Source: Lachnospiraceae bacterium (lineage in GTDB: Bacteria; Bacillota; Clostridia; Lachnospirales; Lachnospiraceae). Taken from it: a DNA stretch of 64,000 bases. The stretch covers positions 1 through 64,000 of the forward strand of contig JAFUFI010000031.1 in assembly GCA_017469945.1 (NCBI GenBank), in the 5' to 3' direction. The position numbers and the translations under genes are program-made. Below the pieces are notes generated by a model. It was not told the DNA's origin and did not search any database. It worked only from the letters and a program-made list of their open reading frames with translations. Position 1 is the first letter of the stretch; each line of letters opens with the position of its first letter. Positions 1-64,000 of this stretch are shown one piece after another.

Positions 1-189
1 GTCTCCCCAGACTGTCTGTTTGCCTTTTTCAAAAATAAGCTTTTTGACCGTAAACCCGAGAACTGGCTGTATTTATGTTTGGATTTATCATGGCTTTAAT
101 GATACACTATTTTTATCTTATTTACTATCTAAATGACATTGCCTCCGTCCCCAGGGGACAAAAACTATTTGGTTTCGATCAGGGCGCGA
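1..189. other. Left-edge non-coding or unassigned stretch
   Basis: AT-rich sequence before the first supported gene. Short open frames exist on both strands but none has a ribosome binding site or a recognisable product. A degenerate GC-rich repeat lies at 133-163 (listed separately). A tail of a gene starting outside the window cannot be excluded, because two frames are open to position 1. Confidence 0.4.
133..163 (+). repeat. Variant of the GC-rich palindromic repeat family
   Basis: A block containing CCTCCGTCCCCAGGGGACA stands out from the AT-rich surroundings. It shares the CCGTCCCC core and the A-rich 3' flank with the five better copies at 190, 8921, 8956, 9181 and 9216, but its 5' arm reads TGACATTG instead of TGAACCCC. 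It is probably a diverged member or a sister family. Confidence 0.5.
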
Positions 190-222
190 ATGAACCCCCA
201 ACTCCGTCCCCGGGGGTCAAAA
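190..222 (+). repeat. GC-rich palindromic repeat, copy 1
   Basis: 33-bp unit that starts ATGAACCCCC, has a core AACTCCGTCC and ends CCGGGGGTCAAAA. The ends TGA(A)CCCCC and GGGGGTCA pair to form a hairpin. It is nearly identical to copies at 8921, 8956, 9181 and 9216. It lies just beyond the terminator of the minus-strand aldo/keto reductase gene. Confidence 0.85.
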
Positions 223-250
223 TGAAAAGAGCCGCCACGATTGTGGCGGC
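219..250 (-). terminator. Rho-independent terminator of the aldo/keto reductase gene
   Basis: A perfect 8-bp stem GCCGCCAC/GTGGCGGC with a 4-nt loop at 231-250 is followed, reading the minus strand, by TCTTTTCATTTT. It begins 9 nt past the stop codon of the minus-strand gene. Confidence 0.85.
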
Positions 251-259
251 TTTGATTGA

Positions 260-1399
260 TTAGTTTTCAAAGGTTTCGGCTACGGTACGAAGGTGGCTGA
301 TAATGGGCAGATGCTGAGGGCAGATGCCTTCGCACTGGCCGCAGCCGACACATTCACTTGCCTTGCCGTATGTTTTGGTAAGTTCATCGTATTCTTCCTT
401 GCCGGATTTCCATCCCCAAGGTTTGATGATCTTTTTCTCGTTGTTAAGAAGAGCAAAGTACTTCGGTATCGCAATCTGCATAGGGCATCCTTCGGTACAG
501 TAGGAGCAGGCTGTGCAGGGTACGGCGATGTCGGATCTTATTTTTTCCGCAGCTCTTAAGCAGATGGCTTTTTCTTCTTCAGTAAGAGGGACAAACTGCT
601 GCATAAATCCGGAGTTGTCCTCCATTTGAGCCATATTGCTCATTCCGCTTAAGACCATAAATACGTTTTTGTGGCTTGCGGCGAAACGGACGGCCCAAGA
701 GGGGATGGACCAATCGGGATGAGCGGCGCGCATTTCTTCTGTTATGTAATCGGGAAGAACAGCAAGTCCGCCTCCTTTAACCGGTTCCATGATAAGAACC
801 TTTTTGCCGTGCTTTTCGGCGACTTCGTAGCATTTTCTCGACTGAACATTGTCGCTTTCCCAGTCAAGGTAATTGATCTGGAGCTGAACGAATTCCATCT
901 CGGGGTGCTCGGTAAGGACTCTGTCTAAGAGCTTTGCGTCGGAGTGGAAAGAGAAGCCGATGTGTTTTACAAGACCTTCTTCCTTTTTCTTGATAACCCA
1001 GTTGAAACAATCAAGTTTGCAAAACTTATCGTAGTTGCCGCTCTCGATATCGTGGATAAGATAGAAATCGAAATATCCGGCTCCGGTACGCTCGAGCTGA
1101 GTGTTGAAGATCCTGTCTCTGCCTTCAAGATCGTCAAAGAAAGCGGAGTGGAGCTTGGTAGTAAGGGTAAAAGAATCTCTGGGGTAGCGGTCTACAAGAG
1201 CTTCTTTGATAGCTTTTTCGCTATCGCCGCCATGGTACATCCACGCGGTATCAAAATAGGTAAAGCCTCGCTCCAAGTACATATCGACCATCTTTTTAAG
1301 CTCATCCTGGTCGACGATTTCTGTGTCATTCACCTTTTTAAGAGGAAGTCGCATAAGTCCGAAGCCAAGCTTCTTGGGATTATCATACAAATCTTTCAT
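260..1399 (-). CDS. Aldo/keto reductase with C-terminal 4Fe-4S ferredoxin domain
   Basis: 379-residue cytosolic oxidoreductase. The N-terminal two thirds is an aldo/keto reductase barrel: an LGFGLMRLP start, the YFDTAWMYHGG strand with the catalytic Asp and Tyr, and LIHDIES. The C-terminus carries two Cys motifs, CTACSYCTEGCP and CVGCGQCEGICP, each fitting a 4Fe-4S cluster. This architecture is common in anaerobic Clostridia; substrates are generally unknown. The start at 1399 is chosen because it opens the conserved N-terminus and has GGAGAA 12 nt upstream. An in-frame TTG at 1432 would add 11 atypical residues. The gene is monocistronic, divergent from hisS, and has its own terminator. The family assignment is firm; the physiological substrate is not known. 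Confidence 0.92.
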   Translation of the reverse strand: MKDLYDNPKKLGFGLMRLPLKKVNDTEIVDQDELKKMVDMYLERGFTYFDTAWMYHGGDSEKAIKEALVDRYPRDSFTLTTKLHSAFFDDLEGRDRIFNTQLERTGAGYFDFYLIHDIESGNYDKFCKLDCFNWVIKKKEEGLVKHIGFSFHSDAKLLDRVLTEHPEMEFVQLQINYLDWESDNVQSRKCYEVAEKHGKKVLIMEPVKGGGLAVLPDYITEEMRAAHPDWSIPSWAVRFAASHKNVFMVLSGMSNMAQMEDNSGFMQQFVPLTEEEKAICLRAAEKIRSDIAVPCTACSYCTEGCPMQIAIPKYFALLNNEKKIIKPWGWKSGKEEYDELTKTYGKASECVGCGQCEGICPQHLPIISHLRTVAETFEN

Positions 1400-1550
1400 A
1401 GTAGTTTTCTTCTCCGTAAATTGTATTGACAATAATTTTCATTACGTACATAATTCTAATATACGGCGACATGTAAATTCTATAAGAATATCACACGAAA
1501 AGTTCGTGAAATTTTCTTTTATGTTTCAGGCTCATATTTTTCCTACTTCT

Positions 1551-1580
1551 ATTCCTATTTTCCTTATTTTATGTTAAAAT
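1551..1580 (+). promoter_or_regulatory. Probable sigma-A promoter of hisS
   Basis: An extended -10 of the form TGT-TAAAAT at 1572-1580 has a weak -35 TTCCTA about 18 nt upstream, 50 nt before the hisS start. No T-box leader elements were recognised between it and hisS. Confidence 0.5.
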
Positions 1581-1629
1581 TATGGTTTGATTGAGCAAAC
1601 TATTTTTCTTTAAAAAAGGTGGATTTCAT

Positions 1630-2880
1630 ATGGCACTTAATAAAAAACCTACTACCGGAATGAAGGACATCCTCCCTGAGGAAATGAGAATCAGAGAGTA
1701 CGTTCAAAACGTTATCAGTGAAACCTACGCAAAGTTTGGATTTACCCGCATCGAGACGCCTTGCGTTGAGAATATCGGAAATCTTACAAGCAAGCAGGGT
1801 GGAGATAACGAAAAGCTTATTTTCAAGATTTTGAAAAGAGGAGAAAAGCTTGATGTTGCCAATGCGACAACCGAAGATGAGGTTGTTGACGGCGGACTTC
1901 GGTATGACCTTACTGTTCCTCTTGTCAGATATTATTCGAACAATTCGGGGAATCTTCCTACTCCTTTCAAGGCGCTTCAGATGGGTAATGTCTGGCGTGC
2001 CGACAGACCTCAGAGAGGAAGATATCGCCAGTTTATGCAGTGTGATATAGATATTCTCGGAGAGCCCTCAAATCTTGCTGAGATTGAACTTATCCTCGCG
2101 ACAACAACAACCCTTGGAAAGCTCGGATTTAAAAACTTCCAGATAAGGATCAATGAGCGTCGTATTTTAAAGGCTATGGCTTCTTACGCGGGATTTACCG
2201 AGGATCAGTACGACAGCGTTTTCATTACTCTCGATAAGATGGACAAGATTGGTCTGCACGGAGTAAAGGCTGAACTTATAGAAAACGGATTTGACGAAAG
2301 CGGTGTGGATAAGTATCTTGAGCTTTTTGCAAATCCCGACAGCACGGTGGAAGGCCTTAAAAAACTTTCCGAAAAGATTGGTGATTTCCTTGATACAGAA
2401 ATAAGAGATAATCTTGCAGAGATTATTGAATCCGTTGAAGCTACCAAGGAAGCTCAGTTCGAGATGGTATTCGACCCTACCCTTGTTCGCGGTATGAGCT
2501 ACTATACCGGAACGATTTTCGAGATTGCGATGCCCGAGTTCGGTGGAAGCTGCGGAGGTGGCGGAAGATATGACAAGATGGTAGGAAAGTTCACGGGAAG
2601 CGATGTTCCCGCTTGCGGATTTTCAATCGGATTTGAGAGAATTGTACTTCTTCTTACCGAAAGCGGATTTACTGTTCCCGGACAGGATGAAAAGAAAGCT
2701 TACCTTATAGAAAAGGGAATCGGCGGGGAGAAGCTTTGCGAGATAATCGGAAAAGCTCAAAAAGAAAGAGCTGCCGGAAAGCAGATTCTCGTTGTCAGAA
2801 TGAACAAAAACAAGAAATTCCAGAAAGAGCAGCTTAATGCTCAGGGATATGAAGATTTCGAAGAATTTTTCAATAATTAA
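1630..2880 (+). CDS. hisS: Histidyl-tRNA synthetase
   Basis: 416 residues; charges tRNA-His with histidine in the cytosol. The class II core is visible: motif 2 WRADRPQRGRYRQFMQCDID, the histidine-A motif LVRGMSYYTG and motif 3 GFSIGFERI. A short C-terminal anticodon-binding region (KQILVVRMNKN) follows. The start at 1630 is preceded by AAAGGTGG at about 8 nt spacing and gives the conserved N-terminus ending GMKDILPEE; an upstream in-frame TTG would add 13 lysine/phenylalanine-rich residues and is rejected. aspS follows after 20 nt, the usual hisS-aspS operon of Firmicutes. No truncation is seen. Confidence 0.97.
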   Translation: MALNKKPTTGMKDILPEEMRIREYVQNVISETYAKFGFTRIETPCVENIGNLTSKQGGDNEKLIFKILKRGEKLDVANATTEDEVVDGGLRYDLTVPLVRYYSNNSGNLPTPFKALQMGNVWRADRPQRGRYRQFMQCDIDILGEPSNLAEIELILATTTTLGKLGFKNFQIRINERRILKAMASYAGFTEDQYDSVFITLDKMDKIGLHGVKAELIENGFDESGVDKYLELFANPDSTVEGLKKLSEKIGDFLDTEIRDNLAEIIESVEATKEAQFEMVFDPTLVRGMSYYTGTIFEIAMPEFGGSCGGGGRYDKMVGKFTGSDVPACGFSIGFERIVLLLTESGFTVPGQDEKKAYLIEKGIGGEKLCEIIGKAQKERAAGKQILVVRMNKNKKFQKEQLNAQGYEDFEEFFNN

Positions 2881-2900
2881 TATATATTTTGGAGGAAAAT

Positions 2901-4697
2901 ATGGTACAGTCAAGAACCCATAATTGTAATGAATTAAGACTGTCAGATGCAGGCAAAAAGGTTGTGCTTGTTGGATGGTATGAAAACATCAGAAGAGTCA
3001 GCAAAAACTTAGGATTTGTTATTCTTAGAGACTTTTACGGAACTACACAGATCGTTCCCGAAACAGAAGAGATGATGAACGCGTTCACTGAGCTCAACAC
3101 AGAGTCTACAGTTTGCGTTGAAGGTACGGTCAGAGAGCGTTCCAACAAAAACCCCAAGATCGCAACCGGAGATATCGAAGTTGTTCCCGAGAAGGTTACC
3201 GTTCTCGGAAAGTGCAGACATGCAGAGCTCCCCTTTGAGATCAACCATTCAAGAGAAGCTGATGAAAATGCAAGACTTAAATATCGTTACTTAGACCTTA
3301 GAAACCCTGAGGTCAAAAAGAATATAGTACTCAGAAGTCGGGTTGTATCCGAACTTAGAAGAGCAATGACAGATGAGGGATTCCTCGAGATCACAACCCC
3401 CATTCTTACCGCTTCAAGCCCCGAGGGAGCAAGAGACTTCCTTGTACCCGCAAGAAAGCATCCGGGAAAGTTCTATGCGCTTCCACAGGCTCCTCAGCAG
3501 TTTAAGCAGCTCCTTATGACTTCCGGATTCGATCGTTATTTTCAGATCGCTCCCTGCTTCAGAGATGAGGACGCAAGAGGAGACCGTACTCCCGGTGAGT
3601 TCTATCAGATGGATATGGAGATGGCTTTTGCAACTCAGGACGACGTACTCGGAGTACTTGAGAAGGTTTTGGTACCTGTATTTGAAAAGTACGGAATCTA
3701 TGACCGTATAACACCCGCTCCCTTTAAGAGAATTCCTTTCAGAGAGTCAATGGAAAAGTACGGAACAGATAAGCCCGACCTTAGAATCGACCTCGAGCTT
3801 GTAAATGTAACCGATGTCCTTGGCGGAACCAGTTTTGAACCTTTCAAGGCAGACCGCATTGAGGCTGTTGTGGTTACCGGATTTAACGCTACAAGAAAGC
3901 AAATCGATCAGCTTATCGCTGATGTTGAAGTTCAGACTGCTAAGAAGACCTACTGGTTCAGAGTTGACGAAAACGGCGAGATCGTCGGCGGTATTTCAAA
4001 ATTCGTTCAGCCCATTAAAGATGAGGTTATTTCTAAACTGAATTTAACCAATGGTTGTTTTGTCGGCATTGCCGCAGGAACCAAAGGTGATGCACTTAAG
4101 ACTGCCGGTGTTATGAGAACAAAGCTTGGCGTCCTTTGCCCTGAGCATATGGATAAGGAACAGTATCAGTTCTGCTGGATCGTTGATTTCCCTATGTATG
4201 AGATTGGCGAGGAGTCAGGAGAGCTTGAGTTCTGCCACAATCCTTTCTCAATGCCCGTTGGAGGACTTGAGGGTCTCGAGAAAGCTGCGAAGGGAGAGTT
4301 TGATCCCCTTGAGATCATGGCTAACCAGTATGACCTTGTAATCAATGGTTATGAGTCAGCATCCGGAGCCGTTAGAAACCATGACCCCGAAATCATGGTT
4401 AAGGCCTTCGAACTTGTACGCCTCGGAGAAGATGACGTAAAGGCCAAGTTCCCTGCTATGTACAACGCATTCACCTACGGAGCGCCGCCTCACGCAGGAG
4501 CTGCTCCCGGAGTAGACCGTATGATCATGCTCCTTACCGGAGAAGAGTCAATCCGCGAAGTTATAACATTCCCTATGAACAAGAACGCACAGGATGTTAT
4601 GATGGATTCCCCTTCAGCCGTTACCCAGAAGCAGCTTGATGATGTTCATATTGCAATCGTTATGCCTAAAAAGGATGAGGACGAAGAAAACGCATAA
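2901..4697 (+). CDS. aspS: Aspartyl-tRNA synthetase, bacterial type
   Basis: 598 residues, normal for the bacterial AspRS with the inserted GAD domain. N-terminal OB-fold anticodon-binding domain (about 1-110, VGWYENIRRVSKNLGFVILRD), class II catalytic core with FLEITTPILTASSPEGARDF, motif 2 FRDEDARGDRTPGEFYQMD, and motif 3 GAAPGVDRMIMLLTGEESIR near the C-terminus. Start at 2901 follows a strong TTTGGAGGAAAAT ribosome binding site. Its stop codon overlaps the ATG of the next gene (TAATG), implying translational coupling. Whether it also charges tRNA-Asn cannot be decided from the window. Confidence 0.97.
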   Translation: MVQSRTHNCNELRLSDAGKKVVLVGWYENIRRVSKNLGFVILRDFYGTTQIVPETEEMMNAFTELNTESTVCVEGTVRERSNKNPKIATGDIEVVPEKVTVLGKCRHAELPFEINHSREADENARLKYRYLDLRNPEVKKNIVLRSRVVSELRRAMTDEGFLEITTPILTASSPEGARDFLVPARKHPGKFYALPQAPQQFKQLLMTSGFDRYFQIAPCFRDEDARGDRTPGEFYQMDMEMAFATQDDVLGVLEKVLVPVFEKYGIYDRITPAPFKRIPFRESMEKYGTDKPDLRIDLELVNVTDVLGGTSFEPFKADRIEAVVVTGFNATRKQIDQLIADVEVQTAKKTYWFRVDENGEIVGGISKFVQPIKDEVISKLNLTNGCFVGIAAGTKGDALKTAGVMRTKLGVLCPEHMDKEQYQFCWIVDFPMYEIGEESGELEFCHNPFSMPVGGLEGLEKAAKGEFDPLEIMANQYDLVINGYESASGAVRNHDPEIMVKAFELVRLGEDDVKAKFPAMYNAFTYGAPPHAGAAPGVDRMIMLLTGEESIREVITFPMNKNAQDVMMDSPSAVTQKQLDDVHIAIVMPKKDEDEENA

Positions 4698-5359
4698 TGC
4701 TGAAAATCTATCTTCTAAAATATGAAGATCCAAGGCTTATATCCGATACAGCTTTTATGGAAGCGGCGACCGAAAAAATAGATTCCCGCAGAAAAAATGG
4801 TCTTCAGAAGATGAAGAAAAATTCCGCGGGGCGAGCTGCTTCCATAGCTGCGGGCTTGCTGATACAGTACGCATACGAAAAAAATCTTTCCGAAGAAGAT
4901 TCCGAATGCGTTCGGGTAGTCTCTTTAGATGAAGTCCTTGATTCGATTCAAAAAGTAAGGGACTTCAGGTACCGGATCGGCAGAGAAGGAAAGCCTTACT
5001 TTGAGGGAGAAGGAGAGCCCTATTTTAATATTTCCCACGCAGGCGGGTTCGCTGCAATTGCTTTTTCGGACAGGGAAGTCGGGATAGATATACAAAACCG
5101 AAGAAATACAAAAACGGTCCAAATGGCGGACAGGTTTTTCTCAAAGGAAGAGAAAGCGGCGGTAAGAGCCGACAAATCCGGAGATCTTTTCTTCAGGCTT
5201 TGGACGAGAAAAGAAGCTCTGGGTAAATGCACGGGAGAGGGAGTAAGACCGTATCTTGATGTAAATATACTTAATCTCGGAGTTGGGAAAGCAACCGGTT
5301 ATGAATGGACCGAAGACGTGGTAGAAGAGTGTTTTATGACAGTCTGCTTAAAGCGTTAG
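4697..5359 (+). CDS. 4'-phosphopantetheinyl transferase, Sfp superfamily
   Basis: 220 residues. Transfers the phosphopantetheine arm of CoA to a carrier-protein serine. Diagnostic motifs: EPYFNISHAGGFAAIAF, the Mg-binding VGIDIQ, and LWTRKEALGKCTGEGV, which matches the (F/W)xxKEAxxK signature. The length fits the Sfp/EntD class rather than the roughly 120-residue AcpS class, so it may serve a secondary or specialised carrier protein. No NRPS or PKS gene is in the window. The start overlaps the aspS stop by one base, so it is translated as the third gene of the hisS-aspS operon. Confidence 0.88.
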   Translation: MLKIYLLKYEDPRLISDTAFMEAATEKIDSRRKNGLQKMKKNSAGRAASIAAGLLIQYAYEKNLSEEDSECVRVVSLDEVLDSIQKVRDFRYRIGREGKPYFEGEGEPYFNISHAGGFAAIAFSDREVGIDIQNRRNTKTVQMADRFFSKEEKAAVRADKSGDLFFRLWTRKEALGKCTGEGVRPYLDVNILNLGVGKATGYEWTEDVVEECFMTVCLKR

Positions 5360-5376
5360 ATCCGTTAAATTATAAT
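5348..5376 (+). promoter_or_regulatory. Possible promoter of the ABC exporter operon
   Basis: TATAAT at 5371-5376 with a poor -35 (TTAAAG) 17 nt upstream. It sits between the transferase stop and the exporter start. The predicted 5' UTR would be only about 15 nt and shows no clear Shine-Dalgarno sequence. Confidence 0.45.
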
Positions 5377-5397
5377 CAGCAATAATATAGAATACCA

Positions 5398-7137
5398 ATG
5401 AAATCTTTATTAAAATATCTACGTAATTACAGAAAAGAATCTATACTGGCGCCCTTATTTAAATTGCTCGAAGCATCCTTCGAGCTTTTTGTGCCTATAG
5501 TAATATCAAAAATAATCGATGTAGCCATACCTTCAGGAAACAATTCCATGATAATCAAAATGGGACTTGTGCTTGGGCTTCTTGCCCTTGTGGGAATGGT
5601 AGCTGCGATAACAGCCCAGTTTTTTGCCGCTAAGGCTGCCGTCGGTTTCTCTGCTGAGCTTCGTAGCGCAGTGTTTGCGCATATACAGACATTTGATTTT
5701 ACATCAATCGACAAAGTCGGAATATCCACGCTTATCACAAGAATGACAAGCGATATAAACCAGCTCCAAAACGGAGTAAATATGGTCCTGCGATTGTTCC
5801 TCCGTTCGCCTATAGTGGTTTTCGGAGCTATGATAATGGCATTTACGATCGACGTAAAATCAGCTCTTATTTTTGCTGTTGCGATTCCGCTCCTTGCAGT
5901 TATCGTATACGGAATCATGCTTATAACAATGCCTCTTTTCAAGAAGGTTCAGGGAAGCCTCGATAAGGTTTTGTCACATACAAGGGAAAATCTTACCGGC
6001 GTAAGAGTAATCCGTGCCTTTGGGCTTGAAGAAAAAGAACTGGGAGATTTTGAGGCTGATAACCGTATTTTGTCAAAGAGCCAGACAAGGGTCGGAAGGT
6101 TTTCCGCTCTTACAAATCCCCTTACCTATATAATCGTAAATGGTGCAATCATTGCACTTATTTACGTTGGAGGAGTGCAAGTTAATATCGGAAGTCTGAC
6201 CCAGGGCCAGGTTGTTGCCATCATCAATTACATGTCACAGATACTGGTTGAGCTGATCAAACTTGCCAACCTTATTGTACTTATGACAAAAGCCGCAGCC
6301 TGCGGAGACAGAGTGGCCGATGTTTTGAAGATGGAGAATGCCTCTGCCATTAAAGAAACGGGAGAGAAGACTGTTACAGGCGAAAGCTTAAAAGCAAACA
6401 GTCTTGAAGATTACATAGTCTTTGATCATGCAAGTCTCACCTACGAAGGCGCCGGTGCTGAGACCCTTACGGATATTGATTTTTCGGTTAAAAAGGGACA
6501 GACCATCGGTATCATCGGAGGTACCGGATCAGGTAAGAGTTCCCTTGTTAACATGATTCCTGCTCTTTATTACGCGACAAAGGGAAGTGTACGATTTTGC
6601 GGCAGGGATGTTAAAGATATCGATGCCGGCGAGCTTAGGAAAAAAATCGGTATCGTCCCTCAAAAAGCGGTGCTCTTTAAGGGAACTATAAGAAATAATC
6701 TTCTTTGGGGAAAACCCGATGCTACGGATGAGGATCTTTGGAAAGCGCTTGATATTGCCCAGGCGACCGAAGTTGTTAAAGGAAAAGAAGGCGGGCTTGA
6801 TGCGCCGGTTGAGCAAAACGGACGTAACTTTTCCGGAGGTCAAAGACAGCGACTTACCATCGCAAGAGCCCTTGTGGGACATCCGGAAATCCTTATACTT
6901 GATGATTCTGCGTCGGCTCTTGATTATGCTACGGATGCAAACTTAAGAAAGGCGATTTCTGAGATCAAGGATACGACTGTGTTTATCGTTTCGCAGAGGG
7001 CTTCATCAATACGAAACGCGGACAAGATAATTGTCCTCGACGACGGTGAGATTGCCGGAATCGGAACAAATGACGAGCTTCTGGAAAGCTGCGAAGTCTA
7101 TAACGAGATTTATTACTCCCAGTACGAGAGGGCATAA
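5398..7137 (+). CDS. ABC exporter half-transporter, degenerate-site subunit
   Basis: 579 residues: six-helix exporter membrane domain (about 15-300) then a nucleotide-binding domain. Walker A IGGTGSGKSS near 374-382, intact signature FSGGQ at 478-482, Walker B ILILDD with Asp503 where the catalytic Glu is expected, and Gln533 in place of the switch His (SQRASS). The downstream subunit has the complementary defects, so the two are read as one heterodimer with one active and one dead ATP site. Substrate is unknown; relatives export drugs, lipids or peptides. The start gives the usual N-terminus, though no ribosome binding site is obvious. Confidence 0.92.
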   Translation: MKSLLKYLRNYRKESILAPLFKLLEASFELFVPIVISKIIDVAIPSGNNSMIIKMGLVLGLLALVGMVAAITAQFFAAKAAVGFSAELRSAVFAHIQTFDFTSIDKVGISTLITRMTSDINQLQNGVNMVLRLFLRSPIVVFGAMIMAFTIDVKSALIFAVAIPLLAVIVYGIMLITMPLFKKVQGSLDKVLSHTRENLTGVRVIRAFGLEEKELGDFEADNRILSKSQTRVGRFSALTNPLTYIIVNGAIIALIYVGGVQVNIGSLTQGQVVAIINYMSQILVELIKLANLIVLMTKAAACGDRVADVLKMENASAIKETGEKTVTGESLKANSLEDYIVFDHASLTYEGAGAETLTDIDFSVKKGQTIGIIGGTGSGKSSLVNMIPALYYATKGSVRFCGRDVKDIDAGELRKKIGIVPQKAVLFKGTIRNNLLWGKPDATDEDLWKALDIAQATEVVKGKEGGLDAPVEQNGRNFSGGQRQRLTIARALVGHPEILILDDSASALDYATDANLRKAISEIKDTTVFIVSQRASSIRNADKIIVLDDGEIAGIGTNDELLESCEVYNEIYYSQYERA

Positions 7138-7138
7138 A

Positions 7139-8917
7139 ATGTCGGACATAAAGAAAACAGATTCGAAAAAGACTATACTTAAGATTTTGAAATATATTAA
7201 GCGCCATATACCGCTTGTTGTTATATCGATACTCCTGGCGGCTGTCATCGTTTTCCTTACGCTTTATATTCCCATACTCATAGGAAATGCGGTTGATGTG
7301 TTGCTTGGCGGCAAGGGAAATGTGGATTTTGATGTTCTCTTTGAAATAATGATAAAGATCGGTATCGTTATGGGAACCACCGCTCTTGCGCAGTGGGTTA
7401 TGAACACCATCAATAACCATATAACCTATCATGTTGTAGAAGATATCAGAAATGATGCTATGAAGAAAATACAGATTCTTCCCCTTTCATTTCTCGATAC
7501 GCAATCTACCGGAGATGTTGTAAGCAGAGTGGTTTCTGATGTTGATACATTTGCCGACGGACTTTTGATGGGATTTACCCAGCTTTTTACAGGGGCTCTT
7601 ACTATCCTCGGAACCCTCGGCTTTATGCTTAGAACAAGCCCTATTGTAACGATCGTGGTTGTGGTTATTACACCGCTGTCATTCTTTGTTGCAAAGTTTA
7701 TCGCCACACACACTCATGATTATTTCAAGAATCAGTCCGTTGTAAGAGCTGAGCAGACTGCTCTTATCGACGAGATGGTGGGTAACCAGAAAATCGTTAA
7801 GATGTTTTCCAGAGAGGAAGCGGTCAAGGAGCAGTTTGATGAGATTAACGAAAGGCTCCACGACAGCTCCTTAAAGGCTGTTTTTTACTCATCCCTTGTA
7901 AACCCAAGCACACGTTTTGTTAACGCTTTGGTTTATGCCGGAGTAGCCGTTGTGGGAGGATTTTTTGCAATAAAAGGATGGGGATCTTCGGGAGCCGCTG
8001 CGCTAACCGTTGGCGAACTTACCGCGTTTTTAAGCTATGCTAATCAGTATACAAAACCATTTAATGAGATTTCGGGCGTAATTACAGAGCTGCAAAATGC
8101 TATTGTCTGCGCGTCGAGAATATTTGAACTTATTGAAAAGGAGCCTCAGTTGCCTGATGCGGAAAGCGCCAAGGCTCTTACAAAGCCGGAAGGAAAGGTT
8201 TCGCTTAGAGAAGTTGATTTTCGCTATGTTCCTGACAAGCCTCTTATCAAAAACTTTAATCTTGATGTTAAGCCCGGTCAGAGGATTGCTATTGTCGGAC
8301 CTACAGGATGCGGAAAGACAACGGTTATAAATCTGCTTATGAGATTCTACGATGTCGATGAAGGAAATATAAGCGTTGACGGAACCGATATCAGGGATCT
8401 GACAAGAAAGAGCCTCAGAAGCAATATCGGTATGGTGCTTCAGGAGACCTGGCTTAAAGCCGGAACTATCAAAGAGAATATCTGTATGGGAAAGCCCGAT
8501 GCTACGGACGAAGAAATCATCGCCGCGGCAAAGGCGGCTCACTCCCACAGCTTCATAAAGAGATTACCCAACGGTTACGATACACTTATCGGAGAAGACG
8601 GCGGAATGCTCAGCCAGGGCCAAAAGCAGCTCCTTTGCATCACAAGAGTAATGCTCTGTCTGCCGCAGATACTTATACTTGATGAGGCGACAAGCTCAAT
8701 CGATACAAGAACGGAAATCCGCATACAAAAAGCTTTTGCGAAGATGATGCAGGGAAGAACAAGCTTTATCGTTGCCCACAGACTTTCAACGATCAAAGAG
8801 GCGGATGTTATACTTGTTATGCGAGACGGCAATATAGTTGAGCAAGGAAATCACGAGTCCCTTCTTGCTAAGGGCGGCTTCTACGCCGAGCTCTACAACA
8901 GCCAGTTCGCCATCTAA
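7139..8917 (+). CDS. ABC exporter half-transporter, catalytic-site subunit
   Basis: 592 residues; partner of the preceding gene, starting one base after its stop codon with GAGAGGG inside the upstream gene as binding site. Six-helix membrane domain followed by a nucleotide-binding domain with Walker A VGPTGCGKTT, canonical Walker B ILILDEATSS (catalytic Glu present) and switch His in VAHRLST. Its signature loop is LSQGQ rather than LSGGQ. The active composite ATP site should therefore join Walker A/B of this subunit to the LSGGQ of the first, as in BmrCD- or TM287/288-type exporters. Immediately followed by two palindromic repeats. Confidence 0.93.
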   Translation: MSDIKKTDSKKTILKILKYIKRHIPLVVISILLAAVIVFLTLYIPILIGNAVDVLLGGKGNVDFDVLFEIMIKIGIVMGTTALAQWVMNTINNHITYHVVEDIRNDAMKKIQILPLSFLDTQSTGDVVSRVVSDVDTFADGLLMGFTQLFTGALTILGTLGFMLRTSPIVTIVVVVITPLSFFVAKFIATHTHDYFKNQSVVRAEQTALIDEMVGNQKIVKMFSREEAVKEQFDEINERLHDSSLKAVFYSSLVNPSTRFVNALVYAGVAVVGGFFAIKGWGSSGAAALTVGELTAFLSYANQYTKPFNEISGVITELQNAIVCASRIFELIEKEPQLPDAESAKALTKPEGKVSLREVDFRYVPDKPLIKNFNLDVKPGQRIAIVGPTGCGKTTVINLLMRFYDVDEGNISVDGTDIRDLTRKSLRSNIGMVLQETWLKAGTIKENICMGKPDATDEEIIAAAKAAHSHSFIKRLPNGYDTLIGEDGGMLSQGQKQLLCITRVMLCLPQILILDEATSSIDTRTEIRIQKAFAKMMQGRTSFIVAHRLSTIKEADVILVMRDGNIVEQGNHESLLAKGGFYAELYNSQFAI

Positions 8918-8920
8918 AAA

Positions 8921-8953
8921 ATGAACCCCCAACCCCGTCCCCGGGGGTCAAAA
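8921..8953 (+). repeat. GC-rich palindromic repeat, copy 2 (doublet A, first)
   Basis: 33-bp unit beginning ATGAACCCCC three bases after the exporter stop codon. Core is AACCCCGTCC and the end is CCGGGGGTCAAAA. The terminal arms can pair into a hairpin. Copy 3 follows after 2 nt. Confidence 0.92.
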
Positions 8954-8955
8954 AA

Positions 8956-8988
8956 ATGAACCCCCAACCCCGTCCCCGGGGGTCAAAA
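8956..8988 (+). repeat. GC-rich palindromic repeat, copy 3 (doublet A, second)
   Basis: Identical to copy 2 over the whole 33-bp unit and separated from it by AA, giving a 35-bp period. It ends 9 nt before the DUF4250 start, so the ribosome binding site AGGAGA lies at its right edge. Confidence 0.92.
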
Positions 8989-8996
8989 GGAGAGAT

Positions 8997-9176
8997 ATGT
9001 TACCAAAAGACGCAAATATGCTGCTTAGTATGATCAATATGAAACTCAGAGACAGATACGGCAGTCTTGACGAGCTTTGCGAGGATTTGGACGAGAGCAA
9101 GGCGGAGATCTCTGAAGTTTTGGAAAACGCCGGATACAGATACGACGAAGCCACAAATCAGTTTAAGGGAAAATAA
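8997..9176 (+). CDS. DUF4250 family small protein
   Basis: 59 residues (MLPKDANMLLSMINMKL... to NQFKGK). The N-terminus MLPKD-x2-MLLSM-x-N-x-KLRD, the central SLDELCEDLD and the C-terminal GYRYDEATNQF match what I remember of the DUF4250 family of short Firmicute proteins of unknown function. AGGAGA sits just upstream of the ATG. It appears to be a helix-turn-helix-like mini-protein with no signal peptide or membrane segment. A repeat doublet flanks it on each side, placed directly after the stop codons of the exporter and of this gene. It may be co-transcribed with the exporter and murL. Confidence 0.8.
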   Translation: MLPKDANMLLSMINMKLRDRYGSLDELCEDLDESKAEISEVLENAGYRYDEATNQFKGK

Positions 9177-9180
9177 AAAA

Positions 9181-9213
9181 ATGAACCCCCAACTCCGTCC
9201 CCGGGGGTCAAAA
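9181..9213 (+). repeat. GC-rich palindromic repeat, copy 4 (doublet B, first)
   Basis: 33-bp unit starting 4 bases after the DUF4250 stop codon. It has AACTCCGTCC in the core, like copy 1, rather than AACCCCGTCC. Confidence 0.92.
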
Positions 9214-9215
9214 AA

Positions 9216-9248
9216 ATGCCCCCCCAACCCCGTCCCCGGGGGTCAAAA
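9216..9248 (+). repeat. GC-rich palindromic repeat, copy 5 (doublet B, second)
   Basis: Separated from copy 4 by 2 nt. The left arm reads ATGCCCCCCC instead of ATGAACCCCC; the rest matches copies 2 and 3. It ends 12 nt before the murL start. The ATG inside it is in frame with murL and would add 15 proline/arginine-rich residues, which I regard as an artefact of the repeat. Confidence 0.9.
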
Positions 9249-9260
9249 AAGGAAAGATAT

Positions 9261-10712
9261 ATGGCAGGCGAGCAGTTTAGAGATTTAAGAGAAAAGTATA
9301 AAAAGTTTATATATAAAAGCTACGAAAAGAGTATAGAAGAGGACAGTCTTGTCCTTAAGTATAATTTTGAAATTGAGGGGCTTGAGAGCTTTGTATCAAA
9401 GTGGAAATTCCCGCTTAAGGTGATAAAAGAGGGAAAAGCGGAAAATGCGAAGATACTAAGCATTAAAACCCCGGAAGAGATCCTTAAGGATGATATTTTA
9501 GACAGGATGATCTTTTCCCTTGGGATGGTTGAAACTATCAGCTATTACAAGATCACTTGCCCGAAGACTGTTGTTATAGACTGCGGAAATCTCACAAATA
9601 AGCAGCAAAAGTGGTGGCAGAAGCTCTACCGAAACGGCCTTGGAGAATTCTTATATATCAACGGAATCGAGTATATTGAGCCCGAGGAACTTGTTAATTT
9701 TGCTACCAGTGATGTTAAGAGAAAAAGCGGAGCGGAAGGTTACGCAGAAACCTCCGAAAAAGAAAAGCCTAAACAAGACGAGAGCTTTCCTCTTTGCGAT
9801 AATGCAACCTACGAGGGCGCTCTTGTTCCCGTAGGCGGCGGAAAGGATTCCTGCGTAAGTCTTGAAATCCTTAAGGGTGAGCCTATAATCACATACACTG
9901 TCAACGGAAACGATACTACGAGGAATGTTATAGACTGCTGTGATTACAAGGAAGGAGACTACGTCGCAAAGAGAATCCTTGATAAAAAGATCCTTGAGAT
10001 GAACGAAAAAGGATTTATGAACGGACATATTCCTTTCTCGGCTGTTGTCGCTTTTTCCGCTGTCATCTCGGCTTATATTACGGGAAGGAAAAACATCACT
10101 CTCTCAAACGAAAACAGCGCCAATGAGTCCACGGTAAAGGACTCGTTTGTTAACCATCAGTACTCCAAATCCTTTGAATTCGAAAAGGATTTTAATGAGT
10201 ATTTTAGGACCTTAACGGATTCGGATATACATTATTACAGCCTCTTAAGACCACTTACGGAGCTTCAGATAGGAAGCCTTTTTGCAAAGGCAAAAAAGTA
10301 TCATAAAGTCTTTCGAAGCTGCAACAGAGGAAGCAAGCAGGGAATCTGGTGCTGCAATTGTCCGAAATGCCTTTTCGTCTACATCATACTGTCTCCGTTT
10401 ATACCGGAGGAAGAGCTGGTTAATGTCTTTGGCGAAAAGCTTCTTGATAAAGAAAGCCTTGACCTTGATTTCAGAGAGCTTTGCGGCATCGAGGAAAACA
10501 AGCCTTTTGAGTGTGTCGGAACAAGAAGAGAGGTTCTTGCCTGCCTTAAAAACTACATAGGTAAAGGCGGAAAGAGTCTTTTGACGGACAGATATTCGGA
10601 CCAGCTACAAAAGGTATTCTACGATGTTAAGGAAATGCTTGCGGAGTGGAATGAAGAAAACATGGTTCCGGATGCATACCTAGAGAAAGTAAGGAATGCA
10701 ATCGAAGGCTGA
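9261..10712 (+). CDS. murL: Probable UDP-MurNAc-L-Ala-L-Glu epimerase (MurL)
   Basis: 483 residues, cytosolic. Motifs fit MurL, which epimerises the terminal L-Glu of UDP-MurNAc-L-Ala-L-Glu to D-Glu in an ATP-dependent reaction. Seen here: the P-loop-like VPVGGGKDSCVSLEIL, then SNENSANESTV, VNHQYSKSFEFE, YYSLLRPLTELQI, SCNRGSK, the Cys pair motif CCNCPKCLFV, and KPFECVGTRRE near the C-terminus. The start at 9261 follows AAAGGAAAGATAT and excludes the repeat-encoded extension. The next gene is a Mur ligase, exactly the partner expected (MurD2), which supports the call. Residues 165-185 are Lys/Glu-rich and probably a linker. Family recognised from memory, not by search. Confidence 0.83.
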   Translation: MAGEQFRDLREKYKKFIYKSYEKSIEEDSLVLKYNFEIEGLESFVSKWKFPLKVIKEGKAENAKILSIKTPEEILKDDILDRMIFSLGMVETISYYKITCPKTVVIDCGNLTNKQQKWWQKLYRNGLGEFLYINGIEYIEPEELVNFATSDVKRKSGAEGYAETSEKEKPKQDESFPLCDNATYEGALVPVGGGKDSCVSLEILKGEPIITYTVNGNDTTRNVIDCCDYKEGDYVAKRILDKKILEMNEKGFMNGHIPFSAVVAFSAVISAYITGRKNITLSNENSANESTVKDSFVNHQYSKSFEFEKDFNEYFRTLTDSDIHYYSLLRPLTELQIGSLFAKAKKYHKVFRSCNRGSKQGIWCCNCPKCLFVYIILSPFIPEEELVNVFGEKLLDKESLDLDFRELCGIEENKPFECVGTRREVLACLKNYIGKGGKSLLTDRYSDQLQKVFYDVKEMLAEWNEENMVPDAYLEKVRNAIEG

Positions 10713-10759
10713 TTCTATTATAATTAAAAGAAAGATATTACGCATAACAGGTAAGGAAA

Positions 10760-11998
10760 ATGAAAACATTAATACGCGATGCGGTAAAAGATAAAAGAAT
10801 ACTGATCTGGGGCTACGGACGTGAAGGAAAGGCCTCCGAGAGATATATTAAGGAGCAGTGTCACCCGAAGTCTGTGGAAGTCTTTGAGGGCAAGATTGAG
10901 GACATATTGGAGAGCGAGTACGATATGATCATCAAAAGCCCCGGAATCGTTATGCAGGAGTACGAGCCCTGCGACAAGAAAAAGTATACATCTCAGACGG
11001 AGCTTTTCTTAAACCAGTACAGAGACCAGGTTATCGGAATTACCGGTACAAAGGGAAAGAGTACGACCAGCGCGATGATGGCGCATGTCCTCAGACAGTG
11101 CACGAACAGACCCGTTATACTCCTTGGAAACATCGGATTTCCATGCATGGATTACTGTGAGGAGATTGACGAGGATACGATTATTGTGTTTGAACTTTCC
11201 TGTCATCAGTTAAGGCATACAAACGTATCTCCCCATATAGCGGTGTTTTTGAATCTTTTTGAGGATCACCTTGATTATTACCATTCAATGGATTCATATT
11301 TCCTCGCAAAGAGCCGTATTACAAAATCTCAGGTAGAGGGAGACTATTTTTATAAAGGTGAGAATGTTCCCGATATCGAGACTAAGGCCGAGACAAGGAT
11401 AATTAAGGCAGATGAAGTTGTGGATATCCCTCTTAAGGTCTACGGGGAGCATAACGAGTTTAACGCAACCGTTGTAAGAAGTATCGCAAGGGACATCTAC
11501 GGATGCAATGATGCCGATATCACCCAGGCCCTTGAGAGTTTCAGCGGCCTTGCGCACAGGCTTCAAAACATTGGAACCTACGGCGGGATCACATGGTATG
11601 ATGACTCGATTTCAACCATCCCCGAGGCGGCTATAGGAGCTTTAAACAGTATTCCCGATGTAAAAACGATTCTTATCGGCGGTATGGACAGAGGAATCGA
11701 CTACCATATCCTCGAAGAATATATGGCGGAAAACGGACAGTTTAACTATATCTGTATGTATGAATCCGGTAAGAGAGTTCATGATGAATTCTTATACAGA
11801 TACCCGCAGTTTAGAAACGCCGGAGCGGACAGATGCGTTGTCTACGTAAACGACCTTGCAACTGCGGTAAAAAAGGCGGCGGAGATTACCCCGGAAGGAT
11901 GTGGCTGCGTTCTTTCGCCGGCAGCGGCTTCTTACGGATATTTCAAGAATTTTGAGGAGCGAGGCAATGTGTTTGCCGAGCTTATTAAAGAGATATAA
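10760..11998 (+). CDS. murD2: UDP-MurNAc-L-alanine:L-glutamate ligase (MurD2-type Mur ligase)
   Basis: 412 residues, shorter than the roughly 450 of canonical MurD. Rossmann-like N-terminus (ILIWGYGREGKASERYI), ATP-binding GITGTKGKSTTSAMMAH, central ELSCHQLRH and NLFEDHLDYY, and C-terminal HRLQNIG, YDDSISTIPEA and LIGGMDRGIDY. These are Mur ligase landmarks. The fold alone does not tell L-Glu from D-Glu specificity. The L-Glu assignment rests on the adjacent murL and the known MurD2-MurL pathway, in which MurD2 adds L-Glu and MurL inverts it. The 47-nt gap from murL has no terminator, so the two are probably co-transcribed. Confidence 0.82.
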   Translation: MKTLIRDAVKDKRILIWGYGREGKASERYIKEQCHPKSVEVFEGKIEDILESEYDMIIKSPGIVMQEYEPCDKKKYTSQTELFLNQYRDQVIGITGTKGKSTTSAMMAHVLRQCTNRPVILLGNIGFPCMDYCEEIDEDTIIVFELSCHQLRHTNVSPHIAVFLNLFEDHLDYYHSMDSYFLAKSRITKSQVEGDYFYKGENVPDIETKAETRIIKADEVVDIPLKVYGEHNEFNATVVRSIARDIYGCNDADITQALESFSGLAHRLQNIGTYGGITWYDDSISTIPEAAIGALNSIPDVKTILIGGMDRGIDYHILEEYMAENGQFNYICMYESGKRVHDEFLYRYPQFRNAGADRCVVYVNDLATAVKKAAEITPEGCGCVLSPAAASYGYFKNFEERGNVFAELIKEI

Positions 11999-12000
11999 TT

Positions 12001-13356
12001 ATGGATCAGATGGATCTTTTTGATTTTATGCAAAAAAGCACACAGGAGAAGGAATCTCCCTTGGCGGCAAGAATGCGACCGAGGACGATCGAAGAAGTCG
12101 TCGGTCAGCAGCATATCTTAGCTGAGGATAAACTCCTTTACCGTGCCATAAAGGCGGACAAGATAAGTTCGATCATCTTTTACGGGCCGCCCGGAACGGG
12201 AAAGACGACTCTTGCAAAGGTAATCGCCAACACAACCAGCGCCGAGTTTACCCAGATAAACGCCACCATAGCCGGCAAAAAGGATATGGAGGAGGTTATC
12301 GAAAAAGCAAAAGCGCTTATGGGAATGAACGGTAAGCGGACGATTCTCTTTATCGACGAGATTCACAGATTCAACAAGAGTCAGCAGGATTACCTTCTTC
12401 CCTTTGTTGAGGACGGGACGATAATCCTTATAGGAGCGACGACGGAAAACCCGTACTTTGAGGTAAACGGAGCGCTTGTTTCAAGGTCCATAATCTTTGA
12501 ATTAAGACCTATCCCTAAGGAAGATATCGAAGGGCTTATACGAAAAGCCGTAACGGATACCGAGAGGGGAATGGGCGCGTATAGCGCTGTGATAGACGAT
12601 GACGCAGTCAGTTTCCTGGCGGATATCGCGGGCGGAGATGCAAGACATGCTCTTAACGCCGTTGAACTTGGCGTAATGTCTACGCCGAGGAGCGACGACG
12701 GACTTATACATATAACTCTTGATGTAGCCCAGGAGTGCATTCAAAAGCGGGCTGTCAGATACGACAAGGACGGGGATAACCATTACGATACAATCTCGGC
12801 TTTTATAAAAAGTATGAGAGGATCGGATCCCGACGCGGCGGTTTATTACCTAGCAAGGATGCTTTACGCCGGGGAGGATATTAAGTTTATAGCAAGAAGG
12901 ATCTGTATCTGTGCCTCCGAGGATGTGGGTAACGCGGATCCAATGGCTATGGTGGTCGCGACAAATGCTTTCCTCGCGATAGAAAGGATCGGTATGCCGG
13001 AAGCTCAGATAATACTTTCTCAGGCGGCTACATACGTCGCCACAGCGCCTAAATCCAATGCGGCTTACGGAGCGGTTGATGAAGCGATGAGGGAAGTACA
13101 AAAGAGCGGGAATCTTCCGATACCGCCTCATCTTCAGGATGCTCATTACAAGAGCGCCGCGAAGCTGGGACACGGAACGGGGTATCTTTATTCCCACGAT
13201 TTTCCGAACCATTATACAAAGCAGCAGTACCTGCCTTACGAGTTAAACGGGAAAGAATTCTATAAGCCTGACGGTCAGGGATATGAAGTAAAGATTAGGG
13301 AGCATATGAAAAAGATCAGAAAAGAGGCCGGTCAGGACCCGAAACAATTTGATTAA
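12001..13356 (+). CDS. rarA: Replication-associated recombination protein A (RarA/MgsA AAA+ ATPase)
   Basis: 451 residues. AAA+ ATPase acting at stalled replication forks. Visible motifs are RPRTIEEVVGQQHIL, Walker A GPPGTGKTTLAK, Walker B ILFIDEIHRFNKSQQD and sensor region GATTENPYFEVN. The C-terminal MgsA domain includes KSMRGSDPDAAVYYLARML and ASEDVGNADPMA. Starts 3 nt after the murD2 stop, so it belongs to the same transcript. Length is typical. A terminator follows at 13410. Confidence 0.95.
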   Translation: MDQMDLFDFMQKSTQEKESPLAARMRPRTIEEVVGQQHILAEDKLLYRAIKADKISSIIFYGPPGTGKTTLAKVIANTTSAEFTQINATIAGKKDMEEVIEKAKALMGMNGKRTILFIDEIHRFNKSQQDYLLPFVEDGTIILIGATTENPYFEVNGALVSRSIIFELRPIPKEDIEGLIRKAVTDTERGMGAYSAVIDDDAVSFLADIAGGDARHALNAVELGVMSTPRSDDGLIHITLDVAQECIQKRAVRYDKDGDNHYDTISAFIKSMRGSDPDAAVYYLARMLYAGEDIKFIARRICICASEDVGNADPMAMVVATNAFLAIERIGMPEAQIILSQAATYVATAPKSNAAYGAVDEAMREVQKSGNLPIPPHLQDAHYKSAAKLGHGTGYLYSHDFPNHYTKQQYLPYELNGKEFYKPDGQGYEVKIREHMKKIRKEAGQDPKQFD

Positions 13357-13409
13357 CAAATCTTAATCTGTGAGTACTGTTTTCTTAAACATATACTGTG
13401 ATAATATAT

Positions 13410-13441
13410 GGTAGGTGGCAATGATCACCTGCCATTTTTTT
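13410..13441 (+). terminator. Rho-independent terminator after rarA
   Basis: Stem GGTAGGTG/CACCTGCC (8 bp, one G-U) at 13410-13417 and 13426-13433 with an 8-nt loop, followed by seven T. It closes the exporter-to-rarA gene run and separates it from the two-component system. A TGTGATAATAT sequence just upstream resembles an extended -10, but transcription from it would stop at once. Confidence 0.82.
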
Positions 13442-13490
13442 AGGCGCCGCGGCCTTTAATGCTTTTTGTTTACAGCTTAAGGAGAGAAAA

Positions 13491-14177
13491 GTGAACAACA
13501 TACTTATTTGTGATGACGACAAAGATATTGTCAATGCATTAAAGATTTACCTTACCAATCCGGATTATAAAATATTTGAAGCGTACAACGGAAAAGAAGC
13601 CCTCGATGTGATCTCTCAAAACGAGATAAGCCTTGTTCTTATGGACATCATGATGCCAGTTATGGATGGTATCGAGGCAATGGTAAAGATAAGAGAGTTT
13701 TCCAATGTGCCCATCATCATGCTGACGGCTAAGAGCGAAGACAGCGACAAGGTTTTAGGCCTTAACGTCGGAGCTGATGATTATATTACAAAACCCTTCA
13801 ATCCCGCTGAGGTAATAGCAAGGGTTGGAGCGATGATAAGGCGTTATACGAGACTGGGATCCGATCTCGGTAACAAGTCGGTTATTGTTTTAGGCGGTCT
13901 TGAGTTAAATAACGATTCGAGGCAGGTTACCTGCGAAGGAAAGCCTGTTACCCTTACTCCTAAGGAATTCGATATCTTGAGATTTCTTATGCTGAACAAG
14001 GGAAAGACATATTCTCCTGCGGATATCTATAAAGCGGTATGGCATGAGGATCCACTAAACGGAGAAAAGACGATCGCCGTTCATATCAGACATATCAGGG
14101 AAAAGATTGAGATAGACCCTGCGGAGCCGCGGTATATCAAGGTTGTATTCGGACAGGGATATGTGATGGAGGGATAA
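13491..14177 (+). CDS. OmpR/VanR-type response regulator
   Basis: 228 residues. Receiver domain 1-118 with acidic pocket DDD (8-10), phospho-acceptor Asp52 in MDIMMPVMDG, Thr79 and Lys101 (TKPFNP). A C-terminal winged-helix DNA-binding domain follows (LTPKEFDILRFLMLNKGK, VHIRHIREKIE, YIKVVFGQGYVM). GTG start at 13491 preceded by AAGGAGAGAAAA. The stop codon abuts the ATG of the sensor kinase, so the two are translationally coupled. Target genes are not evident; the adjacent lipoprotein gene is the obvious candidate for shared function. Confidence 0.95.
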   Translation: MNNILICDDDKDIVNALKIYLTNPDYKIFEAYNGKEALDVISQNEISLVLMDIMMPVMDGIEAMVKIREFSNVPIIMLTAKSEDSDKVLGLNVGADDYITKPFNPAEVIARVGAMIRRYTRLGSDLGNKSVIVLGGLELNNDSRQVTCEGKPVTLTPKEFDILRFLMLNKGKTYSPADIYKAVWHEDPLNGEKTIAVHIRHIREKIEIDPAEPRYIKVVFGQGYVMEG

Positions 14178-16172
14178 ATGAAAAAAGGAAGATTCGGTTT
14201 TTGGGCCAAGGTCTGGGCCTTTATAGGAGAGATACTTCTTTCGCTTCTTGTGGTGGGGTGTGTGTTAGGAGGGATTGTCATGGTAGAAGAGGGGTTCTAT
14301 AATACCTCTCTTTACCGGATCCTTGAAAGAAGCTACTCCGGGATTTTTTCGGAGGACGCAAGATTCCTTATCGGAAACGCACTTGCGGGAGACTTTTCAA
14401 AAAACACCAACAATTGTGCAACCAGCAATATAGCTTACGCCAATGTTATCCATCAGACGGGAACTGTGGACGGAGAAGAGGCTATTGACGACTACTATTA
14501 CGATGACTACGGACTGGTTGTTCCGGACAAGGATTACGAGGCCTCCGTTGTCGTTATAACGGATATAATCGATGAAACTCTTTGGGAGTACGGAGATTAC
14601 GCATCCTGGGAGTCATCCCTTTATACCTATGAGTACTGCTACTGGGAAGAGGGAGAGGGCTATACCTGTAAGATTGCCCTCACAAACGAGCTTACGGAAA
14701 GAGACAATTACAGAACCCTTTATTACATTATAAAGTTCTGTTATGAGATGAGATTTGCAGTCTATATCATCGCACTTTTCGGCATAATCGGATGGATACT
14801 TTTGTTTATCCTTATTCTTAGAAATGCGGGCTACGGTAAAAATGAGACCGAGCCAAAGCCTATATTCGAGTCCTACATACCTTTTGAGATAAACTTAGGA
14901 ATAACGGTTTTAGTATTTGTCGGTGCTATTTTTATCGCTACGGATTCCGGACTAGGAGATATGGCAGAAGCCCTTTTTGTGGGAGCAATCGCTATCCTTG
15001 CGGAGCTTTACTTTATATTTTGGTCTGCCTGCCTGTCTATCAGAATAAAAACAAAATTTTTATGGAAGACGATGCTTCTCCGATATATCTGCATAGGACT
15101 CGGAAAGTTCTTTAAATGGCTTGGAGGACTTATAAAGACTGCGGCAAAGAATATGCCTTTTATGGGTAAAGCTGTTCTTATATATGTCGGATTTGTTCTT
15201 GCTACATTTATAAGCGCTCTTTGCATCGGAAATTTCAGGATATGGACTGATATTGACGCCTTTGGCTGGGTTTTGTTTGTCTTTATATTTGTGGCTTCGC
15301 TGGGATTTTTCCTCCGGATTACCATATCTTACGGAAAGATAGTTAAAAAGACGAAAGAACTTTCAAACGGCGAAATGGGGCAGCCCGTCGATCAAAAATA
15401 TATGCTTTCCTCCTTTAAAAATCAGGCGGATGACCTTGATAAGATTTCCGGAGGAATCATCATTTCAAACGAGAAGAGAGAAGCGAGCGAAAAGACTCAG
15501 TCGGCTCTTATAACCAATGTCTCGCATGACATTAAGACTCCGCTTACTTCAATTATCAATTACGCAGACCTTATTTCAAAGGAAAACTGCGATAATGAAA
15601 AGATCAATGAGTATGCGGAGGTCCTCGGAAGACAGTCCGGCAGATTAAAGAGACTGCTTGAAGACCTTATAGAGGTTTCGAAGGCTCAGGCCGGAGCTTT
15701 GGACGTTAAGTTGGAGCCCTGCAGGGCAGCAGTGCTTCTTGGTCAGGCTGCGGGAGAGTTTGAGGAGAAGCTTCGCGAAAAGGATCTTAATCTTATTACA
15801 AAAAACATAGATCTAGATACTATGATCATGGCCGATCCAAGGCGCATGTGGAGAGTATTTGACAACCTCCTGGGCAATATATGCAAATACGCTCAAAGCG
15901 GAACGAGAGTATATATGAGCCTTGAAGAGGATGATATTAAATGTCGTATTATTTTCAAGAATACTTCGGCAAAGGAGCTCGACCTTTCCCCGGAGGAGCT
16001 GATGGCAAGATTTGTCAGAGGCGATAAGGCAAGAGAGGGGGCTGAAGGAAACGGACTTGGGCTTTCGATAGCCTCCAGTCTTACCCAGCTTCAAAAAGGA
16101 AATATGGATATTTCCATAGACGGAGACCTTTTCAAAGTTACTCTTGAATTTAATAAAGTTGTTTCAGTATAG
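14178..16172 (+). CDS. Membrane sensor histidine kinase, multi-pass
   Basis: 664 residues. TM1 about 11-36, an extracytoplasmic acidic and Tyr-rich domain about 37-190, then five further hydrophobic segments (near 193-215, 238-256, 262-285, 333-351 and 362-385). The dimerisation helix carries phospho-acceptor His450 (NVSHDIKTPLTS). In the ATPase domain, an N-box (FDNLLGNICKYA, 561-571) and a G2-like EGNGLGLSIA (623-632) are present, but the DxGxG G1 box is not recognisable; the position holds FKNTS. This pattern occurs in VanS-like kinases of Lachnospiraceae, so activity is plausible but not certain. Partner of the upstream regulator; the lipoprotein gene begins 13 nt downstream. Confidence 0.92.
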   Translation: MKKGRFGFWAKVWAFIGEILLSLLVVGCVLGGIVMVEEGFYNTSLYRILERSYSGIFSEDARFLIGNALAGDFSKNTNNCATSNIAYANVIHQTGTVDGEEAIDDYYYDDYGLVVPDKDYEASVVVITDIIDETLWEYGDYASWESSLYTYEYCYWEEGEGYTCKIALTNELTERDNYRTLYYIIKFCYEMRFAVYIIALFGIIGWILLFILILRNAGYGKNETEPKPIFESYIPFEINLGITVLVFVGAIFIATDSGLGDMAEALFVGAIAILAELYFIFWSACLSIRIKTKFLWKTMLLRYICIGLGKFFKWLGGLIKTAAKNMPFMGKAVLIYVGFVLATFISALCIGNFRIWTDIDAFGWVLFVFIFVASLGFFLRITISYGKIVKKTKELSNGEMGQPVDQKYMLSSFKNQADDLDKISGGIIISNEKREASEKTQSALITNVSHDIKTPLTSIINYADLISKENCDNEKINEYAEVLGRQSGRLKRLLEDLIEVSKAQAGALDVKLEPCRAAVLLGQAAGEFEEKLREKDLNLITKNIDLDTMIMADPRRMWRVFDNLLGNICKYAQSGTRVYMSLEEDDIKCRIIFKNTSAKELDLSPEELMARFVRGDKAREGAEGNGLGLSIASSLTQLQKGNMDISIDGDLFKVTLEFNKVVSV

Positions 16173-16185
16173 GGAGAAATCTATT

Positions 16186-18588
16186 ATGAGGAGAAATGAA
16201 AATATGAGAGAGAATTTTCAAAACAAAAAAAGCATCCTTAAACAGGGCGCCGGGCTGATGCTTGCAATAGCTACCGCTGCCGCCTTCGTAACAGGCTGCG
16301 GAAAGGGTGAAAAGGCTTCGGCGAGCGCAGGGCAGGAGAACCTTTCCGAGTATGTTTATACTTCGGAATACATTCCGCTTGCAATTAACAGTAAAGAGGG
16401 AAACACCTATTTTGATGATTTGGGCGCTAAGTTTGACCAAGATAAGGTAAGCGTTCTTAAGAATGTTTATTCGGAAGAGGACAACACTTCACAGACTTTC
16501 ATTGATGTCTTTGACCTTGGAAGCGGAAGCCTTATTTCAGAGACAGCCGTAGGAGATGGGTTAACCGAGCAGTTTAATATTGCTGAAGCTATTCCGGAAG
16601 AGCACAAAGAAACAGCCAAGACAGGTTCAAATTTAAACTACCTTGTTGAACTTGAAAACGGCGGATATATTGCCGCAATTAACTACGGATGGTACGTGGA
16701 ACAACCCGATCCCGAAAACTATGATGATTCTTTAAGCGGTTATAAATCCGGTTTTGCTGTTCTTGACGAAAATGGTAATGTGACTTCTGTAAAAGAGTTT
16801 GACCCCGAAGCAAACGGATTAACCGAAGGTTCTTATCTTAACAGCCTTTTTTCAGACGGTAAAGGAAACGCCATAGCTCTTTTCCAGGACTGGTCCGGAG
16901 AAACGACAAAGGTCTTTTTGGTTAAAGTTGATAAGGAACTGAACGTTCTTGCAACCCAGGCTCCTGAAATTCAAGGCGTAAACGGTATTATTAACAAAGA
17001 CGGCAAAAGCGTTATCATATACAATGACAAAGACTGGGAGACAAAGGTAGCTGATTTTAATGCCGATTCTTTAACCATCGGTGAACCTCTTGAGATATCA
17101 AAAGACATAACCGACGATGGAATAAACTCCGTCACTTTTGCTAACAATAAATACTACTTTGCTTCCTACAGTGCTTTCTATGAATTTGATCCGGCTGCAA
17201 AGGAATCAAAGAAGCTTTTCAAGTTCCTTGACGTCGATGTTGCCGAAGGAAATGTAAGTAAGATAAATGTTACAGAAGACGGAACCATTTATCTCTTTAC
17301 ACATAACTACGAAATCGGAGAAACCGAGCTCGTTAAAGTTACGGAGAAAAAGCGCAGTGAAGTAACAACGAAAAAGGAAATCGTTATCGCTTCCCTTTAC
17401 GATGATTATAACGTAAAAAACAGCATTGTACAGTTCAACAAGCTTAATCCCGACATTCATGTAACTCTTAAGTCATACTACAGCTGGGAGAATGCCGACG
17501 CGGATATAAAGGACGCTATGGCAACAATGCTCAATGACATGACTTCATCGGGCCAGATCGATATTATCAATCTGGCGGACGTTTCTGTAAACGATTACGT
17601 AAGTCAGCATGTTGTCGAGGATTTAACGCCTTACCTTGCAAACAGTACAAAGATCCATCTTGAGGATTTTAACGAAAATATTGTTAACGCCTACAGATTT
17701 GGCGACACACTTGTTTCAATCCCTTACTCATACAACCTGCAGACTCTTGCCGTAAGTAAAGATCTGTTCGGCGACAAGCCCGGACTTAAGATGAGTGATA
17801 TGATTGAGTACGACAAGGCTCACCCCAAAATGAAATTATCGGAGTATGTAAGCAGAGACGATCTCATCCAGCTTTGCCTTGCCAATAATATCGATTACTT
17901 TATCAACAGGGAAACAGGGGAGTGCAAGTTTGATACAGATGAGTTCAAGATGATCCTTGAATACTTATCTACATATCCTGAGGAGATAGATTGGGATGCA
18001 GAGGATGCAGACGATCTGAATGTTATGGATAAACTGGCTAACGGACTTATTATGGCTTATCCCTGCAGCCTTTATGATTTTGAATCCGTTCAGGAATACG
18101 ACGACTATATTTTTGCGGGAAATGCAAACTTTATCGGTATGCCTACCATAGACGGAACTCCTTCCGCTACAATAAACGCAACCGGCGTTTATGCCATCTG
18201 CTCAGGTTCACAGAATAAAGATTCCGCCTGGGAGTTTATCGAGTATATGCTTACCAAAGAGTATAGCGACAATGACTGGGGATTTCCTACCAACAATAAA
18301 GAATACAAGAAGCTCCTTGACAAGGAACTCTCAAAGACAGGAGAGACCGGCTCGGGAGTTGGATACGGAGACGGACCTATTTATAATTACCACTACGCTA
18401 CGCAGGAAGAGATCGATACATTAAACAGTATCCTTTCCGTAGCAAAGATCGGAGACAGCGCTTCCGGAGAAATCTTCAAGATCATTGAGGAAGAGAGCGG
18501 AAGCTACTTTGCCGGACAAAAAACTCTGGATGAAACAGCAAAGATCATCCAGAGCAGAGTAAGCATTTATGTTCAGGAGAACAGATAA
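16186..18588 (+). CDS. Extracellular solute-binding lipoprotein with N-terminal propeller-like region
   Basis: 800 residues. Signal peptide with lipobox FVTGC (Cys38), so membrane-anchored outside the cell. Residues about 50-400 contain repeated short beta-rich segments (e.g. GGYIAAINYGWYVE, GKGNAIALFQDWSG, NKYYFASYSAFYEFD) like a beta-propeller. From about 405 (KKEIVIASLYDDYN) the protein resembles a family 1 solute-binding protein: FNKLNPDIHVTLKSYY, PYSYNLQTLAVSKDLFG, WEFIEYMLTKEYS. No ABC permease or ATPase lies nearby, so it is an orphan binding protein. It sits in one transcript with the two-component system and may sense rather than import. Start chosen at 16186 after AGGGAGAA; Met at 16204 is possible. 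Confidence 0.85.
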   Translation: MRRNENMRENFQNKKSILKQGAGLMLAIATAAAFVTGCGKGEKASASAGQENLSEYVYTSEYIPLAINSKEGNTYFDDLGAKFDQDKVSVLKNVYSEEDNTSQTFIDVFDLGSGSLISETAVGDGLTEQFNIAEAIPEEHKETAKTGSNLNYLVELENGGYIAAINYGWYVEQPDPENYDDSLSGYKSGFAVLDENGNVTSVKEFDPEANGLTEGSYLNSLFSDGKGNAIALFQDWSGETTKVFLVKVDKELNVLATQAPEIQGVNGIINKDGKSVIIYNDKDWETKVADFNADSLTIGEPLEISKDITDDGINSVTFANNKYYFASYSAFYEFDPAAKESKKLFKFLDVDVAEGNVSKINVTEDGTIYLFTHNYEIGETELVKVTEKKRSEVTTKKEIVIASLYDDYNVKNSIVQFNKLNPDIHVTLKSYYSWENADADIKDAMATMLNDMTSSGQIDIINLADVSVNDYVSQHVVEDLTPYLANSTKIHLEDFNENIVNAYRFGDTLVSIPYSYNLQTLAVSKDLFGDKPGLKMSDMIEYDKAHPKMKLSEYVSRDDLIQLCLANNIDYFINRETGECKFDTDEFKMILEYLSTYPEEIDWDAEDADDLNVMDKLANGLIMAYPCSLYDFESVQEYDDYIFAGNANFIGMPTIDGTPSATINATGVYAICSGSQNKDSAWEFIEYMLTKEYSDNDWGFPTNNKEYKKLLDKELSKTGETGSGVGYGDGPIYNYHYATQEEIDTLNSILSVAKIGDSASGEIFKIIEEESGSYFAGQKTLDETAKIIQSRVSIYVQENR

Positions 18589-18596
18589 ATAGATTT

Positions 18597-20531
18597 CTAA
18601 TTACCGATGAAGCCGGGGGTTTGGAGATAGTTTTCATGGTCACGGGCCACGAAATCAAAATCCTTGGCTTCATTGTAGATTACAAGTTCACAGATATCTC
18701 CCTCGAAAGAGGGCTGAAATACGTCTCCGCCAAGAAGGATAAGCTTTGCGAATCTGTTGGTGGGGACGTTTTCCATTATAAAGGCAACTTCTCCGTTTAC
18801 AAAGCTGATGGCTTTTTCCGTCCGGGCATTGTAAATAACGGTATAGTGGTACCAGGTATCTTCCCGAAGCTGAAGAGCTACAAGATCATACCAGCCGCTG
18901 ACCTCCCGTGAATCCCTTATGCGAAAGTCAGAGTGTGAATCGGGAGACATAGGAACAATACTGCAAAAGCCTGTCTCATATTTTACATATAAAGCAGAAC
19001 TCCACATTATATTTCTGCGGGGTCTGATCCAAAGAGATATTGTATAGCTGTCGTTAAAGAGTACTTCATTGGGAATGCTGAGGACATTTGTCTGTACCGC
19101 ACCGCCGGGGAAGCTAACCGCCTTTGTTCCTTCAAAGATTCCTTCCGTAAAAGAGATTCCGCAGCCTAAAACTTCGGCCTCTTTTGAGCCGTCGTCGCTT
19201 AAAAGGCTTCCGTCAAATTTAAATCTAAAGCTTTCTGTTGCTTCACCATAATACTTATTGACGTAATTTATAAAATCATTCTCTATCAGGGAATCCGAAT
19301 AGTATTTACCCTGTCCCTGGGAACAGCCGCAGGTAATGATAAAATTGGCCATTTCGTCCGTAGAGATACCGCCCGCTACCACATTAAGCTTTAAATCTTT
19401 GCAGAGGGAGATGATATTTCTAAGTACGTGACGACCTCTGTCATTGGAGATAGAGTCTTTTACGAAATCATCATCCATTCTGATAGTATCTACGGGTATA
19501 TTTTGAAGCATATTAAGGGCAGAGAAACCGGAGCCAAAATCGTTGATGGCTACTTTGAAATTCTTGCCTATAAGCGAATCAACCATTCGCTTCATCTCTT
19601 TGTAGTCCTGTATAAAGACTCTTTCGCTCATCTGAATCTCAATCTCACTATGGCTTATGCCGTATTTATCGCAGATAACGCTGAGCCTTGTGGGAAAAGT
19701 CTCATCAAAAAGCTGAAGTCTTGATATGGTAACAGAAAGCGGAAGATGGGCAAAGCTTTCATCCTTCCATCCCGCTTTAATCTTGCAGGCCATATCAATA
19801 AGATAAATATCAAGCTTGGAGATAAAGCCGTTTTTTTCAAAAACCGGTAAAAAGACTTTCGGAGAAAGAATACCGTCGGAAGGATCTATCCATTTAACCG
19901 ATACCTCGGCGCTCACTATCTGCATAGTGACCATATTCAGGCGGGGCTGGAAAAAGGGAATGAACTCACAGTTTTTAAGGGCTTCCTCCATTTTAGCTTC
20001 TATCTTGTATATTTTTTGCTGTTCCAAGTCGTTTGCCTGATAGATGCTGTAACGGTTTTTGCCGCTTGTTTTCGCCTGATACATGGCGGTATCGCATTTT
20101 TTAAGTATATCTTCAAGGCTCTGGTTAACGCTTTGGTCGTAAACGATACCGATGCTTAAGGAAATGATGGAAAGGATATCTTTGCGAAATTCCAGTTCCC
20201 CCATAGCGCTAAGGAGCTTTGCGGCAACCTTTTCAAGGTCTTCGTGGCTGTAGAAGGGACCGTAGAATATAACAACGTATTCATCACCACCAATTCTTGA
20301 CGTAAAGTTTCCGGTCTCACGCAAAATAAGATCGCTTATCTGAACGAGAAGCTGATCGCCGGCGTTGTGACCGTAGATATCATTGACTCGCTTGAAATTG
20401 TCAATATCGATATACATGGCGTGGATTGTAGTATCGGGATAAAGACCGGAATAAAAATCATAGAGCCCGCGTCTGTTGGCGCGGCCTGTGAGATAATCTA
20501 TCTGAGACGGATCAAGGTTATAGTCAAACAT
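18597..20531 (-). CDS. Cytosolic GGDEF-EAL protein with C-terminal LamG-like domain
   Basis: 644 residues with no signal peptide or membrane helix. Residues 10-165 form a GGDEF domain (DIDNFKRVNDIYGHNAGD, active-site GGDEY 81-85, and no RxxD inhibitory site), so diguanylate cyclase activity is plausible. Residues 175-430 form an EAL domain with eroded catalysis: AEVS for EAL, VTIS where VNxS is usual, NDFGSGF for DDFG and VVAGG for VVAEG. It is likely a c-di-GMP-binding or inert domain. Residues about 435-640 look like a LamG/concanavalin jelly-roll (SYTISLWIRPRR, WYHYTVIYNA, FVNGEV, GDICELVIYNEA). A LamG fold on a cytosolic signalling protein is unusual. Convergent with the lipoprotein gene; upstream region shared with the galactanase promoter. 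Confidence 0.88.
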   Translation of the reverse strand: MFDYNLDPSQIDYLTGRANRRGLYDFYSGLYPDTTIHAMYIDIDNFKRVNDIYGHNAGDQLLVQISDLILRETGNFTSRIGGDEYVVIFYGPFYSHEDLEKVAAKLLSAMGELEFRKDILSIISLSIGIVYDQSVNQSLEDILKKCDTAMYQAKTSGKNRYSIYQANDLEQQKIYKIEAKMEEALKNCEFIPFFQPRLNMVTMQIVSAEVSVKWIDPSDGILSPKVFLPVFEKNGFISKLDIYLIDMACKIKAGWKDESFAHLPLSVTISRLQLFDETFPTRLSVICDKYGISHSEIEIQMSERVFIQDYKEMKRMVDSLIGKNFKVAINDFGSGFSALNMLQNIPVDTIRMDDDFVKDSISNDRGRHVLRNIISLCKDLKLNVVAGGISTDEMANFIITCGCSQGQGKYYSDSLIENDFINYVNKYYGEATESFRFKFDGSLLSDDGSKEAEVLGCGISFTEGIFEGTKAVSFPGGAVQTNVLSIPNEVLFNDSYTISLWIRPRRNIMWSSALYVKYETGFCSIVPMSPDSHSDFRIRDSREVSGWYDLVALQLREDTWYHYTVIYNARTEKAISFVNGEVAFIMENVPTNRFAKLILLGGDVFQPSFEGDICELVIYNEAKDFDFVARDHENYLQTPGFIGN

Positions 20532-20667
20532 ATATTTCCTCGCATATTTAATCCGATATTTGAATATATATACAGTTAAAATTTTATCATATGAGAATAA
20601 TTATCGCTACATTTTTTTATTCTTTGTCAAATCGCATAAATAAATGGCTCAAATACAGTAAAATTGC

Positions 20668-20696
20668 TTGTGGAAACGGTTGCGCAAATATGTTAT
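20668..20696 (+). promoter_or_regulatory. Galactanase promoter overlapped by a LacI/CcpA-like operator
   Basis: TTGTGG (20668-20673), 17-nt spacer, TGTTAT (20691-20696). The spacer and -35 coincide with an imperfect palindrome TTGTGGAAAC/GGTTGCGCAA at 20668-20687 centred on CG. It resembles catabolite-responsive or LacI-family operators (TGNAANCG core present). Binding would block RNA polymerase, fitting sugar-controlled expression of a galactanase. Operator identity is inferred. Confidence 0.55.
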
Positions 20697-20728
20697 CATT
20701 CAGTCGTCACATAACATGGAGGTATAAA

Positions 20729-22759
20729 ATGAAAAAGATAAAAGCAAAAAACTTAATTAAATCTTTTGAAGCAGCAGCTCTTTGCGCAGCCCTTATCTTT
20801 TCTGCCACGGGATGCGCCGGAGCAGGAAACGCAGATAAGAATTCCGGCGAGAAAACTCTAAACGGGGAAGTGCAAAGTATAACCATAGGTGATGGCGCGG
20901 AGGACGGAGTGTTTATAGCACCCCTTCCGGGATTTACGGATGACTTTATCAGAGGGATAGATATCTCCAGTATTCTCTCCGAAGAAAAAAGCGGGGTAAA
21001 GTACAAAAACTTTAGGGGAGAAGAGGAAGATCTTTTTAAGCTTCTTGCCGAAAACGGGGTAAACTATATCCGTGTAAGAGTCTGGAACGATCCTTTTGAC
21101 GAAAACGGAAACGGATACGGCGGAGGAAACAATGATGCCGCTGCCTGCGCCGAAATCGGAAAAAGAGCCGCAGACTGCGGGATGAAGCTTAATGTGGATT
21201 TCCATTATTCGGACTTTTGGGCGGACCCTTCCAAGCAGATGGTTCCCAAGGCATGGAAGAATATGAATACGGAAGAAAAGGCAAAGGCTCTGTATGACTA
21301 TACCGTTGAAAGTCTTTCGACTATCATAGATGCGGGAGCTGATGTCGGCATGGTCCAGATAGGAAACGAGATCAATAACGGACTTGCGGGTGAAAAAAGC
21401 GAAGAGGCAATAATGACCCTTCTTAAATCTGCTTCGAAGGCCGTAAGAGATATATTCGCGAAGTACGAAAAGGATATTAAGATAGCGATCCATTATACCG
21501 AGGTTGATGATTCGGTCGGTATTACAAAAAAGGCCCTGAGACTCTCGGAAAACGAAATTGATTACGATATTTTCGGCATTTCATATTATCCTTATTGGCA
21601 CGGAAGCCTTAAAAATATGAAAAATACAATGAATATCGTCAAGGTAACTTACGGAAAAGACGTTTGCGTGCTCGAGACGGCTTTCCCTTATACGGGAGAT
21701 GACGGGGACGGCTTCGGAAACAGCGTAAGCGCCGGAGATATCAAGGGAGAGTACATCTGCTCGCCACAAAGCCAGGCTAATGCCATTTGGGATATAATGA
21801 AATGTATGACCGAGATAGGCGGACTCGGAGTCTTTTACTGGGAGGGAGCCTGGATCCCCGTAGGCAGCGACAAAGCTGCGAATGAAGAAAAGTGGAACGA
21901 ATACGGAAGCGGATGGGCAAGTAAATATTCGGTAAATTACGATCCCGATGACGCCGGCAAATACTACGGAGGATGCTCCTGGGACAATCAGGCATTCTTT
22001 GATTTTGACGGAAATGTTCTGGACTCTTTAAGCGTCTTTAACCCTAAGTATTTAAGGATAGGAAAAGCGGCAACTCCCGCCATTGAAATGATAAAGGAAT
22101 GTGAGGTCCTCTCAGTTCAGGGAGAAGAGCTTGATATGCCTTCGGGCGTATACGCCGTATTTAATGACAGGAGCCTTAATAAAGAAATAGCCGTTACATG
22201 GAATGCGGAGGAGATCGCTAAGATAGATACAAAAGCCGGCGGAGAGTACATCGTATCGGGAGAGACTGAAGGCGGCGGCCCTGTAAGTGCAAAGATAAAG
22301 ATTTCCTATGTTAACCTTCTTGAAAATCCGGGGTTTGAAGAGGGGCTGTCCCCCTGGAAAGTACAGACGGATATGACCGCTGACCCCACGGATGTTCAGA
22401 CAAAGGCTGCTGATGCGGTAACCGGTGAAAAGTCTTTCCACTGGTGGAGCGGAAGCGAGGATATAGATTTTAGCGTAGAACAGTCCGTAACGGTTTCAGA
22501 GGACGGCAATTACAACGCTTTCGCAAGCATCCAGGGCGGAGATGCGGGAGACCATAACGTAGAAATCTACGTAAAGAGAAACGGTGAAGAAGTTACCTCC
22601 TTTGGAGGAGAGTATCTAAAGGGCTGGGTTAACTGGCAAAAGCTTACTGCCGAAGCTATAGAAGCTGCGGCCGGAGATGAGCTTACCGTAGGAATTCGCG
22701 TTAGATGCGAAGCCGGTGGCTGGGGAACAATGGACGACTTCTGCCTTTATAAAGACTAA
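20729..22759 (+). CDS. Arabinogalactan endo-beta-1,4-galactanase lipoprotein (GH53) with galactan-binding module
   Basis: 676 residues. Lipobox SATGC (Cys29). The GH53 barrel spans about 65-440: FIRGIDISS, GVNYIRVRVWNDPFD, acid/base Glu214 in QIGNEINNG, nucleophile Glu316 in CVLETAFPY. It cleaves beta-1,4-galactan side chains of pectin. An Ig-like linker (AVTWNAEEIAKID) is followed by a C-terminal carbohydrate-binding module (about 540-676, NLLENPGFEEG to GTMDDFCLYKD) resembling CBM61. The start at 20729 follows ATGGAGG and opens the signal peptide; the longer in-frame reading runs through the promoter. Single-gene unit with its own operator-controlled promoter. No transporter or beta-galactosidase is adjacent. 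Confidence 0.93.
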   Translation: MKKIKAKNLIKSFEAAALCAALIFSATGCAGAGNADKNSGEKTLNGEVQSITIGDGAEDGVFIAPLPGFTDDFIRGIDISSILSEEKSGVKYKNFRGEEEDLFKLLAENGVNYIRVRVWNDPFDENGNGYGGGNNDAAACAEIGKRAADCGMKLNVDFHYSDFWADPSKQMVPKAWKNMNTEEKAKALYDYTVESLSTIIDAGADVGMVQIGNEINNGLAGEKSEEAIMTLLKSASKAVRDIFAKYEKDIKIAIHYTEVDDSVGITKKALRLSENEIDYDIFGISYYPYWHGSLKNMKNTMNIVKVTYGKDVCVLETAFPYTGDDGDGFGNSVSAGDIKGEYICSPQSQANAIWDIMKCMTEIGGLGVFYWEGAWIPVGSDKAANEEKWNEYGSGWASKYSVNYDPDDAGKYYGGCSWDNQAFFDFDGNVLDSLSVFNPKYLRIGKAATPAIEMIKECEVLSVQGEELDMPSGVYAVFNDRSLNKEIAVTWNAEEIAKIDTKAGGEYIVSGETEGGGPVSAKIKISYVNLLENPGFEEGLSPWKVQTDMTADPTDVQTKAADAVTGEKSFHWWSGSEDIDFSVEQSVTVSEDGNYNAFASIQGGDAGDHNVEIYVKRNGEEVTSFGGEYLKGWVNWQKLTAEAIEAAAGDELTVGIRVRCEAGGWGTMDDFCLYKD

Positions 22760-22815
22760 CTTTAGTCCCTATTATCAAAAATGATATAGATAAAAATTTA
22801 TGTATTATTTTTTGG

Positions 22816-22871
22816 TAAAATGTGTTATCATTATTAAAAATATATGGAAATTTTCCAACAATTTTAATAAT
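22816..22871 (+). promoter_or_regulatory. Putative promoter and 5' stem-loop of the mini chemoreceptor gene
   Basis: An extended -10 (TGG-TAAAAT, 22813-22821) without a good -35 is followed by a perfect 10-bp inverted repeat, ATTATTAAAA at 22830-22839 with TTTTAATAAT at 22862-22871. Inside it is a smaller GGAAA/TTTCC repeat. If transcription starts near 22828, the mRNA begins with this hairpin just before the GGAGGG ribosome binding site. A stabilising or regulatory 5' element is inferred. Confidence 0.4.
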
Positions 22872-22894
22872 AATAGATACGGAGGGTACTGTTC

Positions 22895-23221
22895 ATGACT
22901 GATATGGAAATGATTGAGAGCCTTGTAGAAGCTATCCAGAATGACTCCAAAAAGCTCGACGGAATTCAGAAAAGACAAAACATTCTTGCACTTAATGCAT
23001 CTATCGAAGCAGCCAGAGCCGGAGAAGCCGGAAGAGGTTTCGCAGTAGTAGCTCAGGAAGTTGGAGCTCTCGCTAAAAACTGTGATGAGCTGAACAATTC
23101 GATATCTAAAAACGTTGATTCTATTGCGACTTTAGTAAAGAAGCTTGAAAAAGAAGCAAAGCAGGCTGCGGAGAAGGCAGTTGTAGAAGAGGCTACTGCC
23201 GAAGAGAACAAAGAGCAGTAA
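22895..23221 (+). CDS. Mini methyl-accepting chemotaxis protein: isolated receptor-tip hairpin
   Basis: 108 residues containing the near-invariant chemoreceptor hairpin tip ([19 protein letters not shown] followed by [14 protein letters not shown], about 28-59). It is flanked by only about 27 residues on the left and 49 on the right. There is no signal peptide, membrane helix, HAMP or sensor domain. The C-terminal third is Lys/Ala/Glu-rich and likely helical ([18 protein letters not shown]). Full receptors have much longer signalling helices, so this is either a free modulator of CheA/CheW or a relic. It has a strong GGAGGG binding site and its own terminator, which argues for real expression. 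Confidence 0.8.
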
Positions 23222-23282
23222 GTTTTTGATCCCCCAAGGTTATTGAACCTTTCGCTTTCATAAGAAAAATCCAAAAGAAAAG

Positions 23283-23307
23283 GGTGTGCTAAGAAGCACA
23301 CCTTTTT
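23283..23307. terminator. Bidirectional terminator between mini-MCP and malic enzyme
   Basis: Perfect 8-bp stem GGTGTGCT/AGCACACC with AAGA loop. It is followed by TTTTT on the + strand and by CTTTTCTTTT on the - strand, so it can serve both convergent genes. Confidence 0.88.
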
Positions 23308-23332
23308 CAATGCTTATAAATCAAAAACATAT

Positions 23333-24487
23333 TTATCTTACGACGTGGCTCTTTACAGCCTCGGCCACAAGATCCGCAACCTTAGGGTTAAAGGCTTCGG
23401 GCATAACCTTGTCCTCACAAAGCTCATCCTCGGGTACGAGAGAGGCAATCGCTTCAGCGGCGGCGAGCTTCATCTCTTCAGTGATCTGAGTGGCTCTTGC
23501 TTCAAGGGCGCCGCGGAAGATTCCGGGGAATGCTAAAACGTTGTTTACCTGGTTGGGGAAATCGCTTCTACCGGTTCCGATAACGCGAACGCCTGCCTGT
23601 CTTGCGATGTCGGGCATTATCTCGGGAGTAGGATTAGCCATTGCAAACATGATGGCGTCCTTGTTCATGGAAGCGGCCATCTCTTTTGTTACGATTCCGG
23701 GAGCGGAAACGCCTACGAAGATATCCGCACCCTTAAGAGCGTCCGCAAGGCTTCCTGAAAGCTGCTCGGGATTGGTCTCATCCATCATCTTTTCCTGCAT
23801 CCAGTTAAGACCTTCGGTCTTTTTGTTAAGGATTCCGACCTTGTCGCAAAGAGTAACGTTTTTAAATCCATATCTTAAAAGGAGTTTTGTTATAGCGATA
23901 CCTGCGCTGCCGGCACCGTTTACGATAACTTTACATTCTTCCTTTTTCTTGCCGACAACCTTAAGTCCGTTGATAACGCCCGCAAGAACTACGATGGCGG
24001 TTCCGTGCTGGTCATCATGAAATACGGGGATATCAAGCTTTGCCTTTAATCTTTCTTCGATTTCAAAACATCTGGGAGCTGAGATGTCTTCAAGGTTGAT
24101 TCCGCCAAAGCCGGGTGCAAGATAGGTAACAGCCTTTATGATCTCTTCTGTATCCTGGGTATCAAGACAAATGGGAACAGCGTTAACCCCGCCAAATTCC
24201 TTGAAGAGAACGGATTTACCCTCCATAACGGGCATAGCAGCGTAAGGTCCGATATTTCCGAGGCCTAAAACAGCGCTTCCGTCGGATACGACTGCTACAG
24301 TGTTGGCTTTCATGGTGTACTTGTATGCAGCCTCTTTATCTTTGGCGATAACGCGGCAAGGCTCTGCAACGCCGGGAGTGTAAGCAATCGAAAGATCGGT
24401 GGCATTTTTTACTGGTGCCTTTGAAACTGTTTCGATTTTTCCGCCCCATTCTTCATGCTTTTTGAGGGCAATTTCATTAACGTCCAT
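23333..24487 (-). CDS. Malic enzyme (malate to pyruvate, decarboxylating)
   Basis: 384 residues, the compact bacterial form without the phosphotransacetylase domain. Visible: LSIAYTPGVAEPCR, KANTVAVVSDGSAVLGLGNIG, LAPGFGGINLEDISAP, metal-binding PVFHDDQHGTA, and the nucleotide-binding NGAGSAGIAITKLLL. Cofactor preference cannot be read with confidence. The start at 24487 follows AAGGAGAATACAA. Single gene with a palindrome at its transcription start (24503-24523) and a shared bidirectional terminator. Role: anaplerosis or NAD(P)H supply. Confidence 0.95.
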   Translation of the reverse strand: MDVNEIALKKHEEWGGKIETVSKAPVKNATDLSIAYTPGVAEPCRVIAKDKEAAYKYTMKANTVAVVSDGSAVLGLGNIGPYAAMPVMEGKSVLFKEFGGVNAVPICLDTQDTEEIIKAVTYLAPGFGGINLEDISAPRCFEIEERLKAKLDIPVFHDDQHGTAIVVLAGVINGLKVVGKKKEECKVIVNGAGSAGIAITKLLLRYGFKNVTLCDKVGILNKKTEGLNWMQEKMMDETNPEQLSGSLADALKGADIFVGVSAPGIVTKEMAASMNKDAIMFAMANPTPEIMPDIARQAGVRVIGTGRSDFPNQVNNVLAFPGIFRGALEARATQITEEMKLAAAEAIASLVPEDELCEDKVMPEAFNPKVADLVAEAVKSHVVR

Positions 24488-24502
24488 TTGTATTCTCCTT
24501 AT

Positions 24503-24532
24503 GATTGATAGAAATTATCAATCGTCAGTATA
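24503..24532 (-). promoter_or_regulatory. Malic enzyme promoter with operator-like inverted repeat
   Basis: On the minus strand TGC-TATACT (-10 at 24527-24532) is followed immediately by a perfect 8-bp inverted repeat GATTGATA-N5-TATCAATC at 24503-24523, spanning the expected transcription start. The repeat ends just before the AAGGAGA ribosome binding site. An operator for a dimeric repressor is the simplest reading; an mRNA hairpin is the alternative. Confidence 0.55.
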
Positions 24533-24629
24533 GCATAAATTACCGGGAAAAAACATTTATGTTCATATTTTTTAGAAATTAGATTCCTTTTCCTTGAAAA
24601 AAGGCACTAAAAATCATAGAATATTATCT

Positions 24630-25715
24630 ATGAGTAAATTTAAGTCCGTACTGTCAAAAATCGGAATAATCTTAGGAATTATCCTTATGCTCGGTCTTTC
24701 ATACTGCATGTACGTCCTTGTGTCTTATGAAAGGATTGAGGATAACAGCAGCGTTGGTATTGCGGCTCCCTTAAGCAGCGCGCCTTTAAAGGAGGCTTCC
24801 TGCGGCGAAGAGATGACGATCGTTTCCTACAATATAGGATTCGGAGCTTATACTCCGGATTATACCTTTTTTATGGACGGAGGAAAGAGCTCCTGGGCAG
24901 AGAGTAAGGACAGTGTAAAGCGTATGGTTACAGGCGCGGGAGAATGCGTATCGGAACAGGAGCCCGATATTGTTCTTTTCCAGGAAGTAGATCTTGATTC
25001 AACAAGAACCTACCACGTAAATGAGGTAAAGCTTCTTAGTGGTATTTACCCGGATTATACGGGTGCTTTTGCTCTTAATTACGATTCACCTTTTTTGCTT
25101 TATCCTTTTAATCAGCCTCACGGAGCAAGCAAAGCGGGACTCCTTACCTTGAGCGGATTTCTTATTAAGGATTGCGTAAGAAGACAGCTCCCCGTATCTG
25201 ACTCTTTATCTAAGCTTGTGGACTTAGACAGAGCCTATACCGTAACAAGAATCCCGGTATCGGGCGGCAAGCAGCTTGTTATCATAAACCTTCATCTTTC
25301 TGCTTACGGCTCATCGGCGAAAGTTAGAGAGGGGCAGACAGCTATGCTTAAGGCGGAGATGGAAAGAGAGTATGCAGCGGGCAATTATGTAATAGCCGGC
25401 GGTGATTTTAACCATGACCTTAAGCTTAAAGAAGATATGCCATCCCTCTACTGGGCGCATTATTATGGCAGAAATCTTCTTCCGGAGCATTTCAGCTTTG
25501 CCATAGATCTTTTAAGCGAAGAGGAATTCGAAAAGCTGGGCAATACCTGCAGGGATGCGGGGACCCCCTACGATGAGAAAAATGCCTACACCGTAACGGT
25601 TGACGGTTTTATAATCTCTGACAACATTAAGTGTCTGTCATATGAGAATCTTCAGACCGGATATGAATACTCCGACCACAACCCGGTGGTTATGAAATTT
25701 GAATTAAAGGAATAA
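24630..25715 (+). CDS. Membrane-anchored endonuclease/exonuclease/phosphatase (EEP) family hydrolase
   Basis: 361 residues. One N-terminal membrane helix (10-32), then an EEP/DNase I-like domain: [10 protein letters not shown], metal-binding [23 protein letters not shown] (catalytic Asp/Asn) and the C-terminal [11 protein letters not shown] catalytic His. The domain should face outside. Such proteins hydrolyse phosphodiesters of nucleic acids, sphingolipids or inositol phosphates; the substrate is not evident. ATG at 24630 is preferred; an in-frame TTG at 24594 would lengthen it by 12 residues and neither has a strong ribosome binding site. ispF follows after 5 nt. Confidence 0.85.
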
Positions 25716-25720
25716 TACTT

Positions 25721-26272
25721 ATGAGAATTGGATCAGGATATGATGTGCACCGCCTCACAGAGGGCAGACAGCTTATCATCGGCGGTGTTTGTATACCCTA
25801 TGAAAAGGGACTTTTGGGCCATTCCGATGCCGATGTGCTTTTACATGCGATAATGGATGCTATGCTCGGCGCGGCTGCTATGGGAGATATAGGAAAACAT
25901 TTCCCGGATTCAGACCCTGCGTACAAAGGGATTTCTTCATTAGACCTTTTAAGCCATGTTGGCGGTATGCTCTCCGAAGAAGGATACGTTGTGGGAAATA
26001 TTGATGCTACCATAATCGCCCAGGCCCCCAAGATGCGTCCTTACATAGACGAGATGAGAAAGAATATCGCAGATACGCTCGGAATCGATATGGATCAGGT
26101 AAATGTAAAAGCTACGACCGAGGAGGGATTAGGTTTTACCGGAAGCGGTGAGGGAATTGCTTCTTCGGCAGTCTGTCTTTTGGAAAATGTGATGGACTAT
26201 TCAAAACTGAGCGCCGTATATGGGTCCGCGGGAGGCTGTCCCGGCTGTAGCGGCTGTTCCAACCGTGAATAG
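25721..26272 (+). CDS. ispF: 2-C-methyl-D-erythritol 2,4-cyclodiphosphate synthase with Cys-rich tail
   Basis: 183 residues; step five of the MEP isoprenoid pathway. Metal ligands in GSGYDVHRL and [14 protein letters not shown], substrate loop [12 protein letters not shown]-terminal [16 protein letters not shown]. The usual enzyme ends near residue 158. Here about 24 extra residues follow, ending [13 protein letters not shown], a CxxCxxC tail that I do not know from characterised IspF. Possible metal-binding or scaffolding role (inference). Sits between the EEP gene and cysS. dxs and ispA of the same route are elsewhere in the window. Confidence 0.94.
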
Positions 26273-26311
26273 AAAACAAAGAAAGCAAAATAAACCTATG
26301 GAGATTAAAAA

Positions 26312-27715
26312 ATGTATATATACAATTCACTTACAAAAAAAGTAGAGGAGTTCGTACCTCACACACCCGGAAAGGTTGCAATGTATACCTGCGGCCCTAC
26401 CGTATACCATTTTGCACATATCGGAAACTTAAGAAGCTATATTATGGAGGATGTGCTTGAAAAGACCCTCCGCTACAATGGCTTTGACGTTAAGCGTGTT
26501 ATGAACATCACAGACGTAGGCCACCTTTCTTCAGATGCCGACAGCGGTGAGGACAAGATGCTTAAGGGCGCAAAGAGAGAGCACAAATCCGTTATGGAGA
26601 TTGCAAAGTACTACACGGATGCTTTTATGAGCGACTGCGCAAAACTAAACATCAAGACTCCCGATGTCGTTGAACCCGCAACGAACTGCATCCCCGAGTT
26701 TATCCATATGATCGAGGTGCTCCTTGAAAAGGGATACGCTTACAAAGCAGGAGAGAATATCTACTTCGATACATCAAAGCTTGAGAGCTACTATGTTTTC
26801 GGAAACCAGTCAAGCGACGATCTTAAGATCGGTGTAAGAGACGATGTTACCGAAGATACGAACAAGCGCAATAAAAACGACTTTGTTCTCTGGTTTACCA
26901 AGTCTAAATTTGAAGACCAGGCTCTTAAGTGGGACAGCCCTTGGGGCGTCGGATATCCCGGATGGCATATCGAGTGCTCCTGCATCGGAATGAAACACCT
27001 CGGAGAGTATATGGATATCCACTGCGGCGGAGTTGACAATATGTTCCCCCACCACACAAACGAGATCGCACAAAGCGAAGCTTTTTCGGGACATAAATGG
27101 TGCAAATACTGGTTCCATGTTCATCACCTTAACGATGAATCCGGAAAGATGAGTAAGAGTAAAGGCGAGTTCCTTACAGTATCTTTACTTGAAGAGAAGG
27201 GATACGACCCTATAGCTTACAGATTCTTTGCCCTTTTGTCACATTATCGTAAGCCCCTTACCTTCTCTTACGATGCTCTTGACCAGGCTACCGCTACATA
27301 CAAGAAGCTTAAGAACAAGGTTCTTTCAATTCCCGAAGAGGGAGAAGTAGACGAGAGCAAGGTGGAAGAATGGCACAAAAACTTTGCTGAAACCGTTGGA
27401 AACGATGTCAATACATCTATGGGAATTACTCTTCTTTACGATGTCCTTAAATCAGACCTTAACGGCAATACCAAGAGAGCGATCATCGATGACTTTGATT
27501 ATGTTTTAAGTCTTGACCTTTTAAAGGCCGATGAGGCTTCTGAGGGCGGAGAGGAGGACGAACTTACCGCCTACGTTGAAGCCAAGATCGAAGAGAGAAA
27601 GCAGGCTAAGAAGGCTAAGGATTTCGAGAAGGCCGATGCTATCAGAAATGAACTCTTATCTAAGGGAATCGTTATCGAGGATACCAGAGAGGGCGTTAAG
27701 TGGAAGAGACAGTAA
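26312..27715 (+). CDS. cysS: Cysteinyl-tRNA synthetase
   Basis: 467 residues, normal length. Class I signatures: HIGH-like HIGN within TVYHFAHIGNLRSY, zinc-site residues including CGPTVY and WHIECSCIGMKHLG, and KMSKS in GKMSKSKGEF. C-terminal DALR-type helical region ends ERKQAKKAKDFEKADAIRN. Start at 26312 with GGAGATTAAAAA upstream. First gene of the conserved Firmicute set cysS-mrnC-rlmB-sigH; its 3' end overlaps mrnC by 16 bases. Confidence 0.97.
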   Translation: MYIYNSLTKKVEEFVPHTPGKVAMYTCGPTVYHFAHIGNLRSYIMEDVLEKTLRYNGFDVKRVMNITDVGHLSSDADSGEDKMLKGAKREHKSVMEIAKYYTDAFMSDCAKLNIKTPDVVEPATNCIPEFIHMIEVLLEKGYAYKAGENIYFDTSKLESYYVFGNQSSDDLKIGVRDDVTEDTNKRNKNDFVLWFTKSKFEDQALKWDSPWGVGYPGWHIECSCIGMKHLGEYMDIHCGGVDNMFPHHTNEIAQSEAFSGHKWCKYWFHVHHLNDESGKMSKSKGEFLTVSLLEEKGYDPIAYRFFALLSHYRKPLTFSYDALDQATATYKKLKNKVLSIPEEGEVDESKVEEWHKNFAETVGNDVNTSMGITLLYDVLKSDLNGNTKRAIIDDFDYVLSLDLLKADEASEGGEEDELTAYVEAKIEERKQAKKAKDFEKADAIRNELLSKGIVIEDTREGVKWKRQ

Positions 27716-28152
27716 CACTTCTTAAACAGGTAAAAGACGCATTCGCATGCGGGGATAAGGATATAAATGCTTACTCCCCGCTTGCTTTGGCTTATATAGG
27801 TGATGACGTATACGATACCATCGTAAGGACTCTTGTTGTCGAAAGAGCAAACAGACCGGCCAATGAGCTAAACAAAGAGGCTGTCAAATACGTTAAAGCG
27901 CAGGCGCAGTCTAAGGCTATCGTTCATATCCTGAAGGCGGGAGATTTTTTAAGCGAAGAGGAACAGGAAATCTACAAAAGAGGCAGAAATGCAAAGTCCG
28001 CTACTTCCGCCAAAAACGCGGATATACAGGATTATCGTAAGGCCACGGGTTTCGAGGCGCTTATAGGATATCTGTATCTTACGGGAAGGCAGCAAAGAGT
28101 CGTTGAGATCGCGAAGTGCGCGATAGAGTATTTAGACAGTGAGGAAAGCTAA
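27700..28152 (+). CDS. mrnC: Mini-ribonuclease III
   Basis: 150 residues. Nuclease domain of RNase III without a dsRNA-binding domain; in Bacillus it matures 23S rRNA ends. Visible: SPLALAYIGDDVYDTIVR (catalytic Asp), then the second conserved region RGRNAKSATSAKNADIQDYR and KATGFEALIGYLYLTGR with the acidic pocket. GTG start at 27700 lies inside the cysS end, and the binding site must also lie in cysS, implying coupling. The next gene starts directly after its stop. Confidence 0.93.
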   Translation: MEETVTLLKQVKDAFACGDKDINAYSPLALAYIGDDVYDTIVRTLVVERANRPANELNKEAVKYVKAQAQSKAIVHILKAGDFLSEEEQEIYKRGRNAKSATSAKNADIQDYRKATGFEALIGYLYLTGRQQRVVEIAKCAIEYLDSEES

Positions 28153-28893
28153 ATGGGTTATCAGGAATTTAAAATAGAAGGGCGTAATGCCGTTATCGAG
28201 GCGCTTCGAAGCGGCAAGCCTATAGACAAGATCTATATTCTTGACGGATGTCAGGACGGCCCTATTAATACAATTAAGAAAGAAGCGAAAAAAGGCGACA
28301 CGATCCTTAAATTTGTTTCCAAAGAGATACTTGACCGTATGTCGGAAACCGGAAAGCATCAGGGAGTTATCGCTGAGTGCGCCGCGTATGAATACAGCGA
28401 TGTTAAGGATATTCTCGAGAATGCGAGAAAAAAGGGAGAGGATCCTTTTATCTTTTTACTTGATAATATCGAGGATCCACATAATCTCGGAGCGATAATA
28501 AGGACTGCCAATCTTGCGGGAGCCCACGGCGTTATCATCCCCAAGAACCGTGCGGCGGGACTTACGGCTACCGTAGCAAGAACAAGCGCCGGAGCTCTCA
28601 ACTATACTCCCGTTGCGAAGGTTACAAACCTTTCAAAGACTATTGAGGACCTTAAAAAGGAAGGGCTTTGGTTTGTTTGCGCCGATATGGGCGGTACGGA
28701 AATGTATAAGCTTAATCTAAAGGGACCCATCGGCCTTGTAATCGGAAACGAAGGCGAGGGAGTCGGAAGACTCGTTAAAGAAAAGTGCGATATGGTGGCT
28801 TCGATTCCTATGAAGGGAGATATCGATTCACTTAACGCGTCGGTGGCAGCAGGCGTTCTTGCGTATGAAATAGTTAGACAGAGGCTTTCATAA
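28153..28893 (+). CDS. rlmB: 23S rRNA (guanosine-2'-O-)-methyltransferase, RlmB/TrmH family
   Basis: 246 residues. N-terminal substrate-binding domain (FKIEGRNAVIEALRSG) and SPOUT methyltransferase domain with the three TrmH motifs: DNIEDPHNLGAIIRTANLAG, GLVIGNEGEGVGR and SIPMKGDIDSLNASVAAGV. Expected to methylate G2251 of 23S rRNA. ATG abuts the mrnC stop; its own stop overlaps the sigH start (TAATG). Confidence 0.95.
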   Translation: MGYQEFKIEGRNAVIEALRSGKPIDKIYILDGCQDGPINTIKKEAKKGDTILKFVSKEILDRMSETGKHQGVIAECAAYEYSDVKDILENARKKGEDPFIFLLDNIEDPHNLGAIIRTANLAGAHGVIIPKNRAAGLTATVARTSAGALNYTPVAKVTNLSKTIEDLKKEGLWFVCADMGGTEMYKLNLKGPIGLVIGNEGEGVGRLVKEKCDMVASIPMKGDIDSLNASVAAGVLAYEIVRQRLS

Positions 28894-29522
28894 TGACAGA
28901 ATCCATCAGAGCATCGGAATATGAAAAATACACCGATGAAGAACTGATTGAAAAGTACAGAGCGGGAGAGACGGGCATTATTGATTATCTTATGGTAAAA
29001 TATAAGAACCTGGTACTCTCCAAAACCCGTTCCCTGTTTATACTGGGTGGGGAGAGTGAAGACCTGATCCAGGAAGGGATGATAGGTCTTTTTCAGGCTG
29101 TAAACGATTATGATTTCGGAAGGGATGCTTCGTTTTTTACCTTTGCAGACCTTTGCGTTACAAGGAAGGTTTACAGCGCAATTAAGGCTTCTAACGATAA
29201 AAAGCATTCTTTTTTAAACAATTACGTATCTTTCTTTGACTCCGGCAACAAAGATGCCAAGGGGCCTTTGGAACTTATCGAACAGCTCCCCGGAAGCGAG
29301 GAGTCCGATCCGGAAAAAACCGTTCTTACGACCGAGCTTAAAGAAAGGTTTGAAAAAGCATTCAGAGAAGATCTTACACCTCTTGAAAGAGAGGCGCTGG
29401 GATTGTATATTACAGGTATGAAGAGCAGCGATGTAGCCCGCATAATGGGTAAAAGCGCAAAGGAAACAGATAACGCGATCCAGAGAGCGAAGAAAAAACT
29501 CAAAAAGATCCGCATGCAGTAA
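28893..29522 (+). CDS. sigH: Sigma-70 family sigma factor, SigH (Spo0H)-like
   Basis: 209 residues. Region 2 (DEELIEKYRAGETGIIDYLM, LIQEGMIGLFQAVNDYD, FFTFADLCVTRKV) and region 4 helix-turn-helix (LTPLEREALGLYITGMKSSD) are clear. Length and the position behind cysS-mrnC-rlmB match Bacillus sigH, although the intervening yacP-like gene is missing. In spore formers SigH drives early sporulation and competence. No sporulation gene is in this window, so its role here is open. Confidence 0.85.
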   Translation: MTESIRASEYEKYTDEELIEKYRAGETGIIDYLMVKYKNLVLSKTRSLFILGGESEDLIQEGMIGLFQAVNDYDFGRDASFFTFADLCVTRKVYSAIKASNDKKHSFLNNYVSFFDSGNKDAKGPLELIEQLPGSEESDPEKTVLTTELKERFEKAFREDLTPLEREALGLYITGMKSSDVARIMGKSAKETDNAIQRAKKKLKKIRMQ

Positions 29523-29536
29523 ATGGAGGGCAAATT

Positions 29537-30526
29537 ATGAAACTTCTTTTCTACGCAGCTAAAATCTACGACAAAAAGTCTTTTGGACCTGTTAACGCTT
29601 CTTTTCCCGATATAACCATTGATTATATCGACCATGAGCTTGAACCTATGACCGCATCTTTAGCCAAAGGTTATGACGGAGTCTGCGCTTTCGTAAGCGC
29701 CGATGTGGGTGCAAAGACCTTAGAGGTACTTAAAGAATGCGGCGTTAAGTGCGTCCTTATGAGATGCGCCGGATTTAACAATGTTGATGTAGAAAAGGCA
29801 AAGGAACTCGGAATCATCGTAAAGAGAGTTCCCGGATATTCGCCCGAATCTGTTGCGGAGCTTGCTATGGGACTTGCTCTTGCAGTTAACCGAAGGTTAT
29901 ATAAAGCCTACAATAAGGTACGTGAGAACGATTACACTCTTACGGGACTACGGGGAGTTAATTTCTACGGAAAGACCGCGGGTATCGTCGGAACGGGTAA
30001 GATCGGCGCGGCTATGGCAAGAATCTGCCGGGGCTTCGGTATGAAGATAATAGCTTACGACGTATATCAAAACCCGGATCTTTTGGAGTTTACAGAATAT
30101 GTATCTTTGGACGAACTGCTTAAGAGGTCCGATCTTATTTCGCTCCACTGTCCTTTGATGGACTCCACCTATCATATGATCAATATTGAAAATATCAAGA
30201 AGATGAAGGACGGAGTTATACTGGTAAACACATCGAGAGGCGCTCTTGTAGATACGGATGAGCTTATCGAGGGAATCAGACTTAACAAATTCCTCGGCGT
30301 CGGACTTGATGTATACGAGGAAGAGACCGGTAATGTATACGAAGACCGCTCGGATGAGATAATGCAGCATTCGGTTACAGCAAGACTCCTTTCTTTCCCG
30401 AATGTTATGATAACATCCCACCAGGGATTCTACACTATGGAAGCACTTGAAGCTATCGCCGAAACCACGCTTCAAAATATGGTAGACGCCGCCGCAGGCG
30501 TTAAAAACGGAAATGACGTAGCTTAG
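29537..30526 (+). CDS. ldhA: D-lactate dehydrogenase / D-2-hydroxyacid dehydrogenase
   Basis: 329 residues. NAD-binding GTGKIGAAMARICRGFG, substrate-binding CAGFNNVDVEKAKELG, catalytic Arg in VNTSRGALVD, Glu in GLDVYEEETG and His in TSHQGFYT. The YEEE and SHQGF pattern is that of fermentative LdhA enzymes converting pyruvate to D-lactate. Start at 29537 with AATGGAGGGCAAATT upstream. 14 nt after sigH, possibly by readthrough. Confidence 0.92.
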   Translation: MKLLFYAAKIYDKKSFGPVNASFPDITIDYIDHELEPMTASLAKGYDGVCAFVSADVGAKTLEVLKECGVKCVLMRCAGFNNVDVEKAKELGIIVKRVPGYSPESVAELAMGLALAVNRRLYKAYNKVRENDYTLTGLRGVNFYGKTAGIVGTGKIGAAMARICRGFGMKIIAYDVYQNPDLLEFTEYVSLDELLKRSDLISLHCPLMDSTYHMINIENIKKMKDGVILVNTSRGALVDTDELIEGIRLNKFLGVGLDVYEEETGNVYEDRSDEIMQHSVTARLLSFPNVMITSHQGFYTMEALEAIAETTLQNMVDAAAGVKNGNDVA

Positions 30527-30552
30527 GATTTTTACTTATAAAGGGGGTAAAT

Positions 30553-31152
30553 ATGGCGAAGAATTACGAATACAAATCAGGAAATCTCATCGCGAGAGCA
30601 ACGGATGAAAACAACATCTGGGACTCTAAGTGGGATGTATTTCTTGTAGACAAGGATAATGACAACACAAAAATTGGCTGGGTATCTTTTGAAGGGGAAA
30701 AGTACGCCGGAATCGTTCCGATTTCAGTTGAGATTGAAAAGTCTTTCAGAGGCAGGGGATTTGGTACCGCTGTCTTTAAGATGATGAAGGAATGGGCCTT
30801 CTTACACAGCAATATTTATGTTGTTGAGGCTTTCGCCGACAAGGAGAACACAGCCCTTATATCTTCTCTTGAAAAGAGCGGCTTTGTCTACAGAGAGGGG
30901 CAGAGTATTGAAAAGGGCGGAGTAGAGAAGTATTCTGTAATTCGCGAAAAGACCAGCTGGCTTGGACTTTATTTTATCATCGGAATTATCGTGGGAGTCC
31001 TTTTGGGAATCGTAATCGGAAGCGTTTGGATCGGATTTGCCATCTCGATGATCATCGCGCTCAGCATCGGATTTGTTATGGACCATAACGAAAACAAAAA
31101 GAGGGAAGAGATGATGGGAGAGTACTACAGCTATGGAAAGAAAAAACATTAG
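30553..31152 (+). CDS. GNAT acetyltransferase with C-terminal membrane hairpin
   Basis: 199 residues. Residues 8-130 form a GNAT fold with acetyl-CoA loop RGRGFGTAVF (66-75) and a Lys-Glu-Asn segment ADKENTALISSLEKSGF. Two adjacent hydrophobic segments (about 136-157 and 158-177) and a charged tail ending SYGKKKH follow. Membrane tethering of a GNAT is uncommon. The substrate is unknown. AAGGGGGTAAAT binding site at the start. Ends just before tRNA-Thr on the opposite strand. Confidence 0.82.
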   Translation: MAKNYEYKSGNLIARATDENNIWDSKWDVFLVDKDNDNTKIGWVSFEGEKYAGIVPISVEIEKSFRGRGFGTAVFKMMKEWAFLHSNIYVVEAFADKENTALISSLEKSGFVYREGQSIEKGGVEKYSVIREKTSWLGLYFIIGIIVGVLLGIVIGSVWIGFAISMIIALSIGFVMDHNENKKREEMMGEYYSYGKKKH

Positions 31153-31175
31153 CTTAAAAATAAGCAAAAAAAAGA

Positions 31176-31248
31176 AGCTGATGACGGGAATCGGACCCGT
31201 GACCTCCGCCTTACCAAGGCGACGCTCTACCGACTGAGCCACATCAGC
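31176..31248 (-). tRNA. tRNA-Thr (anticodon GGT)
   Basis: The 73-nt minus-strand sequence folds as a full cloverleaf: acceptor GCTGATG/CATCAGC, D stem GCTC/GAGC, anticodon stem TCGCC/GGCGG with loop TTGGTAA, T stem ACGGG/CCCGT with TCCGATT loop. Discriminator is T and CCA is not encoded. Anticodon GGT reads ACC and ACT. A T-rich run follows the 3' end. A consensus promoter lies upstream. Confidence 0.97.
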
Positions 31249-31278
31249 TTGCGTTGCGTGTTTCAGCAACCGAAGGCT

Positions 31279-31307
31279 ATAATATCAAATTGACGATTAG
31301 ATGTCAA
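31279..31307 (-). promoter_or_regulatory. Sigma-A promoter of tRNA-Thr
   Basis: Minus strand TTGACA (31307-31302), 17-nt spacer, TATTAT (31284-31279), about 30 nt before the tRNA 5' end. It is the best promoter match in the window and shows that the long + strand reading upstream of the MBOAT gene is not coding. Confidence 0.88.
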
Positions 31308-31349
31308 CAATTATTTAAAAAAAATTTTTATTTTAGGAGCAACATAAAA

Positions 31350-32672
31350 GTGAGTTTCGTGCAGATTAATTTCTTATTCATTTTTCTGCCCGTTTATATA
31401 TTAGCATTAAGAGTAGTATCGGTTAAATTTCAAAAGCCCCTTCTTGTACTTGGAGGATTACTTTTTTATACTTTTGGGCAAAAATATCTCGTTATTGGTC
31501 TGACCGCATCAGTGGCAATCAATTTCGGATTTCAAAAATGGATTTTAAATGTTAAAAGAAAAACAGCACCTTTGGTAGTTTCCGTCATATTTAATGCCGG
31601 GATTTTACTTGCGTGCAAAATTTTAGGATTCTTACCTTTGGGCATCAGCTTTTACACCTTCCAGATGATATCCCTTTTGGTTGATACGAAAAACGAAAAG
31701 ATATCCTTTATAGATTTTTGTACTATGTCTATGTATTTCCCTAAGCTGGTTATGGGCCCCCTTGTAAGATACAAAGACTATAAAGACGACCTTAAGAGGG
31801 CGGACGAAAGAAGACTTGTTACCGCCGAAGGTATTGAAGAGGGAGCAAGGCTTTTTACGGCGGGTATGTTTATAAAGGTTGTTATCGCGGACAACCTTGC
31901 AACGCTTTGGAACTCAATAAATGTAGCCGGAGCCGCCGGAATTACGGCAAGCGTAGCCTGGCTCGGAGCGATTACATATACCATAGAGCTCTATATGGAC
32001 TTCTTCGGATATTCGCTGATGGCGGTAGCTCTCGGAAAGATGTTTGGGATTAATCTTCCCGAAAACTTTAACGAGCCTTATTCCTCAAGGAGCGTGGGAG
32101 AGTTTTGGAGAAGATGGCATATTACCCTCGGAGCCTGGTTTAGGGATTATATTTATATCCCCTTAGGCGGCAGCAAAAAAGGCGCCTTTCGAAATATCTT
32201 AAACCTTTTGATCGTTTGGCTTATTACCGGATTTTGGCACGGCTTCGGGCTTAACTTTATAATCTGGGGACTGATGCTGTTTTTATTTATCGTCCTTGAA
32301 AAGTTTACTCCTCTTGGTAAGCTTACAAAGATAAAGGGACTTGGCAATGTATATCTTATCTTTGTCATCGTTATAAGCTGGGTTGTATTTGCAATAAACG
32401 ATATGAACTCTCTTACAGACTACTTAAAGTGTCTTTTCGGAATCCGCATAGAGGGTGCTTCCCCTGCGGGCAGTCAGTTTATGAGATACATAAGGACATA
32501 CTGGTATCTTTTGGCGGGTGGAATCTTTGCTATGACGCCTCTTCCGAGAATGTTTGCCAAAAAGTTCGGAAAGAAGTGGTGGATGGTGCTTATTCTGGCA
32601 CCTATGTTCGCGATATCCGTTTACTTTATCATACAGGGTAAGGGCGGAGCGTTTATGTATTATATTTTCTAA
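31350..32672 (+). CDS. MBOAT family membrane O-acyltransferase
   Basis: 440 residues, polytopic. MBOAT/AlgI/DltB landmarks: GISFYTFQMISLLVDT, FPKLVMGPLVRYKDY, FFGYSLMAVALGKMFGI, FWRRWHITLGAWFRDYIYIPLGG and the catalytic His in LITGFWHGFGLNF. It transfers acyl groups across the membrane to an extracellular polymer. The SGNH gene next door is the usual second component. GTG start at 31350 is chosen because AGGAGC precedes it by 9 nt and it opens the first membrane helix. An upstream in-frame ATG at 31254 would make the coding region run across the tRNA promoter. Confidence 0.93.
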   Translation: MSFVQINFLFIFLPVYILALRVVSVKFQKPLLVLGGLLFYTFGQKYLVIGLTASVAINFGFQKWILNVKRKTAPLVVSVIFNAGILLACKILGFLPLGISFYTFQMISLLVDTKNEKISFIDFCTMSMYFPKLVMGPLVRYKDYKDDLKRADERRLVTAEGIEEGARLFTAGMFIKVVIADNLATLWNSINVAGAAGITASVAWLGAITYTIELYMDFFGYSLMAVALGKMFGINLPENFNEPYSSRSVGEFWRRWHITLGAWFRDYIYIPLGGSKKGAFRNILNLLIVWLITGFWHGFGLNFIIWGLMLFLFIVLEKFTPLGKLTKIKGLGNVYLIFVIVISWVVFAINDMNSLTDYLKCLFGIRIEGASPAGSQFMRYIRTYWYLLAGGIFAMTPLPRMFAKKFGKKWWMVLILAPMFAISVYFIIQGKGGAFMYYIF

Positions 32673-32689
32673 AAATTTCGGTGACATAT

Positions 32690-33841
32690 ATGAAAGAATC
32701 ATTTATTAAAAAAGCGCCGTATACAGTGCTTATAATCGTATTTATCTGCCTGTTTTGGGGGCTGAAAGCCCTGAGCGCATCGGGTCAGATAAGGATCCCT
32801 TTTCTGGAGGACGGCAGGGTCAGCTTCCCTTCCGAAAATGAGAAGCTTCCGGAAAATACAATTCCGGAATCCAAAACAGATGAGATCGCTTTTATACCCG
32901 CTACTTTAGGAGAAGCTGATTCAGCTTTCAGTCAGGGCAACGCAGATAATGCAGAAAATGCAGATAATGCAGATAATGCAGTGAGTGCGGAGAATACAGA
33001 AAATATAGATAATACTGTAATTGATGGTGCCGAAAACGGCATGGGAGAGGCTGCGCCCGGGGATGGCGAAGCAGCTGAAACAGTAACCGGGGCAGAAACG
33101 GCGGATTTGTCTTACGATACCGAAAAATACCCCTACAGCTTCGGAGAAGTAGAGGGAAACTGTGTAGTATACGATCCCGCAGATATAGATTCAAGGTATT
33201 ACAAAGACTGCGGCAAGATCGCCCTTGATACTCCCGCGGATTACGTTACGGTAGAGGATGATTATTTTGACGATGCCTGCTTTGTCGGAGATTCCAGAAT
33301 GGTGGGAATCTTCGATTATGCGGGGTGGGATAAAGCGGACTTTTATTGTGACAATGGTTATTGCCTGTATAACTATATGGGTGGCAAAAACGTTATCTGT
33401 CAGAACAATAACAAAAAGTACAAGTTAGAGGACGCTATAAAGAGAAAAAAATACGGCAAAGTTTATATTATGATGGGAACAAACGACTGCGGCTACGGAA
33501 CCACGGAAAGCTTTAAGGAAAGCTATTCTGAGATGCTTGAGATGATAAAGACCCAGCTTCCCGATGCGGTTATTTTTACGGTTTCCAATATGAGAATATC
33601 GAAGGATGCGGAAAAAAATGACAAGACCGGCGTTTACAGGAATTTAAACATCAACGATAAAAACACGGCAATCGCCGAACTCGCGGACGGGGAGAGAGTT
33701 TTTTACTTTGATATAAACGCTCCTTTTGTGGATAAAGAAGGCTATCTGATCGATGAATATACCTTCGACGGTTTCCATGTGTACGCAAAACAATACACTG
33801 AAATGGCAGAAATTTTTAAGGCTCACGGAATAAAAAACTAA
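32690..33841 (+). CDS. Membrane-anchored SGNH hydrolase, acyltransferase partner
   Basis: 383 residues. N-terminal membrane anchor (9-29), then a low-complexity Ala/Asp/Asn/Glu linker (about 80-145), then an SGNH domain: block I FVGDSRMVG (catalytic Ser), GTND in MMGTNDCGYG, and DGFHVYAKQY with the Asp-x-x-His pair. With the MBOAT gene 17 nt upstream it probably acetylates or deacetylates a cell-surface polysaccharide; the substrate is unknown. ATG at 32690 follows TCGGTGACATAT. GTG at 32681 is a weaker alternative. Confidence 0.88.
   Translation: MKESFIKKAPYTVLIIVFICLFWGLKALSASGQIRIPFLEDGRVSFPSENEKLPENTIPESKTDEIAFIPATLGEADSAFSQGNADNAENADNADNAVSAENTENIDNTVIDGAENGMGEAAPGDGEAAETVTGAETADLSYDTEKYPYSFGEVEGNCVVYDPADIDSRYYKDCGKIALDTPADYVTVEDDYFDDACFVGDSRMVGIFDYAGWDKADFYCDNGYCLYNYMGGKNVICQNNNKKYKLEDAIKRKKYGKVYIMMGTNDCGYGTTESFKESYSEMLEMIKTQLPDAVIFTVSNMRISKDAEKNDKTGVYRNLNINDKNTAIAELADGERVFYFDINAPFVDKEGYLIDEYTFDGFHVYAKQYTEMAEIFKAHGIKN
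32942..32977 (+). repeat. 9-bp tandem repeat within the SGNH linker
   Basis: Four units of GCAGATAAT (second unit GCAGAAAAT) in frame, encoding Ala-Asp/Glu-Asn triplets; degenerate units continue to about 33010. Copy-number change would keep the frame and vary linker length. Confidence 0.85.
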
Positions 33842-33921
33842 TAGTTTTCAAATTAGTCAGAAAATGGTAAAATAACAGTGCAAATATCTTTATAATATTT
33901 TTGTAAAAGAGGTATAGCTTT

Positions 33922-34419
33922 ATGAAAAAAAGGACTTCACTGCTTAGTGTACTGGCTCCTTTTATCGGCGCAGCAACCATAGCGGGTGCAGACTTGTACA
34001 TCAAGAGCAAAATGGATTGCGAGCTGCCGGGAGAAGAGGATACCGAGATTAAAAAGGGTATCTTTAGATTCAGGCGTCACCACAATCGCGGAGCTATGTT
34101 AAACCTTGGACAGAAATATCCCGGGGAAGTCAAGGGGCTTTCGATAGGCTCTACTGTTATGACATTTTTGATGCTCTGTTTTTCTTCATCTAAGAGGGGA
34201 CGCGTCTTTGAGAAGACAGGACTTGCCTTTATACTTGGAGGAGCGCTTAGCAATACTTACGACCGGGTGAAAAAGGGATACGTTATGGACTATGTAAGTC
34301 TGGACGTTAAACCCGCCAAGATAAGAAACCTGGTATTTAATCTTTCCGATGTCTTTATCGGATTTGGACTTATTCTGTATTTTATTTCAAATCTTACTGC
34401 AAAGGACAGAGCGCTTTAA
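33922..34419 (+). CDS. lspA: Lipoprotein signal peptidase (signal peptidase II), divergent
   Basis: 165 residues with about four hydrophobic segments. The first conserved block is weak (ADLYIKSKM for DQLTK), but NRGAMLNL, GGALSNTYDRVKKGYVMDYVSL and FNLSDVFIGFG match LspA, including the two catalytic Asp (VMDY and NLSD). It cleaves diacylated prolipoproteins; the window encodes at least two lipoproteins (16186 and 20729). Start at 33922 with AAAGAGGTATAGCTTT upstream. TATAAT at 33891 or TGG-TAAAAT at 33865 may be its -10. Confidence 0.83.
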   Translation: MKKRTSLLSVLAPFIGAATIAGADLYIKSKMDCELPGEEDTEIKKGIFRFRRHHNRGAMLNLGQKYPGEVKGLSIGSTVMTFLMLCFSSSKRGRVFEKTGLAFILGGALSNTYDRVKKGYVMDYVSLDVKPAKIRNLVFNLSDVFIGFGLILYFISNLTAKDRAL

Positions 34420-34463
34420 GCCTCTGGTGGTTCGCGCAAAAGCCGAACGGAAAGGAGTTTTGT

Positions 34464-35690
34464 ATGTTGCTAACACTTATCCCGTTGTTTGATGAGAATA
34501 TTGCCGTAAGTGCATACTCGGTCTTTTCTCAAAAAGATAACATGTTCCTAAATCCTCTCGGACAGGTAACGGGTGTATACGACGGAGCTACTTATGTGCA
34601 GGGCATCGAGGCCGTTAATTCCATGGGTATTGAGACCCTGTCCGGTGACAAGATGGTATTTGTTCCGGTATCTAACGTCTCCATCTTTTCCAACATCGAA
34701 GAGCAGTGCAAGGTACCTCACGTAAAGGTTGCGCTCCTTATCGACAGAACTGTTCCTCCGGTTGAGTCCTATGTAAAGAGATTAAAGGAATTAAAGGCTG
34801 CAGGCTTTAAGATAGCCATCAGAAAACTGGCTGTTTCCGAGTTCCAGGTATATGCACCTATATTGGAGCTTGTTGATTTTGTATTCCTCAACAACAAAAA
34901 GATCGCCATCGATAAGGCAAAGTTGTTCTTCTCAAAGCTTTATCCTTCGGCAAAGCTTATCGCCGGAAATATCGACACTATGGATACCTTTGAATCCTTA
35001 AAGAAAACCGGTGGTTATCATTATTACGAAGGAGAGTTCTACAGACTTCCCGTTACCAAGGGAAGCAAGGACATCGCTCCCTCTAAGATCACACAGTTAG
35101 AGCTCTTAAAGATCGTTAACAATCCTGACTTTGAGCTCAATGATGCAGCTGACATCATCGGAAGAGATACAGCTCTTACATTATCGCTTTTGCAGATGGT
35201 AAACAGAGTTGTTAAGACTGCTGAGATTACAACTATCAGACATGCCGCAGCTATGCTGGGACAAAAAGAATTAAAGAAATGGATCAATACGGCTGTTGTG
35301 GGAGAAATCAGCTCAGACCAGCCCAGCGAGATCACTCGTCTTACCTTGCTCCGCGCGAGATTTGCCGAAAACATCGCAGGATTCTTCGGACTTAAGATGC
35401 AAAGCGAAGAGCTGTTCCTTATGGGACTTTTCTCGATGCTTGATGTTATCCTTGATAAGCCTATGAGTGAAGCTTTAGAGATGATCCATGTTTCAAACGA
35501 CATCAAAGCGGCTCTCGTTTCCAAGGAAGGAAAGTTTGCTCCTGTATATGAATTCATCCTTGCTTACGAGCAGGCTGATTGGAGCGAGGTTTCAAGGGTA
35601 ATGCTCCTTAAGGAGATCGATGCCGACAAAGTATACCAGTCATATCTTGATACACTTAACTGGTACAGAAAGACAATTGTAGGCGTTTAG
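34464..35690 (+). CDS. EAL-HDOD domain protein (YuxH-like)
   Basis: 408 residues, soluble. The N-terminal half (1-200) has an EAL-type fold without the EAL catalytic signatures, so it is probably non-catalytic. The C-terminal half (about 205-400) is an HDOD domain: QLELLKIVNNPDFELNDAAD, SLLQMVNRV, IRHAAAMLGQKELKKWINT. HDOD proteins act as scaffolds in signalling; the exact role is unknown. GGAAAGGAG binding site. The AEC transporter gene begins 2 nt after its stop. Confidence 0.85.
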   Translation: MLLTLIPLFDENIAVSAYSVFSQKDNMFLNPLGQVTGVYDGATYVQGIEAVNSMGIETLSGDKMVFVPVSNVSIFSNIEEQCKVPHVKVALLIDRTVPPVESYVKRLKELKAAGFKIAIRKLAVSEFQVYAPILELVDFVFLNNKKIAIDKAKLFFSKLYPSAKLIAGNIDTMDTFESLKKTGGYHYYEGEFYRLPVTKGSKDIAPSKITQLELLKIVNNPDFELNDAADIIGRDTALTLSLLQMVNRVVKTAEITTIRHAAAMLGQKELKKWINTAVVGEISSDQPSEITRLTLLRARFAENIAGFFGLKMQSEELFLMGLFSMLDVILDKPMSEALEMIHVSNDIKAALVSKEGKFAPVYEFILAYEQADWSEVSRVMLLKEIDADKVYQSYLDTLNWYRKTIVGV

Positions 35691-35692
35691 TA

Positions 35693-36637
35693 ATGGAAAA
35701 TCTTGTTTTTAGTCTTAATGCCACCGTTCCTATATTTTTACTTATGGTGTTAGGATTTTTGTTTCACAAAATTGGGTGGATAGATGATGTATTCGCCTCT
35801 AAAATGAACAAGTTTGTATTCACCGTACCTCTGCCGGTTTTGGTTTTTGAAGACCTGGCAGAGGTCGATTTTCGTCAGGCTTGGGATGGTAAATACGTTC
35901 TGTTTTGTTTCCTTGTGACCATCGCGTCGATTCTGATCGCTACAGGTATTTCTTTTATCTGGAGGAAAAAGGGGATACAGGGAGAGTTTATTCAGTCCTC
36001 GTACCGTTCAAGTGCAGCTCTGCTTGGAATAGCCTTTATACAGAATATCTACGGAAGCTCACACCTTGCGCCCCTAATGATAATCGGAAGCGTTCCGCTT
36101 TATAATATTATGGCGGTGACGGTGCTTGAACTTTTTAAACCCGGGAGCAAAGGGCTTTCTAAAAAGACAATTCTCAAGACCCTTAAAGGTATTGCCACCA
36201 ATCCGATCCTTATAGGAATCGTGACAGGTATTATCTGGTCCCTCCTGCGGATCCCACTTGGCGGCATCCTTCAAAAGGCGGTTACAAGCGTAGGAAATAT
36301 AGCAACTCCTTTGGGACTTATGGCTATGGGAGCGACCTTTGATTTTAAAAAGGCATTCGGAAAGCTGGGACCGGCACTTGCTGCTGCATTTATGAAGCTT
36401 TTTGGCTTCGCCGCTATATTTTTACCCCTTGCGGTAAAAATGGGATATCGGGACGAACAGCTTGTGGCAACCCTCGTTATGCTCGGAAGCGCAACGACCG
36501 TAAGCTGCTTTGTTATGGCTAAAAATATGGGACATGAAGGCGTAGTATCTTCATCAGTCATTATGCTTACAACTCTTTTATCCGCATTTTCCCTTACCTT
36601 CTGGCTCTGGCTTTTAAGGAGCTTAGGACTGATCTAA
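35693..36637 (+). CDS. AEC family transporter (auxin efflux carrier-like permease)
   Basis: 314 residues, about ten hydrophobic segments across the whole length (e.g. FLLMVLGFLFHKIGWI, ILIGIVTGIIWSLLRIPL, LLSAFSLTFWLWLLRSLGLI). Family motifs include VFTVPLPVLVFEDLAE and the SSYRSSAALLGIAFIQNIYG segment. Members export or import organic acids such as malate. Substrate here is unknown. Translationally adjacent to the EAL-HDOD gene. Confidence 0.88.
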   Translation: MENLVFSLNATVPIFLLMVLGFLFHKIGWIDDVFASKMNKFVFTVPLPVLVFEDLAEVDFRQAWDGKYVLFCFLVTIASILIATGISFIWRKKGIQGEFIQSSYRSSAALLGIAFIQNIYGSSHLAPLMIIGSVPLYNIMAVTVLELFKPGSKGLSKKTILKTLKGIATNPILIGIVTGIIWSLLRIPLGGILQKAVTSVGNIATPLGLMAMGATFDFKKAFGKLGPALAAAFMKLFGFAAIFLPLAVKMGYRDEQLVATLVMLGSATTVSCFVMAKNMGHEGVVSSSVIMLTTLLSAFSLTFWLWLLRSLGLI

Positions 36638-36646
36638 AGCTAAATA

Positions 36647-36675
36647 TTTACTTTTCTTTACAAAAATGATATTAT
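36647..36675 (+). promoter_or_regulatory. Promoter of prfC
   Basis: TTTACT, 17-nt spacer, TATTAT ending 33 nt before the prfC ATG. Intergenic and AT-rich. Confidence 0.6.
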
Positions 36676-36708
36676 TGCGAATGTATGTGCAAAAATAGGA
36701 GATAAAAA

Positions 36709-38304
36709 ATGCCTGATACAATTAGCGAAATCAAAAGAAGACGTACATTTGCGATAATATCCCACCCCGATGCAGGTAAGACAACCCTTACCGAGAAGTT
36801 CCTTCTTTACGGAGGAGCGATCAATCTTGCCGGTTCCGTAAAGGGAAAGGCTACCGCAAGACATGCGGTTTCCGACTGGATGGAGATTGAGAAGGAGCGT
36901 GGTATTTCTGTTACTTCTTCCGTACTTCAGTTTGAATATGACGGATATTGCATAAATATCCTTGATACCCCCGGACACCAGGACTTCTCCGAGGATACAT
37001 ATCGTACCCTTATGGCGGCAGACTCTGCGGTCATGGTTATCGATGCTTCTAAGGGCGTTGAGGCACAGACAAGAAAGCTCTTTAAGGTCTGCGTTATGCG
37101 CCATATTCCCATCTTTACATTTATCAACAAGATGGACAGAGACGCTATGGATACCTTTGAGCTCCTCGACGATATAGAAAAAGAGCTCGGTATCGCTACA
37201 TGCCCCGTTAACTGGCCTATCGGCTCAGGTAAGGGCTTTAAGGGCGTATACGACAGGGAGAAAAAATGTGTTATCTGTTACTCTGACACCGAGAAGGGTA
37301 CCAAGGAAGGAACAGCCACCGAAATCCCAGTTTCGGATGAAAAGCTCCTTAGAGAGACCATCGGTGATGAAGCGGCTGATAAGCTTTTTGAAGAGCTTGA
37401 GCTTCTTGACGGAGCCGGAGCCGACTTTGATCTTGATACCGTAAGAAAGGGAGACCTTACTCCCGTTTGCTTCGGATCAGCTCTTACAAACTTCGGAGTA
37501 GAAATATTCCTTAAGCATTTCCTCAATATGGCTACAACGCCCCTTCCGAGAAAGGCTGACTGCGGTGAGATCGATCCTTTAAGCGAAGATTTTTCTGCAT
37601 TTGTCTTTAAGATACAGGCTAATATGAACAAAGCCCACAGGGACAGGATCGCTTTTATCAGAGTTTGCTCCGGCAGATATGATGCCGCTGCGGAAGTAAG
37701 ACATGTACAGGGAAATAAGGTAATGCGCCTTTCACAGCCTCAGCAGATCATGGCTGACGACCGTAAGATCCTTAGTGAGGCGTATGCCGGTGACATTATC
37801 GGTATTTTCGATCCGGGTATATTTTCAATAGGCGATACGCTTTGCGCACCCAAGTCAAACTTTAAATACGAGGGTATTCCTACCTTCGCTCCGGAGCATT
37901 TCGCAAGAGTCAGACAGATGGATACCATGAAGCGTAAGCAGTTCGTCAAGGGTATCGAGCAGATAGCCCAGGAAGGTGCAATCCAGATCTTCCAGGAGTT
38001 TAACACGGGTCTTGAAGAGATCATCGTCGGAGTAGTCGGTGTGCTTCAGTTTGATGTGCTTAAATACAGACTTGAAAATGAGTACAATGTTGAGATAAAG
38101 CTTGAAAATCTTCCTTATGAACATATCCGATGGATAGAGAATTATCAGGATTTCGATATTGCCAAGCTCTCCGGTACCTCCGATATGAAGAAGGTTAAGG
38201 ATATGAAGGGCAATCCCTTACTTCTTTTCATCAATCCCTGGAGTATCGGCATGACGGAAGAGAGAAACAAAGGGCTTATTCTCACGGAATTCAGTAAGAA
38301 TTAA
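36709..38304 (+). CDS. prfC: Peptide chain release factor 3
   Basis: 531 residues. Translational GTPase that recycles RF1/RF2. G1 SHPDAGKTTLTEKFLL, G2 region RGISVTSSV, G3 DTPGHQDFSEDTYR, G4 NKMDRD, then RF3-specific domains II and III (MKRKQFVKGIEQIAQEGA, VGVLQFDVLKYRLENEYNV). The length matches RF3 rather than EF-G or TypA. AGGAGATAAAAA upstream. Monocistronic with its own promoter. Confidence 0.96.
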   Translation: MPDTISEIKRRRTFAIISHPDAGKTTLTEKFLLYGGAINLAGSVKGKATARHAVSDWMEIEKERGISVTSSVLQFEYDGYCINILDTPGHQDFSEDTYRTLMAADSAVMVIDASKGVEAQTRKLFKVCVMRHIPIFTFINKMDRDAMDTFELLDDIEKELGIATCPVNWPIGSGKGFKGVYDREKKCVICYSDTEKGTKEGTATEIPVSDEKLLRETIGDEAADKLFEELELLDGAGADFDLDTVRKGDLTPVCFGSALTNFGVEIFLKHFLNMATTPLPRKADCGEIDPLSEDFSAFVFKIQANMNKAHRDRIAFIRVCSGRYDAAAEVRHVQGNKVMRLSQPQQIMADDRKILSEAYAGDIIGIFDPGIFSIGDTLCAPKSNFKYEGIPTFAPEHFARVRQMDTMKRKQFVKGIEQIAQEGAIQIFQEFNTGLEEIIVGVVGVLQFDVLKYRLENEYNVEIKLENLPYEHIRWIENYQDFDIAKLSGTSDMKKVKDMKGNPLLLFINPWSIGMTEERNKGLILTEFSKN

Positions 38305-38308
38305 TCAG

Positions 38309-38337
38309 TTCCCTTTTATAGCGCTTTATGCTATAAT
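38309..38337 (+). promoter_or_regulatory. Promoter of the Asp23-nusB operon
   Basis: Extended -10 TGC-TATAAT (38329-38337) with a poor -35 17 nt upstream. A small palindrome TAGC-N7-GCTA lies between them. This is the likely start of the long housekeeping operon that follows. Confidence 0.6.
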
Positions 38338-38404
38338 TAATCTGATTTAGGCTCTAAATTATTGAATCGACCGCCCATAATTCGGCGGATTGAAAGGAGT
38401 TATT

Positions 38405-38806
38405 ATGGCAGCACAGACTATCATAAACAGATACACTACGGATAGAAATAAGTCTACTACCAGACTTGGCGGAGATCCCTTAGGCGGAGAGATACTTATT
38501 GCGGATGATGTTGTGGCTATGATCGCCGCTCTTGCAGCTTCCGAGACAGACGGAGTCAGCAATGTCGGAAATACATATACAAGCGAGCTTATGAGCAAGG
38601 TCGGAGTTCACGACAAGACCAAGGGTGTTAAGGTTGACATCAGAGAGAATATCGTAAGAGTTTCCCTTGCTATTACAATTATGAACGGATTTGCAATTCC
38701 GGACATTTCACAGCAGGTACAAAAAAGAGTTAAGAATTCCGTTGAGAATATGACCGGCATGACCGTAAAGAGCGTAAATGTTCGAGTTATCGATGTAGAG
38801 GTCTGA
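38405..38806 (+). CDS. Asp23/Gls24 family envelope stress protein
   Basis: 133 residues. Asp23 fold: GGEILIADDVVAMIAALAAS, KGVKVDIRENIVRVSLAITI, then ISQQVQKRVKNSVENMTGM and VKSVNVRVIDVEV. Soluble, membrane-associated in relatives, function in envelope homeostasis. The 15-nt-longer reading (MKGVI) is rejected because AAAGGAG falls inside it, 8 nt from the ATG at 38405. Asp23 next to nusB is the usual Firmicute order. Confidence 0.93.
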   Translation: MAAQTIINRYTTDRNKSTTRLGGDPLGGEILIADDVVAMIAALAASETDGVSNVGNTYTSELMSKVGVHDKTKGVKVDIRENIVRVSLAITIMNGFAIPDISQQVQKRVKNSVENMTGMTVKSVNVRVIDVEV

Positions 38807-38813
38807 TTAATAT

Positions 38814-39236
38814 ATGATGAACAGGCATGAACTGCGGGAAAGGCTTTTTAAGCTTTTGTTCCGTATTGAATTTAATAGCCCGGAAGAGATGCCGGAGCAG
38901 ATTAAAATGTTCTGCGAGGACGCTGAAAACGGGACACTCGAAACCGAAGATGGCGAGTACGTTACCGGAAAGTACGAAAAGATAATGAACCTTAAGGAAG
39001 AGATCGATAAGACGATCGATGAGAACGCTTCCGGATGGGATATTACAAGAATCGGTAAAGTCGAGCTCGCGATCCTTCGGCTTTCGGTATACGAGCTTTG
39101 CTATGACGAAGATATACCTACCGGCGTGGCGATGAACGAGGCCGTCGAGCTTGCCAAGAAGTTCGGACAGGATAATTCCGGTGCCTTCGTCAACGCGGTT
39201 TTATCAAAGATCAAAACAGCCAGAGGAATAGAGTAA
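38814..39236 (+). CDS. nusB: Transcription antitermination factor NusB
   Basis: 140 residues, all helical. N-terminal RHELRERLFKLLFRIEFN, central WDITRIGKVELAILRLSVYEL and C-terminal GVAMNEAVELAKKFGQDNSGAFVNAVLSKI are typical. Binds boxA in rRNA leaders with S10. Two consecutive ATG codons (38814 and 38817), neither with a strong binding site. Followed by a hairpin at 39235. Confidence 0.95.
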   Translation: MMNRHELRERLFKLLFRIEFNSPEEMPEQIKMFCEDAENGTLETEDGEYVTGKYEKIMNLKEEIDKTIDENASGWDITRIGKVELAILRLSVYELCYDEDIPTGVAMNEAVELAKKFGQDNSGAFVNAVLSKIKTARGIE

Positions 39237-39271
39237 AGCAGTGCCAAAAAAGGTACTGCTTTCTTTCCATT
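39235..39271 (+). terminator. Hairpin between nusB and xseA (partial terminator or attenuator)
   Basis: 11-bp stem AAAGCAGTGCC/GGTACTGCTTT (one G-U) with an A6 loop. The T tract after it is interrupted (CTTTCCATTTTT), so termination is probably incomplete. It could set the ratio of nusB to downstream operon expression. Confidence 0.55.
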
Positions 39272-39289
39272 TTTACAGGACGGAAAAAT

Positions 39290-40504
39290 ATGCCGCAAAC
39301 TGTGTATACCGTAGGACAATTAAATAGATATATCAAGAATATATTTAACGGCGATTACGTTCTGCGAGATCTTACGGTTAAGGGGGAGGTAAGTAACTGC
39401 AAGTACCATTCCTCCGGGCACATTTTCTTTACATTAAAGGATGAGACCGGCAGCGTAAAGTGTATTATGTTTGCCGGAAACAGAGGCGGGCTTCCCTTTA
39501 AGATGACCGACGGGATGCTTGTTAATGTAACCGGGTATGTGGACGTATACTTAGCGGATGGTGCGTACCAGCTGTACGCCAAGTCTGTTACCAAAGAGGG
39601 TGCGGGCGAACTGTACGAAAGGTTCGAAAGATTAAAAGAGGATCTAGAAGAAAGAGGCATGTTTGCCGAAGAGTATAAGCAAAAGATCCCCACAGACGCC
39701 AAGTGTATCGGAATTGTTACGGCCTCCACGGGAGCCGCTATAAGGGATATTATAAATGTCTCCAAAAGACGAAATCCATACATTCAGCTTATACTGTATC
39801 CCGCTATAGTACAGGGACCTGAAGCAGCCCCCAGCATAGTAAAGGGAATCAAGGCACTTGAAAAATACGGCGTAGATCTTATGATAGTAGGACGCGGAGG
39901 CGGATCTATCGAGGATCTATGGGCTTTTAATGAAGAGATGGTTGCCCAGGCCATATTCGACTGCAGCGTACCTATTATTTCTGCTGTAGGACACGAAATT
40001 GACTTTACGATAGCGGATTTTGTAGCTGACCTTAGGGCTGCTACACCTTCAGCCGCCGCTGAGCTTGCTGTAAGTGAAATCGTTAGGATCGATGAAGCAA
40101 TTTACTCAAGAAAAGAAGAGCTTGACGGGCTGATGATGAATCTTTTGTCCGAAAAAAAAGGACGTATAGAGCATCAGCTAAGACAGTTAAAGCTTCTTGA
40201 CCCGGAGTATAAACTAAGGCAGTCCAAAGAAAGACTTGCAAGAATAGAGATTGCTTTAAATGATGCGATAGAGGGAATAATCAAATCCCGAAGGCAGCGC
40301 CTGTCCCTTCTTTCATCGAGACTTGACGGCTCGTCGCCTCTTAAAAGACTAAAGAGCGGTTATGCCTTTGTTACTGACGAAAAGGGCAAGAGGGTTAAGA
40401 GCGTAAAGCAGCTAAAGAGTGGCATGAAGATAGATATGGCTTTAACCGATGGATATGCCACCGCCACTGTGGATGAGATTAAAGAAAACAAAGATCAGGT
40501 GTAA
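39290..40504 (+). CDS. xseA: Exodeoxyribonuclease VII large subunit
   Basis: 404 residues. N-terminal OB-fold (VGQLNRYIKNIF, VKGEVSNCKYHSSGHIFFTLKD) and catalytic domain with GIVTASTGAAIRDIINVSKRRNP, VGRGGGSIEDLWAFNEE and SAVGHEIDFTIADFVADLRA. C-terminal coiled coil (about 280-350) binds XseB. AGGACGGAAAAAT upstream. The small subunit gene follows after 2 nt. Confidence 0.96.
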   Translation: MPQTVYTVGQLNRYIKNIFNGDYVLRDLTVKGEVSNCKYHSSGHIFFTLKDETGSVKCIMFAGNRGGLPFKMTDGMLVNVTGYVDVYLADGAYQLYAKSVTKEGAGELYERFERLKEDLEERGMFAEEYKQKIPTDAKCIGIVTASTGAAIRDIINVSKRRNPYIQLILYPAIVQGPEAAPSIVKGIKALEKYGVDLMIVGRGGGSIEDLWAFNEEMVAQAIFDCSVPIISAVGHEIDFTIADFVADLRAATPSAAAELAVSEIVRIDEAIYSRKEELDGLMMNLLSEKKGRIEHQLRQLKLLDPEYKLRQSKERLARIEIALNDAIEGIIKSRRQRLSLLSSRLDGSSPLKRLKSGYAFVTDEKGKRVKSVKQLKSGMKIDMALTDGYATATVDEIKENKDQV

Positions 40505-40506
40505 AT

Positions 40507-40737
40507 ATGGCAGAATCAAAGACCAAAGAAAAAGAGAATATCACCCTTGAAAAGATGCTTGATAATATCGATGAGATAATCGAAAAACTCGAGGACGAGG
40601 AGCTGCCTTTGGAGGAGGCTTTTGCCGAATACTCAAAGGGAGTAAAGCTTATAGCCGAGGCAAACAAAAAGGTGGACCGTGTCGAGAAAAAGGTCCAAAA
40701 GCTTCTTGATAATGGGGAAACAGAGGACTTTGAATAA
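40507..40737 (+). CDS. xseB: Exodeoxyribonuclease VII small subunit
   Basis: 76 residues; NITLEKMLDNIDEIIEKLEDEELPLEEAFAEYSKG is split into typical XseB helices (I cite EELPLEEAFAEYSKG as the signature). Forms the multi-copy small subunit around XseA. Stop codon overlaps the ispA ATG by one base. Confidence 0.95.
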   Translation: MAESKTKEKENITLEKMLDNIDEIIEKLEDEELPLEEAFAEYSKGVKLIAEANKKVDRVEKKVQKLLDNGETEDFE

Positions 40738-41657
40738 TGGATAAAAAGGAATTTGAAGCCTTGCTTGATAAAAAGGTAAGCGAGGTTGAAGATATATTAA
40801 ACAGGCATCTGCCTGAGCCGAAGGGACTTCAAAAAACTGTGTTAGAGTCTATGGAGTATTCCTGTTTGGCGGGAGGAAAGAGGCTTCGCCCCATCATCCT
40901 TACAGAAAGCTATAAGCTTTTTTCGGGAAGTGATGAGCTTCCCTATGAAGTGGAAAGCTTCGCGGCAGCGATCGAGTTTATACACAGCTACTCCCTTGTA
41001 CATGACGATCTGCCTGCTATGGACAATGACGAGTTCAGAAGAGGTCGCCTTACAACTTGGAAAGTGTACGGTGACGGGATGGGAGTGCTTGCGGGCGATG
41101 CTCTTTTAAACTATGCCTTCGAGACGGCTTTTGGCGCCGCCGCCGGTATAGATGATGCTTTGACCTTATCCAGAATCGTAAAGGCCGGAGCAATGCTTTC
41201 GGAAAAGAGCGGCTCTTACGGAATGATCGGAGGACAGTGCGCCGATCTTGAGGCGGAAGGAAGAGGTTCGGACGTAACCATCGGAGATCTTCTCTTTATT
41301 CATGAACATAAAACGGCATGCCTTATCGAAGCCGCCCTTATGGTGGGAGGCATCCTTGGAGGCGCGGATGAAAAAGAGATAGAAATCCTTAAAAAGATCG
41401 GATCGAATGTAGGAATAGCTTTCCAGATAAGAGACGATATTCTTGATGTTATCGGAAATACCGAAGAGCTCGGCAAAAAGACCGGAAGCGATGCTCAAAA
41501 TGACAAAGTAACCTATGTTACCCTTAAAGGCATCGAGGAGTCTGAGGCCGAGGCTGAGAGCCTTAGTAAGGAAGCCGAAGAGCTTTTGAAGTCTCTGCCG
41601 GGAGATAAAGATTTCCTATCGATGCTTATTGATTCCCTTATAGGAAGAATGCGGTGA
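40737..41657 (+). CDS. ispA: Polyprenyl (farnesyl/geranyl) diphosphate synthase
   Basis: 306 residues. First Asp-rich motif in HDDLPAMDNDEFRRGRLTTW, second in FQIRDDILDVIGN, plus GGKRLRP near the N-terminus. Makes C15 prenyl diphosphate from IPP and DMAPP. In this operon it sits directly before dxs, the entry enzyme of the same pathway. Confidence 0.95.
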   Translation: MDKKEFEALLDKKVSEVEDILNRHLPEPKGLQKTVLESMEYSCLAGGKRLRPIILTESYKLFSGSDELPYEVESFAAAIEFIHSYSLVHDDLPAMDNDEFRRGRLTTWKVYGDGMGVLAGDALLNYAFETAFGAAAGIDDALTLSRIVKAGAMLSEKSGSYGMIGGQCADLEAEGRGSDVTIGDLLFIHEHKTACLIEAALMVGGILGGADEKEIEILKKIGSNVGIAFQIRDDILDVIGNTEELGKKTGSDAQNDKVTYVTLKGIEESEAEAESLSKEAEELLKSLPGDKDFLSMLIDSLIGRMR

Positions 41658-41675
41658 TTTAATCGGAGTTAGCTT

Positions 41676-43541
41676 ATGTATCTTGAAAAGATAAATAAAG
41701 TCGGCGATGTAAAAAAGATTCCCGCCGAACATCTCGGAGTTTTATGTGACGAGATAAGAGATTTCTTAATAGAAAAAATAAGCCATACCGGAGGACATTT
41801 AGGCTCTAATCTTGGAGTCGTTGAACTTACGGTAGCGCTTCATCTTGAGCTTAATCTTCCTAAAGACGATATTATCTGGGATGTAGGACACCAGTCCTAT
41901 ACACACAAGCTTTTGTCCGGAAGAAGAGAGGGGTTTGACAGCCTTCGCATGTACCACGGAATGAGCGGTTTCCCTAAAAGAAGGGAGAGCGACTGTGACT
42001 GTTTCGATACAGGCCACAGCTCAACTTCCATTTCCGCGGGTCTCGGACTTGTAAAAGCAAGAGATATCTCCGGGGAGAAAAAGACTGTGGTTTCCGTAAT
42101 AGGTGACGGATCCCTTACCGGCGGACTGGCCTTTGAAGCTTTAAATAATGCGGGAAAATCGGACAGCAACTTTATTATCATCCTTAACGATAATAAGATG
42201 TCTATTTCAGAGAATGTAGGAGCTATTCCCAAGTACTTAAACTCAATCCGTACAAGCGAAGGATACCTTGATCTTAAGGATGACGTTTACAACAAGATCG
42301 TAGGAACCCCTGCCGGAAATAATATCGTAAAAAATATCAGAAGAGCTAAAAACAGTTTTAAATCCCTTTATTCCCCGGGTATGATGTTCGAGGAAATGGG
42401 TATTGTATATTTAGGCCCCATTAACGGACATGACATAGACGCTATGCGCAAGGCTTTAAAAGAAGCCAAGCGTATTAAGAGGGCGGTTATGATCCATGTG
42501 ATCACAGAAAAAGGAAAGGGATATGAACCTGCCATAAGACACCCGGCAAGATTCCACGGAACCGGCCCCTTTGATATAGAAACAGGACTTCCCAAGAAGT
42601 CCTCTGCTGTATCCTGGACCAATGTCTTTTCTACGGTTATGGTAAAGCTCGGGGCAAGGAATCCGAAAATCTGTGCCGTAACGGCGGCTATGCCTGACGG
42701 AACGGGACTTAAGAGATTTTATAATGCATATCCCGAGAGATTTTTTGACGTGGGGATCGCCGAGGAGCATGCTGTTACCTTTGCAGCGGGACTTGCCGCG
42801 GGAGGGCTTACCCCGGTTGTGGCTATTTATTCTTCATTTTTACAAAGAGCCTACGACCAGATAATCCACGATGTATGTCTGCAGGATCTTCCGGTTGTTT
42901 TTGCCGTTGACAGAGCGGGCATCGTCGGTAACGACGGCGAGACCCACCAGGGTATATTCGATCTGTCCTTCCTTTCGGGAATCCCGGGGATGACTGTTAT
43001 GGCACCCAAGAACCTTTGGGAGTTTTCGGATATGCTGAAATTTGCGGTTTCTTACGGACACCCCATCGCCGTCAGATACCCCAGAGGTGCTGTATATGAA
43101 GGCCTCGAGGAGTTTAGAACAGATATTGCCATCGGTGAGGCCGAGTGGATCTACAGAGAAGAAGAGATTGCCCTTGTAGCCGTTGGTTCTATGGTTGAAA
43201 CCGCCGAAAAGGTCAGAACTGGTCTTGAAAAGAAGGGACACAAAGCAAGCCTTATCAACGCGAGATTTGTAAGTCCCATAGACACTGAGAGCATAAGAGA
43301 GGCGATGCGCTGCCACAAGCTTATCGTTACATTGGAAGAAAACGTTAGAAGCGGCGGATTCGGCGAGAGAGTTTTGGACTTTATCAATTCTGAAAAGCTT
43401 GCAGGTAAAGAGCCGGGCGCGGACTGCCTTATCATAAGTCTTCCGGATTGCTTTATCGAGCACGGAGATTGCGCTCTTCTAAAGGCTGCAAACGGAATCG
43501 ATGCGGACAGCATTACCGAAAAGATCCTCGAAAGAGTTTGA
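41676..43541 (+). CDS. dxs: 1-deoxy-D-xylulose-5-phosphate synthase
   Basis: 621 residues. First enzyme of the MEP pathway (pyruvate plus glyceraldehyde 3-phosphate). TPP-binding VIGDGSLTGGLAFEALNNAG, then central IAEEHAVTFAAGLA with the catalytic Glu, and C-terminal transketolase domain. The N-terminus VKKIPAEHLGVLCDEIRDFL is typical. AGTTAGCTT upstream is a weak binding site. Confidence 0.97.
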   Translation: MYLEKINKVGDVKKIPAEHLGVLCDEIRDFLIEKISHTGGHLGSNLGVVELTVALHLELNLPKDDIIWDVGHQSYTHKLLSGRREGFDSLRMYHGMSGFPKRRESDCDCFDTGHSSTSISAGLGLVKARDISGEKKTVVSVIGDGSLTGGLAFEALNNAGKSDSNFIIILNDNKMSISENVGAIPKYLNSIRTSEGYLDLKDDVYNKIVGTPAGNNIVKNIRRAKNSFKSLYSPGMMFEEMGIVYLGPINGHDIDAMRKALKEAKRIKRAVMIHVITEKGKGYEPAIRHPARFHGTGPFDIETGLPKKSSAVSWTNVFSTVMVKLGARNPKICAVTAAMPDGTGLKRFYNAYPERFFDVGIAEEHAVTFAAGLAAGGLTPVVAIYSSFLQRAYDQIIHDVCLQDLPVVFAVDRAGIVGNDGETHQGIFDLSFLSGIPGMTVMAPKNLWEFSDMLKFAVSYGHPIAVRYPRGAVYEGLEEFRTDIAIGEAEWIYREEEIALVAVGSMVETAEKVRTGLEKKGHKASLINARFVSPIDTESIREAMRCHKLIVTLEENVRSGGFGERVLDFINSEKLAGKEPGADCLIISLPDCFIEHGDCALLKAANGIDADSITEKILERV

Positions 43542-43544
43542 TTT

Positions 43545-44426
43545 ATGAAAGAAAGACTTGATGTTATATTGGTACAGGACGGATACGCTCCGTCCAGAGA
43601 AAAAGCGAAAGCTATCATAATGAGCGGCGTTGTCTATGTCAACGGTCAAAAGGAAGACAAGGCAGGAAGCTTTTTTGATACCTCGAAGGTAAAGGTTGAG
43701 GTTAGAGGACAAAGTCCCAAGTATGTAAGCCGAGGCGGTCTTAAGCTGGAAAAGGCTATGGAAATCTGGGGCTTTAACCTTGAGGGGCATATCTGTATGG
43801 ACATCGGTGCATCTACCGGTGGTTTTACGGATTGTATGCTCCAAAACGGAGCGTCAAAGGTATACTCGGTTGATGTCGGACACGGACAGCTCGACTGGAA
43901 GCTTAGAAACGACGAGAGAGTCGTTGTTATGGAACAGACCAATTTCAGATTTATGAAACCTGAAGATATTGAGGATACCCTTGATTTTGCCAGCGTAGAT
44001 GTCTCTTTCATCTCACTTACCAAGATCCTTATACCCGCTAGAAATCTTTTAAAGAGCGGAGCCGGAATGGTCTGTCTTATTAAGCCGCAGTTTGAGGCCG
44101 GAAGAGACAAAGTCGGTAAAAATGGCGTTGTAAGAGAGGCCCAGACACATAAGGACGTTATTTCAAAGATAGTTACCTTCGCGGATATGATCGGCTTTGA
44201 CGTAAAAGCCATCGACTTTTCGCCTATCAAAGGTCCCGAAGGAAATATCGAATATCTTATGTATATCACCAAGAAATCCGATATTTCGGAGGAAATCCTT
44301 TCCCTCGAGGAGAAAGAAGCGGAAGAAAAGCTAAGGGATATGCTTGAGGAAAAGACAGGACTTGCCTTCGAAGAAGGTTTTAAAAAGATTATCGAAGATA
44401 TTGTTTCGGGTTCACACGAACTCTAA
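43545..44426 (+). CDS. tlyA: TlyA family rRNA 2'-O-methyltransferase / hemolysin-like protein
   Basis: 293 residues. N-terminal S4 RNA-binding domain (RLDVILVQDGYAPSREKAKA, GVVYVNGQKEDKAGS) and FtsJ-like methyltransferase domain with SAM motif MDIGASTGGFTDCML and the KPQFEAGRDKVGKNG segment. Known homologues methylate 16S/23S rRNA cytidines and determine capreomycin sensitivity. Three nt after dxs, as in many Firmicutes. Confidence 0.94.
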   Translation: MKERLDVILVQDGYAPSREKAKAIIMSGVVYVNGQKEDKAGSFFDTSKVKVEVRGQSPKYVSRGGLKLEKAMEIWGFNLEGHICMDIGASTGGFTDCMLQNGASKVYSVDVGHGQLDWKLRNDERVVVMEQTNFRFMKPEDIEDTLDFASVDVSFISLTKILIPARNLLKSGAGMVCLIKPQFEAGRDKVGKNGVVREAQTHKDVISKIVTFADMIGFDVKAIDFSPIKGPEGNIEYLMYITKKSDISEEILSLEEKEAEEKLRDMLEEKTGLAFEEGFKKIIEDIVSGSHEL

Positions 44427-44437
44427 AGGCATTTGAA

Positions 44438-45247
44438 ATGAAAAAGTTTTTAATATACAAAAATCCTTATAAAGATAAAGACGAAACCATAAAAAATAAA
44501 GTGGTCAGCTGCCTTTTGAGCCTCGGAGCCGCTGTTACGGATTTTGACAAATATAACGGTGAGTACGGCGATGATTTGATGACGATCGTCCTGGGCGGAG
44601 ACGGAACAATACTGCAGGCTATCAGAGAAGCGGATTTTTCCATGGGACCCGTTATCGGCATAAACCTAGGTACACTGGGATTTCTTACTGAAATTGAGAC
44701 GTCAAATATCGAAAACGCCATGAAAGCCCTTGTGGAAGATAAGTTTACTCTTGAAGACAGACTGCTCCTTGAGGGAAAGACAGCCCAAAGCACGGTAAAC
44801 GCCTTGAATGATGTTGTCCTTACAAGATTCGGCGGTCTTCGGATCAATTCCTTTAATTTGTACGTAAACGGATTGTTCCTTGCGCAGTATTTTGCTGACG
44901 GTGTGATCATATCAACGCCTACGGGATCTACCGGATATAACCTTTCGGCGGGAGGCCCCATCGCCAGCCCCGCATCGGAACTTATTATATTGACTCCAAT
45001 TTGTCCTCATACTTTAAACCACAGGAGTATCATCCTTTCAAGTAAGGATGAGGTGAGGATTGAAATACCCGCCTCCAAAGACGGCGGAAACCAGGAACTT
45101 GAAGTCAGCTTCGACGGAAGTAGCAAGGAAATCGTTAAGACGGGAGAGAGCGTAACAGTTCGCTGCAGCGATAAAAAGGTTTGCTTTGCAAAGCTTGGAA
45201 AAGACAGTTTCCTTGATATTCTTAACAGAAAAATGAGTGAGAAATAA
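44438..45247 (+). CDS. nadK: NAD kinase
   Basis: 269 residues. Phosphorylates NAD to NADP. GGDGTILQAIREA with the catalytic Asp, GINLGTLGFLTEIE, and TPTGSTGYNLSAGGPI. Start at 44438 with AAAGGCATTTGAA upstream. Within the operon, followed after 2 nt by argR. Confidence 0.96.
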   Translation: MKKFLIYKNPYKDKDETIKNKVVSCLLSLGAAVTDFDKYNGEYGDDLMTIVLGGDGTILQAIREADFSMGPVIGINLGTLGFLTEIETSNIENAMKALVEDKFTLEDRLLLEGKTAQSTVNALNDVVLTRFGGLRINSFNLYVNGLFLAQYFADGVIISTPTGSTGYNLSAGGPIASPASELIILTPICPHTLNHRSIILSSKDEVRIEIPASKDGGNQELEVSFDGSSKEIVKTGESVTVRCSDKKVCFAKLGKDSFLDILNRKMSEK

Positions 45248-45249
45248 TT

Positions 45250-45699
45250 ATGAAATCAACCAGACAAAAGAAATTGATTGAACTCATCGAACAAAACGAG
45301 ATCGGAACGCAGGAAGAACTTGCTCTTATGCTAAAAAAAAGCGGGTTTGACGTTACCCAGGCCACAGTCTCAAGAGATATCAGAGAGCTCGGGCTTACAA
45401 AGGTCTCCGGAACAGGCGGGAATCAAAAGTATATTTTGATCAATACCGGCAAAGGGGATCTTTCCGATAAATTCATCAGAGTCTTAAAGGATGGTTTTGT
45501 TTCGGTGGACATGGCACAAAACATCCTGGTCATTAAGACAGTATCGGGTATGGCTATGGCAGTAGCTGCAGCTATTGATGCGATGGATTTTTCCGAGATC
45601 GTCGGAAGTATCGCGGGAGACGATACCATTATGGCCGCTGTAAGAACCGTCGGTGAGACCAGATCGCTGATGGAAAAGATCAAAAACATGGTACAATAA
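45250..45699 (+). CDS. argR: Arginine repressor
   Basis: 149 residues. N-terminal winged helix (RQKKLIELIEQNEIGTQEEL, FDVTQATVSRDIRELGLTKV) and C-terminal arginine-binding oligomerisation domain (VDMAQNILVIKTVSGMAMAV, SIAGDDTIMAAV). Controls arginine metabolism genes that lie outside this window. Its place before recN is conserved in Firmicutes. Confidence 0.96.
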   Translation: MKSTRQKKLIELIEQNEIGTQEELALMLKKSGFDVTQATVSRDIRELGLTKVSGTGGNQKYILINTGKGDLSDKFIRVLKDGFVSVDMAQNILVIKTVSGMAMAVAAAIDAMDFSEIVGSIAGDDTIMAAVRTVGETRSLMEKIKNMVQ

Positions 45700-45728
45700 C
45701 TTAATTTAAGGGGGAGAACAAGGAACAT

Positions 45729-47420
45729 ATGTTACAGAGTATTCACGTAAAAAATCTGGCATTAATTGAAGAAACGGAAGTTGAATTCGGCGAGGGACTT
45801 AATATTATAACCGGTGAGACCGGAGCCGGAAAGTCGCTTCTTATAGGCTCGGTAAATCTTGCGCTTGGCGGAAAGGTGGATGCGTCTCTTTTAAGAAAAG
45901 GCGCGGATGAAGGCTTCGTAAAGCTTGTATTTGTATCCGAAGACGAAAAGGTTAAAAGTATCCTAAGGGAAATGGATATTGAGCCCGAAGAGGACGGAAC
46001 CATCATCCTTTTAAGAAAACTTTCCCAGGGAAAGAGCAGCTGTAAGATAAACGGAGAGACCGTTACAGCAAAGCAGGTATCTCGTCTTGCCGAGGAGCTT
46101 ATTGATATCCACGGACAGCATGAACATCAAAGCCTTTTTAAAAAGTCCAAGCACCTTGATATACTTGATGCTTTCGGAGAAAAGACGCTAAAACCTCTTC
46201 TTGAAAAGACTGCTGAGAGCTATAAAGCGTACAAAGAGGCGGCAGCCGAGCTTTCTGAGAACGAAAAAGACACCACGGATATCGAAAGAGAAAAATCTCT
46301 TTTAGAGTTTGAGGTTAGTGAGATAGAAGCCGCGGCTTTGACGGAAGGCGAAGATAAGCAGCTTGAAGAAAAGTTTTCAAGGATGGCCAATGCAAGAAAG
46401 ATTGCAGAGTCGCTTTCGGAGGCTTATAATTATACCTCGGCGGCACAGACTAATGCAGCCTCTTTGATCGGAAATGCCTTAAGGGCTGTGGGAAATGTTT
46501 CTCAGTACGACAGCTCTATAGAAGCTTTGGAGTCACAGCTTTCCGAATTAGAAGGACTGATGAATGACTTTAATAGAGACCTTTCGGGCTATATGTCTGA
46601 CTTTACCTTTGAAGAGGGTGAGTTTGAAGAGGTTTCCGAAAGGCTCGATCTTATAAATTCCTTCAAGAGAAAGTACGGCGAAAGCATACCTGAAATACTG
46701 GATTTTGCAAAAGAAGCTTCGGATAAGCTTGACAAATATGCCGACTATGAAGGATATATATATAGGTTAAAGGAAAAGGTTTCAAAGGCGGAAGAGATCC
46801 TTTTGAAAAACTGCGAGGCTCTTTCAAAAGAGAGAAAGAAAATCTCCGTTTCTTTAAGCGGTAAATTAAAGGAATCTTTGGTTGGGCTTAACTTTTTAAG
46901 CGTGGAATTCGAAGTCGATGTACGCCCCGGAAATAAGCCCGGAGCAAAGGGATATGATGAGGTTGAGTTTATGATCTCGACCAATCCCGGAGAACCTCTA
47001 AAGAGTCTTGGAGATGTAGCCAGCGGAGGAGAGCTCTCAAGGATAATGCTAGGGCTTAAGACTGTTATGGCAGGGGAGGATAAGGTCGACACGCTGATAT
47101 TTGATGAGATTGATACGGGTATCAGCGGAAGAACAGCATTTAAGGTATCTAAGCAGCTGGGTAAGCTCTCTAGGGCCCACCAGGTGCTTTGTATAACGCA
47201 TTTGCCTCAGATTGCCGCTATGGCGGATGAGCATTTTGCGATAGAGAAGGAAGCGACAAAGGATTCCACAAGAACCTTTATCCGAAATCTAAATGGGGAA
47301 GAATCTGTGCGTGAGCTTGCAAGGCTTTTGGGAAGTGATGAGGAGTCGGAAGCTGCGCTTGACAACGCCAGAGATATGTTACTTAAAGCAAAAGAATATA
47401 AAAACGATATGGGGGAATAA
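45729..47420 (+). CDS. recN: DNA repair protein RecN
   Basis: 563 residues. SMC-like ATPase acting in double-strand break repair. Walker A ITGETGAGKSLLIGS near the N-terminus, long coiled coils (about 160-360) with hinge, signature DVASGGELSRIMLGLK and Walker B DTLIFDEIDTGISGR near the C-terminus. GGGGGAGAACAAGGA upstream. Last gene of the nusB-recN run; typA starts 41 nt later. Confidence 0.96.
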   Translation: MLQSIHVKNLALIEETEVEFGEGLNIITGETGAGKSLLIGSVNLALGGKVDASLLRKGADEGFVKLVFVSEDEKVKSILREMDIEPEEDGTIILLRKLSQGKSSCKINGETVTAKQVSRLAEELIDIHGQHEHQSLFKKSKHLDILDAFGEKTLKPLLEKTAESYKAYKEAAAELSENEKDTTDIEREKSLLEFEVSEIEAAALTEGEDKQLEEKFSRMANARKIAESLSEAYNYTSAAQTNAASLIGNALRAVGNVSQYDSSIEALESQLSELEGLMNDFNRDLSGYMSDFTFEEGEFEEVSERLDLINSFKRKYGESIPEILDFAKEASDKLDKYADYEGYIYRLKEKVSKAEEILLKNCEALSKERKKISVSLSGKLKESLVGLNFLSVEFEVDVRPGNKPGAKGYDEVEFMISTNPGEPLKSLGDVASGGELSRIMLGLKTVMAGEDKVDTLIFDEIDTGISGRTAFKVSKQLGKLSRAHQVLCITHLPQIAAMADEHFAIEKEATKDSTRTFIRNLNGEESVRELARLLGSDEESEAALDNARDMLLKAKEYKNDMGE

Positions 47421-47461
47421 TGCAAAAGTAATTATTTAGATAAAAAGAGGATTATGAAAAA

Positions 47462-49300
47462 ATGAGACAGAAAAGAGAAGATGTAAGAAATATCGCAATT
47501 ATTGCCCATGTCGACCACGGTAAGACCACTCTTGTCGACGAGCTTTTAAAGCAAAGCGGCGTATTCCGCGACAATCAGGAAGTAGCGGAGCGAGTTATGG
47601 ACAGTAACGACATTGAGAGAGAAAGAGGAATAACTATTCTCTCTAAGAATACTGCCGTTATGTACAAAAACACCAAGATCAATATTATAGACACTCCCGG
47701 CCACGCGGACTTCGGAGGCGAGGTTGAGCGAGTACTTAAGATGGTAAACGGTGTAATCCTTGTGGTTGACGCTTTTGAGGGTGCAATGCCCCAGACCAAG
47801 TTTGTACTTCGTAAGGCGCTTGAGCTTAAGCTCCCCGTTATCGTCTGCATCAATAAGATAGACAGACCCGAAGCAAGACCCGACGAAGTTGTTGACGAAG
47901 TACTTGAGCTCTTCCTTGAGCTTGATGCCGACGATTCGCAGCTTGATTGTCCTTTTGTATTTGCATCGGCTAAGGCAGGTATCGCTTCACTCGATTCTTC
48001 AGAGCCCGGAACCGATATGGAGCCTTTATTTGAGACGATCCTTGATTACATCCCCGCGCCTGAGGGAGATCCCGAGGCCGGAACCCAGGTACTTATCAGT
48101 ACTATCGATTACAACGATTACGTTGGACGTATCGGCGTAGGTAAAGTGGACAACGGAACTATCAAGGTTAACCAGGACGTCGTTATCTGTAACCACCACG
48201 AGCCCGATAAACAGCTTAAGGTTAAGGTAAGCAAACTCTATGAGTTCGACGGACTTAATAAAGTAGAAGTAAAGGAAGCCGGAATCGGATCGATCGTAGC
48301 GATCTCCGGTATTACAGATATTCATATCGGAGATACACTTTGCTCCCCCGATGCGGTAGAGCCCATCCCCTTCCAGAAGATTTCAGAGCCCACAATCGCT
48401 ATGGACTTTATCGTAAACGATTCTCCTTTGGCAGGTCAGGAAGGTAAGTATGTTACCAGCCGTCATATAAGAGACAGGCTTTTAAGGGAACTTAACACAG
48501 ACGTATCTCTTCGCGTGGAGGAGACCGATTCAACAGACAGATTCAAAGTAAGCGGAAGAGGAGAACTTCACCTTTCAGTCCTTATCGAGAATATGAGACG
48601 TGAAGGATTCGAGTTTGCCGTTTCCAAGGCGCAGGTTCTCTACAAAGAGGATGAAAACGGAAAGAAGCTTGAGCCTATGGAGCTTGCCTATATCGATGTT
48701 CCCAACGAATTTTCCGGAGCTGTTATCGAAAAACTCGGACAGCGTAAGGGAGAGCTCCGCAATATGGGAAGTATCTCCGGCGGAACATATACAAGACTTG
48801 AGTTTTCAATTCCTTCAAGAGGCCTTATCGGATACAGAGGCGAGTTTATGACCGATACCAAGGGTAACGGAATCATCAATACCGTATTCGACGGATACGC
48901 TCCTTACAAGGGAGATATCTCTTATCGTAAGCAGGGATCTCTTATCGCATTTGAGGCCGGAGAAGCTATCACATACGGTCTTTTCAATGCACAGGAGAGA
49001 GGAACCTTATTTATCGGACCCGGTGAAAAGGTATACGCCGGAATGGTAGTTGGACAGACAGGTAAGTCAGAGGATATCGAAGTAAATGTCTGCAAGAAAA
49101 AGCAGCTTACAAATACCCGTTCTTCCAGCGCGGATGAGGCACTCAGACTTACGCCTCCCAGAATCCTCTCCCTTGAGCAGGCACTTGACTTTATCGAGAC
49201 CGATGAGCTTTTGGAGGTTACTCCCACAAAGCTCCGTATCAGAAAGAAGCTCCTTGATTCAAGGCTCAGAAAGAGAGCAGGTTTTACGCAGAATCAGTAG
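47462..49300 (+). CDS. typA: Translational GTPase TypA/BipA
   Basis: 612 residues. G1 AHVDHGKTTLVDELLKQSG, G2 region ERGITILSKNTAV, G3 DTPGHADFGGEVERVL, G4 NKIDRPEARPD; then the TypA-specific C-terminal region (SRGLIGYRGEFMTDTKGNG, ENRPxRKRxxxSRLRKRAGF-like end). Functions in ribosome assembly and stress tolerance. AGAGGATTATGAAAAA upstream. No hairpin terminator was found after it. Confidence 0.96.
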   Translation: MRQKREDVRNIAIIAHVDHGKTTLVDELLKQSGVFRDNQEVAERVMDSNDIERERGITILSKNTAVMYKNTKINIIDTPGHADFGGEVERVLKMVNGVILVVDAFEGAMPQTKFVLRKALELKLPVIVCINKIDRPEARPDEVVDEVLELFLELDADDSQLDCPFVFASAKAGIASLDSSEPGTDMEPLFETILDYIPAPEGDPEAGTQVLISTIDYNDYVGRIGVGKVDNGTIKVNQDVVICNHHEPDKQLKVKVSKLYEFDGLNKVEVKEAGIGSIVAISGITDIHIGDTLCSPDAVEPIPFQKISEPTIAMDFIVNDSPLAGQEGKYVTSRHIRDRLLRELNTDVSLRVEETDSTDRFKVSGRGELHLSVLIENMRREGFEFAVSKAQVLYKEDENGKKLEPMELAYIDVPNEFSGAVIEKLGQRKGELRNMGSISGGTYTRLEFSIPSRGLIGYRGEFMTDTKGNGIINTVFDGYAPYKGDISYRKQGSLIAFEAGEAITYGLFNAQERGTLFIGPGEKVYAGMVVGQTGKSEDIEVNVCKKKQLTNTRSSSADEALRLTPPRILSLEQALDFIETDELLEVTPTKLRIRKKLLDSRLRKRAGFTQNQ

Positions 49301-49312
49301 AAACCTTTTTTA

Positions 49313-49341
49313 TTGAATATGAACTAACCTAGTGTTATAAT
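49313..49341 (+). promoter_or_regulatory. Sigma-A promoter of dapA
   Basis: TTGAAT, 17-nt spacer, TATAAT preceded by TGT (extended -10). Near-consensus, 47 nt before the dapA start. No lysine riboswitch elements were recognised in the short leader. Confidence 0.82.
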
Positions 49342-49387
49342 CATTTTGATTTGTTTCAACTTGTTTTTTACGAAAAGAGGATAAATT

Positions 49388-50272
49388 ATGTCTATATTTA
49401 CAGGATCCGGTGTAGCGATAGTAACACCTATGAAGGCTAATGGGGAGATTGATTATCCCGCATTTGAAAAGCTTATAGAATTCCAGATTGCCGGTGGTAC
49501 CGATGCGATAATCGTATGCGGAACTACAGGTGAGGCATCTACTCAGAGCCACGAAGAGCATCTTGAGACTGTTAAGTTCTGTGTAGATGTAGTTAAAAAG
49601 AGAGTTCCTGTTATCGCAGGAACCGGCTCAAACTGCACCGAGACCGCTGTATATCTTTCCAAGGAAGCTGAAAGCTACGGAGTAGATGCCGTGCTTCTTG
49701 TAAGCCCTTATTACAATAAGGCTACGCAGAACGGTCTTTATCAGCACTTTAAGACTACTGCCAATGCTATAAATATCCCTGTAATCCTTTATAATGTACC
49801 CAGCCGTACGGGTTGCAATATTCTTCCCGAGACTGTAGTCAGACTTGCTAAGGATTGCAAGAACATCGTTGCTATCAAGGAAGCAAGCGGCAATATCAGC
49901 CAGATCGCACACCTTGCAGCTATCAGCAAGGGATGCATAGACATTTATTCAGGAAATGACGACCAGATCGTTCCTATCCTTTCATTAGGCGGAAAGGGCG
50001 TTATCTCCGTACTTGCAAACGTTGCACCCAAGGAAACACATAACATCTGTCAGTACTACTTTGACGGTAAGGTTAAGGAATCCTGTGATGAGCAGCTCAG
50101 AGCACTTGATCTTTGCAATGCACTGTTTTGCGAGGTTAACCCGATTCCCGTTAAGAAGGCTCTCGAGCTTATGAAGATGATCCCCGGCGGACTCAGACTT
50201 CCTCTTACAGAGATGGAGCCTGCCAACACCGAGAGACTTACAAAGGCAATGAAAGAATACGGAATTCTTTAA
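49388..50272 (+). CDS. dapA: 4-hydroxy-tetrahydrodipicolinate synthase
   Basis: 294 residues. Condenses pyruvate with aspartate semialdehyde in lysine/diaminopimelate synthesis. GTTGEASTQSHEEH, catalytic Tyr in LYNVPSRTG and Schiff-base Lys in VAIKEASGNI. AAAGAGGATAAATT upstream. Operon dapA-dapB-hisA from its own promoter. Confidence 0.97.
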   Translation: MSIFTGSGVAIVTPMKANGEIDYPAFEKLIEFQIAGGTDAIIVCGTTGEASTQSHEEHLETVKFCVDVVKKRVPVIAGTGSNCTETAVYLSKEAESYGVDAVLLVSPYYNKATQNGLYQHFKTTANAINIPVILYNVPSRTGCNILPETVVRLAKDCKNIVAIKEASGNISQIAHLAAISKGCIDIYSGNDDQIVPILSLGGKGVISVLANVAPKETHNICQYYFDGKVKESCDEQLRALDLCNALFCEVNPIPVKKALELMKMIPGGLRLPLTEMEPANTERLTKAMKEYGIL

Positions 50273-50302
50273 TTTAAATACTTACTAAGCGAGGACAAGG
50301 AT

Positions 50303-51076
50303 ATGGTTAATGTAGTAATGCACGGCTGCAACGGAAAGATGGGACAGGTTATCTCTGAGATCGTTGCAAAAGACAAGGATCTGAATATGATCGCCGGAGT
50401 TGATAAGTTTGACGACGGACATAACCCTTATCCTGTGTTCTCAGATATAAACGATCTTCCGGAGGGAGTTGATGTTATTATCGATTTTTCAGCAGCTCCC
50501 GCCGTGGACGGACTCCTTGATTACTGTGAAAAGAAAGGTACACCCGTAGTCCTTTGTACTACAGGTCTTTCTAAGGAACAGCTTGAGAGAGTATCCGCCC
50601 TGTCTTCAAAGATTGCGATCTTAAAGAGTGCAAATATGTCTCTCGGCGTCAATCTTTTGATGAAGATCCTTACAGCGTATGCACCTATCTTAGCTGATAA
50701 CGGCTTTGATATTGAGATAGTTGAAAAACACCACAGACTTAAGCTTGATGCTCCCTCAGGAACGGCTATTGCCCTTGCGGATGCCGTAAATGAAGGCTTT
50801 GCGGAAGGAGATAAATACGAATACGTATATGACAGAAGCTCAAGACGTATGCAAAGACCTGATAAGGAAATCGGTATAAGTGCAGTCAGAGGCGGAAGCA
50901 TTGTAGGCGACCATGATGTTATCTTCGCCGGACAGGATGAGGTGGTTACTTTTTCACATACCGCGTACTCAAAGGCATTATTCGGAAGAGGAGCCGTATC
51001 TGCATCTAAATTCCTTGCAGGAAAACCTGCAGGCCTCTATGACATGAGCAATGTTATTGACGAACTTATAGGATGA
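50303..51076 (+). CDS. dapB: 4-hydroxy-tetrahydrodipicolinate reductase
   Basis: 257 residues. NAD(P)-binding HGCNGKMGQVISEIV, DFSAAPAVDGLLDYCEKKG, catalytic EKHHRLKLDAPSGTA and the C-terminal FSHTAYSKALFGRGA. Second step after DapA; 30 nt downstream of it. Confidence 0.97.
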   Translation: MVNVVMHGCNGKMGQVISEIVAKDKDLNMIAGVDKFDDGHNPYPVFSDINDLPEGVDVIIDFSAAPAVDGLLDYCEKKGTPVVLCTTGLSKEQLERVSALSSKIAILKSANMSLGVNLLMKILTAYAPILADNGFDIEIVEKHHRLKLDAPSGTAIALADAVNEGFAEGDKYEYVYDRSSRRMQRPDKEIGISAVRGGSIVGDHDVIFAGQDEVVTFSHTAYSKALFGRGAVSASKFLAGKPAGLYDMSNVIDELIG

Positions 51077-51079
51077 TCC

Positions 51080-51850
51080 ATGGAATTTCGACCCTGTATT
51101 GATATTCACAACGGAAAAGTAAAACAAATAGTAGGAAGCTCGCTTACTGATTCTGACAACAAAGCTACAGAAAATTTTGTAGCTGATAGTAATGCGAGCT
51201 TCTTTGCGTGTTTATATAAAAAGCATAATCTCAAAGGGGGGCATATCATTCTTTTAAACCCTGTGGGCAGCGAATACTATGAAGCTACAAAGGCTCAGGC
51301 TATTGATGCCCTAAAAGCGTTTCCCGGAGGGATGCAGTTAGGCGGAGGAATAACACCTGATAACGCAAAAGAGTTTCTTGACGCAGGAGCAACACATGTT
51401 ATTGTTACGTCTTATGTATTTAAAGATGGTACGATAAAATATGACAATCTTAAGGCGATATCCGATGCGGTTGGAAGAGAGAGACTTGTACTTGATCTTT
51501 CCTGTAAAAAGACTGCCGATGGTTATAAGGTTGTAACCGACAGATGGCAGAAGATGAGTGATGTAACCGTTGACATTAAGCTTCTTGAAGAGCTTTCGGA
51601 ATACTGTGACGAATATCTTATCCACGCGGTTGATGTTGAAGGGAAAAACTCAGGAATAGAAACTGATCTTGTAAAGATGCTTGCGGACTACGAGGGAAGG
51701 CCTGTAACATATGCCGGCGGAGTTCATAGCTACGAAGATATAAATCTCCTTAAAACATTGGGAAAAGACAGGATTAATATGACCATTGGAAGCGCGCTTG
51801 ACCTTTTTGGAGGCAACCTTTCATTCGAGAAAGTATTACGAAATTATTAA
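51080..51850 (+). CDS. hisA: ProFAR isomerase (HisA), eukaryotic HIS6 type
   Basis: 256 residues. Converts ProFAR to PRFAR in histidine synthesis. Motifs resemble fungal His6 rather than bacterial HisA: CIDIHNGKVKQIVGSSL, MQLGGGITPDNAKEFLDAGA, VIVTSYVFKDG, LVLDLSCKKTADG, EYLIHAVDVEGKNSGI, YAGGVHSYEDI and SALDLFGGNL. It stands alone after dapB, 3 nt from its stop and with no other his gene in the window, which suggests acquisition or relocation. AATATAGGATGATCC supplies the binding site. Confidence 0.9.
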   Translation: MEFRPCIDIHNGKVKQIVGSSLTDSDNKATENFVADSNASFFACLYKKHNLKGGHIILLNPVGSEYYEATKAQAIDALKAFPGGMQLGGGITPDNAKEFLDAGATHVIVTSYVFKDGTIKYDNLKAISDAVGRERLVLDLSCKKTADGYKVVTDRWQKMSDVTVDIKLLEELSEYCDEYLIHAVDVEGKNSGIETDLVKMLADYEGRPVTYAGGVHSYEDINLLKTLGKDRINMTIGSALDLFGGNLSFEKVLRNY

Positions 51851-51855
51851 AAATG

Positions 51856-51884
51856 TTGCGCAAAAATGCAATATGTGTTAGAGT
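51856..51884 (+). promoter_or_regulatory. Promoter of the LytM-bactofilin operon
   Basis: TTGCGC, 17-nt spacer, TAGAGT preceded by TGT (extended -10). Starts within a few bases of the hisA stop. An ideal ribosome binding site GGAGGTGA follows at 51900. Confidence 0.6.
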
Positions 51885-51912
51885 TATTTAATCTGATGTG
51901 GAGGTGATTTTG

Positions 51913-52650
51913 TTGAGCAATCCATATATTGTAACTCTAAAACCAAGCACACATAAGCGCAAAAAGTTCAGACATCTTATCCTTGCATCCGACGATACGG
52001 AGTCTACTCCACGGGTTTTTAAGTACAACGTATCGGGCTTTATAGCTTTTCTTGCCGTAATGCTCTTTGTCTTTGGAGGATTTGTGGGACTACTGGTTTT
52101 TGAAAGCAAAAGAGATGCCAGATATGAGCGTAAGATCAAAGAAAGAGATCAGCAGATAGAAACTCTGACGGCAGATAACACCGCTCTTACTTCACAGATC
52201 GAATCGCTCAATAATACAATTGAAATACTGAGTAATACGGTTACTACCAAGACTGCAAGCGAAGCAGAGCTTGCCGAGACTATCGAAGCTCAGGCAGTTC
52301 CTTCGGATTTTCCTCTTACCGGAAGCGCTTCTTTTGAAGAGGTGGACGGAGAGGAGCCGGCCTGCATATTTACAGGTTCAGACGGAATAACCGTTGTCGC
52401 TACAGCTACGGGAGTTGTGGAAGACGTACTTGAGGATGAAACCTACGGAAATGTTGTTATAATCGACCATACCAACGGTTACAAAACCTATTACAAGAAC
52501 AAAGGAGATCCGCTCGTTAAGAAAGGAGATTCCGTTTCTATGGGAACGACTCTTTTCATAATCAGCAGCGACAATCTTGAAATGTGTTATCAGATTTCAC
52601 AAAACGGCGAGTTTATTAATCCACTGGATGTTTTGCAGATTAATGGTTAA
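51913..52650 (+). CDS. Membrane protein with coiled coil and degenerate LytM (M23) domain
   Basis: 245 residues from the TTG start at 51913, chosen because GGAGGTGA ends 5 nt before it (a TTG at 51910 is equally legal). Basic cytosolic tail, TM 41-63, coiled coil about 68-125, then an M23-like domain (TATGVVEDVLEDETYGNVVIIDH to NPLDVLQING). Zinc ligands are not preserved: the HxxxD region reads FTGSDG, the usual Y-x-H reads YYKNK, and HLHF is replaced by EMCYQ. A non-catalytic regulator or scaffold, as in SpoIIQ- or EnvC-type proteins, is inferred. The bactofilin gene follows after 10 nt. Confidence 0.85.
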   Translation: MSNPYIVTLKPSTHKRKKFRHLILASDDTESTPRVFKYNVSGFIAFLAVMLFVFGGFVGLLVFESKRDARYERKIKERDQQIETLTADNTALTSQIESLNNTIEILSNTVTTKTASEAELAETIEAQAVPSDFPLTGSASFEEVDGEEPACIFTGSDGITVVATATGVVEDVLEDETYGNVVIIDHTNGYKTYYKNKGDPLVKKGDSVSMGTTLFIISSDNLEMCYQISQNGEFINPLDVLQING

Positions 52651-52660
52651 AGGAGACAAA

Positions 52661-53128
52661 ATGAGTAAAGAAGCAATTAAAATATCTACTCTTATCGGTG
52701 CAGGCAGCGTTTGTGACGGAGATTTTAAATGTCCCGGAAGCGCACGCATCGACGGAACGATCAATGGCAATGTTGAGATCGACGGCGTACTTGTTTTAGG
52801 CGCTGTAGGTAAGATCAACGGAGATATCCTTGCAAAGGCTGTACAGATAGGCGGCGAAGTAAACGGCGATATCAGTGCTCCCGAGAAGGCAGAGCTTACA
52901 TCTACCGCTAAGGTTATCGGAAATCTTACTACGAATGTTATCGTTATTGACGAGAATGCAGTATTTCAGGGTGCTGTTAATATGAACCAGGAAGCTTCTC
53001 CAAGAAATAAGGGATTCGCTTTTAAGAAGACTGTTAAAGAAGAGAAGAAGAGCGCAGCCTTTGCAGTAGCTGAAGCTCTTAAGGAAGTTGAGGCCGACGG
53101 AGAAGAGATCCCTACAGAGGAAGTTTAG
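52661..53128 (+). CDS. Bactofilin (polymer-forming cytoskeletal protein)
   Basis: 155 residues. Central beta-helix of short repeats (CPGSARIDGTINGNVEIDG, GKINGDILAKAVQIGGEVNG, SAPEKAELTSTAKVIGN) with charged tails. Bactofilins polymerise without nucleotide and often act with M23 endopeptidases in cell shape. ATG at 52661 follows AAAGGAGACAAA. It shares an operon with the degenerate LytM protein and ends at a strong terminator. Confidence 0.93.
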   Translation: MSKEAIKISTLIGAGSVCDGDFKCPGSARIDGTINGNVEIDGVLVLGAVGKINGDILAKAVQIGGEVNGDISAPEKAELTSTAKVIGNLTTNVIVIDENAVFQGAVNMNQEASPRNKGFAFKKTVKEEKKSAAFAVAEALKEVEADGEEIPTEEV

Positions 53129-53193
53129 GATTCCCCCCCATAAGCTTTTTGCGTGACGAGCTTAAAGAGAAAGAAAACGATCTAAAAAAGTAA

Positions 53194-53240
53194 AAGCCTG
53201 CAAAGAATCTTAACAAGTTTCTTTGCAGGCTTATTATTTT
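53194..53240. terminator. Bidirectional terminator between bactofilin and yerC-like gene
   Basis: Perfect 14-bp stem AAGCCTGCAAAGAA/TTCTTTGCAGGCTT (53194-53207 and 53219-53232), loop 11 nt, then ATTATTTT. On the minus strand the stem is followed by TTACTTTTTT. Serves both convergent genes. Confidence 0.9.
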
Positions 53241-53272
53241 GCTTATCTTTGGAATTTAGGGATGGCTTAGCT

Positions 53273-53578
53273 TTATTTAGCTTCCTCTTTTCCCTCGAGT
53301 CTTGCAAGTACAAGGTCATAACCGTCATTTCCATAGGAAAGAGAGCGGTTTACGCGGCTGATAGTAGCGGTAGAAGCTCCGGTTTTGGCGGCAATGGCAA
53401 GATAGGTCTGGTCTTTTTTTAGCATAGCGGCTACTTCAAATCTTTGGGACATGGACTGTAGCTCGTTAACTGTGCAGAGGTCCTCAAAAAAGTCATAACA
53501 TTCATCTAAAGAGCGAAGCTGAAGAATAGCATTAAACAGAGTATCTGTTGCTTCAGTTTTTAATTTATCGTTCATCAT
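53273..53578 (-). CDS. YerC/YecD family TrpR-related transcription regulator
   Basis: 101 residues. TrpR-like helix-turn-helix: LRSLDECYDFFEDLCTVNEL, SQRFEVAAMLKKDQTYLAIA, KTGASTATISRVNRSL. Ligand and targets are unknown in this family. Start at 53578, 5 nt after GGAGG on the minus strand; the next ATG (53575) is equally possible. An upstream in-frame Met would place the ribosome binding site inside the gene and is rejected. Confidence 0.9.
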   Translation of the reverse strand: MMNDKLKTEATDTLFNAILQLRSLDECYDFFEDLCTVNELQSMSQRFEVAAMLKKDQTYLAIAAKTGASTATISRVNRSLSYGNDGYDLVLARLEGKEEAK

Positions 53579-53664
53579 ATAATCCTCCATCGGAATCACT
53601 TTCATACGTTAAAACATGAAACTAGTATAATTTTAACTCTTTGTCGTAATAAAGTAAAGTCTGC

Positions 53665-53693
53665 TTGCCTAATTTACCTAAAAAAACTATAAT
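53665..53693 (+). promoter_or_regulatory. Sigma-A promoter of the DUF1836 gene
   Basis: TTGCCT, 17-nt spacer, TATAAT at 53688-53693, 33 nt before the ATG. Confidence 0.8.
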
Positions 53694-53726
53694 AGACAGA
53701 TAGAAATATCCTTTTGAGAGGTAGTT

Positions 53727-54524
53727 ATGCAGGAACAAAGCTTAGAGCAGGTTCTCAGTAAAATAGACAAGAAAATTTCCGGTATAAATCCGATAAATGT
53801 AGACGATGTGCCGACAGTTCCGCTTTATATGGACCAGCTTACTACCTTTATGGACAGTAAACTAAGAGACACGCTTCGCAGTCCTTCGGAGGACAAGGTC
53901 CTTACCAAGACGATGATCAACAACTACGCCAAAAACGACCTTATTCCGCCACCGATCAAGAAGCGTTATTCAAAAGATCATCTCTACGAGCTTTTGTTTA
54001 TCTTTTATTTCAAAAACTTTATGTCCATCGGGGATATCCAGACTCTGCTTACACCTATTACCGCTGAGTTTTTCGGAAAACGTAAAGAAAAAGGCTTTGG
54101 TATAGAAGATATCTATACCTATATGGCCGGTGTGCTTAAAGGTTCAAGAGGAAAGCTGCGGGAAGAGGTTTCAAAGAATCTCGAGGCAATCAGCGGTGCC
54201 TTTGAAGATGTACCGGAGAGCAAGAGGGAATATCTTAAGAAGTTTGCTTTTATCTGCGAGCTTTCTTACGATATCTATTTAAAAAAATACATCATCGAGC
54301 AGATGGTTGACGAAATAGCGGACGACTATATTATCGAAAGAGAGAGCTCTTACGATGACGAAATGCGTAAAAAGGCAGCCAAGGAAGCAACTATGGAGGC
54401 GATGAGGATTGCAAAGCTTAAGGCCGAAAAGAGTAAGACGGCCGAGAAGCTTAGAAGAGAAAAGGTTTCCGGTCTTAAGTATTCTTCCGAAAGAAGATCG
54501 CAAAAGAGTGACCTTTTCAAATAA
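53727..54524 (+). CDS. DUF1836 family putative DNA-binding protein
   Basis: 265 residues. The N-terminal half shows the MerR-like DUF1836 domain: DVPTVPLYMDQLTTFMD, VLTKTMINNYAKNDLIPPP, KKRYSKDHLYELLFIFYFKN, MSIGDIQTLL. The C-terminal half is helical and Lys/Glu-rich and ends with a basic stretch (SGLKYSSERRSQKSDLFK). Function unknown. 26 nt before pcrA. Confidence 0.85.
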   Translation: MQEQSLEQVLSKIDKKISGINPINVDDVPTVPLYMDQLTTFMDSKLRDTLRSPSEDKVLTKTMINNYAKNDLIPPPIKKRYSKDHLYELLFIFYFKNFMSIGDIQTLLTPITAEFFGKRKEKGFGIEDIYTYMAGVLKGSRGKLREEVSKNLEAISGAFEDVPESKREYLKKFAFICELSYDIYLKKYIIEQMVDEIADDYIIERESSYDDEMRKKAAKEATMEAMRIAKLKAEKSKTAEKLRREKVSGLKYSSERRSQKSDLFK

Positions 54525-54550
54525 TTTTGCTAAACGATTAAGGATTTTAT

Positions 54551-56836
54551 ATGATTGATAAAAATGTTTTAAATTCGCAGCAACAATTGGCAGTGGATAC
54601 TACAGAGGGTCCACTGCTTATTCTTGCCGGTGCGGGCTCGGGAAAGACAAAGACCCTTACAAACCGTATTGCACACCTGATACATGATAAAAAGGTTGAT
54701 CCTTTTAACATCCTTGCTATTACCTTTACCAACAAGGCCGCAGGGGAAATGCGAGACAGAGTCTGTGCTATGGTAGGTGAAGGCGGAGAGAGGATCTGGG
54801 TTACTACCTTCCACTCTACCTGTATGCGTATCTTAAGAAGACATATTGACCGATTGGGATATGATATCAATTTTACGGTTTATGACAGCGACGATCAAAA
54901 GACCGTTATGAAGAATGTCTGCAAGAAGCTGAATATAGATACAAAGAGTTACAAAGAAAAGACCCTTTTAAACGCCATATCCGGTGCGAAGGATAATCTC
55001 ATCACCGCCGCCGAGTATTCTCTCGAAACCTTTGGAGATTTTACAAAGATCGTTATAGCGAGAGCCTACAAGGAATATCAGGATCAGCTTAAAAAGAGCA
55101 ATGCGGTGGATTTCGACGATATAATCATGCTGACGGTTCAGCTCTTTAAAGAGAATCCGGAAATCCTGGAGTTTTACCAGGATAGGTTTAAATACATCAG
55201 CGTTGATGAGTATCAGGATACCAATAAAGCCCAGTTTGAACTTATACGACTTCTTGCGGATAAATACAGAAATCTTTGTGTAGTAGGTGATGACGATCAG
55301 TCCATCTACAAATTCAGAGGTGCAAATATCCGAAATATACTTGATTTCGAGGAGTTTTATCCCGATGCCAAGGTTATAAAGCTTGAACAAAACTATCGTT
55401 CAACTCAGACTATTCTCGATGCGGCGAATGCTGTTATCGCAAACAACAGGTCCCGAAAGAGCAAGAGGCTTTGGACGGCGGAGGGAGCCGGGCACAAGAT
55501 CCGATTTATGCAGCTTGACAATGCTTACGAGGAAGCTGACACAATAGTAGATGAGATCTCTACGAGTGTAAGGAGAGACGGATGTTCATATAATGATTTT
55601 GCTGTCCTTTACAGAACAAACGCCCAGGCGAGACTTATCGAAGAGAGACTTGTTATCAGAGGTATTCCGTATAATGTGGTTGGCGGTACAAACTTCTACG
55701 CAAGAGCCGAGATCAAGGATATGATCGCGTACCTTAAGACTATTGAAAACGGTCTTGATGAGGTGGCGCTTCGAAGGATAATCAACGTCCCTAAAAGAAG
55801 CATAGGAACGGCTACCATAGATAAACTTTTGGATTTTGCGGAGATTACCGACGATTCTTTGTATGGAGCAATGCAAAATGCAGATAATATCTCGGGACTT
55901 GGAAAGGCCTCGCTTAAAATCGGGGCTTTTGTTAAGCTTATCGAGGGACGCAGGGCGGAGATTTCTAAGATCGGTATCGCGGAAACCTTAAAGAAGATCA
56001 TCGAGGAAACGGATTACTACGAGTACCTTAAGGACCAGGACGAAGAGTCGGCGGACGATCGTATTTCCAACGTAGACGAGCTTGTAAATAAAGCGGTCGC
56101 TTACGAGGAAACTGCGGAAGATCCTTCTCTTACGGGATTTCTTGAAGAGGTAGCGCTCGTTTCGGATATCGATAATATAGATAACGGAGACGGAAGAGTA
56201 CTTCTTATGACCCTTCACAGCGCTAAGGGACTGGAGTTTCCAAGAGTATTTATCGCCGGAATGGAAGATGGCCTGTTTCCGGGGATGACTACGATATCTT
56301 CCGGTGACAATGAAGATATGGAAGAAGAAAGGCGCCTTGCCTACGTAGGTATTACAAGAGCGAAGGAGTATCTTACAATTACCTGCGCTAAGATGAGGAT
56401 GCTAAGAGGAGAAACTCAGTTTAACCCCGTAAGCCGGTTTGTCAGGGAAATACCTGGGGAGCTTATAGACGGTATGGTACCCGGAAACAGACTTAGCAGA
56501 AGCGACTTTGACGAAGATGATTACGAAAGAAGATATTCATCCGGAAGACCTTCCGCGAGACTTAAAAGCTACGCTACCCCTGAGGCCAGAAAGCCTGCTA
56601 TGCAATCGGAAATCAAGAATCTTAACGCTATTGCGGGACTTAGTAAAGGTATGCCTGCAGCAAATCCCGGAGAGCTTTCGTTTAAAACGGGAGATACCGT
56701 CAGGCACCGCAAGTTCGGCACCGGAGTTGTGACAAGTATTTCTAAAGAGCCAAGGGATTACAAGGTGACTGTTGATTTTGATGCATACGGTACAAAAATT
56801 ATGTACGCTTCATTTGCCAAACTTGAAAAAGTCTGA
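54551..56836 (+). CDS. pcrA: UvrD-family DNA helicase PcrA
   Basis: 761 residues. Superfamily 1 helicase used in repair and replication. Q-motif LNSQQQLAVDTTEGPLLI, Walker A AGAGSGKTKTLTNRI, motif II VDEYQDTN, motif III VVGDDDQSIYKFRGAN, motif IV QNYRST, motif V TLHSAKGLEFPRVF and motif VI EERRLAYVGITRAK. C-terminal RNA-polymerase-binding Tudor-like end (GDTVRHRKFGTGVV). Full length. A small membrane-protein gene follows. Confidence 0.97.
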   Translation: MIDKNVLNSQQQLAVDTTEGPLLILAGAGSGKTKTLTNRIAHLIHDKKVDPFNILAITFTNKAAGEMRDRVCAMVGEGGERIWVTTFHSTCMRILRRHIDRLGYDINFTVYDSDDQKTVMKNVCKKLNIDTKSYKEKTLLNAISGAKDNLITAAEYSLETFGDFTKIVIARAYKEYQDQLKKSNAVDFDDIIMLTVQLFKENPEILEFYQDRFKYISVDEYQDTNKAQFELIRLLADKYRNLCVVGDDDQSIYKFRGANIRNILDFEEFYPDAKVIKLEQNYRSTQTILDAANAVIANNRSRKSKRLWTAEGAGHKIRFMQLDNAYEEADTIVDEISTSVRRDGCSYNDFAVLYRTNAQARLIEERLVIRGIPYNVVGGTNFYARAEIKDMIAYLKTIENGLDEVALRRIINVPKRSIGTATIDKLLDFAEITDDSLYGAMQNADNISGLGKASLKIGAFVKLIEGRRAEISKIGIAETLKKIIEETDYYEYLKDQDEESADDRISNVDELVNKAVAYEETAEDPSLTGFLEEVALVSDIDNIDNGDGRVLLMTLHSAKGLEFPRVFIAGMEDGLFPGMTTISSGDNEDMEEERRLAYVGITRAKEYLTITCAKMRMLRGETQFNPVSRFVREIPGELIDGMVPGNRLSRSDFDEDDYERRYSSGRPSARLKSYATPEARKPAMQSEIKNLNAIAGLSKGMPAANPGELSFKTGDTVRHRKFGTGVVTSISKEPRDYKVTVDFDAYGTKIMYASFAKLEKV

Positions 56837-56895
56837 CAGTTGTGATAAAATTAAGAAAATTCTTTTATGGGGGAAGCCCGGAAAGAGAGGAAATA

Positions 56896-57201
56896 ATGAG
56901 TAAGTTTGAAGATTATATCGGAAGCATTAAAACTGAAGCTCCCGCTAAGTTTGAGGAAATCAAAGAAAATATCAAACTTAAAAATTTCCTTAAGAAAAAG
57001 GAAGCTGAAGAGATTATTGAGGAAGTTGAAGAGGAGCGCAAGGTTAAGGTTTGGGTTATCATCCTTGCCGTTATCGGAGTTATCGCTATCGGATGCCTTG
57101 TAGGATATATTATCTACCGTGCTAAGAAGAAACCCGACTATCTTGACGATTTCGATTCTGACTTTGTTGACGACGACGAATTCTTTGAGGACGAAGAATA
57201 A
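56896..57201 (+). CDS. Small single-pass membrane protein with acidic tail, unknown function
   Basis: 101 residues. Charged helical N-terminus (EEIKENIKLKNFLKKKEAEE), one membrane helix about 53-73 (VWVIILAVIGVIAIGCLVGY), short basic stop-transfer (RAKKK) and a strongly acidic C-terminus (DSDFVDDDEFFEDEE). ATG at 56896 follows GAGAGGAAATA; the 18-codon longer reading is rejected. Not assigned to a family. Followed by a good terminator. Confidence 0.75.
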   Translation: MSKFEDYIGSIKTEAPAKFEEIKENIKLKNFLKKKEAEEIIEEVEEERKVKVWVIILAVIGVIAIGCLVGYIIYRAKKKPDYLDDFDSDFVDDDEFFEDEE

Positions 57202-57230
57202 AACATCTTTCAGTTTAGGTAGTTTATTTA

Positions 57231-57265
57231 GTAGGGAAGGCATATTATGCGTTCCCTACTTTTTG
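57231..57265 (+). terminator. Rho-independent terminator after the pcrA operon
   Basis: Stem GTAGGGAA/TTCCCTAC extended by partial GGCAT/ATGCG pairing, followed by TTTTT. 29 nt after the stop codon. Confidence 0.85.
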
Positions 57266-57330
57266 TGTGCAGATATTGAAGCTACAGTATCTGCTTTTTT
57301 AAAGTCTTACGTTAGGAAATTGGTGGTTTT

Positions 57331-58740
57331 ATGAAAAAAGGACAAGAGATTATAGGGAAAGTTATAGAAATCAGATTCCCCAATATTGGAATAGTAGAAA
57401 TGGAAGAGGGCGAAAGAGTAGTTGTTAAAAACTCTCTTCCGGGACAGACTGTGCGCGCAAGGATCAATAAGTTAAGGCACGGAAAGGCCGAGGGCGCGCT
57501 TCTTGAGGTGCTTGAAAAGTCGGAGCTCGAAACCGGAGAAGGATGCCCACACTTTGGCAAGTGCGGAGGCTGTACCTATATCTCCATGCCTTATGAAGAA
57601 CAGACTAAGATTAAAAACGAGCAGGTTAAAAAGCTGCTTTTGCCTGTTCTTGAGAAGCAGTCAGGCAAGTACTCCTGGGAAGATATCTGCAAGAGCCCTG
57701 TAACCTATGGTTATAGAAACAAAATGGAGTTTACCTTTGGCGATGAGTATATGGGTGGCCCTTTGGCACTTGGGATGCATAAAAGAGGTAGCTTTTATGA
57801 TATCGTAAATGTTTCGGACTGTAAGATTGTTGACGGAGATTACAGACAGATCCTTGATATAACCGTCGGATATTTTAGAGACAAGGAACTTCCTTTTTAC
57901 CACAGGCTACGCCATGACGGATACTTAAGACATCTTCTTGTCAGAAAAGCAGCAAAGACAGGAGAAATCATGGTTGCTATTGTGACTACCACCCAGCTTG
58001 ATTTCGATATGAGCGAGTATGTATCGGCTCTGTTGGGACTTAGTCTTGACGGGAAGATAGTGAGTATCCTTCATACATTTAATGATTCACAGGCGGATGT
58101 TGTTCAATCGGATAAAACAGATATTCTATATGGCAGGGATTATATAAATGAGGAGGTTCTCGGGCTTAAATTCAGGATCACAGAGTTTTCATTTTTCCAA
58201 ACCAATACCTATAGCTGCGAAGTACTATACAGTAAGGCAAGAGAGTTTGCAGAGGATGCTATGAGATCTCTTGGAAGTGAAGCGGAAGACAGCAAAGAAA
58301 AGGTCGGTGTACTTTACGATCTGTACTCGGGAACCGGAACAATAGCTCAGCTTATGTCACCATCGGTTAGCAAGGTGATCGGTGTAGAAATCGTACCCGA
58401 GGCCGTAGAGGCTGCAAAGGAAAATGCGGCCGGCAATGGGCTTAAGAACTGTGAGTTTATTGCAGGAGACGTACTTAAAGTGATCGACGATATCGAGGAG
58501 AAGCCGGATATGATAATCCTCGATCCACCCCGTGACGGAATTCATCAGAAGGCTATCGGAAAGATAATTGATTACGGTGTAAAGAGTATTCTTTATATTT
58601 CCTGCAAGCCTACCAGTCTCGCCAGAGATCTTGAAATCTTTATCGAAAACGGATACGAAGCAAAGAGAATTGCCTGTGTGGATCAGTTCCCCTGGACCGC
58701 AAATTGCGAAGTCTGTTGTTTGCTTGAGAGGTTAAGATAA
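57331..58740 (+). CDS. rlmCD: 23S rRNA (uracil-5-)-methyltransferase, RlmD/RlmCD type
   Basis: 469 residues. N-terminal TRAM domain (about 1-60, GKVIEIRFPNIGIVEMEEGE), 4Fe-4S ligands Cys72, Cys78, Cys81 (CPHFGKCGGC) plus a later Cys in VSDCKIVDG, and a SAM-binding domain (LYDLYSGTGTIAQLM, IILDPPRDGIHQKAI). The catalytic Cys lies in YISCKPTSLARDL. In Gram-positives one such enzyme makes both m5U747 and m5U1939. Last clearly core-genome gene before the accessory region. Confidence 0.94.
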   Translation: MKKGQEIIGKVIEIRFPNIGIVEMEEGERVVVKNSLPGQTVRARINKLRHGKAEGALLEVLEKSELETGEGCPHFGKCGGCTYISMPYEEQTKIKNEQVKKLLLPVLEKQSGKYSWEDICKSPVTYGYRNKMEFTFGDEYMGGPLALGMHKRGSFYDIVNVSDCKIVDGDYRQILDITVGYFRDKELPFYHRLRHDGYLRHLLVRKAAKTGEIMVAIVTTTQLDFDMSEYVSALLGLSLDGKIVSILHTFNDSQADVVQSDKTDILYGRDYINEEVLGLKFRITEFSFFQTNTYSCEVLYSKAREFAEDAMRSLGSEAEDSKEKVGVLYDLYSGTGTIAQLMSPSVSKVIGVEIVPEAVEAAKENAAGNGLKNCEFIAGDVLKVIDDIEEKPDMIILDPPRDGIHQKAIGKIIDYGVKSILYISCKPTSLARDLEIFIENGYEAKRIACVDQFPWTANCEVCCLLERLR

Positions 58741-58758
58741 GCGAAGGATCATATTGAA

Positions 58759-58782
58759 ATTTCAATTGATGCAGATGATTAG
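58759..58782 (+). repeat. Partial copy of the accessory-region tail sequence
   Basis: TTTCAATTGATGCAGATGATT resembles the left part of the copy at 61597-61644 (TTCAATTGATGCAGAGGATT). It lies between rlmCD and the broken phosphoesterase. Confidence 0.5.
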
Positions 58783-58835
58783 TTTGTCTGTCCCAACAAA
58801 AGCCGGATGAATTTTATGTAAGTAAGGTGCTCAAA

Positions 58836-59610
58836 ATGAGAAAAAAAGAGGAGAAGGATTTGATAAAGTTTTTGGTGTTCACGGATTTACACTACGACTA
58901 TGCAACACATGGTGATGAACGTATCCGGCAGATTTTGGGCAGAGCAAAGAGTGAAGAAGTGGACTTTATTGTATCTCTGGGAGATATCACAGCCCCAATT
59001 GTGCAGTATAGTCATGTGCTCGAAAAGGTGAGAAATTCCGGCTTACCCTTGTATCAAGTGCTTGGAAACCATGATGTTAAAGTGGATTTGCATCAGACGA
59101 TGGAATTCCTGGGGCTTCACGAACCAATTCCACAATCGTGCTGTTCGCAATGGGCAGGAAGTCTTTGATCTGATTAAAGGGAAAAACATTCTGCTTTGCA
59201 TGAATGGGCATGATCATGGGGATGATTTTAAGGTGGTCGATCAGGTGCCGTTCTATACGTTAAATTCTGCTTACGGACCTTGGATCGGTTTCCCAAATGG
59301 TGATGCTGATTTGGTGCAAAAATATGAATACCTCCACGGTTATGTGCCTTATGACAGAGCACTTAGTGCAGTAGTAACGATAGAAAGTGACGCCAATCGA
59401 AAACATTCAGGTGTGATCCGAATTGAAGGTATGCAGGGTAATTATGAGTCAGTGACACCGGCGGAACTTGGCCTTGTGGATCCTTATTGGAATGGCGTTT
59501 CTGTAGAACCTAGAGCAAGTTCTTTTGTCATATCTTTTGATAGTATGAAGAAAGAGATAAAAGATTCAATTGATGAACAAAAGGAGATGCCGAGGATTAA
59601 TATAGGATAA
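58836..59610 (+). pseudogene. Broken calcineurin-like metallophosphoesterase
   Basis: The 5' part (58836-59130) encodes the start of a phosphoesterase: FLVFTDLHYDY (metal-binding DxH), IVSLGDIT (GD) and LGNHD. The reading then shifts: from about 59120 the continuing frame is the one at 59062-59610 with NRAVRNGQEVFDLIKG, the GHDHG motif and an intact C-terminus. Between LGNHD and GHDHG the middle region with the usual substrate-proximal histidines is missing, so both a deletion and a frame change occurred at about 59110-59135. An unusual short protein from a sequence error is less likely because residues are absent, not just shifted. Ribosome binding site AAGGTG remains at 58824. Confidence 0.75.
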
Positions 59611-59622
59611 AGGATAACAAAT
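59592..59622 (+). repeat. 31-bp direct repeat, left copy
   Basis: 31 bp (GAGGATTAATATAGGATAAAGG continues to AACAAAT; given here in two parts of the same run: GAGGATTAATATAGG and ATAAAGGATAACAAAT). Identical at 30 of 31 positions to 61614-61644. It overlaps the 3' end of the broken phosphoesterase. Confidence 0.9.
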
Positions 59623-59731
59623 CATATTGGAGAAGTTAGAGAGCCGTGTTCCCTTGATGGAAAACGGGTTCGAGGTCGTAGGACGGTGCACTGATTCTTG
59701 AAGAATTACTGAATAGAAGAGGTAGACAACT

Positions 59732-60280
59732 ATGGTTATTACTAAAAACAACATGCAAAAACTTTTAAAATCCCAGCAGGGAGAACTTAATGGTGTGGAA
59801 ACATACCTTAGAATGGCTGAATTGGTGCATAATGAATCTGATGCAAAAACGTTTAGAGCGCTTGCTGCAGATGAAGGCCGACATGCTAACGTAATCAAAC
59901 AGTACACGGGTAAGGTACTGAAACCTAAGAAAACCCAGGCATTGCTTGTAACTACTTTATATCGGATCCTCGGAAAGAGAATCCTGTATCCGCTGATAGC
60001 AATTGGCGAGTATATTGCTATTCCCAAATATAAGAAAATGATGACAGAGTTTCCGGAATTAGAGTCGGTTAAGAACGATGAAAAGCGCCATGGTGATACA
60101 ATGCTGGCTCTCTGGAAAAATGGCGAGTATGAAGATAAACCTTTGTTACCGGTATTATTCTTCGCAGTAATAGTCATGATCGTTCTCTGGAAACTGGCAT
60201 CGTTTTTTGTTCGCGACAAAAATGACCCGGGACGGAGTCACGGGGGGCTCTGGGGTCATCGTGAAAAGGCGTTGACCTGA
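59732..60280 (+). CDS. Ferritin-like diiron protein with C-terminal membrane helix
   Basis: 182 residues. Four-helix ferritin/rubrerythrin-like domain (about 5-130) with ligands in QQGELNGVETYLRMAE, ADEGRHANVI and NDEKRHGDTM. Relatives of about 140 residues end near there; this one continues with a membrane helix (about 143-163) and a charged, Gly-rich tail. The tail after FFVRD is encoded by a GC-rich palindrome (60223-60258), so the original C-terminus has probably been replaced. Likely role: iron or peroxide handling at the membrane (inference). AAGAGGTAGACAACT precedes the start. Its stop codon overlaps the -35 box of the next promoter. Confidence 0.8.
   Translation: MVITKNNMQKLLKSQQGELNGVETYLRMAELVHNESDAKTFRALAADEGRHANVIKQYTGKVLKPKKTQALLVTTLYRILGKRILYPLIAIGEYIAIPKYKKMMTEFPELESVKNDEKRHGDTMLALWKNGEYEDKPLLPVLFFAVIVMIVLWKLASFFVRDKNDPGRSHGGLWGHREKALT
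60223..60258 (+). repeat. Diverged palindromic repeat inside the ferritin-like gene
   Basis: 36-bp palindrome with ends TGACCC and GGGTCA and a core GGGACGGAGTCACGGGGGG. It is related, in reverse orientation, to the repeats at 190 and 8921-9248 (shared TGACCC...GGGACGG). It encodes the last residues of the ferritin-like protein. Confidence 0.65.
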
Positions 60281-60300
60281 CAAATTAAATGTGTTAATAT
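60272..60300 (+). promoter_or_regulatory. Sigma-A promoter of the rsgA leader
   Basis: TTGACC (60272-60277), 17-nt spacer, TAATAT (60295-60300). Strong match. The predicted transcript starts near 60307, giving a leader of about 255 nt before rsgA. Confidence 0.85.
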
Positions 60301-60331
60301 GTGCACAGTTGTGAAATATTTAAAAGAAAGT

Positions 60332-60393
60332 GAGGTAATCATAATGTGTGTTGTAAGAATTGAGATTGTAATTGTAAATAGTATGATGACCTC
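60332..60393 (+). promoter_or_regulatory. Leader helix able to hide the leader-peptide ribosome binding site
   Basis: GAGGTAATCAT at 60332-60342 (the Shine-Dalgarno of the leader peptide) can pair with ATGATGACCTC at 60383-60393 near the end of the peptide's own coding sequence: 10 of 11 positions complementary. Ribosome position on the short ORF would decide whether this helix forms, as in translation-dependent attenuators. Confidence 0.6.
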
Positions 60394-60409
60394 GGTTTCT
60401 GCCCTTTAA
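60344..60409 (+). CDS. 21-codon leader peptide upstream of rsgA
   Basis: ATG at 60344, 9 nt after GTGAGG; encodes MCVVRIEIVIVNSMM plus TSVSAL, then TAA. Too short for an enzyme and placed between a strong promoter and a terminator, the classic layout of an attenuation leader. The peptide is Val/Ile-rich, which may reflect ribosome stalling or amino-acid sensing; the inducing signal is unknown. Confidence 0.65.
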   Translation: MCVVRIEIVIVNSMMTSVSAL

Positions 60410-60440
60410 TCTATATAGGGATATTTTGTTTTGGACTTTG

Positions 60441-60470
60441 ACCGTGGCTTATATGTCACGGTTTTTCTTT
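60441..60470 (+). terminator. Attenuator terminator in the rsgA leader
   Basis: Stem ACCGTG/CACGGT (60441-60446 and 60457-60462) with a 10-nt loop, followed by TTTTCTTTT. It lies before the rsgA ribosome binding site (AGGAGA at 60551), so it must be read through for rsgA to be expressed from the leader promoter. Confidence 0.8.
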
Positions 60471-60564
60471 TGCCCTTTTCGGGTTGTTTTCCGTTATAGA
60501 AGGTCTCCATACTATCAGAGAAATTGTGTATTGATCATGTAGAATGTAAAAGGAGACAATAGAG

Positions 60565-61566
60565 TTGAATAATATCATTATTGGAAATGAAACAAAAGAA
60601 GAGAAAATAGGCAGAATTTCGGAAGTAAACAAAAACAGCTTTAAGATTTTGTTCGAGGGAAAAGAGATACCGGCAAAACTAAAAGGAAATTTTTATGAAA
60701 AAGATGCTGAAAAACTTCCGGTTGTTGGCGACTATGTGAGATTTTTGTATAATGAACAGGGGGATTCTTTGATCCTCTCAGTCTGTGAGAGACATAGTTT
60801 TTTGCAAAGGCCTGATCAGGCCAAGACCGGGGTAATGCAATATATGGCATCCAATGTGGATTACCTTTTTATTGTCACATCCCTGAACGAAGACTACAAC
60901 TATAATCGTATTGCGAGATATGTAAGCATTGCCATTAAGGGCGGAGCAGATCCTGTTGTGATCCTTACAAAATCCGATCTTTGCAGTAATCCCGGAAGGT
61001 ATGTGCGTGAAGTTGAGCAGATTTCAGATAAAGTGAGTGTTCATGTGATCTCTGCACTCTATGATATCGGCCTTGATGAACTGAAAAAATATATGACACC
61101 GGGAACGACCATATGTCTTATGGGCTCATCAGGTGCGGGAAAATCAACGCTGATCAATTCAATTACCGGCGAAGAGACAATGAAGACATCCGGGATCAGA
61201 GAAGATGATGACAAAGGAAGGCACACTACCACATACAGGAAGCTGATCGAGCTTCCCGGCGGTGTCACTATCATTGATACTCCCGGTATGCGTGAAGTCG
61301 GCATGGCAGATGTACAGGATGGGATCGATGAAACCTTTTCGGATATTGTGGAACTTATGAGCAGATGCCGGTTCAGTAATTGCAGGCACGATACGGAGCC
61401 GGGGTGTGCGATAAAGGCGGCTATTGAAAGCGGAGAATTATCTGCAAAGAGATATGAACTTTATATAAATCTTGGCAGGGAGAATACCAACAACTATGCC
61501 AAGAAAAAAGAGATATCCAAGTGGCATAAAGCATATAAAAAGATGAATAAGAGGAATCTTGAATGA
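60565..61566 (+). CDS. rsgA: Ribosome small subunit-dependent GTPase A, accessory-region copy
   Basis: 333 residues. N-terminal OB-fold (KIGRISEVNKNSFKILFEGK, VVGDYVRF), circularly permuted GTPase with G4 LTKSDL, G1 GSSGAGKSTLINSITG, G3 DTPGMREVG, and C-terminal zinc knuckle (CRFSNCRHDTEPGC). TTG start at 60565 with AAAAGGAGACAAT upstream. RsgA acts in 30S maturation. Sitting in an accessory region behind an attenuation leader suggests an inducible second copy; whether another rsgA exists elsewhere cannot be seen. Confidence 0.93.
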   Translation: MNNIIIGNETKEEKIGRISEVNKNSFKILFEGKEIPAKLKGNFYEKDAEKLPVVGDYVRFLYNEQGDSLILSVCERHSFLQRPDQAKTGVMQYMASNVDYLFIVTSLNEDYNYNRIARYVSIAIKGGADPVVILTKSDLCSNPGRYVREVEQISDKVSVHVISALYDIGLDELKKYMTPGTTICLMGSSGAGKSTLINSITGEETMKTSGIREDDDKGRHTTTYRKLIELPGGVTIIDTPGMREVGMADVQDGIDETFSDIVELMSRCRFSNCRHDTEPGCAIKAAIESGELSAKRYELYINLGRENTNNYAKKKEISKWHKAYKKMNKRNLE

Positions 61567-61613
61567 ACTATTGAAAACTCCTATACGGAATTTATGAAGA
61601 TTCAATTGATGCA

Positions 61614-61644
61614 GAGGATTATTATAGGATAAAGGATAACAAAT
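61614..61644 (+). repeat. 31-bp direct repeat, right copy
   Basis: Matches 59592-59622 at 30 of 31 positions. The homologous stretch is longer on the left here (from about 61597), where a frame reads EDSIDAEDYYRIKDNK and stops at a TGA overlapping the GNAT start (ATGA). This looks like the 3' end of a lost gene formerly coupled to the GNAT gene. Confidence 0.9.
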
Positions 61645-62563
61645 GAAAGAATTGAGAACAAAGCAATTTCAAATACTGACAGATATCAATCTCGTATGGG
61701 ATTTCCTGACGGATATCTATGATCGTGAAAATGGTAGCGGAGTCGCTGCACCTTTCTTTGAACATGCGATCATGGCATCATGGATGGACAATTCGTATTC
61801 TTATCTGAACCGATTCTGGTTTGATGGAAATCTGGTCGTGGCGTTTGTTTTCTACGAAGCTCCTACGACTGATATATACTTCAGTGTGCGTAAAGGATAT
61901 GAATATCTTGCGGATGAACTGATAGGCTATGCCATGACTACCATGCCGAATTGGGATGATGCTCAGCAGTTAGTTCTGTTTAATGGTCAGGAATATCTTA
62001 TGGAAGCCGCAAAGAAGCGTGGATTTAATAAAGTATTTGAATATGAGGACAGGTTCTTTGATTTCAAAAACGAGCTGAATTACGAATTGCCGGAGGGGTA
62101 CCACTTTGTTGAACCTGAAGACATAGATCCCGTAAAGATCGGAAAACTATGTTGGTACGGGTTTGATCATGGGGATAAAGGAGAGTTTGTAAACTGGGAC
62201 AAACAGGATACATCCTTTGACTGGACTCCGGAAAAATCCTATAAAGATTGTCTTGGCGACATCATGGCACCACTCCCGCATGCAACACATGAATATGATG
62301 TTATCATAGCCGATGAGCAGGACGAATATGTCTGCTTTTCAGGAATGTGGTGGGTGCCGGAGAACCATCTGGCATATATGGAACCTCTCTGTACTGCACC
62401 TGAACATAGGAGAAAAGGCCTTGCTGCGGCGGCATTAACCGTCCATTACCGCAGGATGAAAGCGCTTGGGGCGACACATATGACAGGCGGAGGTGATCCT
62501 TTCTATGAGAAAATCGGATATGGAAAGGGATTGCACTGGAGCTTTTGGAAAAGGGAAAAGTGA
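61643..62563 (+). CDS. GNAT family N-acetyltransferase, two-domain
   Basis: 306 residues. The N-terminal half looks like a diverged GNAT domain; the C-terminal half (about 145-306) carries the acetyl-CoA loop in EHRRKGLAAAAL and a TGGGDPFYEKIGY segment. Substrate unknown; similar proteins occur in small accessory clusters of Lachnospiraceae. GGATAAAGGATAACAA binding site comes from the direct repeat. Followed after 20 nt by a metallophosphoesterase gene. Confidence 0.85.
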   Translation: MKELRTKQFQILTDINLVWDFLTDIYDRENGSGVAAPFFEHAIMASWMDNSYSYLNRFWFDGNLVVAFVFYEAPTTDIYFSVRKGYEYLADELIGYAMTTMPNWDDAQQLVLFNGQEYLMEAAKKRGFNKVFEYEDRFFDFKNELNYELPEGYHFVEPEDIDPVKIGKLCWYGFDHGDKGEFVNWDKQDTSFDWTPEKSYKDCLGDIMAPLPHATHEYDVIIADEQDEYVCFSGMWWVPENHLAYMEPLCTAPEHRRKGLAAAALTVHYRRMKALGATHMTGGGDPFYEKIGYGKGLHWSFWKREK

Positions 62564-62582
62564 AGGGATTAGTTGTGTTTAG

Positions 62583-63437
62583 ATGAAAATAGCCGTATTA
62601 TCTGATATTCATGGAAATTATATAGCACTTAAAAAATGTATAATAGACGCAAAAGAACACAATGTAGACAGATATGTTTTTCTTGGAGATTATCTCGGTG
62701 AGTTCCCGTATCCACATAGAACGCTGGATATATTGTATAAACTGATGGAAGAAGAGAATTGTCTTTTTTTAAAAGGAAATAAAGAGGATTATTGGATTAA
62801 TCGAAGAAAAAATATTAATTGTGATTGGAAAGATGGAAATCATAGTATAGCATCTATGATTTATAATTATGATAATTTGAAAGAGAGCGATTTTGATTTT
62901 TTTGAGAGTCTCCTGATAGCAAAGCGTTTTGAAATTGATGGATATCCTCCAATTTTATTTTGCCATGGGTCTCCGGATAATAATAGTGTCAAACTTTTGC
63001 CAAATGATGAAAAGACAAGGAATAACTTAGATTGCGTTAAGGAAGATATAATTGTTTGCGGACATACACATATTGAACGAGAGTTTTTGGTAGAAAACAA
63101 AAGAATAATTAATGTGGGCGCTGTTGGTGTTCCGTTGGTAGAAGGCGGTCATAAAGCACAGTATATGATTTTGGAATCATATACTAATGAATGGAAAATA
63201 GAGTTTTGCAGTGTCAAATATGACATTTCACAGGTGGTTAAAGAACTTCATGAATCTGGGCTGTTTGATATGACGCCATATTGGTGTAGAATCACTGTTC
63301 ATTTGCTAAAAACTGGAAAAATTTCACATGGGTCAGTTTTAGGAGAGGTTATGAAAGCAAACGATTATAAAGACCCTTGGTATGCGATTCCGGAAGAGTA
63401 TTGGGATGAGACGCTTAAAAAAATGGGGATTGAATAG
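62583..63437 (+). CDS. Calcineurin-like metallophosphoesterase
   Basis: 284 residues. Complete motif set: VLSDIHGN (DxH), FLGDYLGEF (GDxxG), LKGNKED (GNxxE-like), FCHGSPDN and CGHTHIE (GHxH). Related to YfcE/ApaH-like phosphodiesterases. The C-terminal 80 residues are a family-specific extension. Lower G+C than its neighbours (long AT-rich runs such as at 62840-62900), consistent with a separate origin. Substrate unknown. Confidence 0.88.
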   Translation: MKIAVLSDIHGNYIALKKCIIDAKEHNVDRYVFLGDYLGEFPYPHRTLDILYKLMEEENCLFLKGNKEDYWINRRKNINCDWKDGNHSIASMIYNYDNLKESDFDFFESLLIAKRFEIDGYPPILFCHGSPDNNSVKLLPNDEKTRNNLDCVKEDIIVCGHTHIEREFLVENKRIINVGAVGVPLVEGGHKAQYMILESYTNEWKIEFCSVKYDISQVVKELHESGLFDMTPYWCRITVHLLKTGKISHGSVLGEVMKANDYKDPWYAIPEEYWDETLKKMGIE

Positions 63438-63485
63438 CTGAAATGAAGGGAAAGAAATGCTCGGAGAAGAAATCGGGGTAAGCTT

Positions 63486-64000
63486 ATGGATAAGGATTGG
63501 TCAGAAAAGAATAAGGAAATACAGAGGCTTCTGTCAAAAGAATCCACCTTCAGTGAAGCTATCGAAAAACTGCTCGAATTCCGGAATGAACTGTTCCAGC
63601 AGATCACATGGATCATAGAAGGGTATCCCGAGAAGGCTTTTTATCAAATGCCTTTTGCAGGTGCAAAGGGATATCACAGCAAAACGCTTGCTTATTCCAT
63701 CTGGCATATTTTCAGGATTGAGGATATCGTGGCACATGAGATGATAGCAGGGGATGAACAGATTCTGTTTAGGGATGATCATCTGAGCGCGATTGCTTCC
63801 CCAATTATTACGACCGGTAATGAACTTGAGGGGGAAGAAATCGCCCGGTTCTCGAGAAAGCTGAATGTGCAGGAGCTCTACCTCTATGCGAAAGCCGTAA
63901 AAGAATCAAGTGACCGGATCTTATCGCAATTGCAGTACAAAGAACTGAAACGAAAGTTTACGGAAGAAACGAAACAGAAATTAGTGGAAAGTAAATGTGT
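63486..64000 (+). CDS. DinB-like domain protein, 3' end cut by window
   Basis: At least 171 residues, continuing past the edge. SKTLAYSIWHIFRIEDIVAH contains the His-x-x-x-Arg-x-x-Asp pattern of DinB four-helix proteins; the N-terminal WSEKNKEIQRLLSKESTF and PIITTGNEL segments match a group that databases sometimes mislabel as phage head-tail adaptor. Metal-dependent thiol or stress functions are known for DinB relatives; the role here is unknown. ATG at 63486 with GGGGTAAGCTT upstream. Confidence 0.8.
   Translation, partial: MDKDWSEKNKEIQRLLSKESTFSEAIEKLLEFRNELFQQITWIIEGYPEKAFYQMPFAGAKGYHSKTLAYSIWHIFRIEDIVAHEMIAGDEQILFRDDHLSAIASPIITTGNELEGEEIARFSRKLNVQELYLYAKAVKESSDRILSQLQYKELKRKFTEETKQKLVESKC

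Follow-up and report, generated by a model that had tools for sequence, protein, structure and literature searches.

Which route brings D-Glu into the peptidoglycan of a Lachnospiraceae bacterium in which a murL-like gene lies next to a Mur ligase gene? The supply of D-Glu is essential to bacterial cell walls, and MurI, the racemase of the canonical route, is a drug target. An alternative, the MurD2-MurL pathway, is known from Xanthomonas oryzae, Micromonospora and Salinispora (Feng et al. 2017; reviewed in PMC8788868 and PMC5808125); the work on Xanthomonas and Micromonospora is the source of both reactions and of the conversion of ATP to AMP. The taxa named for it in the literature are Actinobacteria together with Gamma- and Alphaproteobacteria; orthologues of low similarity have also been listed for cyanobacteria, a fungus and an amoeba. 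The window analysed here is a stretch of 64,000 nucleotides from a genome of 2.62 Mb (37 contigs, 94% complete), which belongs to a gut bacterium, probably one of the rumen. An earlier note had proposed that the gene pair serves the MurL-MurD2 route instead of or beside MurI/MurD.

The gene pair and its surroundings

The adjacent MurL-like and Mur ligase genes that the note had placed at 9261-11998 were borne out. Both lie on the forward strand with 47 bp between them, and rarA follows 2 bp after the ligase gene. The features of the locus are:

9261..10712, + strand: murL, coding for a full-length MurL homologue (NF041275 match, hhalign, predicted fold)
9834..9851, + strand: MurL PP-loop GGGKDS, residues 192-197; predicted ATP/PPi site, invariant in 79/79 homologues
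10320..10370, + strand: MurL C354-x9-C364-x2-C367-x2-C370; predicted zinc site, with Cys in 79, 79, 78 and 79 of 79 homologues
10500..10520, + strand: MurL KPFECVG, residues 414-420, with the invariant Cys418; KPFEC in 79/79 homologues and also in Xanthomonas sacchari MurL
10760..11998, + strand: MurD2-type Mur ligase by sequence, 412 aa (TIGR01087 over cut-off; in a clade with MurL-linked ligases)
11600..11620, + strand: ligase DDSISTI (residues 281-287), whose Ile284 aligns with Lys319 of E. coli MurD; MurD2 signature
8926-8947, 8961-8982, 9186-9207 and 9221-9242: copies of the CCCCCAACCCCGTCCCCGGGGG repeat, with a fifth copy at the window start (195-216)

The start of murL was set at ATG 9261, which yields a product of 483 aa. 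An in-frame ATG upstream at 9216 allows an alternative reading of 498 aa; ATG 9261 is preferred because it is preceded by AGGAAAG and because an 89%-identical relative (L007/L067) starts at the same residue. The closest named relative at the locus, among the matches listed, is the uncultured Lachnospiraceae MAG RUG13622, with a MurL identity of 89%.

In a scan against NCBIfam, the only match of the MurL protein was NF041275 (254 bits, E 1.8e-75, profile positions 53-444 of 447). This is the only MurL model of NCBIfam; it represents Xanthomonadales and has a lineage-specific cut-off of 700 bits, so that automatic annotation by NF041275 would leave the gene unnamed. The Pfam scan gave nothing but one sub-threshold match to DUF6395. 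Had another ATP-pyrophosphatase family matched better, this would have spoken against MurL; the family models searched gave no such match. The reference pair from Xanthomonas is the annotated murL-murD on an X. sacchari plasmid in PLSDB. When a profile of 79 MurL homologues was compared with the NCBI-named X. sacchari MurL by means of hhalign, the probability was 100% over 431 columns with 31% identity; the single-sequence comparison with the window MurL yielded 32%. The landmarks on which the MurL assignment had been based proved real rather than chance similarities: GGGKDS, NHQYSK, SCN, C364, C370 and KPFEC are identical in all 79 homologues, C354 is likewise Cys in 79/79 and C367 in 78/79. 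The KPFECVG segment with Cys418 is a candidate catalytic motif.

Upstream of murL, a GC-rich, partly palindromic repeat with the core CCCCCAACCCCGTCCCCGGGGG and a unit of about 35 bp occurs in four copies around a small ORF. Among the fetched loci it was seen only in the closest relative (L007/L067), with a chance expectation of 0. Terminator-like sites are in excess, mostly from these GC-rich repeats; promoter-like sites occur at chance level, and the Rfam scan gave no match. The small conserved ORF (MLPKDANMLLSMINMKLRDRYGSLDELCEDLDESKAEI..., about 59 aa, 8998-9177) is located between an ABC transporter gene and murL, and we take it to resemble DUF4250.

Predicted fold of MurL and signature of the ligase

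A search by sequence for a solved structure of MurL retrieved short PP-loop matches only. The AlphaFold2 model of the protein has a pLDDT of 92.4. Its best fold match is QatC from the qatABCD defence system (Z 18.1 over 325 residues, rmsd 3.7), followed by QueC (Z 13.1 over 201 residues, and 12.5) and Cap9 (Z 11.7); other PP-loop enzymes reach 7-9. The PP-loop aligns with those of QueC, QatC and argininosuccinate synthase by fold and with that of TtuA by profile. With QueC, QatC and Cap9, MurL thus shares the predicted fold and an xGGxDS PP-loop, which is present as GGGKDS in 79/79 homologues. The substrate of QueC, CDG, is a carboxylate that the enzyme converts in ATP-dependent steps, and the likeness to QueC therefore supports the adenylation hypothesis for MurL. 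QueC is characterized by SGGxDS and the zinc motif C(x)8CxxCxxC, and the spacing in QatC is longer (PMC13329287). The corresponding C(x)9CxxCxxC of the window MurL, a putative zinc site, is one residue longer than that of QueC. MurL differs from QueC in its extra N-terminal and C-terminal parts and in having no significant sequence match: PF06508 (QueC) was not matched in Pfam scans, neither by the window MurL at E 0.01 nor by its relatives at E 1. The reactions differ as well, since MurL epimerises with hydrolysis, whereas QueC-like enzymes catalyze nitrile formation or deazaguanylation. Despite the QatC-like fold, MurL matches no defence model of PADLOC. According to reviews, MurL lacks known domains, and adenylation of the alpha-carboxylate has been proposed, which is a hypothesis for Xanthomonas MurL as well; a mention of MurL together with QueC was not found in the literature covered. 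By its predicted fold MurL is QueC/QatC-like, but it forms a distinct sequence family, and a shared fold is no proof of function. The predicted fold and the PP-loop fit the reported use of ATP with release of AMP and the adenylation of a carboxyl group.

The ligase scores 259 bits against TIGR01087 (MurD; cut-off 212) and is the sole MurD-type ligase found by family search in the genome. In the tree, it groups with the MurL-linked ligases including Xanthomonas MurD2 and apart from the canonical MurDs that come from its own family and order (SH-aLRT 98, with long branches for Xanthomonas and E. coli). Judged by this placement and by its signature residues, the window ligase is of the MurD2 type. 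The signature was derived from an alignment of 37 canonical MurDs and 104 MurD2-type ligases. At the position of E. coli Lys319, all 37 canonical enzymes contain a Lys, while 103 of the 104 MurD2-type ligases, that of X. sacchari included, contain an Ile and the remaining one a Leu. At E. coli position 348, the canonical enzymes contain Lys (35/37) or Arg (2/37), and all 103 readable MurD2-type ligases contain Arg.

In X. oryzae MurD2, E197D changes the stereospecificity, and R358K combined with E197D converts the enzyme to D-Glu (PMC8788868). The window ligase has the MurD2 residue at the position of Arg358 (Arg311), but Asp169 instead of the Glu at that of Glu197. Streptococcus mutans MurD also contains an Arg equivalent to Arg358 and yet prefers D-Glu (PMC8788868), so the Arg alone is not decisive. 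Position 197 is occupied by Glu in 76 and by Asp in 28 of the 104 MurD2-type ligases and hence does not define the clade; owing to Asp169, strict specificity of the window ligase for L-Glu is not assured, and D-Glu is perhaps tolerated too. As to Lys319, S. mutans MurD K330T, which corresponds to E. coli K319T, was selected for acceptance of L-Glu in the presence of MurL, and canonical MurDs with K330T/K319T take L-Glu (PMC8788868). The review treats Lys319 solely as a mutated site (PMC8788868). That Ile naturally takes its place across the whole MurL-linked clade, also in Xanthomonas, was observed in the present analysis and is, as far as the alignment can tell, a new specificity marker.

Distribution of MurL and MurI

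The note had called for a search for murI and a canonical murD elsewhere in the genome. In six-frame family searches of the 94% complete assembly, no PF01177 protein (Asp/Glu-racemase family, MurI) was found, while the same search was positive in 10 of 14 control genomes. These searches likewise detected neither a second MurD nor a D-amino-acid transaminase; the only class-IV aminotransferase is ilvE (391 bits to ilvE_II). MurC, MurE, MurF and Ddl were found above their family cut-offs.

Of 114 related genomes, 30 contain MurL and 74 contain MurI over cut-off; the two never occur in one genome, and 10 genomes lack both. Counted by genus, which is fairer as the window's own genus contributes many related genomes, MurL occurs in 5, MurI in 69, both in 0 and neither in 5 (Fisher p = 1.1e-5). 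All 25 MurL genomes of the same genus lack MurI over cut-off, among them G012 and G027 at 98-99% completeness, and so do the four genomes from other genera that carry MurL (G037, G059, G090, G103). MurL and MurI are mutually exclusive among the relatives examined. Weak MurI matches in congeners were considered as a hidden MurI and rejected; those checked belong to the cysteate/aspartate racemase family, which also occurs in MurL-bearing congeners. When 398 genomes, each at least 95% complete, were drawn from the phylum, MurL was found in one (the window genome only) and MurI in 364. The route is therefore rare across the phylum, though established in some lineages.

A scan of GTDB species genomes yielded at least 581 stretches coding for MurL relatives. 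The best 80 of these belong to Lachnospiraceae (including Pseudobutyrivibrio), other Clostridia, Bacilli, Erysipelotrichaceae and Bacteroidales, as read from record titles, in which MAG names can be wrong; many relatives are titled as rumen or hindgut genomes. A ligase gene directly follows murL in nearly all of the best 80 loci, and the two are adjacent in X. sacchari too. The MurL tree agrees with the ligase tree (Mantel rho 0.87; at most 0.26 in 999 permutations), which indicates that the pair has been inherited together. Some members of the genus have a distance of about 2.6-4 kb between murL and murD2. In a large part of the genus (L152, which is G012, and L016-L031), inserted genes split the two on the same strand; the insert of G012 consists of a lipoprotein-like gene and one other. 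A plasmid search for MurL gave four records, three from Pseudonocardia and one from X. sacchari. Pseudonocardia plasmids, such as pPaSha1 of Pseudonocardia alni (L149, 3926-5326), code for a lone, diverged MurL homologue with 30% identity and no adjoining Mur ligase. The Pseudonocardia plasmid homologue may have another role.

In five congeners and G055 (99% complete), MurL and MurI both went undetected. A MurD2-type ligase was found in three of these congeners, which form one clade that is sister to the window's group in the ligase tree, and in G055:

L151 8146-8425 (G008), L153 (G025), L154 (G016) and L150 (G055): MurD2-type ligase loci without MurL

Apart from murL, the three congeners retain the gene order of the window's group: aspS, a gene for phosphopantetheinyl transferase, two for ABC transporters, the small ORF, murD2, an extra chemoreceptor gene and rarA. 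The small ORF (8228-8402 in L151) lies beside murD2, and murL is cleanly missing between them; neither a remnant at this site nor a murL elsewhere in these genomes was found. Their ligases display the full MurD2 signature, including Glu at position 182. G055 also has a signature ligase, and its sole candidate racemase is a homologue of the cysteate/aspartate type. It appears rather unlikely that these three genomes, possibly also G011 and G019, and independently G055 kept an L-Glu-type ligase, lost MurL and did not regain MurI. The lack of MurL in 5 of 31 congeners is about what their incompleteness (68-99% complete) alone lets one expect and is therefore at best suggestive. Separately, G088 (L043; same order, 99% complete) has a canonical MurD, while MurI, any PF01177 protein, MurL and a D-amino-acid transaminase were not found in it.

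Proposed route and comparison with known systems

The note had left it undecided whether the pair replaces MurI/MurD or coexists with it. Taken together, the lack of MurI, the single MurD, the mutual exclusion of MurL and MurI and the MurD2 signature make replacement the most likely reading of the sequences. With high probability, the MurD2-MurL pair is the only route of D-Glu into peptidoglycan here, in place of MurI and canonical MurD. In this scheme, the MurD2-type ligase would first attach ordinary L-Glu, which would then be flipped in place. MurL, as a QueC/QatC-like PP-loop enzyme, would adenylate the alpha-carboxylate, the presumed site, of the new L-Glu residue with ATP. Adenylation would acidify the alpha-proton, so that the residue could epimerise to D-Glu, and MurE, MurF and Ddl would then act normally. 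That these particular enzymes catalyze the same two reactions as their Xanthomonas counterparts is inferred by analogy.

A different origin of D-Glu would follow if the ligase were a drifted MurD that still adds D-Glu, supplied by the diet or an unrecognised racemase, with MurL acting elsewhere. Such drift would agree with the Asp that the window ligase retains at the position of E. coli Asp182, with the MurD2-type ligases lacking a MurL partner in some relatives and with the cysteate/aspartate-racemase-family proteins of some congeners. It is nevertheless very improbable, given that all MurL-linked ligases but one share the Ile of Xanthomonas MurD2, that MurL and MurI never occur together, that the window genome itself lacks any protein of the Asp/Glu-racemase family, and that adjacency and correlated trees suggest a single pathway.

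The missing 6% of the assembly might harbour murI, in which case the pair would form a second route beside MurI/MurD. This hardly deserves credence: the 25 MurL genomes of the genus, two of them at 98-99% completeness, and the four outside it largely refute it, and a second MurD is absent. A variant compatible with the preferred explanation is a ligase of dual specificity, through which imported D-Glu or the MurL route could be used. The Asp at the Xanthomonas Glu197 position, shared by 28 of the 104 MurD2-type ligases, is in line with it, as E197D shifts stereospecificity (PMC8788868), while Ile284 and Arg311 agree with Xanthomonas MurD2; we consider dual specificity possible but doubtful.

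The preferred explanation, the MurD2-MurL pair as sole route, would mean that rumen and hindgut Lachnospiraceae, cultured Pseudobutyrivibrio included, and other gut lineages make their cell walls without MurI. Inhibitors of MurI should spare such bacteria, and inhibitors of MurD2 or MurL should hit them. Published reviews portray the route as narrow and pathogen-linked. In the literature covered, with subscription papers and preprints outside its scope, no report of the route in Firmicutes or Bacteroidota, nor of MurL together with Lachnospiraceae, was found. The pathway is already known; new are the taxonomically distant members, the specificity marker and the fold assignment. The exclusion with MurI, the replacement of Lys319 by Ile and the QueC-like fold make both the choice between L- and D-Glu in MurD and the use of ATP by MurL directly testable.

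The canonical MurI/MurD route is expected to lead to the same end product, and MurD2 is a homologue of MurD. It differs from the window system, which lacks MurI and whose ligase falls, with good support, into a clade of its own and has Ile in place of MurD Lys319. The Xanthomonas system differs in its host, which is not a Firmicute, and in sequence (the window MurL is 31-34% and the ligase 27% identical to X. sacchari); the window ligase also has Asp, not Glu, at position 197. With the pathway of Xanthomonas, Micromonospora and Salinispora, the window system shares the absence of D-Glu-forming enzymes beside the presence of the other Mur enzymes, full-length homology of MurL, the adjacent murL-murD2 order, and Ile at K319 together with Arg at K348 in the ligase.

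Follow-up and report, generated by a model that had tools for sequence, protein, structure and literature searches.

The window analysed here, a stretch of 64,000 nucleotides from a contig of a Lachnospiraceae bacterium, encodes an accessory copy of RsgA (Table 1), a GTPase that, to our knowledge, is known as an assembly factor and not as a resistance protein. The housekeeping RsgA is encoded as a second copy in the same genome and is 32% identical to the accessory one. The question raised by this locus is why the additional copy lies behind a short leader ORF and a transcription terminator, and to what signal such an arrangement would respond. An earlier note on this DNA had described a TTGACC-17-TAATAT promoter, a short ORF with a Shine-Dalgarno (SD) sequence, complementarity of the SD region to the 3' part of the same ORF at 10 of 11 positions, and a hairpin followed by a T run ahead of rsgA. 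All four parts are present when the sequence is checked; in particular, GAGGTAATCAT (60332-60342) is complementary to ATGATGACCTC (60383-60393) at 10 of the 11 positions, and the core of the leader SD reads GTGAGGT. Two features had gone unnoticed, namely, a conserved box downstream of the terminator (60502-60515) and its two alternative pairings.

Table 1. Parts of the accessory rsgA locus and its neighbours; positions are those of the window.
Feature	Position	Strand	Evidence
Rubrerythrin-family gene, upstream neighbour	59732-60280		
Promoter: TTGACC (60272-60277), 17-nt spacer, TAATAT (60295-60300), extended -10 TG	60272-60300	+	Sequence; position and TG conserved in relatives
Segment 1, leader SD sequence GAAAGTGAGGT	60326-60336	+	Sequence, leader alignment; complementary to segment 2b in 27 divergent matches
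Leader ORF, 21 codons and stop (ATG 60344, stop 60407-60409), MCVVRIEIVIVNSMMTSVSAL	60344-60409	+	Sequence; 21 codons in 89 of 109 distinct leaders
Segment 2a (ATAGTATG, around codons 12-14), partner of box 3	60378-60385	+	Covariation
Segment 2b (GACCTCGGTTTC, codons 15-19), partner of segment 1 or of the terminator 5' arm	60388-60399	+	Alignment, folding
Intrinsic terminator (T), stem 60440-60463 and T run	60440-60470	+	Terminator scan, compensated pairs
Box 3 (GGTCTCCATACTAT), anti-SD box, partner of 2a or of the rsgA SD	60502-60515	+	Covariation, compensated variants
Segment 4, rsgA SD GGAGAC	60552-60557	+	Sequence, compensated variants with box 3
Accessory rsgA, 333 aa, TTG start	60565-61566	+	Family profiles, alignment, tree, structure prediction
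GNAT-family gene, downstream neighbour	61643-62563		

In the window alone, the numbers of promoter-like sites (5 versus 6.1 expected) and terminator-like sites (3 versus 1.3 expected) found by scanning are not above chance; the window leader folds mildly better than shuffled sequences (z -1.95), and its promoter reaches 9.5 on a 12-point scale that counts 0.5 for the 17-nt spacer. Because these scans are at chance level, the case is built on relatives of the locus.

Accessory RsgA is encoded in 18 of the 31 genomes of the genus, and the leader is present at all 17 accessory rsgA loci of the genus with upstream sequence. A covariance model built from 85 aligned leaders (R1) scores 113-151 bits at these 17 loci, many of which served to train it; at the 13 housekeeping rsgA loci (L002, L020-L031), none of which has the leader, its score does not exceed 21.3 bits. 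Scanning genome contigs with a sequence pattern yielded at least 118 matching stretches; after removal of 3 chance matches, 4 loci with an unplaced terminator, and duplicates, at least 101 unique loci remained besides the 17 of the genus. The matching loci come nearly all from Lachnospiraceae, many of them from the rumen or gut; the loci rejected as chance (L033, L092, and L098) belong to other phyla and have no matching leader. Among the matches listed, 66 of 117 unique loci have an upstream promoter with a score of 10 or more out of 12, compared with 23 of 585 shuffles, and 53 of these 66 carry the extended TG. Thus, since it is conserved in relatives, the leader element is not a chance arrangement.

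In a search of the family with R1, 62 of 397 genomes contain matches at E ≤ 0.01 and, among the matches listed, 33 at E ≤ 1e-7; weak matches such as L183, L188-L190, L196, L198, and L199 were judged by eye to be noise and excluded. In the class-wide search, 15 of 391 genomes match at E ≤ 1e-4, and the 8 matches outside the family appear by eye to be terminators or noise, without a leader. The leader was found in no viral contig, blastn against plasmids returned no match for either of the two leader classes discussed here, and no Rfam family matched at its gathering score. One Roseburia plasmid encodes an RsgA that is 63.7% identical. In the open-licence literature of PubMed Central, we found no description of this leader-controlled RsgA system. 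As judged by sequence comparison, the RNA element is real and would represent a conserved dual attenuator that we found described nowhere in that literature.

The comparative analysis identifies two mutually exclusive folds, one that consists of helix 1:2b, the terminator, and helix 3:4, and one in which helix 2a:3 frees the rsgA SD. The terminator is supported by compensated pairs, and the top pair in an unsupervised mutual-information scan of 113 sequences (z 15.8) lies within it. The second pair in the same scan belongs to helix 2a:3 (z 10.6), with neighbours at 6.8 and 6.1 in antiparallel order; only such helix patterns were used because some column pairs that do not pair reach z 6-7. In a direct test on 50 distinct combinations, 2a and box 3 form 5.42 of 8 Watson-Crick pairs on average, compared with 4.71 (sd 0.105) for shuffled partners, and none of 5000 shuffles is as high; at the third position of 2a and its partner in box 3, A-T, C-G, G-C, and T-A all occur.

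Box 3 has a second partner. Among the matches listed, a GTCTCC box follows the terminator in 82 of 120 loci, and a GGAGA-type SD precedes 70 of 79 main genes with the box, 14 of 36 without it, and 94 of 204 background ORFs. Across 113 loci, a box and the SD of its own locus share 5.33 nt, versus 4.85 with swapped SDs (the highest of 500 shuffles gives 5.11), and the pairing shows compensated variants. Among the same matches, 36-38 of about 118 loci show no recognisable GTCTCC box, which counts against the explanation favoured below.

Helix 1:2b is nearly invariant, and the search pattern prescribed both strands of it, which is why its support comes from 27 divergent matches. In these, the leader SD region is complementary to its own leader over 7.07 nt, compared with 6.45 nt for the leaders of other matches, and 1 of 2000 shuffles is as high; one locus (L173) carries the compensated combination GAGGC/GCCTC. 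Segment 2b (CCTCGGT) also matches the 5' arm of the terminator (ACCGTGG) with one mismatch; as 2b does not vary, no covariation is seen for this pairing. The CCGTGG of the 5' arm is itself almost invariant, and its 3' partner in the terminator varies, a pattern that would fit, without proving, a second partner for the 5' arm.

Folding of the 73 loci that have all parts, with a ribosome placed at different positions on the leader, shows how the two folds could be exchanged. With no ribosome, the probability of helix 1:2b is 0.89 and the main SD is unpaired at 0.07; a ribosome at codon 1 or 5 brings helix 2a:3 to 0.61-0.64 and the unpaired main SD to 0.51-0.54, and the latter value is 0.21 with the ribosome at codon 8, 0.11 at codon 10, and 0.05 at the stop codon. 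For the window itself, the main SD goes from 0.03 to 0.79-0.83 with an early-held ribosome and stands at 0.13 with the ribosome at codon 8. When segment 2a is swapped for that of another locus, SD opening drops from 0.54 to 0.35, with the locus' own 2a giving the higher value in 63 of 75 cases (Wilcoxon p 2.7e-9). In these models, the SD opens only with the ribosome at approximately codons 1-5, and therefore the device reads a ribosome that has been halted within the opening codons of the leader. At equilibrium, the terminator is present in all of the states folded, so antitermination must be kinetic; indeed, the pairing of 2b with the 5' arm reaches 0.83-0.98 in RNA that ends at the 5' arm, whereas the full-length equilibrium favours the terminator.

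The leader sequences bear on whether the leader acts through its peptide or its RNA. Across 109 distinct leaders, the residues vary and there is no conserved arrest peptide, whereas, within codons 7-11, wobble bases are fixed as strongly as the others. GTA accounts for 66 of the 68 valine codons (20% in the background) and GAG for 51 of the 58 glutamate codons (44%); the leaders are related sequences, for which p-values are nominal. The seemingly conserved stretches EIVTE and TSV go with the fixed nucleotides, and a drug-arrest peptide was accordingly rejected; the RLR motif is absent from the window leader and is no feature of the 109 leaders. By the sequence comparison, the constraint is on the leader RNA, and the peptide is not the signal. 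Conservation of the leader peptide in relatives had been set beforehand as a test in the earlier note; the leader has proved to be conserved, with the constraint placed on RNA rather than on peptide.

Among the matches listed, with at least 101 loci, the first gene encodes RsgA in 39 and a GNAT-RsgA fusion, with RsgA at the C-terminus, in 45; RsgA is the second gene in 4 loci, after an RNHCP-domain protein (L041, L147) or a methyltransferase-fold protein (L107, L109); 3 loci contain a lone GNAT (L058, L145, L111) and one contains an ABC-F protein (L124). Another 9 of these loci end at a contig or locus edge that cuts off the main gene. Within the genus, 11 of 17 loci encode RsgA alone and 6 encode fusions; two different GNAT types (L007, L010) are fused to RsgA. 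The protein of L124 scores 462.8 bits against the NF000355 profile (ribosomal protection-like ABC-F; cut-off 380), and its assignment to RsgA was rejected, the similarity being that of the shared P-loop. The ABC-F-like gene that follows the fusion in L010 scores 253.5 bits, below the same cut-off. We viewed 50 loci from the R1 search (L150-L199), the weakest of which include noise; in 20 of them, phmmer identifies RsgA behind the leader. GNAT genes were seen by eye in L166, L174, and L197, with L166 confirmed, and ABC exporter genes follow other R1 leaders: all 11 exporter candidates scanned contain ABC exporter domains, and, among the matches listed, none exceeds a named NCBIfam cut-off.

The accessory protein itself is a recognisable RsgA. 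The window protein scores 150.1 bits against TIGR00157 (cut-off 100), and its circularly permuted GTPase motifs and zinc motif are intact, as assessed with PF03193, the alignment to 6h4d, and the invariant columns. The Pfam RsgA_N domain stays below its cut-off (19.4 versus 27). In the predicted structure (mean pLDDT 78.1), the N-terminal domain is rich in strands, which lie at residues 13-73, and the best structural matches are 30S-bound RsgA (7boi, 5no2) over the full length, so that, according to the model, the window RsgA possesses the N-terminal OB domain. A tree of 65 rows separates accessory from housekeeping RsgA with 100/100 support; in it, the 23 class I rows form one clade (100/98), and 13 rows labelled class II are placed around it. 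One locus, L223, is ambiguous, being labelled class II in the tree and having a weak class I match of 31 bits. Among 299 genomes of the family, accessory-type RsgA (at least 144 bits, versus at most 121 bits for the housekeeping type) is encoded in about 46.

The more distant accessory rsgA genes have another leader, mostly of 9-14 codons, in which the SD CGAAAGG faces a downstream CCTTTCG, followed by a terminator. A model of this second class (R2) finds 16 matches at E ≤ 1e-5 in 299 genomes, 14 of which precede accessory rsgA (10 of these are training loci); the remaining two lie ahead of genes for an ABC transporter ATPase (L265) and a GNAT (L282). The accessory rsgA loci L210, L212, and L218 have no R1 match, and at several distant loci (for example, L231, L236, L237, L239, and L242-L244) no leader was visible by eye. 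An apparent efflux pump gene beside rsgA in L243 and L244 was dropped, as the L243 protein matched no family. That a single enzyme family carries two attenuator classes with no relation to each other argues that a translation-stress response is the conserved property of these enzymes.

In ermC-type translation attenuators, segments 1:2 and 3:4 alternate with 2:3, an arrest peptide stalls the ribosome, and the controlled gene encodes an rRNA methyltransferase. The rsgA leader has the same segment alternatives but no conserved peptide, and its terminator lies between segments 2 and 3. For vmlR of Bacillus subtilis, the layered logic has been shown experimentally (PMC9226507); the likeness is one of layout, that is, a short ORF in an anti-antiterminator helix, a terminator, and an SD-hiding helix, with an induced fold that excludes all three. 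The vmlR gene, however, encodes an ABC-F ATPase, and its leader ORF, Met-Ile-Asn, has an unpaired SD (PMC9226507), whereas the rsgA leader contains a 21-codon ORF with its own SD inside the helix. The rsgA element thus appears to share its four-segment logic with erm and vmlR and to place a terminator at the centre. In Listeria monocytogenes, hflXr lies behind the attenuator leader rli80 and, like accessory rsgA, encodes a paralog of a ribosome-acting GTPase, with the housekeeping copy elsewhere, under a leader-peptide attenuator (PMC6310831). It differs in the GTPase family, in the 14-codon leader with an RLR motif, and in its control by transcription attenuation only (PMC6310831); also, HflXr is a resistance GTPase, whereas such a role of RsgA is putative. 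The bmrB-bmrCD system of B. subtilis, a case of leader-peptide transcription attenuation by several ribosome-targeting drugs, controls an ABC exporter that resembles those behind the sister leaders; its terminator, however, lies inside a 53-codon leader, and the accessible text reports no SD-sequestering helix (PMC4191407). For cplR, inhibitors are reported to stall ribosomes on short ORFs largely irrespective of context (PMC10201436).

We consider it probable, on the comparative evidence, that a ribosome-sensing attenuator controls the paralogous RsgA in an HflXr-like manner; induction by translation inhibitors, which we infer, is likely, and a role of the accessory RsgA in resistance or recovery is plausible. 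When the leader is translated fast, or not at all so that helix 1:2b forms, transcription would end at the terminator, and any read-through RNA would keep the rsgA SD closed in helix 3:4. A ribosome held by an inhibitor on the first few codons would cover segment 1 and leave segment 2 free; 2b would then pair with the 5' arm of the terminator before the 3' arm is made, resulting in kinetic antitermination, and 2a would pair with box 3, so that rsgA would be both transcribed and translated. The resemblance to leaders of ribosome-antibiotic resistance genes that the earlier note had drawn is strongly supported, namely, by conservation, covariation, the sister leaders at ABC-F and ABC exporter genes, and the separate clade of accessory RsgA.

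The same RNA logic would respond equally to ribosomes that stall at codons 1-6 through starvation, in which case the leader would be an amino-acid attenuator sensing an early-coded residue, with extra RsgA tuning assembly to nutrition. We rejected this reading, which appears very improbable, because codons 2-6 have no common residue in the 109 leaders (the commonest at codon 2 are Arg, in 28, and Ser, in 23); furthermore, leaders of this family also stand ahead of ABC-F and exporter genes. A general sensor of ribosome or initiation shortage, caused, for example, by cold or assembly defects, would make RsgA homeostatic instead of part of a drug response. Such a sensor could draw on the opening of the SD with a ribosome at codon 1 and on the nature of RsgA, which acts in 30S maturation, makes contact with the A site and with h44, and can dissociate 70S ribosomes (PMC6912228). 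We nevertheless regard it as unlikely, given that ABC-F, GNAT, and ABC exporter genes, which would be of no use in assembly repair, are under the control of sister leaders, and that none of the 13 housekeeping rsgA loci has the leader.

It could also be argued that the leader is an inherited untranslated region conserved by descent only, without regulatory role. The class I RsgAs form one clade, and therefore much of the leader likeness reflects shared ancestry. Descent alone, however, does not account for compensatory changes in two alternative helices, fixed wobble bases, the occurrence of the element ahead of non-homologous genes, or the fact that other accessory RsgAs have a leader of a different, unrelated class, and we find this explanation hardly credible.

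Under the favoured reading, that of a drug-responsive attenuator, the induced RsgA or GNAT-RsgA would most likely act on 30S or 70S particles that are faulty or arrested by a drug, in parallel to the presumed action of HflXr on 70S. In Streptomyces coelicolor, the WblC/WhiB7 regulon includes an RsgA paralog that is activated by WblC and whose mRNA is raised on tetracycline (PMC7157823); there, control is exerted by a transcription factor, and the likeness of that RsgA to the present clade is one of description. Deletion of rsgA in Escherichia coli lowers the MICs of gentamicin and cefotaxime, an effect that is not specific to ribosome drugs because the cefotaxime MIC falls too (PMC10295648). 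A bolder proposal, which we regard as rather unlikely, is that accessory RsgA is a new ribosome-protection factor: once induced by drug-held ribosomes, it might work at the decoding centre of the 30S subunit and there, through its OB and GTPase domains, dislodge or bypass inhibitors or dismantle drug-arrested ribosomes, and, in the GNAT-RsgA fusions, the GTPase might dock the acetyltransferase on the ribosome, where either the bound drug or the ribosome would be modified.

If the attenuator operates as proposed, a GTPase of ribosome assembly, regarded until now as a housekeeping enzyme, would join ABC-F, Erm, and HflXr as an inducible drug response, and the GNAT-RsgA fusions would provide a concrete biochemical hypothesis. 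The undescribed RNA element would serve as a probe for more genes of this response in the abundant Lachnospiraceae of the rumen and gut, and the role of the widespread accessory RsgAs would become directly testable.

The class I leader, in which a 21-codon open reading frame is followed by a terminator and an anti-Shine-Dalgarno box (box 3), is typically found before accessory rsgA. L296 is a decayed copy in which the terminator and box 3 are kept and the RsgA frame apparently lacks its central GTPase part. The protein encoded downstream of the class I leader of L295 (93 bits for the leader) has an N-terminal domain that resembles A/B hydrolases. Within the leader itself, the bases of codons 7-11 are fixed among relatives, including the wobble positions, and have no known pairing partner.

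Some of the more distant accessory rsgA genes are preceded by a second attenuator class that is unrelated to class I (L219-L222, L224-L230, L233, and L234), and the same class is found upstream of an ABC transporter ATPase gene (L265) and a GNAT gene (L282). Accessory RsgA shares an operon with an RNHCP-domain zinc protein in L041, L147, and L238; a search of open-licence PubMed Central papers found no report that combines RNHCP, GTPase, and ribosome. In L248, a Lysinibacillus fusiformis plasmid, the fosfomycin-resistance gene fosM lies directly 3' of an accessory-type rsgA.

Features of the leader and its surroundings in the window
Feature	Position	Description
Leader codons 7-11	60362-60376	
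Putative metallophosphoesterase frames	58827-59610	113 and 182 aa, overlapping
Direct repeat, first copy	59586-59622	37 nt
Direct repeat, second copy	61608-61644	37 nt; 95% identical to the first, 2022 apart

The neighbouring putative metallophosphoesterase gene may be frameshifted or misassembled because the match of the shorter of its two frames is confined to the beginning of a metallophosphoesterase. The copies of the direct repeat enclose the rubrerythrin gene, the leader, and rsgA, and this repeat pair is possibly the scar of an insertion or a duplication.
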